Below the pieces are notes generated by a model that worked only from the letters and a program-made list of their open reading frames with translations, searched no databases and had not been told where the DNA came from. A stretch of 54,714 nt of DNA from an uncultured Bacteroidota bacterium (lineage in GTDB: Bacteria; Bacteroidota; Bacteroidia; JABEUT01): the NCBI GenBank assembly GCA_903916255.1, contig CAIWVW010000052.1:1-54714 (forward strand), written 5' to 3'. The position numbers and the translations under genes were made by a program. How positions within the stretch are numbered: position 1 is the stretch's first letter; each line of letters begins with the position of its first letter. Of the stretch, positions 1 to 54,714 are shown piece after piece.

Positions 1-2
1 AG

Positions 3-75
3 TGACCCCGGTGGGGGTCGAACCCACGACCCAAAGATTAAGAGTCTTTTGCTCTACCAACTGAGCTACGGAGTC
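3..75 (-). tRNA. tRNA-Lys (anticodon CUU)
   Basis: Complete 73-nt cloverleaf on the minus strand. The acceptor stem is GACTCCG/CGGGGTC with discriminator A at position 3. The D arm GCTC/GAGC encloses AGTTGGTA. The anticodon stem AAAGA/TCTTT encloses CTCTTAA, giving anticodon CTT, which reads AAG lysine codons. The T arm GTGGG/CCCAC encloses TTCGACC. CCA is not encoded. Confidence 0.96.
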
Positions 76-101
76 AAAAAAGCCTGTTTTTTTTAAACAG
101 G
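76..101 (-). terminator. Terminator-like hairpin in the leader of tRNA-Lys
   Basis: Read on the minus strand, CCTGTTT (101-95) and AAACAGG (89-83) form a perfect 7-bp stem with an A5 loop. One C and then six T follow, ending where the tRNA begins. It lies between the tRNA promoter and the tRNA itself. It may be a weak terminator or attenuator, or only part of the 5' leader removed by RNase P. Confidence 0.4.
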
Positions 102-105
102 GCTG

Positions 106-135
106 CAAAGATATTTAAAATGGGTATTCGTCAAA
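106..135 (-). promoter_or_regulatory. Promoter of tRNA-Lys
   Basis: Minus-strand TTTG (135-132), an 18-nt spacer and TATCTTTG (113-106) match the Bacteroidota TTTG-N17-23-TAnnTTTG promoter. Transcription should start near 99-101. This is the best two-element promoter in the window. Confidence 0.7.
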
Positions 136-139
136 GCCT

Positions 140-147
140 TATTTTTG
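140..147 (+). promoter_or_regulatory. -7 box of the SGNH hydrolase gene
   Basis: TATTTTTG matches TAnnTTTG and ends four bases before the ATG at 152, so the mRNA would start at or next to the start codon. It lies back to back with the tRNA-Lys promoter. Confidence 0.45.
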
Positions 148-151
148 TGGT

Positions 152-838
152 ATGCTAAAAAAGGGGATACTATCTTTATTTGTAACTGCCCTTGCCTGCA
201 TTACTCTTGCTATGAATGAAGGAAAAACGTTCAAGCCTTTAAAATATGTTGCCCTCGGCGATTCATACACCATTGGCGAGGGGGCCAAATCAGGCGAAGC
301 CTTCCCGGATTTGCTTTCTAAACACCTTAAAGATAATGGCATAGACATTATTTTATCAGCCAATCCATCGGTAACCGGCTGGACTACAGAAGATTTAATT
401 GATAAGGAGCTACCTGTATTCGACCATATTAAACCTGATTTTGTTACTTTATTAATTGGTGTAAATGACTGGGTTCAGGGAGTAGATTCCGGTGCTTTCC
501 ATAAAAACCTGAATTATATACTAGACCATGTGCAAACTTCGCTACCGGATAAAAACAAAGTGTTACTCATAACGATACCCGATTTTGGCGTAACCCCGAC
601 GGGCAAAATGTATAGCGAAGGCCGCGATATCACTAAAGGAATTACAGATTTCAATAATATCATTAAAAATGAGGCACATAAACGAAATCTGCCCGTTGCT
701 GACATATTTCCCGAAACCCAAAAGATGAAGGATAGTCGAGACCTTATAGCGCATGATGGCCTGCACCCTTCCGCTAAAGAATATGCCCTTTGGGAAAAGA
801 TTATTTATCCTGTTGCATGTAAGTTGCTGAAGGGCTAA
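152..838 (+). CDS. Secreted SGNH/GDSL-family hydrolase
   Basis: 228 residues. An N-terminal hydrophobic segment (about residues 4-20) looks like a signal peptide, placing the enzyme in the periplasm or outside. The SGNH blocks are in order: GDSYT with the nucleophile Ser38, GVND near residue 110, and DGLHPS near the C-terminus with Asp202 and His205 as the expected catalytic pair. The family (lysophospholipase L1/TesA-like) cleaves esters of lipids or acetylated sugars; the substrate is not evident here. The gene stands alone, divergent from tRNA-Lys, with a -7 box almost touching the start codon. Confidence 0.88.
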   Translation: MLKKGILSLFVTALACITLAMNEGKTFKPLKYVALGDSYTIGEGAKSGEAFPDLLSKHLKDNGIDIILSANPSVTGWTTEDLIDKELPVFDHIKPDFVTLLIGVNDWVQGVDSGAFHKNLNYILDHVQTSLPDKNKVLLITIPDFGVTPTGKMYSEGRDITKGITDFNNIIKNEAHKRNLPVADIFPETQKMKDSRDLIAHDGLHPSAKEYALWEKIIYPVACKLLKG

Positions 839-903
839 AAGGTCAAATCAGTAACTATTTTGTGTTAAGTAAGTATATTAGCATGGATTTTTGATACCCT
901 GTC

Positions 904-1506
904 ATGCAAAAACATAACTTAAATACAACAAAAGCAGTCATATCCATTAAGAATATGATTAGCAATAGTTGCATTAAAATTGTGAAACAAGAACTGGAAA
1001 GAACAGGTTTTATAGAAGTAATCAATATTAAACTGGGAGAGGCTGAAGTGCAGTTCGATTCGCAGGTAATAAATTTAGAGGTTATTAATACTATCCTTAA
1101 ACGGGAAGGGTTTGAACTGGTAAAAGATAATGCCAGCAAACTGGTGGAACGCATTAAAAGCTGCATCATACAACATATCTTCTTTGGTAATAATGCCAAT
1201 TCCATCATCCGTAATTCCGATTATTTAAGCGAAAGCCTTGGCCATCCGTATTTACACTTAAGCAAAGTGTTTTCAGAAAAAACAGGAATGACACTGGAAA
1301 AGTACATCATCCTTATTAAAATTGAAAAAATAAAAGAGCTTATTATGTATGATGAAATTACATTAAGTGAAATAGCCTATAACCTTGGATATAGCAGCAT
1401 TCAGTATCTTAGTAACCAGTTTAAACAGATTACAGGCTACACTGTTAGCGAATATAAGGGCCTGAATAAACATGAACGGAAACCGCTCACATCCCTCCCC
1501 AATTAA
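904..1506 (+). CDS. AraC-family regulator with N-terminal HMA-like domain
   Basis: 200 residues. Residues about 10-75 resemble a heavy-metal-associated (ferredoxin-like) fold but lack the metal-binding CxxC motif. Residues about 110-190 are an AraC/XylS two-helix-turn-helix DNA-binding domain, including the IAYNLGYSS and QFKQITGYTVSEYK elements. This architecture is recurrent in Bacteroidota, and the degenerate HMA part probably senses a non-metal signal or mediates dimerisation. The gene ends 85 nt before the six-gene operon starting at 1592 and points the same way, so it is a candidate regulator of it. That link is inference. No convincing -7 box was found upstream. Confidence 0.85.
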   Translation: MQKHNLNTTKAVISIKNMISNSCIKIVKQELERTGFIEVINIKLGEAEVQFDSQVINLEVINTILKREGFELVKDNASKLVERIKSCIIQHIFFGNNANSIIRNSDYLSESLGHPYLHLSKVFSEKTGMTLEKYIILIKIEKIKELIMYDEITLSEIAYNLGYSSIQYLSNQFKQITGYTVSEYKGLNKHERKPLTSLPN

Positions 1507-1559
1507 AATCTTATAACTTTTTTATTTTAAACCATAACAACATCCGCTATGGTTACATA

Positions 1560-1567
1560 TACTTTTG
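1560..1567 (+). promoter_or_regulatory. -7 box of the PqqD/ATP-grasp operon
   Basis: TACTTTTG matches TAnnTTTG 24 nt before the ATG at 1592. It implies the operon has its own promoter, separate from the regulator gene. No clear -33 element was seen. Confidence 0.5.
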
Positions 1568-1591
1568 TATTGTCAATTTGAACATTAAATA

Positions 1592-1861
1592 ATGAGCACC
1601 ATGAAACTAAAAAAGAACTTAGCCCTTAGCGATTCGGGCTTCGTATTCGACCCAAGCACCGGAGATTCTTTTTCCACCAATCCGATAGGGCTTGAAATTA
1701 TACGTATGCTTAAAGAGGGCAAAACAGCCAATGACATCAAATCGCAAATCATCAAAACCTACATGACTGATGATGTTTCGTTCGAAAAGGACTATTACGA
1801 TTTTGTAAACATGCTAAGCAAGCACAATCTGGTAGAAGGTGTTGAAAAAGAAAAAAATTAA
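1592..1861 (+). CDS. PqqD-like protein
   Basis: 89 residues; a second possible start is ATG 1601. The sequence has the PqqD pattern: a short beta N-terminus (LSDSGFVFDPSTGDSF), a helix after NPIGLEII, then a winged-helix-like C-terminal half ending in a conserved-looking LVEG. PqqD folds serve as peptide-recognition elements in RiPP pathways, but many Bacteroidota PqqD-like proteins sit beside ATP-grasp ligases without a known precursor peptide. It is the first gene of the operon and overlaps the ATP-grasp gene, so the two are probably translationally coupled and act together. No precursor peptide gene was found nearby. Confidence 0.8.
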   Translation: MSTMKLKKNLALSDSGFVFDPSTGDSFSTNPIGLEIIRMLKEGKTANDIKSQIIKTYMTDDVSFEKDYYDFVNMLSKHNLVEGVEKEKN

Positions 1862-2891
1862 CGTAGCCGTAACCGGCCTTAATGCCATCGACAGCCCCGG
1901 TCCGGGAGTACCTGTAATAAGGGCGCTTCGCGACAGCAAACTGTTTGATGTAAGGATTATCGGATTATCCTACGAATCCCTTGAGCCTGGCATTTACATG
2001 CACGATATTGTAGATAAAACCTACCAGATACCCCTTCCATCTGCCGGAAAAGCAACCTTGATGGAACGTTTGAAATATATCAACTCGATTGAAAAACTGG
2101 ATGTGATAATACCAAACTTCGATGCGGAATTATTCAATTTCATCAAGTTGGTAGATATACTTAAAAAAGAATTAAAAATAAATGTATTTGTCCCAACCCT
2201 CGAACAATTTGAAGAAAGGCATAAATCAAACTTGCCTGAATTTGGGAAGAAGCATAAGATAAAGATTCCTAAAAGCAAACTGATTTTTAACATAAAGGAG
2301 ATTCCGGCTCTTCGTTCAGAATTTACTTATCCGGTTGTGGTTAAGGGTAAATTTTATGATGCTTCCATTGCCTATAGCCCTGAACAAGTGGCCACCTATT
2401 TTAATAAGATTAGTGCCAAGTGGGGGCTACCTATAATTATACAAGAATTTTTACACGGGCAGGAAGTGAATGTAACCGCCATTGGCGATGGTAAAGGAAA
2501 TACAATTGGTGCCGTGCCCATGCGCAAACAATACATTACCGATAAAGGCAAGGCATGGTCGGGCATTTCCATTGATGATAAAAACCTGATGAACATGACC
2601 CGCAAGCTTATCAAATCTACAAAATGGAGGGGCGGTATGGAACTTGAAATTATAAAAACAAGCGAAGGCGATTATTATTTAATTGAAATAAACCCTCGTT
2701 TCCCCGCATGGGTCTATCTTGCGGTAGGATGTGGGCAAAACCATCCGGAAGCTTTGGTAAGGCTTGCTTTGGGGCAAAAAGTGGAACCCTTTAAAAAATA
2801 TGACATCGGTAAATTATTTGTCCGCTACTCCTGGGACATGATTGTTAGCTTAGACGAATTCGAAAAAATATCAACCGTAGGTGAACTATAA
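1839..2891 (+). CDS. ATP-grasp ligase (CarB-like)
   Basis: About 350 residues. The in-frame start is GTG 1839 (or TTG 1842), overlapping the PqqD-like gene by about 23 nt. The N-terminal third is a Rossmann-like pre-ATP-grasp domain (VAVTGLNAIDSPGPG). The rest is ATP-grasp: a lysine strand VVVKG near residue 170, a QEFLHGQEVNV strand, and the ATP/Mg motif LIEINPRFPAW near residue 285. Such enzymes activate a carboxylate as acyl-phosphate and join it to an amine or thiol. With a PqqD-like partner and a PLP decarboxylase next to it, the likely product is a small amide-bonded molecule, but the substrates are unknown. Confidence 0.82.
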   Translation: MLKKKKINVAVTGLNAIDSPGPGVPVIRALRDSKLFDVRIIGLSYESLEPGIYMHDIVDKTYQIPLPSAGKATLMERLKYINSIEKLDVIIPNFDAELFNFIKLVDILKKELKINVFVPTLEQFEERHKSNLPEFGKKHKIKIPKSKLIFNIKEIPALRSEFTYPVVVKGKFYDASIAYSPEQVATYFNKISAKWGLPIIIQEFLHGQEVNVTAIGDGKGNTIGAVPMRKQYITDKGKAWSGISIDDKNLMNMTRKLIKSTKWRGGMELEIIKTSEGDYYLIEINPRFPAWVYLAVGCGQNHPEALVRLALGQKVEPFKKYDIGKLFVRYSWDMIVSLDEFEKISTVGEL

Positions 2892-2900
2892 AAATAAACT

Positions 2901-4265
2901 ATGAGCGCAAAAAAATTGCAATATGAACGCCCGGTCATTCAAAAGTTGAATGTAGGTTTAATGAACAAATTCGGAACAAGAACCGAATACACTCCGCTTA
3001 CTCATATTGATGGGAATTCTGTTCGCGACCTGCTTGGGAAATTCGGCTCCCCCCTTTTTGTAATATCTGAAAGAACTTTGCGCCGCACTTTCCGCGATGC
3101 AAACAGAGCATTTAAAACCCGTTACCCTAAAGTGCAATTTGCATGGTCCTATAAAACAAATTACGTGAATGCTGTGTGCAATGCCTTCCATCAGGAAGGC
3201 TCATGGGCAGAGGTGGTGTCGGGCTTTGAATATCAGAAAGCATTGAACAACGGAGTTCCCGGAAACAAGATTATTTTCAACGGGCCGGATAAAACAGAAG
3301 CGGAATTGAAACTTGCAATTGCAAACAATTCCATGATTCATATAGACCATTTGGATGAACTTTATTTAATAAAAGAAATAGCTGTTGAGAGCAATAAAAA
3401 GCCCCGTGTTGCTATTCGTGTAAATATGGATACGGGTGTTTACCCCATGTGGGATAGGTTCGGCTTTAATTATGAAAACGGGCAAGCCTGGGATGCTATC
3501 AATAAAATTCTGCTCAATGATAAAATGGAATTGGTAGGATTGCATAGCCACATCGGCACGTTCATGCTTACCCCAAGTGCTTATGGTATGGCCGCTTCCA
3601 AACTTTCGCACCTCGCCCTGGAAATAAAAAAGAAGTACAAAAAGAATATCCAGTATATAGATATGGGTGGTGGCTTCGCGTCGAAGAATACACTGAAAGG
3701 TTCCTATTTGCAGGGCATTGACGCATCCCCAACATTCGACCAGTTTGCCGAAAGTATTTGTACATCGATATTAAACGCAGGGTTTACAGAAACTGATTTA
3801 CCCTTATTAATTTTAGAAACAGGCCGCGCATTGATTGATGAAGCCGGTTACTTATTAGGTTCTGTCATTTCAAATAAACGCTTGTCCGATGGTAGGAGAG
3901 CCACCATATTGGATTTTGGAGTAAATATTCTATTCACATCATTCTGGTACGACCATAAAATAAGTCCGGCACAAGAGTTTAGTCAATACACCGAAGATGC
4001 AGTTCTTTACGGACCACTCTGTATGAATATTGACGTAATCCGTGAAAATATTACCTTACCTCCTCTTAAGCGTGATGACCATGTGGTTGTGCACAGTGTA
4101 GGAGCATACAATATGACCCAATGGATGCAATTTATAGCGTTGCGCCCGGCAATAGTAATGATAGATATGAAGGGTGATTCCCATATTATTCGTAAACGTG
4201 AAACGCTTGACAGTATTGAGAAAGATGAGGTGTTGCCAAAATATTTGAAAGATTTTAAATTGTAA
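2901..4265 (+). CDS. PLP-dependent amino-acid decarboxylase, fold type III (Orn/DAP/Arg class)
   Basis: 454 residues. It shows the alanine-racemase-like TIM barrel plus beta domain of group IV decarboxylases. The Schiff-base lysine is Lys85 in AWSYKTNY. HSHIGTF, the phosphate-binding DMGGGF and ETGRALIDEAG follow. The C-terminal GPLC motif and GAYN supply residues from the partner subunit, so the active site looks complete and dimeric. Substrate candidates are diaminopimelate, ornithine, arginine or a ligated derivative; nothing decides between them, so lysA is not assigned. Nine bases separate it from the ATP-grasp gene, and the next gene follows after 12 bases. Confidence 0.85.
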   Translation: MSAKKLQYERPVIQKLNVGLMNKFGTRTEYTPLTHIDGNSVRDLLGKFGSPLFVISERTLRRTFRDANRAFKTRYPKVQFAWSYKTNYVNAVCNAFHQEGSWAEVVSGFEYQKALNNGVPGNKIIFNGPDKTEAELKLAIANNSMIHIDHLDELYLIKEIAVESNKKPRVAIRVNMDTGVYPMWDRFGFNYENGQAWDAINKILLNDKMELVGLHSHIGTFMLTPSAYGMAASKLSHLALEIKKKYKKNIQYIDMGGGFASKNTLKGSYLQGIDASPTFDQFAESICTSILNAGFTETDLPLLILETGRALIDEAGYLLGSVISNKRLSDGRRATILDFGVNILFTSFWYDHKISPAQEFSQYTEDAVLYGPLCMNIDVIRENITLPPLKRDDHVVVHSVGAYNMTQWMQFIALRPAIVMIDMKGDSHIIRKRETLDSIEKDEVLPKYLKDFKL

Positions 4266-4277
4266 AAAAAGTAACGA

Positions 4278-6452
4278 GTGAAAGAACAATTGAAGTTTCT
4301 CCGCGATAGCATAGCTTGCAGTTACAGCCAGGTTTTCTTTTCAGATAACCGCTGGTTTGCTCTGCTGCTTGGAGTGGCTACTTTTGTTGACCCATACACA
4401 GGCATCAGTGGATTGCTTTGCGTAATTTTTGCGGTAATACTCGCCAAGCTATTAGGATTCAATCCAATATTAATAAGGAATGGCACATATACCTACAATG
4501 TATTGCTGGTGGGCCTTGCAATTGGATTCTATTTTAGTTTCAACCCTGCATTCTTTGTAATCCTCTTTCTTGCATCCTTCCTTACGTTGATGATAAGCGC
4601 ATGGATGGCTTCTTCGTTTGCTGCAAAAAGAGTACCGTTTTTAAGTTTGCCATTTATTTTCAGCACATGGATAATGTTATTAAGCACACGCACATTTCAA
4701 ACCATTAAACTAAGCGGGCGCATACCCGGAGCCATATACAATTGGGGTAACATTGGCGGGGCTTCCCTTCTTTCCATTTACCACAAAACAGCTGCATTTA
4801 TACCGCACCTGGCAGTAATTTATTTCAAATCAATCGGTGGAATATTCTTTCAATATAATCTTGTTTCCGGAATACTTATTACAATTGGAATACTTGTTTG
4901 TTCACGTATTGCTTTCTCTCTTTCCATCATCGGATTTATGATTGGCTACCTCTTCAGTTACTTAATTCAAGGGGATATGTCAGAATTGGAATATAGCTAT
5001 ATCGGCTTCAATTTTATTCTTTCAGCCATCGCAATTGGCGGATTTTATTTTGTGCCTTCCACCCGTTCCTATTTGCTTGCTATCATTTCTGCTCCCTTAA
5101 TTGTATTGGTGATTAGTGGCCTAGGCATTATTTCCATAAGCTACCAACTGCCGCTTTATTCGCTACCCTTCAGCTTTGTGGTGATGCTTGTTATTTATGT
5201 GTTTGAGAACCGTTACACTATCACAAAACTTCATCTGGTAGAATTTCAAAAATATTCTCCGGAGAAAAATCTATATGCTCATCACAATAATATGGAGCGC
5301 TTTAAAAATGATACATACGTCCATATTCATTTGCCTTATTATGGTGAGTGGTTTGTATCGCAAGGGCATGATGGGGACATTACGCACAAAGATGATTTTC
5401 GCCATGCATGGGATTTTGTAATTACTGACGAGACAAAAAAAACATATCGTCTGCCCGGAACCGATGTAAAAGATTTTTATTGCTATGGGAAACCCGTATT
5501 AGCGCCCGCAGCGGGACAAGTGGTGGCCATTGAAGATGGAGTGGATGATAATGTGATTGGAGATGTGAATGTTGAAAAAAATTGGGGGAACACCATCATC
5601 ATAAAGCATACCGAATTCCTTTACAGTAAATTAAGCCATATTAAAAATGACAGTTTTAAAGTCAAAAATGGCGATTATGTAAAAAAAGGTGATGTGCTGG
5701 CATTATGCGGCAGTTCGGGCCGTTCTCCTGAACCGCATCTGCATTTTCAGTTACAGTCAACCGCCTACCTGAATGCAGGAACTATTGACTACCCCATATG
5801 CTATTATCTGACCAAAGAAGATGAGAAGTATACTTTCCATTCTTTTGACAACCCGCAAGAAGGTGAAACTGTTTTGAAAGCTACCCCTACTCCATTAATC
5901 AGCCAGGCGTTTCATTTTGTACCCGGGATGAAAATGAATTTTAAAGTAACCCGTGGCGCTGAAACCACCGCTGAAAGCTGGGAAGTCTTTGCAGATTCAA
6001 CTAATGCAACGTATTTTTATTGTAAAACCACAGGGTCAGTTGCTTTCTTTACAAATAACGAAACGCTGCTTTATTTCCTGAGTTTTAGCGGCGATAAAAA
6101 TTCGCTACTCTACTATTTTTACCTTGGTGCACACAAAGTTTTGCTGGGATATTACAGCGGAGTAGAAATACATGAACCGCTTCCAATTTCAGATTTCTAT
6201 GGAGGTATTTCAAAATTCCTGCAAGATTTTACGGCTCCTTTTCATATTTACCTCAAAGCAAATTACTCGGCTAAATTTACTGATGTTGATAATGAACAAA
6301 ATCCGGGTAAGGTTAAAATTCATTCCAATGCCCAAAAGGGTTCAGGAGATAGAGGAAGGATTGATTTTGAAATGGAACTGGATAATAATATGATTAAAAA
6401 ATTTACTGCAAAGGATAACAATTTATGTATTACTGCCGAAAATATTGTTTAA
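4278..6452 (+). CDS. Urea transporter family protein fused to an M23 (LytM) peptidase domain
   Basis: 724 residues from a GTG start. Residues about 20-320 are very hydrophobic, with roughly ten membrane segments in two related halves as in the UT/urea channel family; GFNFILSAIAIGGFYFVP matches the second-half signature. Residues about 370-515 are an M23/LytM-type domain: RHAWDF (His and Asp metal ligands), PVLAPAAGQV, NWGNTIIIKH and HLHFQ with the last ligand. The final 200 residues are beta-rich and unassigned. The peptidase part would sit in the periplasm. A transporter for small amides joined to a wall-hydrolase or lipoyl-like fold is unusual. The stop overlaps the next gene. Confidence 0.8.
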   Translation: MKEQLKFLRDSIACSYSQVFFSDNRWFALLLGVATFVDPYTGISGLLCVIFAVILAKLLGFNPILIRNGTYTYNVLLVGLAIGFYFSFNPAFFVILFLASFLTLMISAWMASSFAAKRVPFLSLPFIFSTWIMLLSTRTFQTIKLSGRIPGAIYNWGNIGGASLLSIYHKTAAFIPHLAVIYFKSIGGIFFQYNLVSGILITIGILVCSRIAFSLSIIGFMIGYLFSYLIQGDMSELEYSYIGFNFILSAIAIGGFYFVPSTRSYLLAIISAPLIVLVISGLGIISISYQLPLYSLPFSFVVMLVIYVFENRYTITKLHLVEFQKYSPEKNLYAHHNNMERFKNDTYVHIHLPYYGEWFVSQGHDGDITHKDDFRHAWDFVITDETKKTYRLPGTDVKDFYCYGKPVLAPAAGQVVAIEDGVDDNVIGDVNVEKNWGNTIIIKHTEFLYSKLSHIKNDSFKVKNGDYVKKGDVLALCGSSGRSPEPHLHFQLQSTAYLNAGTIDYPICYYLTKEDEKYTFHSFDNPQEGETVLKATPTPLISQAFHFVPGMKMNFKVTRGAETTAESWEVFADSTNATYFYCKTTGSVAFFTNNETLLYFLSFSGDKNSLLYYFYLGAHKVLLGYYSGVEIHEPLPISDFYGGISKFLQDFTAPFHIYLKANYSAKFTDVDNEQNPGKVKIHSNAQKGSGDRGRIDFEMELDNNMIKKFTAKDNNLCITAENIV

Positions 6453-7705
6453 TGGTTGGTTGTCTCCTTATCCTGTGTTCTGTGATAAGGGCCCAGGACA
6501 CGCTGACATCTGCTGAGGTGGAATCACGCTCTTCTATGTTTTTTACGCAGGGCAACTGGGATGCACTTATCCGTTATGGCAACACTGCATTAAGTAAAGG
6601 GTTTGATTATTATTACTTGCGCTATCGCCTCGGCGTAGCTTACTTTTCAGAAAAGAAATACAGACAGGCACAAAATCATTTTGAAAAAGCTATTACTTTT
6701 AATTCGACAGATGAGGCTATGGAGTACCTATACTACTGCTATCTTTATACTGGGCAGTATGAAAGAGCCAGATGGTTAAGCAAATCATTCTCTTCAGCTG
6801 CTGTATCTTATACCGGGAGCGATAAACTGAAATCATTTTCATATGCAACCCTGGAAGCTGGGGTGGGAACTACAGACAGTACAAAGCAGTTTGATAATTA
6901 CTACTATATGCAGGCAGGTGCAGGGTTTTATGTAAAAAACAGGTTCTCCATGTATCATGCGCTAACATATTTTACACAAACAGATTTCAGGGGTATTACA
7001 AATCAATTGCAATATTATTTAAATGGTAAGGTGCCATTGAAAAATGACTGGTCAATAGCCATAGGAGCCCAACCTATTCTCCGCGATTATTCAGCTACAA
7101 CATACCCAATAGCACCCACTCTTATCAGAATACCTTCAAGGCTTCATCCGCCTCCGAATCTTGATTCGAGCAGGTTTGTGCCTAAAGAAGATACGGTGCA
7201 TGGCCCCGTTAAAACGAAACTTGATTTTGTTTCTGCGGTTTCAATCACCAAGACAACAGGTAATTTCGACTTCACATTAGGTACGGCTATTGGCTCATTA
7301 GATACCACTACTCAATATGAACAATATATTGGAATTTCCTGGTATCCTATGGGCAACAATATATTCTCTATTAATGAAATAGCGTATTTGCATACTGAAA
7401 CCTATTATCAGCATATACACTTTGCACTTAACTCATCCATAACATTTGCTCCCACGCAAAAATTTAGTTTAACTGCATCTTACCTGGCCAATACCGGTGG
7501 CAATCTTGTAGAAAGTGATGGCTATATTGTGAGCGGAACTCCGGATTTTATGTTAACACGGTTTTCTTTACTTGCCGATATTGCTGTATCAAAAAGTATT
7601 AGTATATACGGGGCTTACCAGCATCAGGACAATATAGAATTCCATCAGCACTGGCCATTTCAATATAATTTATACGTAATCGGACTTAAATACATACCCA
7701 AATGA
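6425..7705 (+). CDS. TPR plus outer-membrane beta-barrel protein
   Basis: 426 residues. The N-terminal MYYCRKYCLMVGCLLILC stretch ending in RAQ fits a signal peptide with a basic n-region, which favours ATG 6425. The alternative ATG 6452 overlaps the upstream stop as TAATG but lacks positive charges. Residues about 35-125 contain TPR-like units (YLRYRLGVAYFSEKKYRQAQNHFEKA). From about residue 140 on there are repeated amphipathic aromatic beta strands, as in a barrel of a dozen or so strands, ending in YVIGLKYIPK. It probably inserts in the outer membrane and could provide passage for the operon's product or substrate. It overlaps the following TPR gene by four bases. Confidence 0.75.
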   Translation: MYYCRKYCLMVGCLLILCSVIRAQDTLTSAEVESRSSMFFTQGNWDALIRYGNTALSKGFDYYYLRYRLGVAYFSEKKYRQAQNHFEKAITFNSTDEAMEYLYYCYLYTGQYERARWLSKSFSSAAVSYTGSDKLKSFSYATLEAGVGTTDSTKQFDNYYYMQAGAGFYVKNRFSMYHALTYFTQTDFRGITNQLQYYLNGKVPLKNDWSIAIGAQPILRDYSATTYPIAPTLIRIPSRLHPPPNLDSSRFVPKEDTVHGPVKTKLDFVSAVSITKTTGNFDFTLGTAIGSLDTTTQYEQYIGISWYPMGNNIFSINEIAYLHTETYYQHIHFALNSSITFAPTQKFSLTASYLANTGGNLVESDGYIVSGTPDFMLTRFSLLADIAVSKSISIYGAYQHQDNIEFHQHWPFQYNLYVIGLKYIPK

Positions 7706-8325
7706 AAAAAGTAAAATCAATTATCGTTGCAGGAACATTCATTTTAATGAGTGCAATTAATTCATATTCGCAGAGCAATGCAACTGCCGATGCATTTTCT
7801 AAAAGCTATCAGAGTGAAACAAAATCAGATTTTAAGGGGGCTATTGAAAACCTTAAACCTGTTTATGCCAAAGGTTCGTATGAAATGAACTTACGCATGG
7901 GCTGGCTCTACTACAAAGCAGGCTCCTATAAAGAATCCCAGACCTATTATCAGTTGGCTATTGATTTAAAACCAAATGCCATCGAAGCTAAATTCGGATA
8001 TGTTTATCCTGCTTATGCATTGGGAAATATGAATGAGGTAATTGCCCAGTATACCAAAATTCTTACAATAGACCCGCAAAATACAACGGCTAATTATCGG
8101 ATGGGCATGATATCCTATGACAAGAAAGATTACCAGGTAGCTTACAAATATTTTGAAAAAGTAGTAGGTCTTTATCCATTCAGCTATGATGCGCTTATCA
8201 TGTATGCATGGTCGAGTTATAGAGTTGGAAAAAAAGATGATGCAGCCATTTTATTTAATCGCGTACTGTGCCTTTCTCCCGGCGACAAATCAGCACTGGA
8301 AGGGTTATCCATGCTGAAGAAATAA
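7702..8325 (+). CDS. Periplasmic TPR protein
   Basis: 207 residues with a cleavable signal peptide (MKKVKSIIVAG, cut after SYS or SYSQ). About four TPR units follow, for example MRMGWLYYKAGSYKE-like and YRMGMISYDKKDYQVAYKYFEK segments. It is last in the operon, with its ATG overlapping the previous stop (ATGA). It is likely a periplasmic scaffold pairing with the TPR/barrel protein. It has no catalytic motif, and a gene symbol cannot be given. Confidence 0.8.
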   Translation: MKKVKSIIVAGTFILMSAINSYSQSNATADAFSKSYQSETKSDFKGAIENLKPVYAKGSYEMNLRMGWLYYKAGSYKESQTYYQLAIDLKPNAIEAKFGYVYPAYALGNMNEVIAQYTKILTIDPQNTTANYRMGMISYDKKDYQVAYKYFEKVVGLYPFSYDALIMYAWSSYRVGKKDDAAILFNRVLCLSPGDKSALEGLSMLKK

Positions 8326-8329
8326 AATA

Positions 8330-9628
8330 TTATTTAGTTTGCAGGAGTAACTTTTCTGCCACCTGCCCGAATTTCCATACATCTTCAAAAGAGTTGTAAA
8401 GCGGCACAGGAGCCAGTCTTATTACATTCGGGTTTCGCCAATCACAAAATACGCCCGCTTTGGTGAGTGCATTATAAAAATCTTTTCCTATTCCTTGTGC
8501 AATAATGGATAGCTGGCATCCTCTTTGTGCAGGGTCTATAGGTGTAATAATTTCCAGTTTCAGGTTTTTGTCTTTTATCTTTTCGTTTATGCGGTTAATG
8601 ATGAACTCAAGATAGGCAGTCAGCATCAAACTTTTTTTGCGCAAGGGAGGCATGCCTCCAGCTTCGGTAAAAATATCTACCGATGCTTTATGCGCAGCCA
8701 TAGATAAAACAGGCGCATTGCTTAATTGCCAACCTTCTGCACTTTTCATAGGGATAAATTTCTTGTCCATGATAAAGCGGGTTTTCTTATCATATCCCCA
8801 CCAGCCGCCTAAGCGCAACAATCGTATATTCTTAACATGACGCTGATTTATATATGCACCAGCCACAGCCCCCGGGCCCGAATTAAAATATTTGTAAGTG
8901 CACCAGCACGCAAAATCAACATCCCAATCGTGGAGTTTTACTTCTATATTTCCGGCGGCATGCGCCAAATCGAATCCACATAAAATACCTGCTTTATGGG
9001 CTGCTGCTGTGATGCGCGGCATATCCAATACTTGCCCCGTGAGATAATTAATTCCACCAAAAAGCACCAACGCAATTTCATCCGCGTTTTTATTAATAGT
9101 TTTAATAATATCCTCTGTGCGCAAAGTATGTTCCCCCTTGCGCGGAGCGACTTCTATAATAGCATCAGCCGGATTATAACCATGCAATTGTACTTGAGTC
9201 TGTAACGCATAGTTATCGGAAGAAAATGCATTCGATTCGCAAACAATTTTATAGCGCTTTCCTTTCGGCCGGTAAAATGAAACCATTAACAGATGCAGGT
9301 TCAGCGTAAGCTGGTTCATAATAATTACTTCATCGTCCTTGGCGCCCATCAATTTTGCAACAGGCTTTGTGAAGATTTCATGGTAAGAATACCAGGGGTT
9401 ATGTGCATCAAAATGCCCTTCGGAAGCCAGTTTTGCCCAATCGTCCAGTTCCACCTGAATGTATTTTGATACACTTGCAGGCTGCAACCCCAGCGAATTT
9501 CCAACAAAATATAAAGCATCGCTGCCTTTATATTGCGGGAATAAAAACTTCTTACGGAACTTTTTTAAAGGGTCTTTTTTATCTTGTTCTTTTGCAAAAG
9601 CAAGTGAATTAGTAAATTTCATAGCCAT
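8330..9628 (-). CDS. kynU: Kynureninase
   Basis: 432 residues, full length for the family. Kynureninase cleaves L-kynurenine or 3-hydroxykynurenine to (3-hydroxy)anthranilate and alanine using PLP. Visible blocks: YFVGNSLGLQP near residue 40, GHFDAHNPWYSYHE near 71, FDLAHAAGN with Asp220 and His223, and CWCTYKYFNSGPG with the Schiff-base Lys246. The start follows the SDR stop directly (TAAATG), with an alternative ATG two codons in. It is cotranscribed with the upstream SDR gene. No kynurenine monooxygenase or 3-hydroxyanthranilate dioxygenase is in the window, but nadC lies at 31597. The role in NAD synthesis versus tryptophan catabolism is open. Confidence 0.93.
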   Translation of the reverse strand: MAMKFTNSLAFAKEQDKKDPLKKFRKKFLFPQYKGSDALYFVGNSLGLQPASVSKYIQVELDDWAKLASEGHFDAHNPWYSYHEIFTKPVAKLMGAKDDEVIIMNQLTLNLHLLMVSFYRPKGKRYKIVCESNAFSSDNYALQTQVQLHGYNPADAIIEVAPRKGEHTLRTEDIIKTINKNADEIALVLFGGINYLTGQVLDMPRITAAAHKAGILCGFDLAHAAGNIEVKLHDWDVDFACWCTYKYFNSGPGAVAGAYINQRHVKNIRLLRLGGWWGYDKKTRFIMDKKFIPMKSAEGWQLSNAPVLSMAAHKASVDIFTEAGGMPPLRKKSLMLTAYLEFIINRINEKIKDKNLKLEIITPIDPAQRGCQLSIIAQGIGKDFYNALTKAGVFCDWRNPNVIRLAPVPLYNSFEDVWKFGQVAEKLLLQTK

Positions 9629-10429
9629 TTATATTGGAAATTTTCTGCGTTTAAGTATATAATTAAGTAATCCCGGGAAAAACCGTTTCAATAAAATAAC
9701 ACGCAATTCTTTTCCTCCGATAAATACTTCGTCCTTATTTTTTCTAACAGCATTTATAATACCATTGGCACACTTTTCAGGGGCCATGCCATGTTGCTGT
9801 CCTTCGTCCATTTTCCCATATTTTTTACCATCTGCATTCACTGCATTGATGGAAATATTCGTCCTCACATAGCCGGGACAGACCACAGTAACTCCTATAT
9901 TATCCCTGAAAACTTCTGCCCTTAATGCATCAAAAAAACCATGAAGGGCATGTTTAGAAGCTGCGTACATCGACCTGTTGGGAATAGCTACTTTCCCCAT
10001 CACACTGCTAATTACAACAATATGTCCCGATTTTTTTTCCAGCATAGTTGGCAAAACGCTTTTTGTTAAAGCGGTAACGGCAAAAAAATTCAATTCCATA
10101 ATCTGCCTGTCTACTACAATTGTGCTGTCTTTCACAGCGAATCGTTGCACCACGCCTGCGTTGCAAACCAACACATCGATAGTCCCAAACCGCTTTTTAA
10201 TCAGCTCCACCGAATCGGCTATATGTTCTGTATGATACAGGTCCAGCGGAAGAATAAATGAATTCTCTTCCTTCAGCCCTGCTTCCTGTTGCACCCTTTT
10301 TAGTTCCTGTTCCCGCCGGGCGGTAAGAACTATTTTTGCACCCAACTGAGCAAAAGCGTGCACCAATGCTTCACCAATGCCCGAAGAAGCGCCTGTAATC
10401 CATACCACTTTTCCTGAAAATGATTCCAT
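9629..10429 (-). CDS. SDR-family oxidoreductase
   Basis: 266 residues from ATG 10429 (MESFSGKVVW). A longer frame starts at 10465, but a -7 box at 10450-10457 lies inside it, so the shorter start is preferred. Classical short-chain dehydrogenase motifs: TGASSGIG for the nucleotide-binding loop, NAG, the catalytic Ser in VISSVMG, and YAASK with the Tyr/Lys pair. The C-terminal basic segment (LKRFFPGLLNYILKRRK) resembles membrane-associated DHRS7-like enzymes. The substrate is unknown. It is first in an operon with kynU. Confidence 0.87.
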   Translation of the reverse strand: MESFSGKVVWITGASSGIGEALVHAFAQLGAKIVLTARREQELKRVQQEAGLKEENSFILPLDLYHTEHIADSVELIKKRFGTIDVLVCNAGVVQRFAVKDSTIVVDRQIMELNFFAVTALTKSVLPTMLEKKSGHIVVISSVMGKVAIPNRSMYAASKHALHGFFDALRAEVFRDNIGVTVVCPGYVRTNISINAVNADGKKYGKMDEGQQHGMAPEKCANGIINAVRKNKDEVFIGGKELRVILLKRFFPGLLNYILKRRKFPI

Positions 10430-10449
10430 AGTTTTTAATGTAAACAGCA

Positions 10450-10457
10450 CAAAGGTA
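10450..10457 (-). promoter_or_regulatory. -7 box of SDR-kynU operon
   Basis: Minus-strand TACCTTTG matches TAnnTTTG. It fixes the SDR start at 10429 by making the upstream start untranscribed. Confidence 0.5.
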
Positions 10458-10523
10458 TGCGTCAAAATGGAATAATCCTATAACGAACCTGTTTTGCCGG
10501 TTTATCTGTTCCATGAATTGCCT

Positions 10524-10531
10524 TACCTTTG
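10524..10531 (+). promoter_or_regulatory. -7 box of the DUF4296 gene
   Basis: TACCTTTG matches TAnnTTTG, 27 nt before ATG 10559. The leader is of ordinary length. Confidence 0.5.
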
Positions 10532-10558
10532 TTTTGAATTTTAATATCTCAAGGATTC

Positions 10559-10924
10559 ATGAAGCGGTATTTATACATCATTATTCTTTCTGTTTTTGCA
10601 GCTTCTTGCGGCAACAACAAAACAATAAAAATACCTAAGGATATTCTTACCCCGGACAGTATGGTGGAAGTTATAACAGACGTTCATCTGTTACAGGCAT
10701 CACAGCGCATGAACATGATTATAGATTCGTCCGATACAGGCAATTTTACTTCCTTTAACTATGTCTGGAAAAAGCATCACCTTACGGTAACCGAGTATAA
10801 AAAGAATTTAGATTTCTATACCCACAACCCGGCCATACTCGATTCTATTTATGAAAAAGTTTTGAATAACCTAAGTAAACAAAAAGCGGTATTGCAGGGC
10901 AAATTAACTCCTAAAAAACATTAG
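10559..10924 (+). CDS. DUF4296 lipoprotein
   Basis: 121 residues. The signal peptide ends in a lipobox (AASCGN), so the protein is lipid-anchored at Cys17. The mature part has the DUF4296 pattern: DILTPDSMVEVITDVHLLQA, then FNYVWKKHHLTVTEYKKNLDFY and helices near the C-terminus. The family is common in Bacteroidota and has no established function. The glycosyltransferase gene begins three bases after its stop, suggesting an operon with that gene and the permease gene. Confidence 0.85.
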   Translation: MKRYLYIIILSVFAASCGNNKTIKIPKDILTPDSMVEVITDVHLLQASQRMNMIIDSSDTGNFTSFNYVWKKHHLTVTEYKKNLDFYTHNPAILDSIYEKVLNNLSKQKAVLQGKLTPKKH

Positions 10925-10927
10925 CAG

Positions 10928-12082
10928 ATGTATGTTTTCATTCATGCGCTATGCTATTTTTTTGCGTTACTGATTTTTACTTATTTTATATATATTCTAT
11001 TCCATCTGTTAAGCTGGAGCAGGCATCCGCCCGTAAAAATTTCTACAGGCTATGCGCCTAAAACCAGAATAAGCATAATTATTGCTGCCCGCAATGAAGA
11101 ACTAACCATAGGCAAATGCCTTGCATCTATTGCATCACAATCGTATCCGGCTGAGCTGTTAGAAATTATTGTGGTGGATGACCATTCTACCGACAAAACG
11201 ATTGAAGTTGTAAAAAATATTTTCCTGCAAATGCATATTCCTGGAAAATGCATTTCAACCCGGGAAAAAGCGCATGGCAAAAAAAGCGCTTTGACAGAAG
11301 GGATAAAACATTCATCCGGCGAACTTTTGGTAATCACAGATGCCGATTGCAGCAGCGGCAAAAATTGGCTCGTTTCTATTGAAAGTGAATACAAAAAAAC
11401 AGGCGCATATATGCTTTGCGGACCTGTCGAGATAATCAGCAATAAAGGCATAATCGGAATATTTCAAAGCCTTGAATTATGCGGCCTTTCACTTCTTTCA
11501 GGTGCAGGAATTCATGCAGGTGTTCCTCTGCTATGTAACGGGGCTAATTTGGCATATACGCGCAAGGTATTCGATGATGTGGAAGGGTTTAAAGACATAG
11601 ATAATAACCCTTCAGGCGACGATATTTTATTGATGTTTAAAATTCATCATAACTATTCGGGTAAAATTGGGTATGTAAAATCGACAGACGCAATCGTATC
11701 AACCTATGCGCAAGATTCCATAAAAGCATTCTTGTTGCAGCGCATACGCTGGGCATCCAAGGGTCTTTATTCTAAAAATCGGGTAAATAGTTTTGTAAGC
11801 CTGCTTGTATTTGCTTCCAATTTTTTATCGCTGGCTGCCATTCTATTTTCAGCTATCTTCGAAAAAATATTTCCTTTGATTATTCCGGGTATCGCTTTGA
11901 AAATTACAGCTGACTTTCTGTTGCTCCTTTTTGGAACATCCTTTTTCAGAAAGAAAACACTTTTATGGACCTTTCCTATCTCCGAAATTATAACCATCGC
12001 CTATGTAAGTTGGGTTGGAATTGCCGCCAACTTCTCGTCCTATAGCTGGAAAGACAGGCATTACAAACGTCCGCTGCAATAG
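10928..12082 (+). CDS. Family 2 glycosyltransferase, membrane-bound
   Basis: 384 residues. One N-terminal membrane helix (about 5-27) is followed by a GT-A domain: SIIIAARNEE, VVDDHSTD for nucleotide binding, DADC as the metal-binding DxD-type site, and QRIRWASKG as the QxxRW motif of processive or membrane GT2 enzymes. Three C-terminal helices follow. It would transfer a sugar from a nucleotide donor at the inner membrane. The acceptor is unknown. It lies between a DUF4296 lipoprotein and an OppC-type permease with gaps of three and four bases. Confidence 0.88.
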   Translation: MYVFIHALCYFFALLIFTYFIYILFHLLSWSRHPPVKISTGYAPKTRISIIIAARNEELTIGKCLASIASQSYPAELLEIIVVDDHSTDKTIEVVKNIFLQMHIPGKCISTREKAHGKKSALTEGIKHSSGELLVITDADCSSGKNWLVSIESEYKKTGAYMLCGPVEIISNKGIIGIFQSLELCGLSLLSGAGIHAGVPLLCNGANLAYTRKVFDDVEGFKDIDNNPSGDDILLMFKIHHNYSGKIGYVKSTDAIVSTYAQDSIKAFLLQRIRWASKGLYSKNRVNSFVSLLVFASNFLSLAAILFSAIFEKIFPLIIPGIALKITADFLLLLFGTSFFRKKTLLWTFPISEIITIAYVSWVGIAANFSSYSWKDRHYKRPLQ

Positions 12083-12086
12083 AACT

Positions 12087-13286
12087 ATGCTGTTCCTGAA
12101 AAAGAAAAATAAACCTATAGATTCCCTATCCTTAAGTGCTAAGGCCTGGAAGAAATTCAAGAAGAATAAAATTGCCCTGGGCAGTTTTTATTTCATTATT
12201 CTAACGGTAGCAGTTGCCATATTAGGCTATTTAATTACGCCAGATTCAACACCCGATGCGAATAACCAACTACTGCAATTAGCAGTAAAGCCAGTCGGAA
12301 CAAAAGTAAAAATACTGTTGGTTAAAAAGAATATGGAAATCGAAAAAGTCTCTTTCATTCAGAAAATGTTGTTCGGGCAGGAAAGCCAATACTATTATAT
12401 ACCCATCGATTCCTGCTGCTTTCAGGGAAATGAGTTAGCTGCAACATTGTACACGGGGAATAATACACATAATGGTCCGGTTAAAAGATATGGCTTGGCA
12501 CAAATTGTTTATGGCGCTGAGGAAAATAAGAACACAACTAAATCTGCGGATGACCTGAAAGCAGAAATTGAAAAAAATAATTTAATCACTAAAACATATC
12601 TTTTAGGCACTGACCAGGAAGGCCGTGATATGTTGAGTCGCCTGTTGATTGGTACACGAGTTTCGCTTTCGGTAGGATTTATTGCCGTTATTATTTCGCT
12701 TTTAATCGGTATTGTAATGGGCGCTACCGCCGGCTATTACAAAGGCAAATGGGACAGCTTTGTAACATGGCTCATCAGTGTGGTCTGGTCCTTGCCTACG
12801 CTTTTGCTTGTCATATCTATAACGCTTGCTTTGGGCAAAGGATTCTGGCAAATATTTATTGCGGTTGGCCTTACCATGTGGATTGATGTGGCCCGTATTG
12901 TGCGCGGACAAGTTATCTCCCTGCGTGAAGAAACCTTTATTGAAGCTGGAAAAGCCATGGGCTTTTCTACTTCAAGAATAATTTTCAGGCACATACTTCC
13001 GAATATTACAGGAACCATTACGGTAGTTGCCGCTGATAATTTTGCGGCTGCGATATTGCTTGAGGCTGGCCTCAGCTTTTTGGGTATTGGAGCGCAACCG
13101 CCCACAGCCTCCTGGGGTTCAATGATAAATGCCAATCGCGGGTTTATTATTACCGATTCAGCCTATTTGGTATTTCTACCCGGCATTTGCCTAATGCTTT
13201 TGGTGCTCGCATTTTTCCTGGTTGGCAATGGCCTGCGCGATGCACTGGATAATAAAAGTGAGGCCAGCCAATTGGTGGGAGCTTAA
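12087..13286 (+). CDS. OppC-like ABC transporter permease
   Basis: 399 residues from ATG 12087; a longer frame begins inside the glycosyltransferase but the extra residues are unlike the family. TM1 is at about residues 29-46. Then there is a periplasmic stretch of roughly 120 residues, longer than usual for OppC/DppC. The binding-protein-dependent permease domain follows: LLGTDQEGRDMLSRLL, GTRVSLSVG, and the ATPase-coupling EAA loop EAGKAMGFSTSRIIFRHILPN. No ATPase, OppB or binding protein gene lies nearby, so its partners are encoded elsewhere. It probably imports oligopeptides. Confidence 0.88.
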   Translation: MLFLKKKNKPIDSLSLSAKAWKKFKKNKIALGSFYFIILTVAVAILGYLITPDSTPDANNQLLQLAVKPVGTKVKILLVKKNMEIEKVSFIQKMLFGQESQYYYIPIDSCCFQGNELAATLYTGNNTHNGPVKRYGLAQIVYGAEENKNTTKSADDLKAEIEKNNLITKTYLLGTDQEGRDMLSRLLIGTRVSLSVGFIAVIISLLIGIVMGATAGYYKGKWDSFVTWLISVVWSLPTLLLVISITLALGKGFWQIFIAVGLTMWIDVARIVRGQVISLREETFIEAGKAMGFSTSRIIFRHILPNITGTITVVAADNFAAAILLEAGLSFLGIGAQPPTASWGSMINANRGFIITDSAYLVFLPGICLMLLVLAFFLVGNGLRDALDNKSEASQLVGA

Positions 13287-13290
13287 TGCT

Positions 13291-14448
13291 TTACTCTTTT
13301 GAAAGTATCTTGAACTGAAGTAAAAAAAGGAAACGCACAACTTTGAAAGAAGTCCACCACAGCAGCATTTCAAGCGGTTTAGCACGTTTTTTATTTTCTA
13401 CCGAGGTGATGCTGTTACATTTACTCATCACTTCTTCCAATTCGTCCTTTACTTTCCGGCAGAAAAATTTATCTTTCACCTCCAGATTGGTTTCTATGCT
13501 GCTAAAGTGGCTCAAATGATTAATATTATAAGAGCCTATACTGCTCCAATCGTTATCTACCACCATTAACTTACCATGCAAAATTGTTTTGTTCCATTCA
13601 TACAATTCGATATTATTGCGCAATAACCAAGCATACCAATAGGACATTGCGTTTTTAACAAGTTTAACATCGCTCAGGCCCGGAAGAATAATTTTTACTT
13701 TCACATTCCGTTTAGATGCATTCTTCAAAGCGTTTCTCATCCGGCTTCCGGGCAAAAAATAACTGGCGACTATAATTACCGAAGATTCCGCCTCTCTAAT
13801 AGATTTAATAAGGCTGGTGGAAATTCCTCTTTTCCTGTACAGCCAATCATTCTGCTGAAGTTTTACTTTTATCGTATGCTGCTTATCTTCGTGTTTATTA
13901 TGCCCTGAATCTGTTTTCTTTTTTCTGCTGAAATAGCCTTTTCCCGACCATAAGCGTTCGCACATGGATGTAATTTCATGGCATACATTGCCCGATACAA
14001 ACACCGCATAATCAAGCCATGGGGAGTCTTTACCTTTTAAATGATAATTGTTGTCGAAGTTGATGCCCCCGATGAGCGCCTCCTTTTCATCAGCGATTAA
14101 AATTTTATGATGCAGCCTTCTTCCAAATCTTATATGATAGCCGGATAAAAGCGGGGAATATTTCCTGAACTGAATACCATGATTTTTAATTGTTTGTATC
14201 GTTTTAGATTTCAGTTCATGAGAACCGAAAGCATCAATTAAAAGATAGACCTGAACGCCCCGCTTTACTGCTTCAGAAAGGTGTTTTACAGCCTCAAGGC
14301 CTGTCTCATCATCTGAAAAGATATAGGTTTGTAAATGAATTTTATGTTTGCTTCTGCGGATGATTTCGTAAGCTTTTTCAAAAAAATCATTTCCGCTTTT
14401 TACAAGCAATGCATGCGAAGCAAGATTATAGGATATTTTCTTACTCAT
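13291..14448 (-). CDS. Phospholipase D-family protein (cardiolipin synthase-like)
   Basis: 385 residues. It has two PLD HKD motifs: HHKILIADEKEALIGG and HGKLMVVDNDWSSIGS, with ETNLEV after the second as in cardiolipin synthases. There are no N-terminal membrane helices, unlike ClsA; it is closer to ClsB/YbhO-type soluble or peripheral enzymes. The probable reaction is transfer of a phosphatidyl group to make cardiolipin. It is cotranscribed with the small membrane protein gene just upstream (24-nt gap). It converges on the permease gene with four bases between stops. Confidence 0.85.
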   Translation of the reverse strand: MSKKISYNLASHALLVKSGNDFFEKAYEIIRRSKHKIHLQTYIFSDDETGLEAVKHLSEAVKRGVQVYLLIDAFGSHELKSKTIQTIKNHGIQFRKYSPLLSGYHIRFGRRLHHKILIADEKEALIGGINFDNNYHLKGKDSPWLDYAVFVSGNVCHEITSMCERLWSGKGYFSRKKKTDSGHNKHEDKQHTIKVKLQQNDWLYRKRGISTSLIKSIREAESSVIIVASYFLPGSRMRNALKNASKRNVKVKIILPGLSDVKLVKNAMSYWYAWLLRNNIELYEWNKTILHGKLMVVDNDWSSIGSYNINHLSHFSSIETNLEVKDKFFCRKVKDELEEVMSKCNSITSVENKKRAKPLEMLLWWTSFKVVRFLFLLQFKILSKE

Positions 14449-14472
14449 ACATCCTGTTGGATGCCTGCAAAA

Positions 14473-14757
14473 TTATTTATACTCTTCATGCCCGCTTATT
14501 ACATCCTCATCCTTTCGCACAAACACTATCGCCAGAACCAACAAAATTATTTCCAACGCCGCTATGTAATAAATATAATCCATGATTTTGAAGGATGAAA
14601 CTATACCATACCACCAACTGAAATAATGCATAGGGTCTTGCTTCAAATGGTAATAATAATATATAAAACTCACCATAGTGAACCCGACAAAAATCGAGAA
14701 TAGGATAATAATATTGGCGCGGATAAAAAACCTTAGAAACTGGCTGATTTTTTTCAT
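14473..14757 (-). CDS. Small two-helix membrane protein
   Basis: 94 residues. Two membrane segments are at about residues 12-34 and 59-80, the first preceded by basic residues and the tail charged (RKDEDVISGHEE). I do not recognise a family. The coding frame ends 24 nt before the PLD gene on the same strand, so the pair may form an operon and the protein may anchor or assist that enzyme. This is inference. Confidence 0.6.
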   Translation of the reverse strand: MKKISQFLRFFIRANIIILFSIFVGFTMVSFIYYYYHLKQDPMHYFSWWYGIVSSFKIMDYIYYIAALEIILLVLAIVFVRKDEDVISGHEEYK

Positions 14758-14855
14758 AACAGGGTTTATTTAAATTCGTGAAGTGTGAAGATACAAAATA
14801 AAATTAATCTTACTTTTACAAGGCATACTTTATGCTTCTATTCTTATAAAACCAC

Positions 14856-15470
14856 ATGGCCGAATTTATTTCCATAATTCCTTCAGAAATCGATGAAGAT
14901 GCTTTATCGCTGGCAACTGAGTGCCTGCAATCGGGCGGGGTATTGATATATCCTACCGATACCATTTATGCCATGGGTTGCAGCCTTGAGCATCCGCAAG
15001 CTATCGAGCGCATGGCGCGGATTAAGGACATTCGGGTCGACAAGGCTGTGTTCTCCCTTATATTTCACGATTTTGCGGAAATAGCAAACTACACTCGCCC
15101 CACAAATACTGCCATTTACAAACTGATGCGCCGGTGCTTGCCCGGGCCTTTCACCTTTATTCTGAATGCAAACTCTACCATCAGCCGCATAATGAATACC
15201 CGTCGGAAGACAGTAGGGGTGCGTATTCCGGACAACCCTATAATTTTAAAGCTGGTGGAAAGTATTGGTTGCCCTATTGTTTCCACATCGCTTCATGATG
15301 AAGATGAAATTGTAAAATTCCCGACCGACCCCTACGAAATTTTCAACCATTACGATGACAAAGTAGATATGGTGATTGATGGCGGACACGGCCACAATGA
15401 AGAATCTACCGTAATAGAATGTACCACCGAAGAACCCTTACTGATAAGGCAAGGCGCAGGTATCCTCTGA
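14856..15470 (+). CDS. Sua5/YciO/YrdC-family protein
   Basis: 204 residues, one YrdC domain with no Sua5 C-terminal domain. Visible blocks: GGVLIYPTDTIYAMGC, RCLPGPFTFILNA, KTVGVRIPDNP, GCPIVSTSLH and STVIEC. The family includes the threonylcarbamoyl-AMP synthase for tRNA t6A37 and the less understood YciO branch. The substrate loop (RIKDIRVDKAVFSLIF) departs from the classic KxR..KP form, so it may be a YciO-type paralogue. The stop is directly adjacent to the convergent M28 gene. Confidence 0.83.
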   Translation: MAEFISIIPSEIDEDALSLATECLQSGGVLIYPTDTIYAMGCSLEHPQAIERMARIKDIRVDKAVFSLIFHDFAEIANYTRPTNTAIYKLMRRCLPGPFTFILNANSTISRIMNTRRKTVGVRIPDNPIILKLVESIGCPIVSTSLHDEDEIVKFPTDPYEIFNHYDDKVDMVIDGGHGHNEESTVIECTTEEPLLIRQGAGIL

Positions 15471-16943
15471 TTAATTCACCCCGTATTCCGCCAGCATATA
15501 GGCCAGCATTGTCATTCCGGCAGCGCCGAGTTCAAGTTCGCGCTTATTCACTTTATCGAAGGTATCGGCCGGAGTGTGGTGTATATCAAAATAACGTTGC
15601 GAATCGGGCATAAGGCCTATCATAACCGTTCCCATATCCTGCATAGGCTCAATATCTGAACCGCCGCCGCCGCCAGAGAAATCATAAATTCCGTAAGGCA
15701 GGAAGAGCGGTTGCCAGCTTTGTATTTTCTTTTTTTGTTCAGGTGTTCCGCCTAAACCGAAACCCCTCGGGGTATATCCGCCTGCATCTGATTCTATGGC
15801 TGCAATTTGCTTTTCATGATGCGCTTTAGCCAGTTCGGCATATTTCAAGCCGCCTCTTTCACCATTTTCTTCATTCATAAACATTACAAAACGGATGCTT
15901 CGTTTTGGCTTTATAGCCAATACCCTGAATGTTCGCATAACTTCAAGGGTTTGCACTATGCCTGCGCCATCATCCTGCGCACCCTGCGCCAAATCCCAGG
16001 AATCAAGGTGGCCTCCGATAGTTATATACTCATCAGGATGCTCGGAACCCCTTATTTCACCTACTACATTATATGATTTTTCATCGGGCAACGTCTGGCA
16101 AGCCATTTCAAAATGGAACCTTATTTTCGGGTCCAGTTTTAATTGTTTAGCAAGCAATTCCGCGCCAATAGTGGAAATGGCACAGCATGGTACTTTCGGA
16201 AAAGAATCATTATACTGCATGGCGCCTGTATGCGGATTATCATCTAATGTATTCGTCATGGAGCGAACCACCGTTCCGATAGCGCCATATTTGGCAGCCT
16301 CGCTTGGTCCTGCCCAGCGCTGAACAACGGCTTTTCCGTAAGCATGGAAAGTTTGAATTTCAGTTTCGTCGAAGGGGCCGTTGAAGAAAACTATTTTGCC
16401 TTGTATGCCTGCTTTGCCCAAATGTTTTAAAGCCGCCACACTATCCACTTCAATTACATTGGCCGTAATTCCGCCAACAGGCGTACCTACAGACCTTCCC
16501 AACGCACAAATGTTTACCGCATATTCTCCCGATTCGTTGGTGAGGATTTTAGCTGTTTCCTTCGCGCCCCTTACCCAATGGGGGACCATGCATTCCTGCT
16601 TGAATACCGTATCGGCACCTATGGTTTCCATCAACTGGTAAGTATATTCAACGGCTGCTGCTGCCTGCGGAGAGCCTGTCAGCCTCCCTCCTATCTTATT
16701 GCACAGGTAATCTAAATACGAATAGCATTTGCCATGCAACAATATTTCATTCGCTATCGTGCGAAACATAATCGAATCTTTTTTATAATCCGATTGTGTG
16801 CCTGTGGCAGGCAATGCCGGTGGCGGCGTTGTCGCAGCCGGTTTAGCCGTATTGGAACTATTGGTATTATTTCCGCCGGGGTTTTGGCAGGAATTAAATA
16901 TTGCAAGGGCAATAAGGCAGACAAATAATAATTGCTTTTTCAT
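15471..16943 (-). CDS. Secreted M28-family metallopeptidase lipoprotein
   Basis: 490 residues. The N-terminus ends in a lipobox (IFNSC), followed by a Ser/Thr/Pro/Ala-rich linker. A PA-like insert (about 140-230) precedes the aminopeptidase core. All di-zinc ligands of M28 are visible: His in GGHLDSWD, bridging Asp in QDDGAG, the catalytic and metal Glu pair in NEENGE, Asp in ESDAG, and His in DIHHTPADTFD. It probably trims amino acids from peptides outside the cytoplasmic membrane. A -7 box lies 23 nt upstream. Confidence 0.92.
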   Translation of the reverse strand: MKKQLLFVCLIALAIFNSCQNPGGNNTNSSNTAKPAATTPPPALPATGTQSDYKKDSIMFRTIANEILLHGKCYSYLDYLCNKIGGRLTGSPQAAAAVEYTYQLMETIGADTVFKQECMVPHWVRGAKETAKILTNESGEYAVNICALGRSVGTPVGGITANVIEVDSVAALKHLGKAGIQGKIVFFNGPFDETEIQTFHAYGKAVVQRWAGPSEAAKYGAIGTVVRSMTNTLDDNPHTGAMQYNDSFPKVPCCAISTIGAELLAKQLKLDPKIRFHFEMACQTLPDEKSYNVVGEIRGSEHPDEYITIGGHLDSWDLAQGAQDDGAGIVQTLEVMRTFRVLAIKPKRSIRFVMFMNEENGERGGLKYAELAKAHHEKQIAAIESDAGGYTPRGFGLGGTPEQKKKIQSWQPLFLPYGIYDFSGGGGGSDIEPMQDMGTVMIGLMPDSQRYFDIHHTPADTFDKVNKRELELGAAGMTMLAYMLAEYGVN

Positions 16944-16966
16944 GGCTTAGGTTTCGGTTATGAGTA

Positions 16967-16974
16967 CAAATGTA
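16967..16974 (-). promoter_or_regulatory. -7 box of the M28 peptidase gene
   Basis: Minus-strand TACATTTG matches TAnnTTTG, 23 nt before the start at 16943. Confidence 0.5.
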
Positions 16975-17055
16975 ACAATACCCCGTAAATCTAACTAGCA
17001 ATTAATAATGAAAAAGCCGTTGTGTTTTCACTTAAAAAAATTAAGGTTATAAAAT

Positions 17056-17193
17056 TTATATAAAGCACTTCAGAAAGGCTTTTAAAACTTTCGCACACTC
17101 GGCCTGCTTATAGATATTTAACACTTTATACTGTAGCAATATTTTCCAAATCACTTTTGCCAGCCCCGATGAACTGTTCGGAGGAGCATACAT
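17056..17193 (-). CDS. Possible small cationic peptide gene
   Basis: An uninterrupted 45-codon frame, MYAPPNSSSGLAKVIWKIL... to ...KCFI, in the 375-nt gap between the M28 and RelA/SpoT genes. A minus-strand TATATTTG (17221-17214) fits a -7 box 20 nt before the ATG. The predicted product has seven lysines against one glutamate and an amphipathic-looking second half. I do not recognise it. It could be chance or a decayed gene. The rest of the 16944-17318 gap holds the M28 promoter and nothing else I can identify. Confidence 0.3.
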   Translation of the reverse strand: MYAPPNSSSGLAKVIWKILLQYKVLNIYKQAECAKVLKAFLKCFI

Positions 17194-17318
17194 GTTGCGT
17201 TGTAAATGTTTAACAAATATAGAGTATTTACAATCTGATATATTTTCTATTGCTATTGCTAACTATCTATTACCCTAACAAGCAAAAGCAAAATGTAAAA
17301 ATAGGCAGGAAGCAAATG

Positions 17319-19526
17319 CTAATTTGTATCTAACCTTGTAACCTTCACCACACCATCCACCTTTTGAAGCTTTTTAATAAGGTCGGTTAAGTGGGTTGTA
17401 TCATGCACAAACACTACGATGGTGCCTTCAAAAGTACCGTCGTTGGTATCAAAACTGAGGGAGCGCATATTCACGTTTAACTCTTTCGATATTATATTGG
17501 TAACCCTGTTTACAAGTCCTATTTTATCTATCCCAATAATTTTTATTCCCGCCAGGAAGGAAATCAGTTTCTGGCTGGTCCATTTTGCTTTTACAATACG
17601 ATAGGCATGGTTACTCATCATGGCAACCGCATTGGGACAATTTACACGGTGAATTTTTATTCCTTCGCCAATGGTGATAAACCCGAATACGTCGTCGCCG
17701 GGAATAGGATTGCAGCAAGGCGAAAGTTTGTATTCCAAATTATCCATACTATCGCCAATCATAAGCGTATCCTGCTTTCCACGGGCTTTCGAAACCAAAT
17801 CCTCCAGGCTCGTAACTGGTAAGGGGGTGTTGGTATTTTCATCCTTCGATTCCAGGTATTCTTTCAACTCTTTATTTGTAACCCGCTCTAAAGCCGCACG
17901 ATAAAAGAGTTCCTGCGCATCCTGTAGTTTTAAAAATGCGGTAATTTTATTGATGTTGGTATCCGTAAAATCTATTTTCAGGTGGCTCATTTTACGTTTA
18001 AGAATCTCCTTCCCTTCCGCAGCCTGCTTGTTTCTTTCTTCCTTCAGTAAGGCTTTAATTGCTGACTTAGCTTTTGCAGTTACTACATAATTTATCCAAT
18101 CTGCTTTCGGCGCTTGTTTGCTCGATGTAAGAATTTCTACCTGGTCGCCGCTATTTAGTTTATGGCTCAGCGGAACCAGTTTATGATTGACCTTTGCACC
18201 TATGCATTTAGCGCCCACCTGCGAGTGTATATCAAATGCAAAATCAAGCGCGGTGGAATTCACCGGCAACGATTTCATTTCGCCTTTCGGGGTAAATACA
18301 AAAATTTCATCGGCAAAAAGGTTCAGTTTGAAATCATTGATAAAATCGAGCGCATTGCTGTCCGGATTCTCCAATGACGCGCGAATCTTTCGCAACCATT
18401 CTTCCAGCGGGTCCTCTTCGCCATGGCCTCCCTGCTTGTATTTCCAATGGGCGGCATATCCCTTTTCCGCCACTTCGTTCATACGTTCGCTACGGATTTG
18501 GACCTCTACCCATTGCCCGTTGGGGCCCATAACCGTAGTATGCAAAGCCTCATAGCCATTAGCTTTGGGCGTACTAATCCAATCACGCAAGCGGTCGGGG
18601 TTGGGGTAATAATAATCCGTAACCAGTGAATATACGCGCCAGCAATCTGATTTTTCCTGGTCGGGCGTAGAATCTATAAGAATACGTATAGCGAAAATAT
18701 CATAAACTTCTTCAAAAGGGACACCCTTATTTTTTATCTTGTTCCAAATGGAATAGACCGATTTGGGCCTTCCGAAAATGCGGAACTTGAATTTTTGGTC
18801 GTGTAACGCCTCACGGATTGGTGTAATAAAACGGTGTATGTAACGGGTGCGTTCCGCTTGCGTATCTTTTAATTTTTGGGCTATTTCGGCAAAAAGGACA
18901 GGCTCGGTATATTTCAACGATAAGTCTTCCATTTCCGATTTGATGGAGTTTAAACCCAAGCGATGCGCCAACGGCGCATATAAATACAACGTTTCCGATG
19001 CAATTTTAAGTTGCTTGGTACGCTCCATCGAATCAAGCGTGCGCATATTATGGAGGCGGTCAGCCAGCTTGATAATAATTACCCGAACATCTTCTGCAAG
19101 GGTGAGTAACATCTTCCTGAAATTCTCTGCCTGCAAAGAGGAAGAAGCATCAAAAACACCGGAGATTTTGGTGAGCCCGTCAATAATTGAGGCTACCTTT
19201 TTTCCGAACATTCCTTCAATATCTTTCAGGGTAATGTCAGTATCTTCTACAGTATCATGGAGCAGAGCACAGGCAATGGCTATTGCGCCCAACCCAATTT
19301 CTTCGGCTACAATACGGGCAACAGCTAAAGGATGGTATATATATGGCTCCCCCGATTTGCGGCGGGCATTTTTATGCGCTTCCAGGGCAATATTAAAAGC
19401 CTTGCGAATCAGTTTTTTATCGGCATCATCCAACTTATAGCGGCACGACCGCAGCAACCCGCGATAGCGGTTCAGTATTTCCTTTTTTTCTAATTCGGCT
19501 TCGGGTGTAGTTACGGCTGTCTCCAT
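17319..19526 (-). CDS. Bifunctional (p)ppGpp synthetase/hydrolase (RelA/SpoT homologue)
   Basis: 735 residues, the full Rel architecture. Residues about 45-200 are the HD hydrolase (YIYHPLAVA and the catalytic HDTVEDTD). About 230-345 is the synthetase (GRPKSVYSIWNK, ANGYEALHTTV, EVQIRSERMNEVAEKGYAAHWKYK). About 395-455 is TGS (FTPKGEMKSLP). Then come the helical and zinc-finger/RIS parts (CCNPIPGDDVFGFI) and a C-terminal ACT domain. Both catalytic halves look intact, so it both makes and degrades the stringent alarmone in response to starvation. It is divergent from hemE. Confidence 0.95.
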   Translation of the reverse strand: METAVTTPEAELEKKEILNRYRGLLRSCRYKLDDADKKLIRKAFNIALEAHKNARRKSGEPYIYHPLAVARIVAEEIGLGAIAIACALLHDTVEDTDITLKDIEGMFGKKVASIIDGLTKISGVFDASSSLQAENFRKMLLTLAEDVRVIIIKLADRLHNMRTLDSMERTKQLKIASETLYLYAPLAHRLGLNSIKSEMEDLSLKYTEPVLFAEIAQKLKDTQAERTRYIHRFITPIREALHDQKFKFRIFGRPKSVYSIWNKIKNKGVPFEEVYDIFAIRILIDSTPDQEKSDCWRVYSLVTDYYYPNPDRLRDWISTPKANGYEALHTTVMGPNGQWVEVQIRSERMNEVAEKGYAAHWKYKQGGHGEEDPLEEWLRKIRASLENPDSNALDFINDFKLNLFADEIFVFTPKGEMKSLPVNSTALDFAFDIHSQVGAKCIGAKVNHKLVPLSHKLNSGDQVEILTSSKQAPKADWINYVVTAKAKSAIKALLKEERNKQAAEGKEILKRKMSHLKIDFTDTNINKITAFLKLQDAQELFYRAALERVTNKELKEYLESKDENTNTPLPVTSLEDLVSKARGKQDTLMIGDSMDNLEYKLSPCCNPIPGDDVFGFITIGEGIKIHRVNCPNAVAMMSNHAYRIVKAKWTSQKLISFLAGIKIIGIDKIGLVNRVTNIISKELNVNMRSLSFDTNDGTFEGTIVVFVHDTTHLTDLIKKLQKVDGVVKVTRLDTN

Positions 19527-19536
19527 ATAGTAAAGG

Positions 19537-19544
19537 CAAAGTTA
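19537..19544 (-). promoter_or_regulatory. -7 box of the RelA/SpoT gene
   Basis: Minus-strand TAACTTTG matches TAnnTTTG, 10 nt before the start at 19526. The leader would be very short. Confidence 0.5.
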
Positions 19545-19607
19545 CGGCTTTTATACGGAAAATGGAAAGGGGAGGTTCTTTAAAAGGGGAGTGTCCCGCA
19601 TTTTCCC

Positions 19608-19615
19608 TAAGTTTG
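19608..19615 (+). promoter_or_regulatory. -7 box of hemE
   Basis: TAAGTTTG matches TAnnTTTG and ends four bases before ATG 19620, implying a leaderless or nearly leaderless mRNA. Confidence 0.45.
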
Positions 19616-19619
19616 CACC

Positions 19620-20642
19620 ATGAAAAACGATTTACTGCTTCGCGCAGCCAGAGGAGAAGAAACGGAACGGGTGCCTGTATGGCTGATGCGACAGGCAGGG
19701 CGTATTTTGCCGGGATACCGTAAGATAAGGGAACAAGTGAAGGATTTCCAGGAACTGGTGAAAACACCCGAACTGGCTTGTGCCGCAACCCTTGAACCTG
19801 TGGACCTGTTAGGCGTGGATGCCGCCATTATTTTTTCCGATATATTGGTAGTACCCGAAGCTATGGGCCTTGATTATCAGATGCTGGAAAGCCGCGGACC
19901 GCTTTTTGAAAAGACAATAAAAACCCAAAAAGATATAGATGCCCTGCGTATAGGTTCTACACAAAACTGGGCTTATATGGTAGATGCCCTGAAACTAACC
20001 CGCAAAGAACTGAATGACCGAGTACCCCTGATTGGCTTTGCAGGCAGCCCATGGACCATATTTGCCTATATGACAGAAGGCAAAGGCTCTAAAACGTTTT
20101 CGGTAGCTAAAAGTATGATATACAGAGACCCCAAAATGGCACATGCACTGCTAAATAAAATTACACAGACCACTATCAAATACCTTACAGACCAGGTGAA
20201 TGCGGGAGCGCAGATAGTGCAGATATTCGATTCGTGGGGAGGGATATTATCGCCTGAATCATATGAAGAGTTTTCATTGCCTTACATTGCCAAAATATGT
20301 GATGAATTAAGCAAGTTAGTGCCAGTTATAGCCTTCCCTAAAGGTGCATTTTTTTCGGCTAAAGCGATTACAAAATTAAACTGCGCAGCTGTAAGTTTAG
20401 ACTGGACCGTTGACCCAAAGGAGGCCCGCGCTCTATTACAGGGTAAAACCTTGCAAGGCAATTTGGACCCTTGTGTACTTTACGCCGAACATACTGTTAT
20501 TAAGGAGAGAACACACAAAATGCTTGAACAATTCGGGGCTAAAGGATATATAGCCAACTTAGGGCACGGGGTTTATCCTGATATACCTATGGATAATGTG
20601 AAGTATTTTGTAGATTGCGTGAAGCAATATTCAGGGCATTAA
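19620..20642 (+). CDS. hemE: Uroporphyrinogen decarboxylase
   Basis: 340 residues, normal for HemE. It decarboxylates the four acetate side chains of uroporphyrinogen III to give coproporphyrinogen III in haem synthesis. Motifs: the N-terminal PVWLMRQAGRILPGYR signature with substrate-binding arginines, the Asp in IIFSDILVVPEAMG, GFAGSPWTIFAYM, and GNLDPCVLY followed by NLGHGVYPD with the conserved His. It is a single gene with no other haem genes nearby. It is divergent from the stringent-response gene. Confidence 0.97.
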   Translation: MKNDLLLRAARGEETERVPVWLMRQAGRILPGYRKIREQVKDFQELVKTPELACAATLEPVDLLGVDAAIIFSDILVVPEAMGLDYQMLESRGPLFEKTIKTQKDIDALRIGSTQNWAYMVDALKLTRKELNDRVPLIGFAGSPWTIFAYMTEGKGSKTFSVAKSMIYRDPKMAHALLNKITQTTIKYLTDQVNAGAQIVQIFDSWGGILSPESYEEFSLPYIAKICDELSKLVPVIAFPKGAFFSAKAITKLNCAAVSLDWTVDPKEARALLQGKTLQGNLDPCVLYAEHTVIKERTHKMLEQFGAKGYIANLGHGVYPDIPMDNVKYFVDCVKQYSGH

Positions 20643-20709
20643 ATAGTTATATAACCCTGCCCAACCATTTGTAATCCATTTACGTTATATATGGTATGAG
20701 GATTATTGT

Positions 20710-20717
20710 TAACTTTG
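20710..20717 (+). promoter_or_regulatory. -7 box of the T9SS cargo gene
   Basis: TAACTTTG matches TAnnTTTG, 16 nt before ATG 20734. Confidence 0.5.
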
Positions 20718-20733
20718 TACTTCTTTTTATTGA

Positions 20734-22875
20734 ATGATTTTTCGTACTAAAAAATATTTAGCCTTACTGTTATTGATTCCCCTTTGGGGGGGGCTATCAA
20801 GGATTAAAGCGCAACAAGTAATTCAATCGCCCCAAATACATTGTTTAGCAGTAGATGGCATGGGCGGGGTTACACTTACTTGGACACCACCACCCTATAT
20901 GGATAACTCATTCCTGAATTATCAGTTATATTCATCGACCAATTATACTAGTGGACCATATAATGCGGTAAGTCCTGACGTAACTAACCCATCTGCTACC
21001 AGTTATTATGCAAACACTACTTTGGCCAATTCAGGCAAGGTTTTTTACTATATTGAGACCGATACGGGCCAGTATACTCCTATTTTAGATACTTTTTCCA
21101 CCATTTATTTAACTGTAACACACTTGCAGGGAGTTGTTGAATTAACATGGAATGCCATACATCATCCATTGCTTCCATCGTCTTCAATCTGGTATAAAAT
21201 TTACCGCTTGTCGCGTTATAATAACACTTGGTTTTTAATCGACTCTTTATCAAGCCAGAGCGCACGCGTGGAATATTTCGATACTATACAATATTGCGAT
21301 ACTGTTTCGTTGCGTTATCGGGTTGAAATAGCTGATACTACCGGTTGCACATCTATTTCAAACATAAGTGATACGGTGATAATGCAAGAAGTTTGGTCGC
21401 CCCCCCAAGCTATTATGGACACTGTTAGTGTAAACCCAAACGGGTGGGTAGATATCAGTTGGTCAAAGAGCCAAAAAGGCAATGTAAAATATTACATTAT
21501 TTATGAACTTTTAAACAATGTCTGGACTCCTATTGATACCATTACCGGTATTAATAATACATCGGTTTCATTACTTTTTGCCAAGGTTGGCAATGCTGAC
21601 AGTGCTTCATTAAGTTTTGTGGTCGCTTTGAAAGACAGTTGCCCCAACATAAATCCGGGCGCATTAAGTGCTCCGCAACGGACACTTTTCTTGAAACAAA
21701 CACCCGACCGTTGCGCGCAAACTGATGTGTTAAGCTGGAACTCCTACGAAAATTTGGCCGGGAGTACAGGCGGATACGGTATTGGAGGCTACCACGTTTA
21801 TGTAAGTATTAATGGCGGCAATTATAATTTAATAGCAACCACGGGTAGAGGAACCACAAGCTATACAGACTCTAACTTAAATACTCCGCAAACAAGGTGC
21901 TATTATGTGCAGGTTTTTGATTCCATTCATCATGATACAACTGCTTCTTCCAATATTGTTTGCTACACGGTAGCCACTGCCCTGAAACCAGATTACGATT
22001 ATTTGAACGATGCTACTGTAGTACAAAATTCCAGCGAAATAGAAGTTGATGCCTATATAGATACATTGGCGAGCAACATTTATCTATCCGGTGCAGGTTA
22101 TTATGCCCTTCAGCGGTCAGCTGATTCTGTTGGCGGATTTAAAACAATCACTACTATTCCGGCACCGCATCACTTCACAAATCATGTCAGTTTTCTGGAT
22201 AATACCGCCAACCCGAACAGGCAGAGCTACCGCTACCAGGTTATAACGCAGGATAGCTGCTACCACAATTTAGATACTACAAATTTAGGCCAAACCATGT
22301 ACCTGACTGCGGTGGGGAATTCCGATGGAATAAATACACTTACGTGGAACGAATACCAGGACTGGTATGGCGGGCCTCAATACTATGCCATTTACCGTTC
22401 TGTAGACGGGATTACCTATAACGTTTTAACCACCATAGCTCCTAATGCAGGCACATTTACGTATACTTATCCCGACAATATTAAAAACGTTACTCAGGGA
22501 CAGGGTACATTCTATTATTATATAATGGCGGCTGAAAATAGTTCAAATCCCTATTCATTGATTGATACCAGCTATTCCAATATAGCCCGCGCATACCAGG
22601 ACCCTACCGTGTACATACCAGATGCATTTAACCCAAAAGGCATTAATAAGATATTTATCCCTGTGGGTGTTTTTATTGACGTAACCGGGTACGATTTGGT
22701 TATTATAAACCGCTGGGGAGAAGTTTTATTCGAATCGAATATGCCTGATGTGGGTTGGGATGGTACTTTTAAAGGCAAATTGGTGGAAGAAGGCGTTTAT
22801 GTTTACCTGCTTACATATACTTCCAGCAAGGGAGAATACTTCCAGCGGAAAGGCACGGTTACCCTCTTAAGGTAA
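20734..22875 (+). CDS. Secreted fibronectin-III-like protein with T9SS type B C-terminus
   Basis: 713 residues. A signal peptide (about 1-26, ending IKA) is followed by at least five fibronectin-III-like beta-sandwich repeats, each with a V/LTW core and a YxVY/YxIY strand, for example VTLTWTPP, VELTWNAI and NTLTWNEY. The last about 90 residues, from VYIPDAFNP through IINRWGEVLF and GWDGTFKG to GTVTLLR, are the CHU_C/gliding-motility domain that routes proteins through T9SS type B sorting. It is therefore a cell-surface or secreted protein, probably adhesive. No enzymatic domain is seen. Confidence 0.9.
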   Translation: MIFRTKKYLALLLLIPLWGGLSRIKAQQVIQSPQIHCLAVDGMGGVTLTWTPPPYMDNSFLNYQLYSSTNYTSGPYNAVSPDVTNPSATSYYANTTLANSGKVFYYIETDTGQYTPILDTFSTIYLTVTHLQGVVELTWNAIHHPLLPSSSIWYKIYRLSRYNNTWFLIDSLSSQSARVEYFDTIQYCDTVSLRYRVEIADTTGCTSISNISDTVIMQEVWSPPQAIMDTVSVNPNGWVDISWSKSQKGNVKYYIIYELLNNVWTPIDTITGINNTSVSLLFAKVGNADSASLSFVVALKDSCPNINPGALSAPQRTLFLKQTPDRCAQTDVLSWNSYENLAGSTGGYGIGGYHVYVSINGGNYNLIATTGRGTTSYTDSNLNTPQTRCYYVQVFDSIHHDTTASSNIVCYTVATALKPDYDYLNDATVVQNSSEIEVDAYIDTLASNIYLSGAGYYALQRSADSVGGFKTITTIPAPHHFTNHVSFLDNTANPNRQSYRYQVITQDSCYHNLDTTNLGQTMYLTAVGNSDGINTLTWNEYQDWYGGPQYYAIYRSVDGITYNVLTTIAPNAGTFTYTYPDNIKNVTQGQGTFYYYIMAAENSSNPYSLIDTSYSNIARAYQDPTVYIPDAFNPKGINKIFIPVGVFIDVTGYDLVIINRWGEVLFESNMPDVGWDGTFKGKLVEEGVYVYLLTYTSSKGEYFQRKGTVTLLR

Positions 22876-22890
22876 TTAGTTAAAATAAAA

Positions 22891-23259
22891 TTACTTAATA
22901 GTTACGGTAGTAGTTTCCGTTTGCCCTATTTGCAATTGGATAACACCAGAACCTTTCAGGGTATCGGTAGCCGAAAGTTCTTTTGTGGCAGCTATGTTTA
23001 AAATAGCGGGCAGGTTAATGGTAAAAGTTACGCTGCCTGCCGCATTGGTGGTGCCGGTTGCTTCTGCTTCTGCCAAGTTGCCTTTGGATGGATATAACTT
23101 AACCGTGGCTCCTGAAACGGGTAACCCGCCGGCAGAGTCGACAGTGATTACTGCGGTGCAATTGGTAGTCTGTTTCTGACAACCCGTTTGGCTGCCCAGA
23201 ATAGCAAAGAGGGCAAGAAATGGTAAGGAAAAACAGCTAATTGTAATTATTTTCTTCAT
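22891..23259 (-). CDS. Small lipoprotein with one Ig-like or carboxypeptidase-regulatory-like domain
   Basis: 122 residues from ATG 23259; an in-frame start 36 nt upstream would prefix residues before the signal peptide and is not favoured. The lipobox is GSQTGC. The mature domain (ITVDSAGGLPVSGATVKLYPS, then AGSVTFTINLPA) is an all-beta fold of the kind seen in CarboxypepD_reg-like modules. The protein converges with the T9SS cargo gene. No partner is obvious. Confidence 0.78.
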   Translation of the reverse strand: MKKIITISCFSLPFLALFAILGSQTGCQKQTTNCTAVITVDSAGGLPVSGATVKLYPSKGNLAEAEATGTTNAAGSVTFTINLPAILNIAATKELSATDTLKGSGVIQLQIGQTETTTVTIK

Positions 23260-23314
23260 GCAAACTAAAAAATCACGTACTTTTACGACGGGCAAATATA
23301 AACACTTTTAATAA

Positions 23315-24163
23315 ATGAAGATTAAAAATCTTAAAACAGTCATTATTTCAGGTATCGTATTAATTTCTCTAACCGCTGCAAAAACATTGGAGCCGGGGCA
23401 AGTTGAAACGAAAATCCGTATTCATACCAACAAAGGCGACATGGTGGTAGAGCTTTACAATGAAACCCCGCAGACAAGGGATAATTTCATTAAACTTGTA
23501 AAGACTAAATTTTACGACAGCACTCTATTTCACCGTGTTATACAAGGCTTTATGATTCAGGGCGGCGACCCGCAATCGAAACACGCAGTATCGGGCGTAA
23601 TGCTTGGCAATGGCGATGTAGGCTATACTGTTCCGGCAGAAATTAAACCAGACCTTTTCCATAAAAAAGGAGCGCTTGCCTGCGCCCGCACAGGCGATGA
23701 CGTAAACCCCTCCAAAGCATCCTCGGGATGCCAGTTTTATATTGCGCAAGGCAAAGTATACAGCGATGCCGAACTTACCCAGATGGAAGACCGCATGAAT
23801 TTTGGCATCAAACAACAAATTTTTACCACTATTATTAGCAAACCTGAAAATGCGGAACTGAAAAAGAAATTTATGGATTACCAGAATAAGAGCGAAATCG
23901 ACAGTCTGCGCGCGTTGGCTGCCACCATTGAGCCTCAAATCGATTCTATTTATGCCAAATCGACCAAATTTTCATATTCGCCGGAGCAACGGAAAGCGTA
24001 CACCACAATTGGGGGGGTACCGCACCTGGATGGAAACTACACTGTTTTTGGCGAAGTGATTCAAGGTTTGAATATTGTAGATTCTATTGCAGCCGTTAAA
24101 ACAGGCCCCGGAGACCGCCCGGTGCAGGATGTGCGGATTTTGAGCATGGAAATTTTGAAATAA
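23315..24163 (+). CDS. Secreted cyclophilin-type peptidyl-prolyl isomerase
   Basis: 282 residues. An N-terminal hydrophobic segment (about 10-20) indicates export. Cyclophilin blocks: FYDSTLFHRVIQGFMIQGGD with the catalytic Arg, GALACARTGDDVNPSKASSGCQFYI, and GNYTVFGEVIQG. A helical insert of about 65 residues (TQMEDRMN... to ...EQRKAY) splits the core; such inserts are common in Bacteroidota cyclophilins. It assists folding of exported proteins. The pheS start lies three bases after its stop. Confidence 0.92.
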   Translation: MKIKNLKTVIISGIVLISLTAAKTLEPGQVETKIRIHTNKGDMVVELYNETPQTRDNFIKLVKTKFYDSTLFHRVIQGFMIQGGDPQSKHAVSGVMLGNGDVGYTVPAEIKPDLFHKKGALACARTGDDVNPSKASSGCQFYIAQGKVYSDAELTQMEDRMNFGIKQQIFTTIISKPENAELKKKFMDYQNKSEIDSLRALAATIEPQIDSIYAKSTKFSYSPEQRKAYTTIGGVPHLDGNYTVFGEVIQGLNIVDSIAAVKTGPGDRPVQDVRILSMEILK

Positions 24164-24166
24164 GTT

Positions 24167-25195
24167 ATGGAGGAAAAGATAAAATCCTTTTTAGAAGAAA
24201 TAAAAGGATTCCCTATAAATACAGAGGAAGAAGCGGAAAATTTCAGGCTGAAATACCTGAGTAAAAAGGGGCTGATTACTTCTTTGTTTGACGAATTTAA
24301 AACCTTGCCGCCCGAACATCGCAAGTCGACCGGAAAGATATTGAATGAACTGAAACAAGCCGCCGAACAGAAACTGGCGGATGCTAAGGCTTCAACCCAT
24401 CAGCCAGCATCTATCAGCCATAAGCTATTGGACCTTTCCCTCCCCGCCGACCCATTTACAACTGGCTCAAGACATCCTATATCTATAGTAAGGAAACAAA
24501 TGACCGATATTTTTACCCGCATAGGCTTTGTAGTTTCCGAAGGACCTGAAATAGAAGATGACTGGCATAATTTCGGTGCGCTCAATTTTCCTGCCGACCA
24601 TCCTGCCCGTGATATGCAGGATACCTTTTTTGTGGAATCAGAAGGCGCCGACAAATGGTTATTGCGTACACATACATCATCGGTGCAGGTAAGGGTTATG
24701 GAAAATCAAAAGCCACCCATACGTACAATCTCTCCAGGGAGAGTTTATAGAAATGAAACGATTTCTGCCCGCGCCCATTGCCAGTTTCACCAGGTAGAGG
24801 GTTTATACATTGATGAAGGTGTTTCCTTTGCCGATTTAAAACAGACACTCTATTATTTTGTTCAGGAAATGTTTGGCGAAAAAATTGAAATTCGTTTTCG
24901 TCCGTCTTTTTTTCCATTTACGGAGCCCAGCGCCGAAATGGATATTACCTGCCTGATATGCGAAGGCAAAGGCTGCCCCGTGTGCAAACACAGTGGCTGG
25001 GTTGAAATTATGGGTTGCGGAATGGTTCACCCTAACGTGCTTGAAAATTGTAAAATAGACAGCAACAAATACACCGGATTCGCTTTCGGAATGGGTATAG
25101 AGCGTATTACCATGCTTAAGTTCCGGATAAACGATTTGCGGCTGTTTTTTGAAAATGATATGCGGTTTTTATCACAGTTCAGGTCAGTTATTTAA
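24167..25195 (+). CDS. pheS: Phenylalanyl-tRNA synthetase alpha subunit
   Basis: 342 residues. A coiled-coil N-terminal arm (about 1-85, tRNA binding) is followed by the class II catalytic core: HPISIVRKQMTDIF, motif 2 around VYRNETISARAHCQFHQVEGLYID, the FRPSFFPFTEPSAEMD block, and motif 3 GFAFGMGIERITMLK. It charges tRNA-Phe as an alpha2-beta2 enzyme with PheT, which is not in the window. Two CxxC pairs (CLICEGKGCPVC) suggest a zinc knuckle, seen in some PheS. It follows the cyclophilin gene closely. Confidence 0.96.
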   Translation: MEEKIKSFLEEIKGFPINTEEEAENFRLKYLSKKGLITSLFDEFKTLPPEHRKSTGKILNELKQAAEQKLADAKASTHQPASISHKLLDLSLPADPFTTGSRHPISIVRKQMTDIFTRIGFVVSEGPEIEDDWHNFGALNFPADHPARDMQDTFFVESEGADKWLLRTHTSSVQVRVMENQKPPIRTISPGRVYRNETISARAHCQFHQVEGLYIDEGVSFADLKQTLYYFVQEMFGEKIEIRFRPSFFPFTEPSAEMDITCLICEGKGCPVCKHSGWVEIMGCGMVHPNVLENCKIDSNKYTGFAFGMGIERITMLKFRINDLRLFFENDMRFLSQFRSVI

Positions 25196-25207
25196 AATAC
25201 AATATTT

Positions 25208-25277
25208 ACAACGGAGAGCAAAGATAAACACGGAAATTTGACTCTGTGAAAATCTGTGCTCTCTGTGCCTCCGTGGT
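25208..25277. repeat. Degenerate palindromic intergenic repeat
   Basis: The left part (CAACGGAGAGCAAAGA) is an imperfect inverted copy of the right part (25249-25277), whose core is CTCTGTGCCTCCGTGGT. Similar CTCTGTG/CCGTGG phrases recur between genes in many bacterial genomes. No coding function is seen. Confidence 0.45.
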
Positions 25278-25286
25278 AAAAAAACC

Positions 25287-25294
25287 TAATTTTG
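25287..25294 (+). promoter_or_regulatory. -7 box of the HMG-CoA lyase gene
   Basis: TAATTTTG matches TAnnTTTG and ends six bases before ATG 25301. The earlier TTG codon at 25292 overlaps the box and is rejected as a start. Confidence 0.45.
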
Positions 25295-25300
25295 AATGCT

Positions 25301-26155
25301 ATGAAAATTATTGAATGCCCCAGAGATGCCATGCAGGGAATAGATGAATTTATTCCTACCGAAAAAAAAGTAAACTACATAAATTACCTTCTTAAAGTGG
25401 GATATGATACGATTGATGTGGGCAGTTTTGTTTCACCTAAAGCCATACCGCAAATGCGTGATACGGCCGAGGTTTTGAAGAAAATCGACCTGTCAAATAC
25501 CAAAAATAAATTGTTAGCTATTATTGCAAACCTACGCGGGGCGAAGGATGCCGTGCAGTTTGATGAAATTAATTATTTGGGGTTCCCATTTTCTATTTCG
25601 GAAACTTTTCAGATAAGAAACACGAACTCCACTATTGCAGAATCCTTAATTAGGGTGGAAGAAATACAACATGAATGTATAAAGCATAAAAAGGAATTGG
25701 TGGTTTATTTATCTATGGCATTCGGAAACCCTTATGGTGACAGGTGGAGCAGCGATATTGCTATCCACTGGTCTCATAAATTGCATGAAATGGGAATTAA
25801 AATAATAGCACTTTCGGATACTACCGGGGTTTCCAACCCTGAAAATATTGCAGCACTTTTTTCCTCACTTATTCCTGAACTAAAGGATGTGGAATTTGGT
25901 GCGCATTTGCATACCACCCCCGATAAATGGGAAGAAAAAATAAAGGCTGCTTATGATAGCGGTTGCAGGCGGTTTGATGCCGCTATTAAGGGTTTTGGAG
26001 GCTGCCCAATGGCAAGCGATAAACTCACAGGCAATATGCCCACAGAAAACCTTTTAAGCTATTTCCAAAAACAAAATATTCCATTAAATATAGATATGAA
26101 AGCATTTGCGGAAGCTATGATTGACGCAAATGAGGTGTTTTCTCACAAAAAATAA
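25301..26155 (+). CDS. Hydroxymethylglutaryl-CoA lyase
   Basis: 284 residues. It splits HMG-CoA to acetyl-CoA and acetoacetate, in leucine breakdown. TIM-barrel HMGL-like motifs: ECPRDAMQG with the catalytic Arg/Asp, DVGSFVSPKAIPQM, ALSDTTGVSNP, the metal-binding GAHLHTT, and GGCPMA with the catalytic cysteine of the lyase signature. The GGCPMA motif separates it from homocitrate and isopropylmalate synthases. No other leucine-degradation gene is adjacent. One base separates it from the LRR gene. Confidence 0.9.
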   Translation: MKIIECPRDAMQGIDEFIPTEKKVNYINYLLKVGYDTIDVGSFVSPKAIPQMRDTAEVLKKIDLSNTKNKLLAIIANLRGAKDAVQFDEINYLGFPFSISETFQIRNTNSTIAESLIRVEEIQHECIKHKKELVVYLSMAFGNPYGDRWSSDIAIHWSHKLHEMGIKIIALSDTTGVSNPENIAALFSSLIPELKDVEFGAHLHTTPDKWEEKIKAAYDSGCRRFDAAIKGFGGCPMASDKLTGNMPTENLLSYFQKQNIPLNIDMKAFAEAMIDANEVFSHKK

Positions 26156-26156
26156 T

Positions 26157-26957
26157 ATGAACACTAAACACGTCTTTGTATTCATATTAATGCTATTTTT
26201 CTTGAATGCCATAGGTCAAAAAAGGACTGAGGCTGAAAAAATTGTAGAATCTGGGACCCATGACCACGCCATTCGTTTATCTAAAGCTCTAAAAAAAAGA
26301 AATCCCCTTAGGGTTAAACGAATTTATTACTACATTGATTCAAATTCAATTTTTCCTCCTAAGTCACTTTTGCAATTCAAGAACCTAGAATATATCCAGG
26401 TAATCTCCATCAACAACAAGCATTTGATAGAACTTAAGTCGAAGAGCCCTGGTAAAATTTTACCTTTAAAATTCGATACAGCATCCTTATTTCAATTCTC
26501 CCAGTTAAAATATTTAAAGATTGTTGGGATAGACCTGTCTTCTTTTCCAACAGAAATTTGCTACTTGTCAAACTTAAAAAGCCTTAGCTTATCTGTTTGC
26601 AATATTAATTCACTTCCAAAGGAAATATCACATCTTAAATCATTGGAAGCCCTGGAACTCCGAATCAATAATCTTAATACTTTACCTGAAGAAATTACGC
26701 AATTAGACAGTTTAAAATTGCTTGATTTAACTAATAATTCTTTTACAACTATTCCCCCTGAAATTTTAATGTTACTCAATATTGAATATGTTTATTTTTA
26801 TAATACCGAATCTCCGTACGAAATTATAGATAGAGGTCCGGGAAATTTCTCAATACACATTAATAAAATAAATTATAACCAAAACAGCTTGTATCATGAG
26901 ATTCTTAAATTACCTCACTTTAACACATTTTACTTCAGTACGGTGGGAAATCATTAA
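26157..26957 (+). CDS. Secreted leucine-rich-repeat protein
   Basis: 266 residues from ATG 26157; an in-frame start inside the lyase gene is not favoured because this ATG begins a good signal peptide (MNTKHVFVFILMLFFLNAIG). About five LRR units of 23 residues lie between residues 110 and 220, with L-x-x-L-x-L cores such as LKSLSLSVCNINSLPKEI and LKLLDLTNNSFTTIPPEI. Base composition looks more A/T-rich than its neighbours, which could mean recent acquisition. The function is probably binding; no partner is evident. Confidence 0.82.
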   Translation: MNTKHVFVFILMLFFLNAIGQKRTEAEKIVESGTHDHAIRLSKALKKRNPLRVKRIYYYIDSNSIFPPKSLLQFKNLEYIQVISINNKHLIELKSKSPGKILPLKFDTASLFQFSQLKYLKIVGIDLSSFPTEICYLSNLKSLSLSVCNINSLPKEISHLKSLEALELRINNLNTLPEEITQLDSLKLLDLTNNSFTTIPPEILMLLNIEYVYFYNTESPYEIIDRGPGNFSIHINKINYNQNSLYHEILKLPHFNTFYFSTVGNH

Positions 26958-27041
26958 ATTAAGGTGAGATAATCATTTAAATTATAAAAAATCTCTTTAT
27001 ACTCCCATTTGCTAATCACTAAAAAGCCTGCCATAATTCTA

Positions 27042-27049
27042 TATATTTG
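27042..27049 (+). promoter_or_regulatory. -7 box of the proline dehydrogenase gene
   Basis: TATATTTG matches TAnnTTTG, 18 nt before ATG 27068. Confidence 0.5.
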
Positions 27050-27067
27050 CGGCACTTCTTTTAAACT

Positions 27068-28234
27068 ATGCTTTCATTCGACAACACAGCAAACGCATTT
27101 TCCGGGAAATCAGACAGCGACCTCAATCGTTCCTACTGGCTATTTAAGTTAGTCAGTAATCCCGGACTGGTAAATTTTGGCAAGTCGTTCACAGACTTTG
27201 CCATCAAGGCGCATCTCCCCATCAAGGGCATTATTAAAGCCACCATTTTCAAACAGTTTTGCGGAGGGGAAAATATTACCGAATGCCTGAAAACAGTGGC
27301 AGAACTTGGAAAATACAATGTAGGCTCCATTCTCGATTATTCGGTGGAAGGCAAAACCAGCGAAACGGAATTTGATGAAACCGCAGCGGAAATTATACTT
27401 ACACTTAAAGAAGCTGCAAACAACCCGCATATTCCTTTTGGAGTATTTAAGCCGACAGGCATTGGCAGGATAGATGTATTGGAAAAAGTGAGCTCGAATG
27501 CAAAGTTGAACACCGATGAAGAGCAGGCCTGGCAAAACACCAAGCGCCGTTTTGATTCCATTTGCAAAGCAGCTTTTGATTATCAAGTACAAGTATTAGT
27601 GGATGCTGAAGAAACGTGGACGCAAGTGGCTGTAGATGCATTGGTGCGTGACATGATGGAAAAATACAACAAACAAAAAGCCCTCATATTTAATACCGCA
27701 CAAATGTACCGCCGCGACAGGCTTACATATTTGGGTAACCTGTTGAAAGATGCACAGGAGAAAAAATATTTCATAGGAATGAAAATAGTGCGTGGCGCAT
27801 ATATGGAAAAAGAGCGTGCACATGCAATAAAGGGCGGATACCAATCTCCGATAAATGATACCAAAGCAGATACCGATAATGAGTATAATTCCGCATTAGA
27901 GTTTTGCATAAAACATATTGAGCGTATTTCTATTTGTGCCGGAACACACAATGAGGGCAGCGCAGAATTATTGGTGAAACTGATGCAGCAAAACAATATT
28001 CCGGCTAATCATCCGCATGTATGGTTCTCGCAACTGCTGGGCATGAGCGACCATATCAGTTATAACATTGCGAAGGAGGGTTACAATGTTGCCAAGTATG
28101 TACCATATGGCCCGATTAAAAATGTACTGCCATATTTAATTAGAAGGGCGCAGGAAAACACATCTGTAAAAGGGCAGACGGGAAGGGAGTTGAGCCTTAT
28201 TATAAAGGAAAAACAAAGAAGGGCAAAGAAATAA
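27068..28234 (+). CDS. Proline dehydrogenase
   Basis: 388 residues, the monofunctional (not PutA-fused) form. FAD-dependent oxidation of proline to pyrroline-5-carboxylate feeding the respiratory chain. TIM-barrel motifs: KPTGIGR, the QVLVDAEETW strand, KIVRGAYMEKER, CAGTHNEGSAELL, and the C-terminal signature QLLGMSDHIS...KYVPYGPI...PYLIRRAQEN with the substrate-binding arginines. The pyrroline-5-carboxylate dehydrogenase partner is not nearby. Confidence 0.93.
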   Translation: MLSFDNTANAFSGKSDSDLNRSYWLFKLVSNPGLVNFGKSFTDFAIKAHLPIKGIIKATIFKQFCGGENITECLKTVAELGKYNVGSILDYSVEGKTSETEFDETAAEIILTLKEAANNPHIPFGVFKPTGIGRIDVLEKVSSNAKLNTDEEQAWQNTKRRFDSICKAAFDYQVQVLVDAEETWTQVAVDALVRDMMEKYNKQKALIFNTAQMYRRDRLTYLGNLLKDAQEKKYFIGMKIVRGAYMEKERAHAIKGGYQSPINDTKADTDNEYNSALEFCIKHIERISICAGTHNEGSAELLVKLMQQNNIPANHPHVWFSQLLGMSDHISYNIAKEGYNVAKYVPYGPIKNVLPYLIRRAQENTSVKGQTGRELSLIIKEKQRRAKK

Positions 28235-28300
28235 TTAGTAATTAAGAATTAGTAATTATGGGTAGTTACATTTTTCAATTTTCAATTTTCATTTTTCATT
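28233..28300. repeat. Tandem A/T-rich repeats between proline dehydrogenase and murB
   Basis: Two identical 12-mers, AATTAGTAATTA, at 28233-28244 and 28247-28258 (14-nt period), then three to four units of TTTTCAA/TTTTTCA (7-nt period) from 28271 to 28300. The array fills the whole gap. There is no promoter box inside it that I can see. Confidence 0.7.
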
Positions 28301-28304
28301 CCTG

Positions 28305-29321
28305 ATGAAGTTATTGCAGAACTATCCTCTACAAGACATCACCACTTTTCACGCGCAGGTGTTTGCAAAGTATTATACTGTTTTTTCATCCGTTGATTTT
28401 TTGCGGAAAACTCTCACTTCGCCTGAATTAAAAGGAATGCCTTTCATTATTCTGGGTGGAGGCAGCAATGTATTATTCACCGGTGATTTTAATGGGGTCA
28501 TCATCCGCAATGCTATGGAGGGCATGGAAGTAAAAAGCCAGGACGAGAACAACATTTATATTAAAGCCAATGGCGGAGAAAAATGGCATGATTTTGTTTT
28601 ATACTGCGTAAACCGCAATTATGGCGGTATAGAGAACCTCTCACTTATTCCCGGAACCGTTGGCGCAGGGCCCATTCAAAATATTGGTGCATACGGAGTA
28701 GAGCTGAAAGATGTGTTGTTTGAGGTGGAAACTATGAATGTCCACACGCTTGAAATACGAAATTTCTCCAATGCTGAATGCAAGTTTGGCTACCGCGAAA
28801 GCATTTTCAAAAAAGAAGAAAAAGGCAATTATATTATTCTGTCAGTTACGTTTAAACTGAATAAAAATCCGAAACCCAATGTGTCGTATGGCTCGTTGAG
28901 CAAGGAGTTGGAGGCAATGGGAATTTCCAACCCGAGTATAAAAGACGTAAGCAATGCGGTGATTAAAATACGCTCAAGCAAATTACCCGACCCCGATAAA
29001 TTGGGCAATGCAGGAAGTTTTTTCAAGAACCCCACCATACCTAATGCGGATTTTGAAAAATTAAAATCAGAGCATCCTAACATCGTTTCATTTCCGGCGA
29101 CAGAAGGATATACAAAGCTTGCCGCCGGCTGGCTAATTGAGCAATGTGGCTGGAAAGGCAAACGCATTGGCGATGCCGGTGTACATAAAGACCAGGCGCT
29201 TGTTTTGGTGAATTATGCGAATGCCACCGGAAAAGAAATCTACGAACTCTCCACCAAAATAATCGAATCGGTAAAAGAGAAATTTGGAGTGGAATTAGAA
29301 CGTGAGGTAAATATATTTTAA
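28305..29321 (+). CDS. murB: UDP-N-acetylenolpyruvoylglucosamine reductase
   Basis: 338 residues. It reduces UDP-GlcNAc-enolpyruvate to UDP-MurNAc in peptidoglycan precursor synthesis, with FAD and NADPH. FAD-binding LGGGSNVLF; IENLSLIPGTVGAGPIQNIGAYG with the conserved glycines; GYRESIFK; the catalytic serine region GNAGSFFKNP; and the C-terminal KEKFGVELEREV with the active-site Glu. The length and the YRESIF segment fit type I MurB. The coding start (ATG 28305) follows the tandem-repeat spacer. Confidence 0.96.
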   Translation: MKLLQNYPLQDITTFHAQVFAKYYTVFSSVDFLRKTLTSPELKGMPFIILGGGSNVLFTGDFNGVIIRNAMEGMEVKSQDENNIYIKANGGEKWHDFVLYCVNRNYGGIENLSLIPGTVGAGPIQNIGAYGVELKDVLFEVETMNVHTLEIRNFSNAECKFGYRESIFKKEEKGNYIILSVTFKLNKNPKPNVSYGSLSKELEAMGISNPSIKDVSNAVIKIRSSKLPDPDKLGNAGSFFKNPTIPNADFEKLKSEHPNIVSFPATEGYTKLAAGWLIEQCGWKGKRIGDAGVHKDQALVLVNYANATGKEIYELSTKIIESVKEKFGVELEREVNIF

Positions 29322-29332
29322 CGATGAACAGT

Positions 29333-29369
29333 AGCGTCATTGCGAGGAACGAAGCAATCTTACCCAACA
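29333..29369. repeat. Partial dispersed palindromic repeat (left end)
   Basis: The sequence from GCGTCATTGCGAGGAACGAA through CAATCTTACCCAACAA matches the left end of the complete element at 51577 (shared ATTGCGAGG and CAATnTTACCCAA). The right inverted half is missing here. It fills most of the gap between murB and the methyltransferase gene. Confidence 0.65.
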
Positions 29370-29382
29370 AGAACTAAAAGGG

Positions 29383-29916
29383 ATGCGCAAATTATCAATG
29401 GATGAACTGAATCGTAAATCAACCGACGAATTCAAAAAAGCGGAAAAACTCCCCATTGTAATCGTGCTTGATAATGTTCGCAGCATGAATAATGTTGGCT
29501 CTGTATTTCGTTCAGCGGATGCATTTTTAGTAGAAGCGATTTATTTATGCGGAGTAACCGCCACCCCACCCCACCGTGAAATACAGAAAACCGCTTTGGG
29601 GGCAACCGAAACCGTAAACTGGAAACATTTTGAAACCACATTGGAAGCGGTGCATTCATTAAAAAATGAAGGCTATAAAGTCTATGCAGTTGAGCAAGCA
29701 GAACAAAGTATTATGCTCAATAAATTCATTTCTGATTCTGCTAAAATAGCCCTTGTATTTGGCAATGAAATTACCGGAGTTGAACAAACAGTAATTGATG
29801 TGTGCGATGCCTGTATTGAAATACCTCAATATGGCACAAAACATTCATTGAATATATCTGTTAGTGTAGGGATAGTAGTGTGGGAAGTGGCGAAGGCTTT
29901 CTATCTGCGGGTCTGA
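29383..29916 (+). CDS. SpoU/TrmH-family RNA 2'-O-methyltransferase
   Basis: 177 residues, a single SPOUT domain with no N-terminal RNA-binding domain. The three SpoU motifs are visible: N-V-R...NNVGSVFRSADAF, LVFGNEITGVEQ, and IPQYGTKHSLNISVSVGIVVWE. It methylates a ribose in tRNA or rRNA using S-adenosylmethionine; the target is uncertain. AAAAGGG precedes the ATG. It overlaps the convergent gene at 29901 by 16 bases. Confidence 0.92.
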   Translation: MRKLSMDELNRKSTDEFKKAEKLPIVIVLDNVRSMNNVGSVFRSADAFLVEAIYLCGVTATPPHREIQKTALGATETVNWKHFETTLEAVHSLKNEGYKVYAVEQAEQSIMLNKFISDSAKIALVFGNEITGVEQTVIDVCDACIEIPQYGTKHSLNISVSVGIVVWEVAKAFYLRV

Positions 29917-30350
29917 ATCCACCGATGATTAGTGTATATAACATATAATACATAGTTCTCATCTATCCCTAAATAAACAAAAGAATACTTTTTATCGAGA
30001 ATAAAAGTATCAAAAGTAACTTTGTCATCCCTAATTTTTATTTTCTCTTTGCCTTTTAATTTTGGAATTTCCAACAATTTCGGCGGTGACCAAAGGCTAT
30101 CATTTATAAAAGAAATACTAGCAAATTTTTGGTTGTTAATAGTTATCTCAGCCGTATCCTTATGGAATGAAAATACTTCGAAAGCCAAAACAGCAGAGTC
30201 TTTTCTATCTTTCAAGTACCAATTAGAAGTCATAGATCTTTCAGAAGGGCCATTCGTATCATAGACAATATTTATTCTTTGACTAAAGCAATCGCTCCAA
30301 AGAAATAATAAACATACTATAACAACTATTTTATGTAAAGGAGAGAACAT
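29901..30350 (-). CDS. Secreted protein of unknown function
   Basis: 149 residues. The signal peptide (about 1-23, ending CFS) is followed by a beta-rich domain with repeated hydrophobic strands (DSAVLAFEVFSF, YSFVYLGIDENYVLYVIY). I do not recognise the family. It reads toward the methyltransferase gene and overlaps its 3' end by 16 bases. Eight bases separate it from the upstream DUF4159 gene, so the two are probably cotranscribed. It is relatively A/T-rich. Confidence 0.65.
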   Translation of the reverse strand: MFSPLHKIVVIVCLLFLWSDCFSQRINIVYDTNGPSERSMTSNWYLKDRKDSAVLAFEVFSFHKDTAEITINNQKFASISFINDSLWSPPKLLEIPKLKGKEKIKIRDDKVTFDTFILDKKYSFVYLGIDENYVLYVIYTNHRWIQTRR

Positions 30351-30357
30351 ATTCTAT

Positions 30358-31044
30358 CTAAGGCTTCTTCCCATCCATCTGCCCCAGCATAACATATTGC
30401 AAAATGTTAGCGCCCATTTCAAGGGCCTTTTCATGGTTTTCGGGTGGGTCGTTGTAAACATCATGGTCTTCCCAGCCATCGCCTAAATCGGCGTCGTAAT
30501 TGTAAAAACAAACCAGACGGCCGTTATAAATCAATCCCCAACCAATGGGCCGTTTGCCATCATGCTCATGTATCTTGGGTAACCCATTCGGGAAATCATA
30601 TTTTTGGTGATAGATGGGATGCGTAAACGGTAACTCCACTAATGTCAATTCCGGAAACACTTTTTTTATTTCCCGCTTAAATGCAGAATCCATACCATAA
30701 CTGTCATTCACCTCTAAAAACCCGCCTGCAATAAGATAATTGCGTAAATTTTCGGCTTCATCGCCAGAGAAAGTGATGTTGCCATTGCCTGTAATATGCA
30801 CTAAGGGATAATTAAATATTTCAGGGCTGCCGGGCTCAACTACAGCCTCCTGTGGATTGATATTCATTCCCAAATTCTTATTGCAAAAGTCAATCAGGTT
30901 CGGCAGCGAGGTAGGGCTCACATACCAATTACCTCCACCACGGTATTTCATACGCGCAATTTGATAGGTATATCCGCCAGGCTTCTCACTTTTAAATGAG
31001 AATGCAAAAAAAGAAAGTGCTATCAACAACAAAAACCGTTTCAT
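30358..31044 (-). CDS. Exported DUF4159 protein
   Basis: 228 residues from ATG 31044 (MKRFLLLIALSFF signal peptide). The upstream TTG at 31053 lies within a -7 box and is rejected. DUF4159 blocks are clear: ARMKYRGGGNWYVSPTSL, PQEAVVEPGSPEIFNYPLVHITG, the helix-turn RNYLIAGGFLEVND, and GWGLIYNGRLVCFYNYDADLGDGWED. The fold resembles class I glutamine-amidotransferase-like proteins. Function is not established. Confidence 0.88.
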   Translation of the reverse strand: MKRFLLLIALSFFAFSFKSEKPGGYTYQIARMKYRGGGNWYVSPTSLPNLIDFCNKNLGMNINPQEAVVEPGSPEIFNYPLVHITGNGNITFSGDEAENLRNYLIAGGFLEVNDSYGMDSAFKREIKKVFPELTLVELPFTHPIYHQKYDFPNGLPKIHEHDGKRPIGWGLIYNGRLVCFYNYDADLGDGWEDHDVYNDPPENHEKALEMGANILQYVMLGQMDGKKP

Positions 31045-31050
31045 GAAGAG

Positions 31051-31058
31051 CAAAGTTA
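31051..31058 (-). promoter_or_regulatory. -7 box of the DUF4159 gene
   Basis: Minus-strand TAACTTTG matches TAnnTTTG, six bases before ATG 31044. It implies a leaderless or very short leader. Confidence 0.45.
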
Positions 31059-31074
31059 CATTAAATCTATTTAT

Positions 31075-31180
31075 TACTCATCCCCTACCCCTTCTCTAAC
31101 AGTAGAGAAGGGAAAAGTCACTTTGCAATCGTGGGCATTTGCCCCCTCTCTATAAATAGAGAGGGGGTTGGGGGTGAGTA
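31075..31180. repeat. Double-hairpin miniature repeat with terminal inverted ends
   Basis: The outer ends TACTCA (31075) and TGAGTA (31175) extend into imperfect 16-base inverted ends rich in C4/G4. Inside each end is a hairpin: CCCTTCTCTA/TAGAGAAGGG (31089-31112, 4-nt loop) and CCCCCTCTCTAT/ATAGAGAGGGGG (31142-31167). Structure and size resemble a MITE or REP-type palindrome. Its right end encodes the last residues of the acetyltransferase gene. Confidence 0.75.
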
Positions 31181-31590
31181 CCTAACTCCCACTTCATTAC
31201 ATTATACGTCTCCCCCACATGAAAATCGGCAGAGCATCTGTCTACTTTCTTCTTTAGGGAATCAGGATAAGTATTCACTATTTTAAAATTAATCTGACTA
31301 AAGAAATCGGGTATAATAGTCACAAGGAATACATCGCGCTTGGCAATACTTTGCAGGTGCTGAACCATTTTCTCTCCGTATCCCATTTTCTGAAAACCTT
31401 TGGTAACGCCCATCGTGCATAGTTCTGTAGCATCTGCATGTTCCCGCAATCTTCCAAAAGCTATCACCTTTCCATTATCAGACAGTACACTGAATTGTTG
31501 CGGCTGCATATCTAAATCATCCAACCAAAATTCTTTTACAAGTTGCTTCACTTGTTCAAATTCGTACTCATTGGGCTGCTTGAATACCAT
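31150..31590 (-). CDS. GNAT-family N-acetyltransferase
   Basis: 146 residues. The GNAT core includes IAFGRLREHADATELCTMGVTKGFQKMGYGEKMV, with the acetyl-CoA pyrophosphate loop G-x-x-K-M-G-Y-G. The C-terminal strands follow. The acyl acceptor is unknown. The last ten or so residues (GTHPQPPLYL) are encoded by the right half of the hairpin repeat at 31075-31180, so the native end was probably replaced. It is followed upstream on the same strand by nadC, six bases away. Confidence 0.82.
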   Translation of the reverse strand: MVFKQPNEYEFEQVKQLVKEFWLDDLDMQPQQFSVLSDNGKVIAFGRLREHADATELCTMGVTKGFQKMGYGEKMVQHLQSIAKRDVFLVTIIPDFFSQINFKIVNTYPDSLKKKVDRCSADFHVGETYNVMKWELGTHPQPPLYL

Positions 31591-31596
31591 ACTCCG

Positions 31597-32484
31597 TTAT
31601 TCGAAAGGAAATATTTTCAAACTTAAATCCAAACTCTTCACGCTATGCGTTAGTCCACCCGAGGAAATAAAATCGACACCTGTCAGCGCGTATTTCCTGA
31701 TATTATCTTCCGTAATTCCACCCGATGCCTCGGTTTTATATTTGCCACCAATCATTTTCACCGCCTTTGAAATGTTGGCGGGCGTAAAATTATCAAGCAA
31801 TATCATTTGCAAACCGCCCATTTCAAGCACATCTTTCAGTTCATCAAAGTTGCCCACTTCAATCTCAATATCCAGTTTTTTCTTCTCTTTTTTAAGATAG
31901 TCGTGCGCATTTTTTATGGCATTTTTTATCCCGCCTGAGCAATGAACATGATTATCTTTGATAAGTATCATATCATATAAACCCCAACGATGATTGGTCG
32001 CTCCACCAATAGAAACGGCCCATTTTTCAAGCAGGCGCATACCGGGGGTCGTTTTGCGTGTATCTAACACTTTTGCTTTTGTACCTTCACATAATTGCGT
32101 AAGATGATGCGCCTTGGTTGCGATACCGCTCATGCGCTGCATAACATTCAGCACAAGGCGTTCGCCGGTGTGAAGTGTCCGGGCATTCCCATCAATTATA
32201 AAAGCGATATCACCTTTTTTTACGTTATCACCATCCTTTACAAACGCATCAAGTGTTATCTTTTTATCCAGCTTTTTAAAAATCCGTTTGGCAACTTCTA
32301 TGCCTGCAATTACACCATCATCTTTCACAAGTAACCTTCCTTCCGCTTTAATCTTGGCGGGAATACATGCAAAAGAAGTATGGTCGCGTTCGCCAATATC
32401 TTCCTTAAATGCCCTTTCAATAAAGGCATCCAGCTCCTTTTGGAATTCTTTGGAATGAAAAACATCCGAGTTTTTAGAGTTCAT
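31597..32484 (-). CDS. nadC: Nicotinate-nucleotide pyrophosphorylase (carboxylating)
   Basis: 295 residues from ATG 32484; an open frame extends upstream but overlaps rlmH and its promoter. The enzyme converts quinolinate and PRPP to nicotinate mononucleotide in NAD synthesis. Motifs: GERLVLNVMQRMSGIAT, LDTRKTTPGMRLLEKWAV with PRPP- and quinolinate-binding Arg/Lys, GGATNHRWGLYDMILIKDNH, EIEVGNFDE, and EASGGITEDNI. It is divergent from rlmH. kynU at 8330 could supply the same pathway. Confidence 0.95.
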   Translation of the reverse strand: MNSKNSDVFHSKEFQKELDAFIERAFKEDIGERDHTSFACIPAKIKAEGRLLVKDDGVIAGIEVAKRIFKKLDKKITLDAFVKDGDNVKKGDIAFIIDGNARTLHTGERLVLNVMQRMSGIATKAHHLTQLCEGTKAKVLDTRKTTPGMRLLEKWAVSIGGATNHRWGLYDMILIKDNHVHCSGGIKNAIKNAHDYLKKEKKKLDIEIEVGNFDELKDVLEMGGLQMILLDNFTPANISKAVKMIGGKYKTEASGGITEDNIRKYALTGVDFISSGGLTHSVKSLDLSLKIFPFE

Positions 32485-32501
32485 AATGTCTATAAAGTTT
32501 G

Positions 32502-32517
32502 TAAAGTTATAGATTTG
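32502..32517. promoter_or_regulatory. Back-to-back -7 boxes of nadC and rlmH
   Basis: Plus-strand TAGATTTG (32510-32517) matches TAnnTTTG and precedes rlmH by 25 nt. Minus-strand TAACTTTA (32509-32502) is a near match, 17 nt before nadC. The two boxes abut. Confidence 0.45.
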
Positions 32518-32542
32518 TAATTTATAGCACCACCAATCAGGC

Positions 32543-33010
32543 ATGAAAATATTGCTCATTACCATAGGAGACAATGAAGACAAATACCTTGCAACAGGCT
32601 TTGAGCTTTATGCTAAACGCTTACAACATTATGCATCTTTTGAAATGGTGACCATATCTTCTCAAAAAAATAAATCGAATAGCAAAGAAGCCGCCATATT
32701 GGCGGAGGCGAAAGAGATACAAAAGAAAATTACTCCTTCTGATTTGATTATTCTACTAGATGAAAAAGGCAAAGAATATTCCTCGTTGGAGTTTGCCAAA
32801 CAGGTTCAAAAATATTTGAATATGCCCGGAAAAAGAATGGTATTTATCATAGGCGGACCTTATGGTTTTGCACCGGAAATAAAAGAAAGAGCCAATCAAA
32901 CGGTTTCACTTTCAAAAATGACGTTTAATCATCAAATGGCAAGGCTGTTCTTTTTGGAACAACTTTACAGGGCAATGACAATTTTAAAAGGAGAACCCTA
33001 TCATCACTAA
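32543..33010 (+). CDS. rlmH: 23S rRNA (pseudouridine1915-N3)-methyltransferase
   Basis: 155 residues, the SPOUT-type RlmH family, acting on helix 69 of mature 70S ribosomes. Motifs: the LDEKGKEYSS turn, the knot FIIGGPYGFAPEI, and the C-terminal LSKMTFNHQMARLFFLEQLYRA with the conserved H-x-x-x-R and the ending KGEPYHH, almost invariant in the family. It heads a short same-strand run with the phosphatase and the RsmI-like gene. Confidence 0.97.
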   Translation: MKILLITIGDNEDKYLATGFELYAKRLQHYASFEMVTISSQKNKSNSKEAAILAEAKEIQKKITPSDLIILLDEKGKEYSSLEFAKQVQKYLNMPGKRMVFIIGGPYGFAPEIKERANQTVSLSKMTFNHQMARLFFLEQLYRAMTILKGEPYHH

Positions 33011-33070
33011 GTCCCAAGCCGGACCGGCAATAATAAATACAGTCATTACAATTGAATTCCTTGCTTTCTG

Positions 33071-33078
33071 TACCTTTG
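33071..33078 (+). promoter_or_regulatory. -7 box of the phosphatase gene
   Basis: TACCTTTG matches TAnnTTTG, seven bases before ATG 33086; TTG at 33052-33054 lies 16 nt upstream as a possible -33 element. It argues for ATG 33086 over GTG 33080. Confidence 0.5.
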
Positions 33079-33085
33079 TGTGATT

Positions 33086-33565
33086 ATGAAAAAACGGATT
33101 TTAATGGTTTGCCTCGGTAATATTTGCCGCTCGCCTATGGCGAAAGCAATACTTATTAAAAAACTGAACGAAAAAAATATTACTCGGGTGGAAGTAGATT
33201 CCGCAGGAACTTCCGATTATCATAGCGGTGGAAAGGCCGATTACAGAACAATGGAAAGCGGGAAAAAACATGGAATTGATTTATCTACGCACAGAGCAAG
33301 GCAATTTACCCGGCATGACTTTGATACCTTTGACCTGATTTATGCCATGGATAGTACTAACTATTCAGATATATTGAATCAAGCCAGCAAAAAGGAAGAA
33401 GCTGAAAAAGTGAAAATGATTTTGAATGAAATAAATCCCGGAGCTAATTTATCCGTCCCTGACCCTTGGTTCGGCGGTGAAAAGGATTTTGAAAAAGTCT
33501 TTGCCATGCTCGATAAGGCATGTGATATTATTTTGGAAAAAATTCAAAAGGAAGAAAAACAATGA
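33086..33565 (+). CDS. Low-molecular-weight protein-tyrosine-phosphatase
   Basis: 159 residues. The CX5R loop CLGNICRS is at residues 9-16, with Cys9 as the nucleophile and Arg15 binding the phosphate. The DPWFGG loop near residue 128 supplies the general acid Asp. DSAGTSDYHSG and AMDSTNYSDI complete the family pattern. In other bacteria such enzymes dephosphorylate tyrosine kinases of polysaccharide export, but none is nearby. Its stop overlaps the RsmI-like start (ATGA), so the two are translationally coupled. Confidence 0.95.
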   Translation: MKKRILMVCLGNICRSPMAKAILIKKLNEKNITRVEVDSAGTSDYHSGGKADYRTMESGKKHGIDLSTHRARQFTRHDFDTFDLIYAMDSTNYSDILNQASKKEEAEKVKMILNEINPGANLSVPDPWFGGEKDFEKVFAMLDKACDIILEKIQKEEKQ

Positions 33566-34281
33566 GCACCCCAAAAGGAATATTATATCTGATACCTTCC
33601 TTGCTGGGAGATGCGCCAGTGGAGCATTCCCTGCCATCATACAACATTGAAATCATCCGCTCGTTGGATGAATTTATTGTGGAAGATATCCGCAGTGCCC
33701 GCCGCTTTTTAATTAAAGCTAAAATTGAGAAACCTATTGACTCACTTACCTTTCATTTATGCAATGAACATTCTAAAAATGCGGATATAAATTTCACCAT
33801 GCAAGGACTGATGAATGGTAAAAATGCAGGACTGATAAGCGATGCAGGTTGCCCCTCTATTGCCGACCCGGGTGCGGAAATAATACAATTCGCACACAGG
33901 AACAATATCCGTGTTCTTCCACTGGTCGGGCCTTCATCCATTTTAATGGCACTAATTTCCTCCGGTTTAAATGGGCAAAACTTCGCATTCAATGGCTACC
34001 TTCCAAAAAAAGAACCGGACCGTATTAAAGCCTTAAAACAATTGGAAACATTGGTATGGCAAAAAAACCAAACCCAACTGTTTATTGAAACCCCTTACCG
34101 GAACGATGCGCTTTTAAAGGACATTCTAAATGTCTGCAAAGAGGAAACCTTGCTTTGCGTTGCTTCGGATATTACCCTGATTTCTGAAAGAATAAAAACC
34201 AAACCTATTCGGGAATGGAGAACTTCAAAAGATAGCTTTAATGACCATCCAGCCGTGTTTTTATTAGGGAAGACTATATAG
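33562..34281 (+). CDS. RsmI-like SAM-dependent methyltransferase (tetrapyrrole methylase fold)
   Basis: 239 residues. The fold has LYLIPSLLGD at the N-terminus, ISDAGCPSIADPG (the glycine-rich active-site loop of the RsmI family), VLPLVGPSSILMAL, FNGYLPKK, and the ETPYRNDALLKDI segment. RsmI methylates the 2'-O of C1402 in 16S rRNA. This copy diverges at the N-terminus (LLGDAPVEHSLPSYN instead of the usual NLGD), as in a Bacteroidota subfamily that may be a paralogue, so rsmI is not assigned. Confidence 0.85.
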   Translation: MSTPKGILYLIPSLLGDAPVEHSLPSYNIEIIRSLDEFIVEDIRSARRFLIKAKIEKPIDSLTFHLCNEHSKNADINFTMQGLMNGKNAGLISDAGCPSIADPGAEIIQFAHRNNIRVLPLVGPSSILMALISSGLNGQNFAFNGYLPKKEPDRIKALKQLETLVWQKNQTQLFIETPYRNDALLKDILNVCKEETLLCVASDITLISERIKTKPIREWRTSKDSFNDHPAVFLLGKTI

Positions 34282-34328
34282 CACAACGCATAAACGAGAC
34301 AGATATACCACATAATCAGTTTTATTAC

Positions 34329-34336
34329 TATCTTTG
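34329..34336 (+). promoter_or_regulatory. -7 box of the TPR kinase operon
   Basis: TATCTTTG matches TAnnTTTG, 31 nt before ATG 34368. Confidence 0.5.
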
Positions 34337-34367
34337 CTATACAAGCACAATAGTTCTGCCTGCATCT

Positions 34368-36332
34368 ATGAAAAAGTTGCTTATTCTTTATACTGTCACT
34401 TTCTTATCTGCTACTTTTATCTATGCCCAGCAGCGGCAAATCGATTCTATTAAAGCATTGGTAGGTTTAGATAAGTACGATTCCGTTAAAGTGCGACACC
34501 TGAATAAACTTTCCAATGCTTATTGCGACATTGGTGATATGAAAAAAGCGATGGATTGTGCCAAAAGTGCGTCTGTACTTTCTCAAAAAATAGGCTACCC
34601 GCAGGGATTTGCAAAAGCTAACTCCAATATGGCTTTCGCTTATTACATGCAAGCCGATTATACCAATGCACTCACCTATTATTCCAAAGCATTGGAAATA
34701 ACCCAGCAATTGGGCAATACATCAGGTGCTGCTTCCATCATATCGAATATGGGATTGATTTATGATGCGCAAGGCAAACTGCCTGATGCATTGGCCTATT
34801 TTTTAAAAGCGCTGAAACTGGCGGAGGAAGCCGATGACAAGAAATTAATTGCCACTTGCACCGGTAATATTGGCGACGTTTATCTTTACCAGGACGATTA
34901 TAACGACGCACTCACCTATTTCCAGAAATCATACAAGCTTGCGCAGGATATTGGAAATAAAAGCGGAGAGACCTACAATTTGGAATGTATCGGGAATGTA
35001 TATTTCAAAAAGCGGGAGTATCCCAAAGCATTAGACTTTTATACCAGAGCATTAAAAATCAGCGAAGAGATTAATGACAAACGCTCCATTTCATCGGCAT
35101 TGGGGAATATTGGCAGGGTGTATGCGGCCGACAGCAATTACAAGCAGGCTATGGATAATTTTAATTCCGTGCTGAAACAGTCTGAGAAGATGGGTAACCA
35201 GGCCGAGGTGGCGAAATATGTTTATAATATCGGGCAGGTTTACATGGATGAAAAAAAATATAAAGATGCTGAAAAGTATATAACCAAATCGGTAAAATTA
35301 GCTGATAGTATAAAAAATAAGGATGTATCGGATGAAGGCACGGAACGATTAAGTGAATTGTACGCCGAAACCGGCCAGTGGGAGAAGGCGTATGACACTT
35401 ACAAGAAATATACTGTATCGAAAGATTCGTTGATTAATGAAGATAAAAGCAAGCAAATTGGCAAACTGGAAGCCAAGTATGAATACGACAAACAATTAAC
35501 CCTTCAACAGGCAGAAACTGAAAAAAACAAGGCAATTGCGGATGCCTCGACAAAAAAGCAACGGTTGATTTTATTTCTTGTTATTGCGGTAGCCGGATTA
35601 ATCACCCTCATATCAATATTAATATTCCGTTTGTGGAGAACTACGCGTAAGGAAAAAATGAATGTGGAAAAACAAAAAGTGGCTATGGAACTGAAGGCTC
35701 TGCGGGCGCAGATGAACCCGCATTTTATTTTCAATGCCATCAATTCCATACAGCATTTTATTCTGAATAATGATTCGAAAGCGGCGCATTTGCATTTGAC
35801 AAGGTTCTCCCAATTAATTCGGAAAGTCCTTGAAAATTCACGGTTTGAGAGCATCTCCTTAGCGGAAGAAATAAAAATGCTGGAGCTTTACCTTGAACTG
35901 GAATCGTTGCGCTTCTCTTCCAAATTCAATTACAAAATTTCGGTCGACACCTCGATTAACCCGGAAAATGTTTTAATTTCACCCCTGATAATTCAGCCTT
36001 TTGTAGAGAACGCCATCTGGCACGGATTAATGCATTTGAAGGAAAGACAGGGGGAGTTGCTTATAGGATTCGAGAAAATAAACGGCAGCCTGAAATGCAC
36101 TATCAATGATAACGGAATAGGCCGGAAACGCTCCATGGAGCTGAAAAAAGGAACCTCGCACGAATCTATGGGGCTATCGATTGCCAAGGAAAGATTGCAG
36201 ATTGTAAATATGCTGAACAAGGCCAAGACAAGTGTGAACCTTATCGATAAAACAAATACAGATGGCAGCCCTTCGGGCACGATAGTGGAATTATTTATGC
36301 CAGTAATTTTAAACAAACTGATGTATGCTTAA
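34368..36332 (+). CDS. TPR-containing LytS-like sensor histidine kinase
   Basis: 654 residues. A signal peptide (1-20) is followed by about seven TPR units (residues 40-345) in the periplasm, each starting near a YYxKAL/YFxKSL helix. Then come a charged coiled coil, one membrane helix (about 398-420), and a His_kinase domain in the cytoplasm: phosphoacceptor His452 in NPHFIFNAINS, the N-box ENAIWHGL near 548 and a glycine-rich GIGRKRS lid. It would sense a protein or peptide signal in the periplasm and phosphorylate the LytTR regulator, whose start overlaps its last eight bases. Confidence 0.93.
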   Translation: MKKLLILYTVTFLSATFIYAQQRQIDSIKALVGLDKYDSVKVRHLNKLSNAYCDIGDMKKAMDCAKSASVLSQKIGYPQGFAKANSNMAFAYYMQADYTNALTYYSKALEITQQLGNTSGAASIISNMGLIYDAQGKLPDALAYFLKALKLAEEADDKKLIATCTGNIGDVYLYQDDYNDALTYFQKSYKLAQDIGNKSGETYNLECIGNVYFKKREYPKALDFYTRALKISEEINDKRSISSALGNIGRVYAADSNYKQAMDNFNSVLKQSEKMGNQAEVAKYVYNIGQVYMDEKKYKDAEKYITKSVKLADSIKNKDVSDEGTERLSELYAETGQWEKAYDTYKKYTVSKDSLINEDKSKQIGKLEAKYEYDKQLTLQQAETEKNKAIADASTKKQRLILFLVIAVAGLITLISILIFRLWRTTRKEKMNVEKQKVAMELKALRAQMNPHFIFNAINSIQHFILNNDSKAAHLHLTRFSQLIRKVLENSRFESISLAEEIKMLELYLELESLRFSSKFNYKISVDTSINPENVLISPLIIQPFVENAIWHGLMHLKERQGELLIGFEKINGSLKCTINDNGIGRKRSMELKKGTSHESMGLSIAKERLQIVNMLNKAKTSVNLIDKTNTDGSPSGTIVELFMPVILNKLMYA

Positions 36333-37065
36333 CGCACTGATTGTAGACGACGAAGTATTGGGCGCAAAAACATTGGAAATGCTCCTTAAAATGCATTGCG
36401 CAAATGTACATGTAATGGGAATCGTTCATTCGGCCGATGACGCTGAAAAGAGTATTAATGGGATTCCTCCGGATGTTGTATTTCTCGATATTGAAATGCC
36501 GTTTGCCAATGGATTCAACCTTTTACAGCGGTTTAAAAAACATCCCTTCGACGTTATTTTTACGACTGCTTATAATGAATATGCCGTAAAAGCCATCAAG
36601 CACAATGCGCTCGATTATCTTTTAAAACCAATCGTTCCTGAGGAACTGGTGGCTGCCGTAAAAAAGTGTGAGGAGAAAAGAATAATAGACCCGGACGGGT
36701 ATAAAAACCTCGAGAAAATAATTTCAACGCTTTCGCAAAAAGTGCATAAGCTGCCTGTACCCTCGCCGGATGGCATCGTTTACCTTGACCCGGATAATAT
36801 TGTCTATTTGCAGGGGGATATTAATTACACGCACATCCATCTTATTCAGGGAAACAAGATTACATCTTCCAAAACCCTGAAAGATTTTGAAACCCTGTTG
36901 TCTTCAAAACAGTTTTTCCGTATACATAAAGCCAACATAATCAACCTTAGTTATGTAAGCAAATACCTGAAAGGCGACGGAGGCGAAGTGGTGATGGCGG
37001 AAGGCTCGTCGTTGGAAGTATCGCGCCAAAAAAAGTCGGAATTGCTGGCTTTGCTGGCCCAGTAA
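36325..37065 (+). CDS. LytTR-family response regulator
   Basis: 246 residues. The receiver domain (1-120) has the acidic pair Asp8/Asp9, phosphoacceptor Asp55 in VFLDIEMP, Thr in TTAYNEYAV and Lys in DYLLKPI. The DNA-binding LytTR domain (about 140-246) contains VYLQGDINYTHIHL, KTLKDFETLL, FFRIHKANIINLSYV and VSRQKKSELL. It is the cognate regulator of the TPR kinase. A plausible target is the three-gene run starting at 37247, but no direct repeat typical of LytTR sites was identified. Confidence 0.95.
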   Translation: MLNALIVDDEVLGAKTLEMLLKMHCANVHVMGIVHSADDAEKSINGIPPDVVFLDIEMPFANGFNLLQRFKKHPFDVIFTTAYNEYAVKAIKHNALDYLLKPIVPEELVAAVKKCEEKRIIDPDGYKNLEKIISTLSQKVHKLPVPSPDGIVYLDPDNIVYLQGDINYTHIHLIQGNKITSSKTLKDFETLLSSKQFFRIHKANIINLSYVSKYLKGDGGEVVMAEGSSLEVSRQKKSELLALLAQ

Positions 37066-37144
37066 TACCGCGTTTCATAGCTAGGGGAAACATCCGTTAA
37101 TTAACCTTTTTTAAGGATTTTGAAGGATTTATTGAGATACATTT

Positions 37145-37161
37145 GTTGGTGGAATACCAAC
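37145..37161 (+). terminator. Weak hairpin between the two-component genes and the MORN operon
   Basis: GTTGGT/ACCAAC, 6-bp stem with a 5-nt loop, followed by TTGTTATTCTT rather than a pure T-run. It may be a weak terminator. The remainder of the 181-nt gap has no strong promoter match; TCTCTTTG at about 37217 is near-consensus. Confidence 0.3.
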
Positions 37162-37246
37162 TTGTTATTCTTCGTTATTAATAATTGCGTTTCGGCTAAC
37201 GGAAATTTGTACTTTAGTCTCTTTGAATAAACGAGAAAATATTTCT

Positions 37247-40200
37247 ATGAAAAAACTATTCCCTGTTACAGGGTTTATTATTATGCTGCTTTGTGTCGGC
37301 ACCGTGCTTAAAGCACAGAAACAAATTCCATATGTGAATTCCGCCGATTCTATTCGTATGGGTATTATGAATACCGACACCGGCGGATTTGCCGCGGCAG
37401 GCAAATTATATGAAACAATTTCCGATAATGATACCAACTATAGCCTTGCGCTGATTGAAGATGCTATTGCGAAAGAGGCGCTGGAACAGGATAGCGAAGC
37501 TATTGCCATTTGCCGCAAAGGGCTTTTGCTTGGCAGCGATTACGACCCCGATTTTTACAATACGCTTGCAAATGTATATCTCGATGAAGGCGAATATGCT
37601 GCGGCTGTAACTATGCTAAAAGATACCGTGTTGCTAAAATATTCCAACGTGCATAAACTTTATTATACGCTTGGATTGGCGCAATATAAAATGCGTAAAT
37701 ATGCCGATGCCGTTAGCTCTTTTGAAAGAGCAATCGACTTGGATTTGTACGATGCTTCCAGCCATTATTACCTCGGCAGATGCTGCCTGGAACAGGGGCG
37801 TTTAATACCCGCTTTGCTTTCGCTGCAGTTCTATTTAATTCTCGAACCTGACAAAAACCGCTCTTATACGGTTATCGGGTTAATCGAACAAATGACACAG
37901 AACAAATACCAATACAATAAAGCAAACCGGGCCGACCCTGCCATTTATCACGACAGTGCGTTCAATGAGCTCGATGCTTTGATACGTTCGAAAATTGCAA
38001 TGAACAAGCAATATAAACCCACCACCGAAATCAGTTACAATTTTGTAAAACAAATACAGTTGTTTCTGGAAGAATTAAAATATGCACCTAATACGGGCAA
38101 TTACTGGATGGATAAATATGTTCCATTATTTACAGCACTGCAGCAAAAGAAATATCTGCAACCTTATGTATATTATATGCTGTTGTCGGTGCAGGATGAG
38201 ACCCTCCAGAAAAATATTTTGAAAAACAAGAAAAAAATTCTCGGTTTTCAAAACTGGAAAAACGCTTTCCTTGCAGATGCCAATAAAAAAAGGGAAGTGG
38301 ATGTGAATGGCAAAAAAATTACTGTCGCTCTTGATTATTGGGAGAATGAAATGCTCGCATCCATGGGACCGGAAACGGAAGGAACGAAAAAAAATCCTTC
38401 CAAGCCTACCGGCAATTGGGAATATTATTACCGCCACAATGGCATTATTTCCAGCAAAGGAAAATACAATGACAATGGCGAAAAGGAAGGCAAGTGGCAA
38501 TGGTTTTACACAAACGGGGCAAAAAAAGAAATCACCAATTTCACAAACGGGAAAAGGGAGGGTGCGGCGGAGTTATGGTATGAAAACGGAGCGCCAAAAG
38601 CCAAATATAATTTCCACAACGACTTGCTGGACGGCGATTGCTGGGATTATAACATATCGGGAATACTGACAGCCCGCACAAACTATTCCGAAGGTAAATT
38701 GACTGGAACCGCCATCTATTTTTATGACGATGGCAAACAACATTACACGGCAAATTTTACGGACGGGAAATTAGACGGGCTGCTGAAGGAATATTATACA
38801 ACAGGCGCTATCAGGTCTGTAAAAACACTGCAAAATGATTTGAAAAATGGCGCTTTTGCGCTATACTGGAGTAACGGCAAGTTGCAGGATACCGGGGCAT
38901 ATAAAGACGATAAACAAGCGGGCGAATGGAAGATTTATTATAAAGATGGAAGCCTGCAGAAAGCGGGAAGCTTTAATGAAAAGGGAGACCCCGCAGGCAG
39001 ATGGATATTCTATTTCCGCAACGGTAAAAAAGATGAAGTGCAGAATTACGGCAAGGATGGTACTCTGGATGGGATAGACAGTGTGTTTGATGAAGACGGA
39101 ATTGTTTTTGAATTGCATACTTACAAAGACGGAATCTTGCAGAGTTATACATTTCTTGACAAAGGTGGCAACATTGTTTCAAGCGGTAAGTTGGATGGAA
39201 AAATTATATCTATGAAAGGCTGCAACCCACAAGGGCAGGTAACTTCGGAAGGCATCTATGTAAACGGAAAGCGCGATGGCGTTTGGAAATTTTATAATTA
39301 CTACGGCGGACTGGAAACGATGGAAAATTACAACAAAGACGAGTTGGATGGTATGTCCGTGCATTATTATTTTGACGGAAAAGTGAAAGATTCCGTAAAC
39401 TATTCTGAGGATAGCAAGAGCGGGTACTTTGTAAGCTATTATCACACCGGCGCCATGGATACACAGGGTTGGTATGTAGATGGAAACAAACAGGGCGAGT
39501 GGGATTATTACGATGCGAAAGGCAGGTTGATTAAACGCGATTTCTTTGTGAACGGTGCTTTGCACGGCCATTCTGACTTCCTCGAATTTAACGGAAAGCT
39601 TTCCGAACAACATTTTTACAAGTATGGATACCTGGATAAAATTTACGATTTCGATACAAACGGAAAAATAGATTACCGATATATTTCCGACAAGGGAACA
39701 GGCAAATATCTTTTAAAATACGCCAACGGAAACACACTTCATGAACTGAATTATGTAAACGGATTTTTAGAAGGAAGCGAGAAAAAATATTTTGCGAATG
39801 GCAAACTTTCAAGGCAAGGGGAATACCTTTTGGATTCGAGGGAAGGCACTGTGAAAGATTTTTTCCAAAACGGGAAATTGGCATCTGTTTATACCTACGA
39901 CATGGGAAGTTGTGAAGGCCCTGGCAACAGCTATTATAAAACAGGAAACCTGGAGGAAGCCGACAATTATTATAACGATGACCTGGAAGGAACTTATAAA
40001 TATTATTTGGAAAGCGGGAAATTGTATGCAACAGGAAATTATGAAGAAGGCCAGCGGGAAGGTGAATACAGGTATTATTACGGTGACAGCACAGTTGCGG
40101 GAATTTTCTGGTATCATGATGGAAATGTTTTGGCCTATGCATCGGCAGATAAAGCCGGCAAGCCTGTTCAGCGGGTTAATTTAGATAAAGGAACAGGCGA

Positions 40201-40579
40201 TGTATTGTGTTATTATCCCAATGGAAATAAATCGATTCAGTGCAAATACATAAGCGGATTTTTCGATGGTAAAAGAATAAATTACACACCTGACGGGAAA
40301 GTCCGTGCGGATGAAAATTATGAATCGGGATACAGGAACGGAATTCAGAAATATTATTTCGAGGGAGATACAACGCTGAAAGAAACGGACAATTATTATT
40401 ACGGAGAACTGGATGGAACCTGTTCCTATTATTATAAAACCGGAAAGTTGGAGCATACCGAACTATATACGCTTGGTACGAAACAAGGCCCCAGTAACTA
40501 TTATGATAAGGATGGCAATATAGTGAAGACAGTATTTTATTATGATGGAAACGAAATAGCCGAAAACAAATCAAAGTAA
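37247..40579 (+). CDS. Giant TPR plus MORN-type repeat protein
   Basis: 1110 residues from ATG 37247, which starts a clear signal peptide (MKKLFPVTGFIIMLLCVG); a TTG 24 nt upstream is rejected. Residues about 50-230 hold TPR-like units (YYTLGLAQYKMRKYADAVSSFERA). From about residue 389 to the end I count about 30 tandem units of 22-25 residues of the MORN variant/YwqK type, with a Y-Y-x-x-G-x-x... core and ending ..DG or ..EG. This predicts a long exported beta-hairpin solenoid, probably a binding scaffold at the cell surface or periplasm. The transglutaminase gene follows after four bases. Confidence 0.88.
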   Translation: MKKLFPVTGFIIMLLCVGTVLKAQKQIPYVNSADSIRMGIMNTDTGGFAAAGKLYETISDNDTNYSLALIEDAIAKEALEQDSEAIAICRKGLLLGSDYDPDFYNTLANVYLDEGEYAAAVTMLKDTVLLKYSNVHKLYYTLGLAQYKMRKYADAVSSFERAIDLDLYDASSHYYLGRCCLEQGRLIPALLSLQFYLILEPDKNRSYTVIGLIEQMTQNKYQYNKANRADPAIYHDSAFNELDALIRSKIAMNKQYKPTTEISYNFVKQIQLFLEELKYAPNTGNYWMDKYVPLFTALQQKKYLQPYVYYMLLSVQDETLQKNILKNKKKILGFQNWKNAFLADANKKREVDVNGKKITVALDYWENEMLASMGPETEGTKKNPSKPTGNWEYYYRHNGIISSKGKYNDNGEKEGKWQWFYTNGAKKEITNFTNGKREGAAELWYENGAPKAKYNFHNDLLDGDCWDYNISGILTARTNYSEGKLTGTAIYFYDDGKQHYTANFTDGKLDGLLKEYYTTGAIRSVKTLQNDLKNGAFALYWSNGKLQDTGAYKDDKQAGEWKIYYKDGSLQKAGSFNEKGDPAGRWIFYFRNGKKDEVQNYGKDGTLDGIDSVFDEDGIVFELHTYKDGILQSYTFLDKGGNIVSSGKLDGKIISMKGCNPQGQVTSEGIYVNGKRDGVWKFYNYYGGLETMENYNKDELDGMSVHYYFDGKVKDSVNYSEDSKSGYFVSYYHTGAMDTQGWYVDGNKQGEWDYYDAKGRLIKRDFFVNGALHGHSDFLEFNGKLSEQHFYKYGYLDKIYDFDTNGKIDYRYISDKGTGKYLLKYANGNTLHELNYVNGFLEGSEKKYFANGKLSRQGEYLLDSREGTVKDFFQNGKLASVYTYDMGSCEGPGNSYYKTGNLEEADNYYNDDLEGTYKYYLESGKLYATGNYEEGQREGEYRYYYGDSTVAGIFWYHDGNVLAYASADKAGKPVQRVNLDKGTGDVLCYYPNGNKSIQCKYISGFFDGKRINYTPDGKVRADENYESGYRNGIQKYYFEGDTTLKETDNYYYGELDGTCSYYYKTGKLEHTELYTLGTKQGPSNYYDKDGNIVKTVFYYDGNEIAENKSK

Positions 40580-40583
40580 CCAG

Positions 40584-42524
40584 ATGTATTATAAAGGAAC
40601 ATATAAAAAACACATTTTTTCCGGCTTGCTTTTAATGCTCGCCGGCATACCTGTTTTTGCGCAAAAGGAAGACATCTATTCTCAATTGCGGAAGAAATAT
40701 TCCTCGGAAAATTCTGTCTATGTTTCCCGCAAGGAAGATGCGATTATTAAGATTGAAAATAATGCGCCTGTAATTTACTCTACCACCTATGAAGAGCTAT
40801 TGCTGCTGACAGATAAGACTTCTGAATTTATGGACAGGGATGTTTATTGGCAGGATTTCTCTTCTATTAAAGATTTGGATGCACGCACCCTGATTCCTGA
40901 CGGCGATAAATTTAGAACCTTAAAAGTAAAAGATTTCACCCGCACCAACGAAATTGCCGAAGGCACATTTTATGATGATGAACGGGCTTATAAATTCACC
41001 TACCCCGGCCTTATAAATGGTTCGAGGGAGGTACTTTCTTACACGGAAAGAATTACCGACCCGCACTTGTTCGGGCGATTCTTTTTTAAAACATTTGCAC
41101 CTGCCGAAGAAGCGGAATTTTCAGTAACCATTCCGCAAGGAGTTAAAATCCGATATAAGTTATTCAATGTAGCCGATAATAGTGTGGAGTTTACCAGCAA
41201 GCAAAACGGCAAAAACACTGTCTATTCCTGGGTATGCCATACTGCGGCAAAAATAAAGAATGATGAAGAGTCGCCTTCGGTGCCATACTATGTTCCGCAT
41301 GTGGTGGTAGTGCTTGATTCCTATATGAACAATGGCACAGAGAAAAAAATAATGAGCGATACATCCGCACTTTACGATTGGTTTTACAGTATGGTGAAAG
41401 ATGTAAATACAACTGTTTCCCCGGAGGTAAAAAAAGTAGTCGATTCCATTACAAACGGGGCTACCAGTAATGTGGAAAAAGTGAAACGTATATTTTATTG
41501 GGTTCAGAATAATATTACCTATGTGGCTTATGAAGACAGCCTTGGCGGCTTCGTTCCGCGCGAGGCTACACTGGTTTGTTCACGCCGCTTCGGCGATTGC
41601 AAAGACATGGCCAGTACACTTGTTGAAATGATTCGCGCAGCAGGATTAGATGCCTATAAAACATGGATTGGAACACGTGACATTCCCTACACATTTCAGG
41701 ATGTACCTTCGCCTATGGCGACCAATCACATGATATGCACCTATATTGAAAATGGCAAAGCCTATTTTTTGGATGCCACCGGAAAAGACGCTCCGTTTAA
41801 TTTTTTCACTTCCATGATTCAGGGCAAAGAGGCATTTCTGGGTATGGGGCCGGGGAAGTTTGAAATTCTGCACGTTCCTGTTATGGATACAGACAAAAAT
41901 CAATTTATCGATTCTACTTACCTTACTATAGATAACTCTGAAATTAAAGGCAGAGGCTACTTGCGAGCCAGGGGGTATGAAAAAATAATTACCGGCAGGC
42001 GGCTCATGAATTATGAAAATAAGGAGAAAAAAGATTTACTTCAGGACCTCCTCCGTAAAGGGAATAACAAATTTCGGATTGATTCTTCTTCCATGGAAAA
42101 TCTGGAAGACCGCGATAAAGATTTAGGTATCCGCTACAAATTTGAAGTAAGTGATTACCTCCTGAAAAATGAGAAAGATGTGTATATAAACTTGCAATTG
42201 GAAAAAGCGCATCAAAATGATTTGATTGAAGCTGACCGCGAGGCTCCGCGTGAATTCGAATATAAAAATATCAATAAAAATATTAATATCCTTGAAATCC
42301 CAAAAGGCTATAAAGTATCTTATATACCCGTTGCCAGCAGCTATTCCGACGCAAAGTTCGGATTTAAAATAAATTATGAATTAAAGGGCAATACCATTAT
42401 TTACCACAGCTACCTATACATCAATACGCTTATGCTGAACAAAGAAGATTTCGACCGCTGGAACAAAATGATTCACCAGCTTACCAAGGCCTACAATGAA
42501 ACGGTAACATTAACCAAACAATAA
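40584..42524 (+). CDS. Exported DUF3857/transglutaminase-like protein
   Basis: 646 residues with a signal peptide (about 1-26, ending FAQ). The N-terminal DUF3857 beta domain covers about 50-260. A transglutaminase core follows with an apparently intact triad: Cys339 in RRFGDCKDMA, His382 in ATNHMICTY and Asp397 in YFLDATG. A C-terminal DUF3858-like beta domain closes the protein. It could crosslink or cleave peptide substrates in the periplasm. It is cotranscribed with the MORN protein upstream and a related protein downstream. Confidence 0.9.
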   Translation: MYYKGTYKKHIFSGLLLMLAGIPVFAQKEDIYSQLRKKYSSENSVYVSRKEDAIIKIENNAPVIYSTTYEELLLLTDKTSEFMDRDVYWQDFSSIKDLDARTLIPDGDKFRTLKVKDFTRTNEIAEGTFYDDERAYKFTYPGLINGSREVLSYTERITDPHLFGRFFFKTFAPAEEAEFSVTIPQGVKIRYKLFNVADNSVEFTSKQNGKNTVYSWVCHTAAKIKNDEESPSVPYYVPHVVVVLDSYMNNGTEKKIMSDTSALYDWFYSMVKDVNTTVSPEVKKVVDSITNGATSNVEKVKRIFYWVQNNITYVAYEDSLGGFVPREATLVCSRRFGDCKDMASTLVEMIRAAGLDAYKTWIGTRDIPYTFQDVPSPMATNHMICTYIENGKAYFLDATGKDAPFNFFTSMIQGKEAFLGMGPGKFEILHVPVMDTDKNQFIDSTYLTIDNSEIKGRGYLRARGYEKIITGRRLMNYENKEKKDLLQDLLRKGNNKFRIDSSSMENLEDRDKDLGIRYKFEVSDYLLKNEKDVYINLQLEKAHQNDLIEADREAPREFEYKNINKNINILEIPKGYKVSYIPVASSYSDAKFGFKINYELKGNTIIYHSYLYINTLMLNKEDFDRWNKMIHQLTKAYNETVTLTKQ

Positions 42525-42536
42525 AAATTAAAGGAA

Positions 42537-44543
42537 ATGTTTTCAAAAAAATATTTATTTCTGCTCATAGGAATCATTGCGATGCATTGCTCCTTTGCGC
42601 AATTACAGGCCCCGACCACAGCGCCCGACCCCGAATATAAAAGTTATAAATGGGATGAGAACCCGAAAGTACATGCCCTATCACCCGACGAACAAAGAAT
42701 GGGAATGGTAGTCATTAAGGACAAACGCATTATTGAATATTATTTGGAAGATGGAAATGTAGTAATGTATGTTACCCGCCATATGATTATCCATGTTAAT
42801 TCCGATAAAGCCATCGAGGAATCAAACACGGTTTACATCCCTATGGCAGACGGCATTACATTAGAAGATGTGCAGGCAAGGTCGGTTACAAAAGATGGAA
42901 AAGTAACAACGCTTAATGCTGCCAATATTAAAGATGTAGATAATTACCAGAACATGGGCCGTTTTAAAATATTCGCTATCGATGGTATCGAATCGGGCAG
43001 CGAAGTGGAATACATGTACACCTTGCAGGAGCCTTCCCGCAAAAACGGTACAGAATATATCCGCATAAACAGCCTGCATAAAAAAGTAAACGTGGATATT
43101 TATTCTCCTCCGGCGCTTATCTTCGATACTAAGAGTTACAATGGTTTCCCGGATATGCAGACCGATAGCAACATGACCTCGAAACGGCATATATTTTGCG
43201 AGGGCACCGACATTAAAGGTTTCGATAAAGAAGAATTTTCGGAAGAGGATGGCGCACTGATGCGCATGGAGTATAAATATGCTTACAATGCCAATGCAGA
43301 CCCAACGGAAAGGCTGGATACATGGAGCGATTTCTGCCAGAATTTGTATGAAGTATTTAATAAAGGTGTTACCAAAAAAGATATGCAAACAGCTAAAAAG
43401 GTAATAGATACAATGAAACTGGGCGGTATGAGTGAAGAAGAAAAAGTAAGGAAGATTGAAAGCCGCATGAAAACCAGCATTGCGTTGAAGGAAGATATTA
43501 TGGATAAAGATGCCAATACGCTGCAGTCTATTTTAAAAAACCATGTTGCAAATGAATTGGGCTTGCTGAAGTTGTATGACCAGTTATTCAACAACGCCGG
43601 AATAAGCCATGAAATTGTGCTTACTACAAACCGCTTCGACAAACCTTTTGACGGTGATTTCGATTCGTGGACTTATTTGCAAAAATATCTGATTTATTTC
43701 CCGGGAACTGATAATTACATGGCTCCTATGGAACCCATGTCGCGCTACGGTTTCGTACCAGAAGATTGGATTTGTCAGCAAGGCTTATTTATGCATCCTG
43801 TTACGATTGGAAAGGATTTCCATACCGGTATTGGGCAGGTTCAGGAAATAACCTGCAACGACTGGAAACAAAGCATGAACGACATTTACGAAAACACCAA
43901 ATTCGATTTGGATGCCGGGATTGCAAACATCCATTTAAAGGAAACATTTGCAGGCTATGAAGGATATGAAATACAACCTATTTATTCCTATCTGTCGGAC
44001 CAGGATAAAAAGGACGTTATTGACCGCTTGATTAAAGTGATTTTTCAGGACGCAAAACCTACCAACGTGAACGTAAGCGGTTATTCTGAAAACGAATTGT
44101 TCCGCCAACCATTTGTTGTGGAAGCGGATTTAAGCACCAACAGTGTGCTGGAACAGGCAGGGAATAAATTCCTGTTTAAGGTAGGCCAGCTGATTGGCCC
44201 GCAGAGCCAGTTATATGATGATACTACCCGCCACACGCCTGTCGAAAACCATCATAACCATGGCTACCACCGTGTGCTGGAATTTGAAATTCCCGATGGA
44301 TATACCGTTACCAATTTAAATGCCGTAAATATGGATGTATTCCACATGACAGGCGGAGAACGGGATATGGAATTTCATTCGTTTTACACTGCCGATGGAA
44401 ATAAAATAACGGTAACAATCGATGAAGACTACCGGGAAATCCGTTATCCTATAAGCATGTATGAAGAATTCCGGAAAGTGATTAATGCCTCCGCCGATTT
44501 TAATAAAGTGGTGCTGTTTATAGAAAAGAAATCAAATCCCTAA
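42537..44543 (+). CDS. DUF3857/transglutaminase-fold protein lacking the catalytic cysteine
   Basis: 668 residues with a signal peptide (1-21, ending FAQ). The domain order is the same as the preceding protein: DUF3857 (about 45-245), a transglutaminase-like core and a C-terminal beta domain. In the core the cysteine-bearing segment reads ELGLLKLYDQLFNNAGI, with Leu-Lys where family members have D-C/N-C, and the His/Asp positions are not recognisable. It is probably a non-catalytic paralogue serving as a binding partner. An AAGGA-type ribosome binding site precedes ATG 42537. Confidence 0.85.
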   Translation: MFSKKYLFLLIGIIAMHCSFAQLQAPTTAPDPEYKSYKWDENPKVHALSPDEQRMGMVVIKDKRIIEYYLEDGNVVMYVTRHMIIHVNSDKAIEESNTVYIPMADGITLEDVQARSVTKDGKVTTLNAANIKDVDNYQNMGRFKIFAIDGIESGSEVEYMYTLQEPSRKNGTEYIRINSLHKKVNVDIYSPPALIFDTKSYNGFPDMQTDSNMTSKRHIFCEGTDIKGFDKEEFSEEDGALMRMEYKYAYNANADPTERLDTWSDFCQNLYEVFNKGVTKKDMQTAKKVIDTMKLGGMSEEEKVRKIESRMKTSIALKEDIMDKDANTLQSILKNHVANELGLLKLYDQLFNNAGISHEIVLTTNRFDKPFDGDFDSWTYLQKYLIYFPGTDNYMAPMEPMSRYGFVPEDWICQQGLFMHPVTIGKDFHTGIGQVQEITCNDWKQSMNDIYENTKFDLDAGIANIHLKETFAGYEGYEIQPIYSYLSDQDKKDVIDRLIKVIFQDAKPTNVNVSGYSENELFRQPFVVEADLSTNSVLEQAGNKFLFKVGQLIGPQSQLYDDTTRHTPVENHHNHGYHRVLEFEIPDGYTVTNLNAVNMDVFHMTGGERDMEFHSFYTADGNKITVTIDEDYREIRYPISMYEEFRKVINASADFNKVVLFIEKKSNP

Positions 44544-44550
44544 AAACAAC

Positions 44551-44623
44551 TGCCACAGATTTCACAGGTTAATTACGAATATGGAATTAATAGTTTGTGA
44601 TTTAATCTTTGAAATCTGTGGCA
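44551..44623. repeat. Palindromic intergenic repeat
   Basis: Perfect 13-base inverted arms, GCCACAGATTTCA (44552-44564) and TGAAATCTGTGGC (44610-44622), 45 nt apart. It fills the gap downstream of the DUF3857 gene and could also end its transcript, though no T-run follows directly. It resembles the CCACAGATTTCACAG-type dispersed elements seen in other Bacteroidota. Confidence 0.75.
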
Positions 44624-44637
44624 TATTTTAAAACCAA

Positions 44638-45042
44638 ATGCCCCGTTCTAAAAACATTCCGTTTCCGTTTATATTGGATTATTTACTTCCTCTTGAACCC
44701 CGCATCAGTCCAATGTTTGGTTGCTACAGCATCTATGTGGGCGAGAAAATAGTTTTTATAATGCGTAACCGCGAAACTCATACTGATTGCAACGGACTTT
44801 GGATTGCCACTTCGCATGAACATCATAAAAGCCTTAAGAAATTGTTCCCATCCCTCACTTCAGTTTCTGTTTTGAACGAAGGTTCTCGCGAAACCGCCTG
44901 GCAAATGATTCCATCCGACAGCGATGATTTTGAAAGGGCTGCCATTGAAGCGTGCGAACTGGTTTTAAAAGGCGACAAACGTATCGGGAAAATACCCAAA
45001 CCAAAAAAGAAGAAGAAAAAATCTTCTAATCCTGGTAAATAA
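44638..45042 (+). CDS. TfoX-like small protein
   Basis: 134 residues. The segment RISPMFGCYSIYVGEKIVFIM resembles the N-terminal TfoX domain (MFGGxGIY...), although the rest is not typical. The C-terminus is very lysine-rich (PKPKKKKKKSS), suggesting nucleic-acid or surface binding. I do not know its role. It overlaps the convergent hydrolase gene by 17 bases. Confidence 0.7.
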   Translation: MPRSKNIPFPFILDYLLPLEPRISPMFGCYSIYVGEKIVFIMRNRETHTDCNGLWIATSHEHHKSLKKLFPSLTSVSVLNEGSRETAWQMIPSDSDDFERAAIEACELVLKGDKRIGKIPKPKKKKKKSSNPGK

Positions 45043-45982
45043 AATCGCCAATATCGGCTGGCAGTTCAGGGGCAATGGGCAGCGAAGGATTGGAATAGGA
45101 ATTCATGTTTTCAGTTCGGTCACCTTTAATTATTTTGAATACATGGTTCATGGAATCAATCAGAATCATTTTCGCTTTCGGGTTGGCTTCCTTTAGTTTT
45201 TTAGCATCATCTACGCTTACCTGTATATCATTTGTGCCCTGCAGAATTAAAACAGGAATAGTCAACTTTTTTATTTCTGCTGAAGGGTCATATTTAAACC
45301 AGGAAATCATATAAGGTTGCACACTTGGCCTAAAAAGTGCATAGTAACGTTGCGATACATTTGGAACCAGTTTTCCGGCAGCCAGGCTGTCAATAATAGG
45401 GAATGCAGTATCCTGAACCGATTTTGGCTGCGCGGCTAATTGAATTTTTAAAACCTTGTCAGCGCTCTCCCCAATGCCTGATATAGAAATGTATTCATCC
45501 GCGCCATTTTTAGAAATAAGCATGCCAATAAGCGAACCTTCGCTATGTCCAATAACAATCACTTTAGAAAAGCGTTTATCCGCTTTCAACATTTGCAGCC
45601 ATCCATTGGCATCATCCACCAAATCTTCAAAATGCAAGACTGTTTCTTTTGTCATGGCAGCTTTACTTTCGGCAATTCCGCGTTTGTCGTAACGCAAAGT
45701 CGAAATGCCATTATCAGCCAGTCTATGCGCCAGCATTTTATATGCATCCGTTTTCATCATGGGGCTGTTGCAATCGCGGTCTGTTGGGCCGGAGCCTGCA
45801 ATAATAAGCGCCACGGGTCCTTTTGTTAAACCTTTGGGTGTGCAAAGTGTCCCGAATAATTTCCCGGTTTTGGTTTCAAGCGCAACGGAAGACTCTGTCC
45901 AGGAAGTGTCTTTAGCCGGTTTGGAAGCACCCTTGCAACTATAAACCAATAAAATAACTGCTGCTAAAAATAGGTTTTTCAT
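45026..45982 (-). CDS. Alpha/beta hydrolase lipoprotein
   Basis: 318 residues from ATG 45982. The longer frame starting at 46009 begins within a -7 box (46007-46014) and is rejected. The lipobox is LLVYSC. Core motifs: the oxyanion GSGPTDRDCN, the nucleophile elbow GHSEGS, an acid Asp in LILQGTNDIQV, and the His in MNHVFK. It belongs to the serine aminopeptidase/acylaminoacyl-peptidase-like hydrolases. The substrate is unknown. It is divergent from the DUF2089 operon. Confidence 0.88.
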   Translation of the reverse strand: MKNLFLAAVILLVYSCKGASKPAKDTSWTESSVALETKTGKLFGTLCTPKGLTKGPVALIIAGSGPTDRDCNSPMMKTDAYKMLAHRLADNGISTLRYDKRGIAESKAAMTKETVLHFEDLVDDANGWLQMLKADKRFSKVIVIGHSEGSLIGMLISKNGADEYISISGIGESADKVLKIQLAAQPKSVQDTAFPIIDSLAAGKLVPNVSQRYYALFRPSVQPYMISWFKYDPSAEIKKLTIPVLILQGTNDIQVSVDDAKKLKEANPKAKMILIDSMNHVFKIIKGDRTENMNSYSNPSLPIAPELPADIGDFIYQD

Positions 45983-46006
45983 ACTATGAATATTTAATTG
46001 AGGATG

Positions 46007-46014
46007 CAAAAATA
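46007..46014 (-). promoter_or_regulatory. -7 box of the alpha/beta hydrolase gene
   Basis: Minus-strand TATTTTTG matches TAnnTTTG, 24 nt before ATG 45982. Confidence 0.5.
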
Positions 46015-46068
46015 GAAAATATTTTTGAATAATATTAATTTTTAGTTAAATAATATTGAAATTATATA

Positions 46069-46076
46069 TACCTTTG
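46069..46076 (+). promoter_or_regulatory. -7 box of the DUF2089-YIP1-PH operon
   Basis: TACCTTTG matches TAnnTTTG, 18 nt before ATG 46095. It rules out the TTG start at 46056. Confidence 0.55.
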
Positions 46077-46094
46077 TGCACTCAAAGATACAAT

Positions 46095-46385
46095 ATGTTA
46101 AAAAAATTACCTCATTTATGTCCATCCTGTTCCTCTCCGGTATACGTAAAAAGCCTTTCCTGCGGGAATTGCAAAACAGAAGTAACAGGAGAATTTGAAT
46201 TGCCCCCTTTGGCCAGGCTTGAACAGCCCGACAGGGAATTCATTACCGATTTTGTAAAAAGCAGCGGGAGCCTAAAGTTGATGGCTGAAAAAATGAAGTT
46301 GAGCTACCCCACCGTCCGCAATATGCTGGATGATATTATAACAAGGTTGAATGAAACCGAAAAACCTCAAAAATCTTCCAAATGA
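46095..46385 (+). CDS. DUF2089 zinc-ribbon/HTH regulator-like protein
   Basis: 96 residues. A zinc ribbon (CPSC near residue 9, CGNC near residue 24) is followed by LPPLARLEQPDREFITDFVKSSGSLKLMAEKM and a helix-turn-helix SYPTVRNMLDDII, the DUF2089 pattern. It is probably a small DNA-binding regulator. Its stop overlaps the YIP1 gene start (ATGA), so it most likely controls the operon it heads. Confidence 0.88.
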   Translation: MLKKLPHLCPSCSSPVYVKSLSCGNCKTEVTGEFELPPLARLEQPDREFITDFVKSSGSLKLMAEKMKLSYPTVRNMLDDIITRLNETEKPQKSSK

Positions 46386-46954
46386 AAACATGGTTGTTTA
46401 ATCCGTTTAAATTTATTGCCGGTAACAAAGCCTTATTGCTTGGCATAGGTGCAATGCTTATTTCCGCCATTCTTGGCTACCTCGGAAAGGTTCACCAAGA
46501 TGGAGTAATCGATGTGCATAAAGGTAGAATAACCGCACCCTATTTATATATTATCGAACCATTTACAGATTGGATATGTACGGTTATTCCACTTTATATC
46601 TTCGGGCGCCTTGCATCTGTTTCAACCATCCGTTTTATCGATATAGCAGGTACCGCTGCGCTTGCAAGGTATCCGGCAATTTTCGCGGTTATTATTAATA
46701 TCCTTTTTGTTCCTTTTATTAATATTAAAGGGCTTGCCGATATTCAAAACATAAGTTCGGGCACCATGGCAGGGCTTGTTATTTCAGGCATTGCAGGACT
46801 TTTTATCATCATCTGGATAATTGCCCTTCTTTATAATGCCTATTCCATTTCAGCCAACTTAAAAGGCTCAAAAGCCATATGGACATTTATTGCTTCTATG
46901 CTGATAGCAGAAATATTTTCAAAAGTCATACTCATCTCACTTTTTAATTCATAA
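46382..46954 (+). CDS. YIP1-family membrane protein
   Basis: 190 residues with five predicted membrane helices: about 19-36, 58-75, 92-112, 127-150 and 162-182. The N-terminal NPFKFI and internal R/P-rich segments (ARYPAIFAVIIN) are typical of YIP1 proteins. Function in bacteria is unknown. It lies between the DUF2089 regulator and the PH-domain membrane protein. Confidence 0.75.
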   Translation: MKTWLFNPFKFIAGNKALLLGIGAMLISAILGYLGKVHQDGVIDVHKGRITAPYLYIIEPFTDWICTVIPLYIFGRLASVSTIRFIDIAGTAALARYPAIFAVIINILFVPFINIKGLADIQNISSGTMAGLVISGIAGLFIIIWIIALLYNAYSISANLKGSKAIWTFIASMLIAEIFSKVILISLFNS

Positions 46955-46958
46955 AAAT

Positions 46959-47462
46959 ATGGAAACCTACAAAGCAAGTTTAGATACATTAGCAAAAACC
47001 ATAACCGGAATTGTCTTTTTATTAATAGTGACCGGAATTGTCTTTATGTTTACCCTCGAGCCTCGGTACGGTGGCATCGTTTTAGTTGTGATACCCATTT
47101 TTATTTTGGTTCCTACCTATTTGTATAGTGTAAAAGGTTATCAACTTACCAATGACAAATTAATCATACAAAGGGCTTTTTCAAAGCTTAACAAAGAAAT
47201 TTCCATTTCGGAAATTGAAAGCGCGAGCCTTACAGAAACTGGTGATTTTAAATGGACCATACGCACTGCCGGTAATGGTGGCTTATTTGGATATACAGGG
47301 CTTTTCGCCAACCCAAAACTGGGAAGTTTCCGCATGTACTGCACAAGCCATCGCAACAGAATATTAATACTACTAATAGAAAAACACGAAAAAATTGTCA
47401 TCTCGCCCGATGATGCCGGAATGGCAGATGCATTGCAAAAGAGGCTGAAAATAATGGCATAA
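46959..47462 (+). CDS. Membrane protein with bacterial PH domain
   Basis: 167 residues. Two N-terminal membrane helices (about 12-32 and 37-56) are followed by a bacterial PH-like fold: YQLTNDKLIIQRAFSKLNKEISISEIESA, then GSFRMYCTSHRNRILILLIEKHEKIVISPDDA. It resembles bPH_5 proteins. With the DUF2089 and YIP1 proteins it forms a compact, possibly membrane-stress-related three-gene unit. That role is inferred. Confidence 0.8.
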   Translation: METYKASLDTLAKTITGIVFLLIVTGIVFMFTLEPRYGGIVLVVIPIFILVPTYLYSVKGYQLTNDKLIIQRAFSKLNKEISISEIESASLTETGDFKWTIRTAGNGGLFGYTGLFANPKLGSFRMYCTSHRNRILILLIEKHEKIVISPDDAGMADALQKRLKIMA

Positions 47463-47478
47463 CTACCCTATGGGTTCG

Positions 47479-47515
47479 GGGCAGACAGTAAAAAGATGCG
47501 TAACTGCCCTATTTT
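47479..47515 (+). terminator. Probable terminator after the PH-domain gene
   Basis: GGGCAG (47479-47484) and CTGCCC (47504-47509) form a 6-bp stem with a 19-nt loop, followed by TATTTT. The long loop keeps the confidence low. Confidence 0.4.
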
Positions 47516-47558
47516 AAGCAATTAACAGCCTTTTAACATGTAATTCCGTTGGGAAGTT

Positions 47559-47566
47559 TATTTTTG
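47559..47566 (+). promoter_or_regulatory. -7 box of the PGI/PMI gene
   Basis: TATTTTTG matches TAnnTTTG, 22 nt before ATG 47589. Confidence 0.5.
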
Positions 47567-47588
47567 CATCATATTACGCCTGAATACT

Positions 47589-48614
47589 ATGATGAAAGAT
47601 TTGATACAACGATTTCCTGCCCAGCTGAAAAAAGCCGTAGAAATTGCAAACAATGCAAAGCTCTCTGCATTAAAAGTGCCGATAAACAAAGTTGTTATTT
47701 GCGGTTTGGGCGGCTCGGGCATTGGCGGCACCATAGCCAAAGAAATCCTGTTTGATGAAGCAACTGTACCAATTGAAGTGCTGAAAAGCTATACGCTCCC
47801 CTCCTATATCGATGAACATACCCTTGTTATTTGTTCCTCTTATTCCGGTAATACGGAAGAAACGCTGGAATGCTATCATCTTGCACAAAACTTAAAAGCC
47901 GGTCCGAACGGTTCATCCGGGCGGGCAAAGATAGTTTGCATTACCTCCGGCGGACAAATATTGGAACTGGCAAAAAAAGATGGCAATGACTACATAGTTG
48001 TTCCCGGCGGAAGCCCACCGCGCAGTTGTTTAGGCTACTCGCTTACACAAGTTTTGCATATTCTTTCGCATTATAAAATTGCTCCGCAAAAGTCAGTGGA
48101 AATTGCTGAAGCCGCGGAAATACTTGAAAAAACACAGGAGTCAATCATGCAGGAAGCACACCAGATAGTGCATAAACTGCATGGCAAAATGCCTGTAATA
48201 TATTCTACCGCATTGCACGAAGGCATTGCCATCCGATTAAGACAACAACTGAATGAAAACGCCAAAATACTTTGCTGGCACCATGTAGTTCCGGAAATGA
48301 ACCATAATGAACTGGTGGGTTGGAGCCATGCCTATCCGGAAATAGCCGTTATTTTATTCAACGAAAAGGATGAAAACCCTCGCAATAAATTACGTATGGA
48401 TTTCTGCCGGAAAGTGTTTGGTAAGTATGCCGCTGAAATAATAGAAATACCGAGCAAAGGCGAAAATACAGTAGCGAAGAAACTCTATTGGATTCATTTA
48501 GGCGATTGGGTTTCCATGTTCCTTGCCGAAAAAAGAAATGTAGATGCCATGGATATAAAAGTAATAGATAATTTAAAATCGGAATTGGCAGGAAATTCAG
48601 GAAATACGATTTAA
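47589..48614 (+). CDS. Bifunctional phosphoglucose/phosphomannose isomerase
   Basis: 341 residues; ATG 47592 is an equal start. Two SIS domains: the first has GLGGSGIGGTIAKE and SSYSGNTEETLE, the second includes the catalytic His/Glu region (PEMNHNELVGW, conserved in this family). It interconverts glucose-6-P or mannose-6-P with fructose-6-P, serving glycolysis or sugar-nucleotide supply. The length and NHNELVGW motif fit the bifunctional PGI/PMI rather than ordinary PGI. lipB follows 15 bases downstream. Confidence 0.9.
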   Translation: MMKDLIQRFPAQLKKAVEIANNAKLSALKVPINKVVICGLGGSGIGGTIAKEILFDEATVPIEVLKSYTLPSYIDEHTLVICSSYSGNTEETLECYHLAQNLKAGPNGSSGRAKIVCITSGGQILELAKKDGNDYIVVPGGSPPRSCLGYSLTQVLHILSHYKIAPQKSVEIAEAAEILEKTQESIMQEAHQIVHKLHGKMPVIYSTALHEGIAIRLRQQLNENAKILCWHHVVPEMNHNELVGWSHAYPEIAVILFNEKDENPRNKLRMDFCRKVFGKYAAEIIEIPSKGENTVAKKLYWIHLGDWVSMFLAEKRNVDAMDIKVIDNLKSELAGNSGNTI

Positions 48615-48676
48615 GAAATACGATTTCAAATGTCTTTCGCAAATCCTAAATCTCAAATCCTAAACCTTAAATCTGC
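48601..48676. repeat. 14-nt tandem repeats across the PGI/PMI-lipB junction
   Basis: Two arrays. GAAATACGATTTAA is followed by GAAATACGATTTC (48601-48627). AAATCCTAAATCTC and AAATCCTAAACCTT are followed by a partial AAATCTGC (48641-48676). The first array includes the PGI stop. The second encodes the first residues of LipB. Confidence 0.75.
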
Positions 48677-49370
48677 TAAGTTCATTGACCTTGGCTTAAT
48701 CGATTATAAAGAAGCCTGGGATTATCAGGAAAAACTTTTCAGGGAGGTAATCGGTAAAAAATTAGCGAACAGACACCTGCCGCCAGAAGAACAACAATTC
48801 ACGGGCAACTATCTTATTTTTTGCGAACACCCTCATGTATTTACGTTGGGCAAAAGTGGAGCGGAAAGCAATTTGCTCATTAATAAAGAACAACTGGAAA
48901 AACGGAATATTGCTTATTACCGCATAAACCGCGGAGGAGATATAACCTACCATGGCCCCGGCCAATTGGTGGTTTATCCTATTTTTAACCTCGATTATTT
49001 TTTCACGGATATTCATAAATATATGCGCTTTCTGGAGGAGGCCGTTATCCTTACCCTTGCAGAATATGGAATAAAAGGGGAACGGCTGAATGGCTCTACC
49101 GGAGTATGGCTCGATGCCGACCATCCGGGCAAGGTGCGGAAGATATGCGCTATGGGTGTGCGTACAAGCCATTGGGTAACTATGCATGGATTGGCATTCA
49201 ATGTAAACCCCGATTTAAATTATTTCTCTCTCATCATTCCCTGCGGAATTACAGACAAAGCAGTTACTTCCATGAGCAAGGAACTGAAATCGACACCGGA
49301 TATGGAAGAGGTGAAAAATTGCCTGAAGAAGCATCTGGCAGAGGTGTTCGATATTGAACAGGAAGCATGA
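48630..49370 (+). CDS. lipB: Octanoyl-[acyl-carrier-protein]:protein N-octanoyltransferase
   Basis: 246 residues. LipB moves octanoyl groups from ACP to lipoyl domains. Motifs: DYKEAWDYQEKL, EHPHVFTLGKSG, RGGDITYHGPGQLVVYPI with the substrate tunnel residues, GVWLD, KICAMGVRTSHWVTMHGLAFNV with the catalytic Lys, and IPCGITDKAVTSM with the catalytic Cys. The first 17 residues (MSFANPKSQILNLKSAK) come from the tandem repeat and are extra relative to the family. It may be cotranscribed with the isomerase. Confidence 0.95.
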   Translation: MSFANPKSQILNLKSAKFIDLGLIDYKEAWDYQEKLFREVIGKKLANRHLPPEEQQFTGNYLIFCEHPHVFTLGKSGAESNLLINKEQLEKRNIAYYRINRGGDITYHGPGQLVVYPIFNLDYFFTDIHKYMRFLEEAVILTLAEYGIKGERLNGSTGVWLDADHPGKVRKICAMGVRTSHWVTMHGLAFNVNPDLNYFSLIIPCGITDKAVTSMSKELKSTPDMEEVKNCLKKHLAEVFDIEQEA

Positions 49371-49479
49371 TTCTATTTAATTACCAAAGCCTTGCACCGT
49401 TTTCACATAATTTAACAAATTGCTTTCTTCCCACTCTTTTAGAATTCCTTAGTTTTACTTAATATAAAATTTATTTCTC

Positions 49480-51519
49480 ATGAAAAAAGCCTCTACTATT
49501 AGTTCTTTTGCCTGCATCGTAATTGGTTTTGCAGTAATGAATTCTTCCTGCAATAATGCCGATAAGTTGCCTGCGGGAATTACCAAAGCAAACTTTGACA
49601 CAACCGTAAAACCCCAGCAAGATTTCTACAACTACGTAAACGGCACATGGCTGAAAAATAATCCTATTCCGCCCGACCAGGCTGAATGGGGAAGTTTCGA
49701 TATACTATATTATAATGTATTGGACCAGCTGAAAACGATTTTGCAGGATGCCTCTTCGCAAAAAGCAGAACCCGGTTCATTGGAACAAAAACTGGGCGAT
49801 TACTATGCAGTTGCGCTCGATTCCAACAAAGCCACCAAAGAAGGAATACATCCGCTGGATGGCGAACTGGCGAAAATTGATGCCATTAAAGACATGCACA
49901 CCTTCTGGAGCGAAACAGCAAGGCTTATGAAAATGGGGCCTGATATAATGTTTTCATTCGATATAGAACCCGACCAGAAAATATCGACCAAGGAAGCGGC
50001 CACATTTGCCCAAGGCGGTATGTCATTGCCTAACAAAAACTACTACCTCGACAGCAGCAGCGCTATGCAAACCATTCGTACAAAATACATGGATTACCTG
50101 AAAAATATTTTCATGCAAATGCACGAAACCCCAGAGCAAGCAACCAATGATGCCGCTAAGGTGATGAAAATAGAAACGGCTTTGGCAAATGGTTCTATGA
50201 CACCTATAGAAGAAAGAGATGTGCATGCCACCTATAATAAAATGACCTACGCGGCATTCACCTCCACTGCTCCTTCGGTAGATTGGAAAACCCTTTTCGA
50301 CAGTGTCGACCTTCATAACATTGATACTGTTATCGTTAACATGCCTAAGTTCTTCACTAACCTGGAAGGAGTTATAAAATCAACCCCTGTGGATGACTGG
50401 AAAATTTATTTAAAATATCATTTGGTAAGCCACCTTGCAACCCACATGGGCGATACTCTGGCAAGGATAAGTTTCAACTTTTGGAACCGCACTTTTGGCG
50501 GAGCGCAAAAGATGGAACCTATGTGGAAACGGGCCATTTCAAGCACCAGCGGAAGTTTGGGAGAATTACTGGGACAATTATATGTAAAAAAATATTTCAG
50601 CCCGGAAGCCAAGCAAAAAGTGTATGATATGGTTCAACACCTCATTGCAGCATATAAAGAACGCATTAATACGCTCGACTGGATGGATGCAGCCACTAAA
50701 AAGGCAGCCATAGATAAACTCGACAAGGTGACTCTCAAACTCTGTTATCCTGATAAATGGAGAGATTATTCCAAACTGCAACTCAACAGGGATTCATGGG
50801 TTGCTAATTCCATTCGCGTGAACGAATTTGAAGTGGCATATAACATCAGCAAATATGGCAAACCTGTGGATAAAACTGAATGGGGGATGTCTCCTCAAAC
50901 TGTAAATGCATATTACAACCCTACCAATAATGAAATAGTGTTTCCTGCCGCCATTTTGCAACCTCCGTTCTTCGACCCGAACAGGGATATACCAATGAAT
51001 TATGGCGGTATCGGAGCTGTTATTGGCCACGAAATGACGCATGGTTTTGACGACCAAGGTTCACAATATGATGCAGCTGGCAATATGGTTAAATGGTGGA
51101 CGCTTAAAGATTCGGTAAACTATTTTAAACACCTGGGTGTTTTGATTAAACAGTTCGATAATTATGTAATCGATTCCGTTCATGTACAAGGCGCATTAAC
51201 CATTGGCGAAAATACTGCCGATTTGGGTGGCATTACAATTGCTTACTACGCCTTGCAAAATGAAATGAAGGAACATCCGGAAGAAGTGAAGGATGGATTT
51301 ACACCTGAGCAAAGGTTCTTCATATCATTCGCACAAGTGTGGAGAGGCAATGAACGCCCTGAAAGTGTTAAGAGCCAGATTCAAAATGACCCGCACTCGC
51401 CGAATATGTTCAGGGCAAACGGGCCGCCATCCGACTTAAAGGAGTTTTATACCGCGTTTAATGTAAAACCCGGAGACGCCATGTACAGAGCCGATAGTTT
51501 AAGGGCTGTTATCTGGTAG
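49480..51519 (+). CDS. M13-family metallopeptidase lipoprotein (PepO/neprilysin-like), copy 1
   Basis: 679 residues. The lipobox is NSSC. The mature protein begins with FDTTVKPQQDFYNYVNGTWLK, typical of M13. The catalytic site is VIGHEMTHGFDDQG, with zinc ligands His517 and His521, the catalytic Glu between them, and the third ligand Glu577 in GENTADLGG. NAYYNPTNNEIVFPAAILQPPFF and the C-terminal ending RAVIW are family hallmarks. It cleaves small peptides outside the inner membrane. It is adjacent to a close paralogue (51784). Confidence 0.94.
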   Translation: MKKASTISSFACIVIGFAVMNSSCNNADKLPAGITKANFDTTVKPQQDFYNYVNGTWLKNNPIPPDQAEWGSFDILYYNVLDQLKTILQDASSQKAEPGSLEQKLGDYYAVALDSNKATKEGIHPLDGELAKIDAIKDMHTFWSETARLMKMGPDIMFSFDIEPDQKISTKEAATFAQGGMSLPNKNYYLDSSSAMQTIRTKYMDYLKNIFMQMHETPEQATNDAAKVMKIETALANGSMTPIEERDVHATYNKMTYAAFTSTAPSVDWKTLFDSVDLHNIDTVIVNMPKFFTNLEGVIKSTPVDDWKIYLKYHLVSHLATHMGDTLARISFNFWNRTFGGAQKMEPMWKRAISSTSGSLGELLGQLYVKKYFSPEAKQKVYDMVQHLIAAYKERINTLDWMDAATKKAAIDKLDKVTLKLCYPDKWRDYSKLQLNRDSWVANSIRVNEFEVAYNISKYGKPVDKTEWGMSPQTVNAYYNPTNNEIVFPAAILQPPFFDPNRDIPMNYGGIGAVIGHEMTHGFDDQGSQYDAAGNMVKWWTLKDSVNYFKHLGVLIKQFDNYVIDSVHVQGALTIGENTADLGGITIAYYALQNEMKEHPEEVKDGFTPEQRFFISFAQVWRGNERPESVKSQIQNDPHSPNMFRANGPPSDLKEFYTAFNVKPGDAMYRADSLRAVIW

Positions 51520-51540
51520 ATTGGCAGCCCGGGCAATACA

Positions 51541-51559
51541 CCCCATAAATCTTATGGGG
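51541..51559 (+). terminator. Terminator hairpin after M13 copy 1
   Basis: CCCCATAA (51541-51548) and TTATGGGG (51552-51559) form a perfect 8-bp stem with a 3-nt loop, 22 nt after the stop. The downstream tract CTTTGAATGCTATTTT is only partly T-rich. Confidence 0.5.
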
Positions 51560-51576
51560 CTTTGAATGCTATTTTG

Positions 51577-51673
51577 CGTAATTGCGAGGCTCCGCGAAAC
51601 AATATTACCCAAATGGAAACTAATTTGTTATGAACTTAGTAAGACAGCTTAGCGGAGCCTCGCAGTGACGAAT
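51577..51673. repeat. Complete dispersed palindromic repeat
   Basis: Perfect 13-base arms TGCGAGGCTCCGC (51583-51595) and GCGGAGCCTCGCA (51652-51664) lie 56 nt apart, with looser outer matching (GCGTAAT versus GTGACGA). The left half matches the partial copy at 29333. It resembles the widespread CATTGCGAGG-type elements. It lies between the two M13 genes. Confidence 0.75.
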
Positions 51674-51742
51674 ACGACTAATCTTTTGGGGTTGGATACC
51701 TCCTTCCTTCCGGAAGATTCATATATTATCTGTTAATTTTTT

Positions 51743-51750
51743 TATCTTTG
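51743..51750 (+). promoter_or_regulatory. -7 box of M13 copy 2
   Basis: TATCTTTG matches TAnnTTTG, 33 nt before ATG 51784. Copy 2 therefore has its own promoter and is not just read through from copy 1. Confidence 0.55.
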
Positions 51751-51783
51751 CGCCCCCGAAATTAAAAACCACATAAACCTATC

Positions 51784-53817
51784 ATGAAAAAAATATCTTT
51801 TATGGGCATTTTAGCCAGCCTTGTATTGGTTATTGCCTTTACGTTTACATCTTGCAGCCAGCCTGATAATTTACCTACGGGTATTAACAAGGCAAACTTT
51901 GACACTACCGTAAAACCTCAACAGGATTTTTACGAGTATGTAAATGGAAACTGGCTGAAAAATAACCCTATTCCTGCTTCTGAAAGCTCTTGGGGAAGCT
52001 TCCTGATTTTAAGGGATTCCACCGTTACCCGCTTACGCCATTTATTGACAAATGCCGCAGCTCAGAAAGGACAAGCCGGCAGTTTAGAGCAAAAACTGGG
52101 TGATTATTATGGCTGTGCTACCGATTCAGTTGGCATGACTAAAGCCGGAATTGCGCCATTAATGGATGAGTTTAAAAAGATTGATGACATCAATACAATG
52201 AATGCTTTTTGGACAGAAACGGCCAACTTGCACAAAATGGGTGTAAATGTTATGTTCGGAATGGGAATAAGCCCTGATGATAAAATAAGCACAAAAGAAG
52301 CAGTCGAGTTCGGACAGGCCGGTTTATCACTGCCTAATAAAAACTATTATTTCGACCCGAATTTCCAACCTATCAGAGAAGCATTTTTGGGTTTTGCCGG
52401 TAAAATGTTTATGCAAATGCATGAAAACGCCGATGTAGCTAAAGCTAATGCCGATAAAATTCTGGCTATTGAAACAGCGATGGCTAAAGGAGCTATGACT
52501 CCTATTGAGGAAAGAGATGTACATGCTACTTATAATAAGATGACCTATGCACATTTCGTGGAAGGTATTCCATCCATTGACATGAAGACCTGTATGAATG
52601 TGTATGGATTGCATAATGTGGATACAGTAATTGTAGGTCAACCTAAATTCTTTACAAATTTGGATTCTGTTGCTAAAGCATTCTCGCTCGATGATTGGAA
52701 AACCTATTTAAAATTCCACCTTTTAGCAGGCCAGGCAAGCAAATTGGGTGATACCATTGCCGGAATAAATTTTGATTTTTATGGCAAAACCCTTTCCGGA
52801 GCAAAAGTTATGCGCCCGTTGTGGAAACGCGCTGTCGAATCTACCAGCGGAGCTTTAGGCGAATTGCTCGGACAATTATATGTAAAGAACTACTTTAGCC
52901 CTGAAGCCAAGCAAAAAGTTTATGACATGGTTCATAATATTATTGCTGCATACAGAGAACGTCTGAATACCGCTGCATGGATGGACACTGCTACCCGCCG
53001 TGCCGCCATTGCCAAGTTGGATAAAGTAACACTGAAACTTTGCTATCCTGACAAATGGAGAGATTATTCAGCATTGGACATTAAGAGAGATGCATGGGTG
53101 CTGAACTCTTTCCGTGCAAACGAATTCGAGTTTAACTATGAAATCAGTAAATACGGCAAACCGGTCGACAAAACTGAATGGGGTATGTCTCCACAAACTG
53201 TAAATGCTTATTACAATCCTACTGCAAACGAAATCGTATTCCCTGCAGCCATTATGCAATTGCCATTCTTCGATGCAAACAGAGATGTGGCTATGAACTA
53301 TGGCGGAATGGGTGGTGTAATAGGCCACGAAATGACGCATGGTTTTGATGACCAAGGTTGCGAATATGATGCTGAAGGTAATATGCACAAATGGTGGACA
53401 CCAAAGGACTCAGCTAATTACCATGCCCGTTTAGGAACCTTAATTAAGCAATTTGATAACTATGTAATAGATTCCGTTCATGTTCAAGGCGCATTAACCA
53501 TTGGCGAAAACACTGCCGATTTGGGTGGATTAACCATTGCTTACTATGCTCTGCAAAACGAAATGAAAAAACATCCGGAACCGGTAAAAGACGGGTTCAC
53601 TCCGGAGCAACGGTTGTTCATTTCATGGGAACAAGTATGGAGAGGCAATAACCGCCCGCAAAGAATTAAATTGCAAGTGCAAACCGACCCACACTCACCG
53701 AACATGTTCCGTGCTATGGGTCCTCCATCCGACATGAAAGAGTTTTACGCTGCGTTTGATGTAAAACAAGGCGATGGAATGTATAGGGATAGCGCTTCGA
53801 GAGCAGTTATCTGGTAG
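51784..53817 (+). CDS. M13-family metallopeptidase lipoprotein, copy 2
   Basis: 677 residues, lipobox FTSC. It has the same layout as copy 1, with long identical stretches (VDKTEWGMSPQTVNAYYNP, GHEMTHGFDDQG, VHVQGALTIGENTADLGG). The zinc site is complete: His515, His519 and Glu575. The N-terminal half differs more than the C-terminal half. It arose by tandem duplication and probably has altered specificity. tRNA-Ser follows 46 nt after its stop. Confidence 0.94.
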   Translation: MKKISFMGILASLVLVIAFTFTSCSQPDNLPTGINKANFDTTVKPQQDFYEYVNGNWLKNNPIPASESSWGSFLILRDSTVTRLRHLLTNAAAQKGQAGSLEQKLGDYYGCATDSVGMTKAGIAPLMDEFKKIDDINTMNAFWTETANLHKMGVNVMFGMGISPDDKISTKEAVEFGQAGLSLPNKNYYFDPNFQPIREAFLGFAGKMFMQMHENADVAKANADKILAIETAMAKGAMTPIEERDVHATYNKMTYAHFVEGIPSIDMKTCMNVYGLHNVDTVIVGQPKFFTNLDSVAKAFSLDDWKTYLKFHLLAGQASKLGDTIAGINFDFYGKTLSGAKVMRPLWKRAVESTSGALGELLGQLYVKNYFSPEAKQKVYDMVHNIIAAYRERLNTAAWMDTATRRAAIAKLDKVTLKLCYPDKWRDYSALDIKRDAWVLNSFRANEFEFNYEISKYGKPVDKTEWGMSPQTVNAYYNPTANEIVFPAAIMQLPFFDANRDVAMNYGGMGGVIGHEMTHGFDDQGCEYDAEGNMHKWWTPKDSANYHARLGTLIKQFDNYVIDSVHVQGALTIGENTADLGGLTIAYYALQNEMKKHPEPVKDGFTPEQRLFISWEQVWRGNNRPQRIKLQVQTDPHSPNMFRAMGPPSDMKEFYAAFDVKQGDGMYRDSASRAVIW

Positions 53818-53863
53818 TTTTTAGTTAATAGAGTTATCAACTAATGGCTGATAGCTTGGTATA

Positions 53864-53951
<88 letters not shown>

Positions 53952-54110
53952 ATACCTGCAAACACCAATGCTGACTGGGTTTTATTGTTCGAAAGATTCC
54001 CTTATGTATTGATTTTAAAAAACTGCCTATACCTTTTTAATTAAATCTATGGGGTGAAACCTTGTCCATTGGAGCTATCAAAATCCTTTTTTGATTCTTT
54101 GGTATTTAAA

Positions 54111-54430
54111 TTATCTAATAATTTTTATGTTGTCCGTCTTTATTGAGTTTTGGTTATTGGAAATTATTCTATAATGGTAAATACCAACTGCAAGTGAGTA
54201 TACCAGAATCGTTTTTATACCATTGTCAGTTGATAAGAAAGCACCAAGGCCCCTATTCGATTATATGTCCAGATATATTCGACTTTGTCCTGTAATAGAG
54301 TCTCCTGCCCAGGAAGAGTATATAAAGCTACATTAAGCATAGTATTGGGAGGGTTAGGATATATTAACGCACTTATCAACGTTTTATCTTTTTGGTGCGT
54401 TTTACTTGTTTTTCTTCCCTGATGGTGGTA
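54111..54430 (-). pseudogene. Relic of a T9SS type A C-terminal sorting domain
   Basis: Translating the minus strand, the frame from 54430 reads THQKDKTLISALIYPNPPNT, then MLNVALYTLP and, later, GALVLSYQLT before a stop at 54217-54215. The adjacent frame continues as NGIKT, GIYHYRIISNN and IKTDNIKIIR, ending TAA at 54113-54111. YPNP, the LSYQLTNG turn, GIYHYRI and the basic end are the successive elements of a Por/type A sorting domain, here split by a frameshift around 54220-54235. No rest of the cargo protein is present upstream, where a stop lies at 54433-54431. Confidence 0.7.
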
Positions 54431-54438
54431 TTAATAGA

Positions 54439-54475
54439 CACCTAAGGCTACATAGCTTTAGGTGCCTTTTTATTT
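54439..54475 (+). terminator. Intrinsic terminator
   Basis: CACCTAAGGCT (54439-54449) and AGCTTTAGGTG (54454-54464) form an 11-bp stem with one G-T pair and a 4-nt loop, followed by CCTTTTTATTT. No gene on the plus strand ends just before it; it may belong to a vanished neighbour or to an unrecognised RNA. Confidence 0.6.
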
Positions 54476-54714
54476 ATACTTACAAAAATACCTGCATTTC
54501 AAAATACGCTATTCATAATTGGCAGTCGTAAACTATTTCATTAAAATGACATTTTATTATACACATTTTAAAATTATTTATTATAAATAATTATTTCACA
54601 AATTGTATGTGTCACCTAGGCTATAATTAGGATACAGGACTGTTTTAAATTATTCATTTTTCCCTGTTCATTTTTTATTTGCCTCGAAGTTAGTTTAAAA
54701 AAATTGATAATCAA
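54476..54714. other. A/T-rich intergenic end of the window
   Basis: I see no gene. A near-perfect palindrome with 10-base arms, AATTATTTAT/ATAAATAATT around a single T, lies at 54572-54592; it could be an operator or chance in very A/T-rich DNA. The 53951-54110 stretch before the relic is also empty apart from a small hairpin ATCAAAA/TTTTGAT at 54077-54095. Confidence 0.4.

Follow-up and report, generated by a model that had tools for sequence, protein, structure and literature searches.

Gene content and signals of the locus

The window, i.e. the whole analysed stretch of 54,714 nucleotides from an uncultured Bacteroidota bacterium (contig CAIWVW010000052.1), carries six consecutive ORFs on the forward strand (Table 1), with overlaps of 23, 28 and 4 nt at the first, fourth and fifth junctions and gaps of 9 and 12 nt at the second and third. 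The Pfam domains, in the same order, are PqqD, ATP-grasp, Orn/DAP/Arg decarboxylase (group IV), UT plus Peptidase_M23, TPR and TPR. The ORFs, their junctions and the domain assignments agree with the first-pass annotation of this DNA, which had described a six-gene, single-strand operon with tight junctions; translation of the first gene probably starts at a conserved ATG at position 1601. The −7 box noted in that annotation is present as well. However, boxes of this form are no more frequent in the window than expected by chance (65 seen versus 69.7 expected), so that the box alone is weak evidence for a promoter. A stronger signal, which had escaped the first reading, is the 21-bp direct repeat located further upstream.

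Table 1. Features of the operon and its upstream region
Feature	Coordinates	Strand	Basis
HMA-like + AraC HTH protein (probable operon regulator)	904..1506	+	HTH_18 E 1e-13; weak copper-chaperone-like N-terminus
Putative operator, 21-bp direct repeat TTATAAC-N16-ATAAC	1511..1538	+	Spacing and counts of the degenerate form over loci
−7 box, Bacteroidota-type TAnnTTTG, TACTTTTG	1560-1567	+	Sequence; position plausible only
PqqD-like protein	1592..1861	+	Pfam PqqD 32.7 bits (cut-off 23.4)
ATP-grasp ligase, PRK12767/2pn1-like	1839..2891	+	ATPgrasp_Ter and ATP-grasp_3 above cut-off
Alanine-racemase-fold PLP decarboxylase with its own active-site signature	2901..4265	+	Closest structure 7kh2; residue conservation
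UT-fold channel (residues 1-311) + M23 metallopeptidase (~355-500) + unnamed beta-rich domain (~500-724)	4278..6452	+	Pfam, model, Foldseek
Outer-membrane beta-barrel with N-terminal signal and TPR	6425..7705	+	AF2 model, Foldseek
Exported TPR protein	7702..8325	+	TPR_2 E 8.5e-18; hydrophobic N-terminal segment; 90/115 loci

Scans for sigma-70-type promoters and terminators gave results at chance level, and a tRNA was the sole match in a scan for RNA elements. PADLOC profiles yielded zero matches, and a role in anti-phage defence was rejected. A kynureninase gene (8330-9628) converges on the end of the operon at a distance of 4 nt; given that it adjoins the operon only here and in one other locus (L031), we consider it to lie outside the system.

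Distribution and co-inheritance

Among 395 sampled Bacteroidota genomes, the ATP-grasp gene was matched (E 1e-20 or better) in 35, of which 34 encode true orthologues; the match in the remaining genome (G369) is a weak paralogue with 29% identity, and the operon is absent from that genome. UT domains over the cut-off were found in 44 of the same genomes. The UT-M23 fusion is present in exactly the 34 genomes with a true ATP-grasp orthologue (M23 part at E 1e-44 or better), including one (G005) in which UT and M23 occupy adjacent frames. The other 10 of the 44 UT genomes encode standalone UT proteins of ~300 aa. The co-occurrence of the fusion and the ligase over the 395 genomes corresponds to a Fisher p of ~2e-48, uncorrected for shared descent. 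Thus, ~9% of the sampled genomes, from many families, carry a strictly paired set, which suggests that the set does something worth keeping.

Across 115 loci containing the ATP-grasp gene, 112 have the decarboxylase, 102 UT-M23, 96 a called PqqD gene, 90 the TPR protein and 76 the TPR-barrel, while 16 further loci have a shorter barrel devoid of TPR; the gene order is conserved. The 115 ATP-grasp sequences form 72 groups at 90% identity and 22 groups at 70%, and the pairwise distances of the operon genes correlate with those of the ATP-grasp protein (r 0.81-0.94). The gene set is a unit that recurs across the phylum Bacteroidota. This neighbourhood survey, of the kind envisaged in the first-pass annotation, disposes of the notion that the genes occur together only in near-identical genomes, the carriers being spread over the Bacteroidota sample. 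Within the genus of the window, the operon occurs patchily, in 2 of the 11 genomes, a set that includes many incomplete ones, and a search of plasmids retrieved a single distant match (28%), in Streptomyces. On one contig (L140, from G124), the operon region is present twice, close to either end, and in one copy the UT-M23 gene is broken by a frameshift; the double copy may be an assembly overlap.

The operon is divisible into an enzyme module (PqqD, ATP-grasp, decarboxylase) and an envelope module (UT-M23, TPR-barrel, TPR). For eight of the loci with the enzyme module but without an adjacent UT-M23 gene, whole genomes were searched, and UT-M23 was found in seven of the eight. In six of these (G405-G408, G410 and G411; split genomes hereafter), the envelope module forms a separate locus and both modules are kept, and in G412 the operon is contiguous, the locus seen first having merely ended at a contig end. 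The eighth genome, in which UT-M23 was not found, is represented by an assembly of 2.5 Mb and of unstated completeness. Hence, the two modules can lie apart on the chromosome, but so far one has not been seen to occur without the other among the genomes in which both could be traced. In L098, a transposase/integrase-like ORF (384 aa, read from the translation) lies 3' of the enzyme module and is perhaps the cause of the separation. In L095, the decarboxylase gene is followed by a CRISPR-array-like stretch with Cas1-like (313 aa) and Cas2-like (111 aa) ORFs, also read from translations, which apparently occupies the usual place of the envelope module.

No description of this gene combination was found in the open-licence literature searched, in line with the earlier remark that it does not correspond to a nameable pathway.

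The ligase and its PqqD-like partner

Residues N9, A11, G16, F19, P21, G24, S26, N30, G33, D67 and F71 are invariant in the PqqD-like protein, and E268, E270, E283, N285 and R287 of the ATP-grasp protein are retained in at least 97% of the 115 sequences. The pairing calls to mind the maturation of a ribosomally synthesized peptide (RiPP), with PqqD binding the leader, the ATP-grasp protein and the decarboxylase modifying the peptide and a cytoplasmic M23 domain cutting it beside the exporter, a layout likened to that of peptidase-containing ABC transporters. PqqD-fold proteins often bind leader peptides, and the M23 domain is indeed predicted to be cytoplasmic (see below). However, the ATP-grasp protein falls outside the RimK-like graspetide class, peptides would not fit through the narrow pore of a UT-type channel and none of the 115 loci contains a conserved small ORF, consistent with the first-pass annotation, in which a precursor peptide gene was not visible either. 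We rejected RiPP maturation for lack of such an ORF and regard it as quite improbable. No acyl carrier protein was found among the recurrent genes of the loci.

A decarboxylase with an altered pocket

The closest solved structure to the operon decarboxylase is 7kh2, the N-citrylornithine decarboxylase FigC (E 8e-57, 196 bits, compared to 145 for the best DAPDC). K85, C374 (catalytic), M375, I377, W349, Q407 and Q410 are conserved in 111 of the 111 sequences, W408 in 109, T346 and Y350 in 108 and M409 in 104, with W349, W408, Q407 and Q410 being specific to the operon group. Hallmarks of DAPDC/LysA are an acidic residue after the catalytic Cys and an Arg in the specificity helix, whereas ornithine, lysine and arginine decarboxylases have Asp at both sites (PMC7857480). 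The separate LysA of the same genome, 27% identical to the operon enzyme, has E and R at these positions; by contrast, the operon group has Met after the Cys (111/111) and Thr in the helix (108/111), and T346 and W349 stand where an ornithine, lysine or arginine decarboxylase would have its helix Asp. Hence, the suggestion in the first-pass annotation that the enzyme acts on basic amino acids appears unlikely, the residues used by such enzymes being missing, and roles in lysine biosynthesis or polyamine formation were rejected on the basis of the active-site residues and the separate LysA. The same signature distinguishes the family from LysA, with which it is confusable by profile score.

The resemblance to FigC is greater, albeit incomplete. 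M375, T346 and Y350 are equivalent to FigC M355, T327 and Y331, respectively, but H357, R387 and N389 of FigC, proposed to contact citrate (PMC7857480), are replaced by I377, Q407 and M409, so that the Met and Tyr of the citryl-amino-acid decarboxylases FigC and SbnH are found in the operon enzyme and the citrate contacts (H357/K347, R387, N389) are not. Judging from these residues, the pocket does not look built for DAP, ornithine, lysine, arginine or citryl amino acids; the substitutions look suited to a conjugated, largely uncharged substrate. For BtrK, FigC, SbnH, AcsE and MccE alike, the amino acid residue to be decarboxylated is already attached to something (PMC7857480).

A urea-transporter fold fused to an M23 peptidase

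The AlphaFold model of the UT-M23 protein (pLDDT 89.8) shows the folds of UT and LytM, together with a C-terminal region rich in beta structure. The UT domain is well supported (Pfam E 5e-59; Foldseek dvUT E 3e-14), and the M23 part was matched to LytM by Foldseek. As in other M23/LytM endopeptidases, the metal and catalytic residues are intact (H370, D379, H454, H487 and H489, all 94/94, including the HxH motif), but the domain differs from them in being joined to a UT channel, at the end predicted to lie in the cytoplasm, and in the additional C-terminal beta-rich domain. The channel shares with dvUT the fold, the Phe slots and Gln18, but is unlike it in the fusion to M23, in the lack of accompanying urease and in the pore: the equivalent of dvUT Glu187 is Ala or Gly, and both Thr are changed to Ser. 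Specifically, standalone Bacteroidota UTs have Thr123, Thr295 and Glu/Gln188 in 8/8 cases, whereas the fused ones have Ser at 123 in 83/94, Ser at 295 in 69/94 and Ala at 188 in 73/94, so that the pore is altered in its urea-contact side chains.

Uptake of urea or amides through UT, coupled to trimming of the wall by M23 in peptidoglycan turnover, is what the two Pfam families would suggest at face value, and M23 relatives indeed carry signal peptides. Yet urease, encoded in 12 of the 395 genomes, is present in 6 of the 10 genomes with a standalone UT but in only 1 of the 34 with UT-M23, and the pore residues as well as the topology run counter to such a role. On account of the pore residues and the urease distribution, we consider urea uptake largely refuted and very improbable. 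Similarly, the passage of urea-like amides assumed in the first-pass annotation is doubtful, with the urea-contact residues replaced and urease missing in 33 of the 34 host genomes.

Loops on the side of the N- and C-termini contain 6.4 K+R, versus 2.7 on the opposite side, in 92 of 94 fusion proteins; the same bias holds for standalone UTs (8/8), and the loop positions match the intracellular and extracellular ligand sites of human UT-B (PMC10541013). No transmembrane stretch was detected after residue 311 of UT-M23. Given the charge bias, the homology and the lack of a transmembrane stretch beyond residue 311, we predict a cytoplasmic M23 domain, which is not where a wall hydrolase would be expected. 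In G005, a single-contig genome, M23 is a separate ORF which overlaps the UT gene by 4 nt and lacks a signal peptide; this fits a cytoplasmic location, although the split could be a frameshift. A cytoplasmic M23 would be unusual, because the nearest standalone relatives mostly have signal peptides, and this disagreement between topology and relatives is the main conflict in the evidence. One M23 relative without a UT domain, L195, has N-terminal transmembrane helices; its genome (G119) also carries the operon.

Proposed biosynthesis and export

The barrel model (AF2, pLDDT 88.3) consists of a signal helix, TPR helices and 14 long strands, with Foldseek matches to FadL, OmpG and BcsC. Like BcsC-type proteins, it combines an N-terminal TPR with an outer-membrane barrel, but it has only six or seven TPR helices and 14 strands and is encoded outside a polysaccharide locus. 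Both the barrel and the TPR protein carry export signals.

We propose, with a probability of roughly 0.4, that the two modules constitute a biosynthesis-and-export system under one operator, in which conjugation and decarboxylation of an amino acid are followed by release and export. The operon, its conservation across the phylum, the strict pairing of the modules, the operator common to both, the retained catalytic residues and the changes in decarboxylase pocket and UT pore are observations, whereas the reaction order, the release by M23, the transport direction and the product are inferred. In this proposal, the amide (or ester) bond between an amino acid and a second molecule would be made by the ATP-grasp protein, for which the PqqD-like protein would be a partner or docking subunit, and the PLP decarboxylase would strip the alpha-carboxyl from the amino acid while it is conjugated, following the logic of BtrJ/BtrK and FigA/FigC. 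The UT-M23 protein would sit in the inner membrane, where the cytoplasm-facing M23 domain would cut the conjugate and hand a small product to the UT-fold channel beside it. This product would then cross the periplasm with the TPR protein and exit via the TPR-barrel. Conjugation before decarboxylation is suggested by the precedent of BtrK, FigC, SbnH, AcsE and MccE together with the neighbouring ligase, and the narrowness of UT-type pores implies that the exported product would have to be very small. Synthesis in the cytoplasm followed by passage across both membranes, through the UT fusion and the barrel, had already been surmised in the first-pass annotation and fits the domain content. A role of M23 as a periplasmic, wall-opening component of a trans-envelope pipe is not supported, because the domain is predicted to face the cytoplasm.

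Pathways combining an ATP-grasp ligase with an alanine-racemase-fold decarboxylase are of a kind already known. BtrJ of butirosin biosynthesis is an ATP-grasp ligase. As in that pathway, a ligase of this type would be followed by an alanine-racemase-fold decarboxylase acting on the conjugated amino acid (BtrK; PMC7857480), but the acyl carrier protein BtrI is missing, with the PqqD-like protein and the envelope module encoded instead. The FigA/FigC pair (FslA/FslC, rhizoferrin) shares decarboxylation after conjugation and the Met after the catalytic Cys, but employs an NIS synthetase in place of the ATP-grasp protein. To our knowledge, the exit route consisting of UT-M23 and a barrel has no counterpart in any other system. 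If the proposal is correct, the operon would encode a natural-product pathway whose exit is unusual, a urea-channel fold having been re-purposed and tied to a hydrolase.

Probable regulator and operator

The HMA-like AraC protein encoded just upstream is the probable regulator of the operon. Its orthologues are found in 32 of the 115 loci, and their distances track those of the ATP-grasp protein (r 0.93). Exact ATAAC-N16-ATAAC pairs occur upstream of PqqD in 22 loci, with essentially none at neighbouring spacers; the degenerate form is present in 50 of the 115 loci, versus 1.7 expected, and in 28 of the 32 with the AraC-HMA gene. The window's own genome (3.74 Mb) contains a single operator site. 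AraC itself uses two direct half-sites spaced 21 bp, and both elements of AraC-type regulation, an HTH protein and a 21-bp direct-repeat operator, are present here. In three split genomes (G405, G406 and G407), operator sites of varying strength precede both modules, and Bacteroidales-type loci have the variant AAATTTYATAC-N10-AAATTTCGTAAC. A lesser excess of degenerate half-site pairs was observed at a period of 25 (12 of 115 loci). Such a dedicated operator offers a direct handle on the inducing signal and on other members of the regulon. In the window's own genome, a paralogue of the regulator (L208:4624-5282) has a TGTAAC 21-bp direct repeat just 5' of its start, suggesting that the AraC-HMA subfamily uses this layout generally.

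In other lineages, ECF/anti-sigma/Metal_resist genes or histidine kinases lie upstream of the operon instead, with an ECF sigma factor, an anti-sigma factor and a Metal_resist/LTXXQ protein in seven loci. Together with the HMA-like N-terminus of the regulator, these genes raise the possibility of a metal-linked product, either a metallophore or a metabolite of metal stress, which would be made under the control of the HMA-AraC protein (or of an ECF/metal-sensor regulator in some lineages) and would act together with multicopper oxidases that the cell secretes. One such oxidase is encoded between the two modules in L059, and its homologue is preceded by an operator-like site in a different genome; moreover, FigC, SbnH and AcsE are siderophore decarboxylases (PMC7857480). 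The HMA signal is weak, however: the match in the L077 orthologue (E 3e-4) is under the curated cut-off, and of the two Cys of the CxxC site, all orthologues retain the last but only some the first, which is Ser in the window's clade. Furthermore, neither a TonB receptor nor a metal transporter is recurrent in the loci, the FigC citrate contacts are missing and the regulator paralogue adjoins a T9SS ice-binding-like protein and a hybrid histidine kinase; as these are not metal genes, a metal role deduced from the paralogue was rejected. Overall, we consider a metal-related product unlikely, though worth keeping in view.

Candidate regulon

Operator-like sites were also sought elsewhere in the genomes at three mismatches, a level at which control counts were similar in some genomes; we therefore give weight only to genes with both such a site and adjacency to the operon. 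On this basis, possible additional members of the regulon are a T9SS multicopper oxidase (site in G416, homologue in L059), an arylsulfotransferase-like T9SS protein (sites in G406 and G407; beside the operon in L082, L087 and L099) and an HGSNAT/Acyl_transf_3 acyltransferase (site in G406; near the operon in L072, L123, L126 and L129 and near the envelope module in L223). A small membrane protein has a site in G407 and lies beside the operon in L106, and a YHYH T9SS protein has a site in G419. The candidate members hint at surface redox or metal chemistry. Extending the biosynthesis-and-export proposal, the UT channel with its cytoplasmic M23 might release and export a decarboxylated conjugate for use by surface-attached oxidases or transferases under the same control, such as the multicopper oxidase and the arylsulfotransferase-like protein, to which it could be a substrate, a cofactor or a ligand for metal; the whole would then represent a new class of small-molecule system, and we offer this extension as a doubtful but reasonable guess.

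A reading centred on secretion, which we hold to be rather improbable, makes the exported molecule a cofactor or modifier of the T9SS proteins that share the operator or adjoin the operon (arylsulfotransferase-like, multicopper oxidase, YHYH and FG-GAP). The sites before T9SS-tailed proteins in several genomes, the arylsulfotransferase-like and multicopper oxidase neighbours and the FG-GAP proteins are consistent with it, but T9SS cargo is common in these genomes, the number of three-mismatch sites is near the control in some of them and the set of genes varies from genome to genome. The FG-GAP proteins (~280 aa, with a T9SS tail) are encoded upstream of PqqD in 11 loci (L122-L138), the proteins of which look Ignavibacteria-like.
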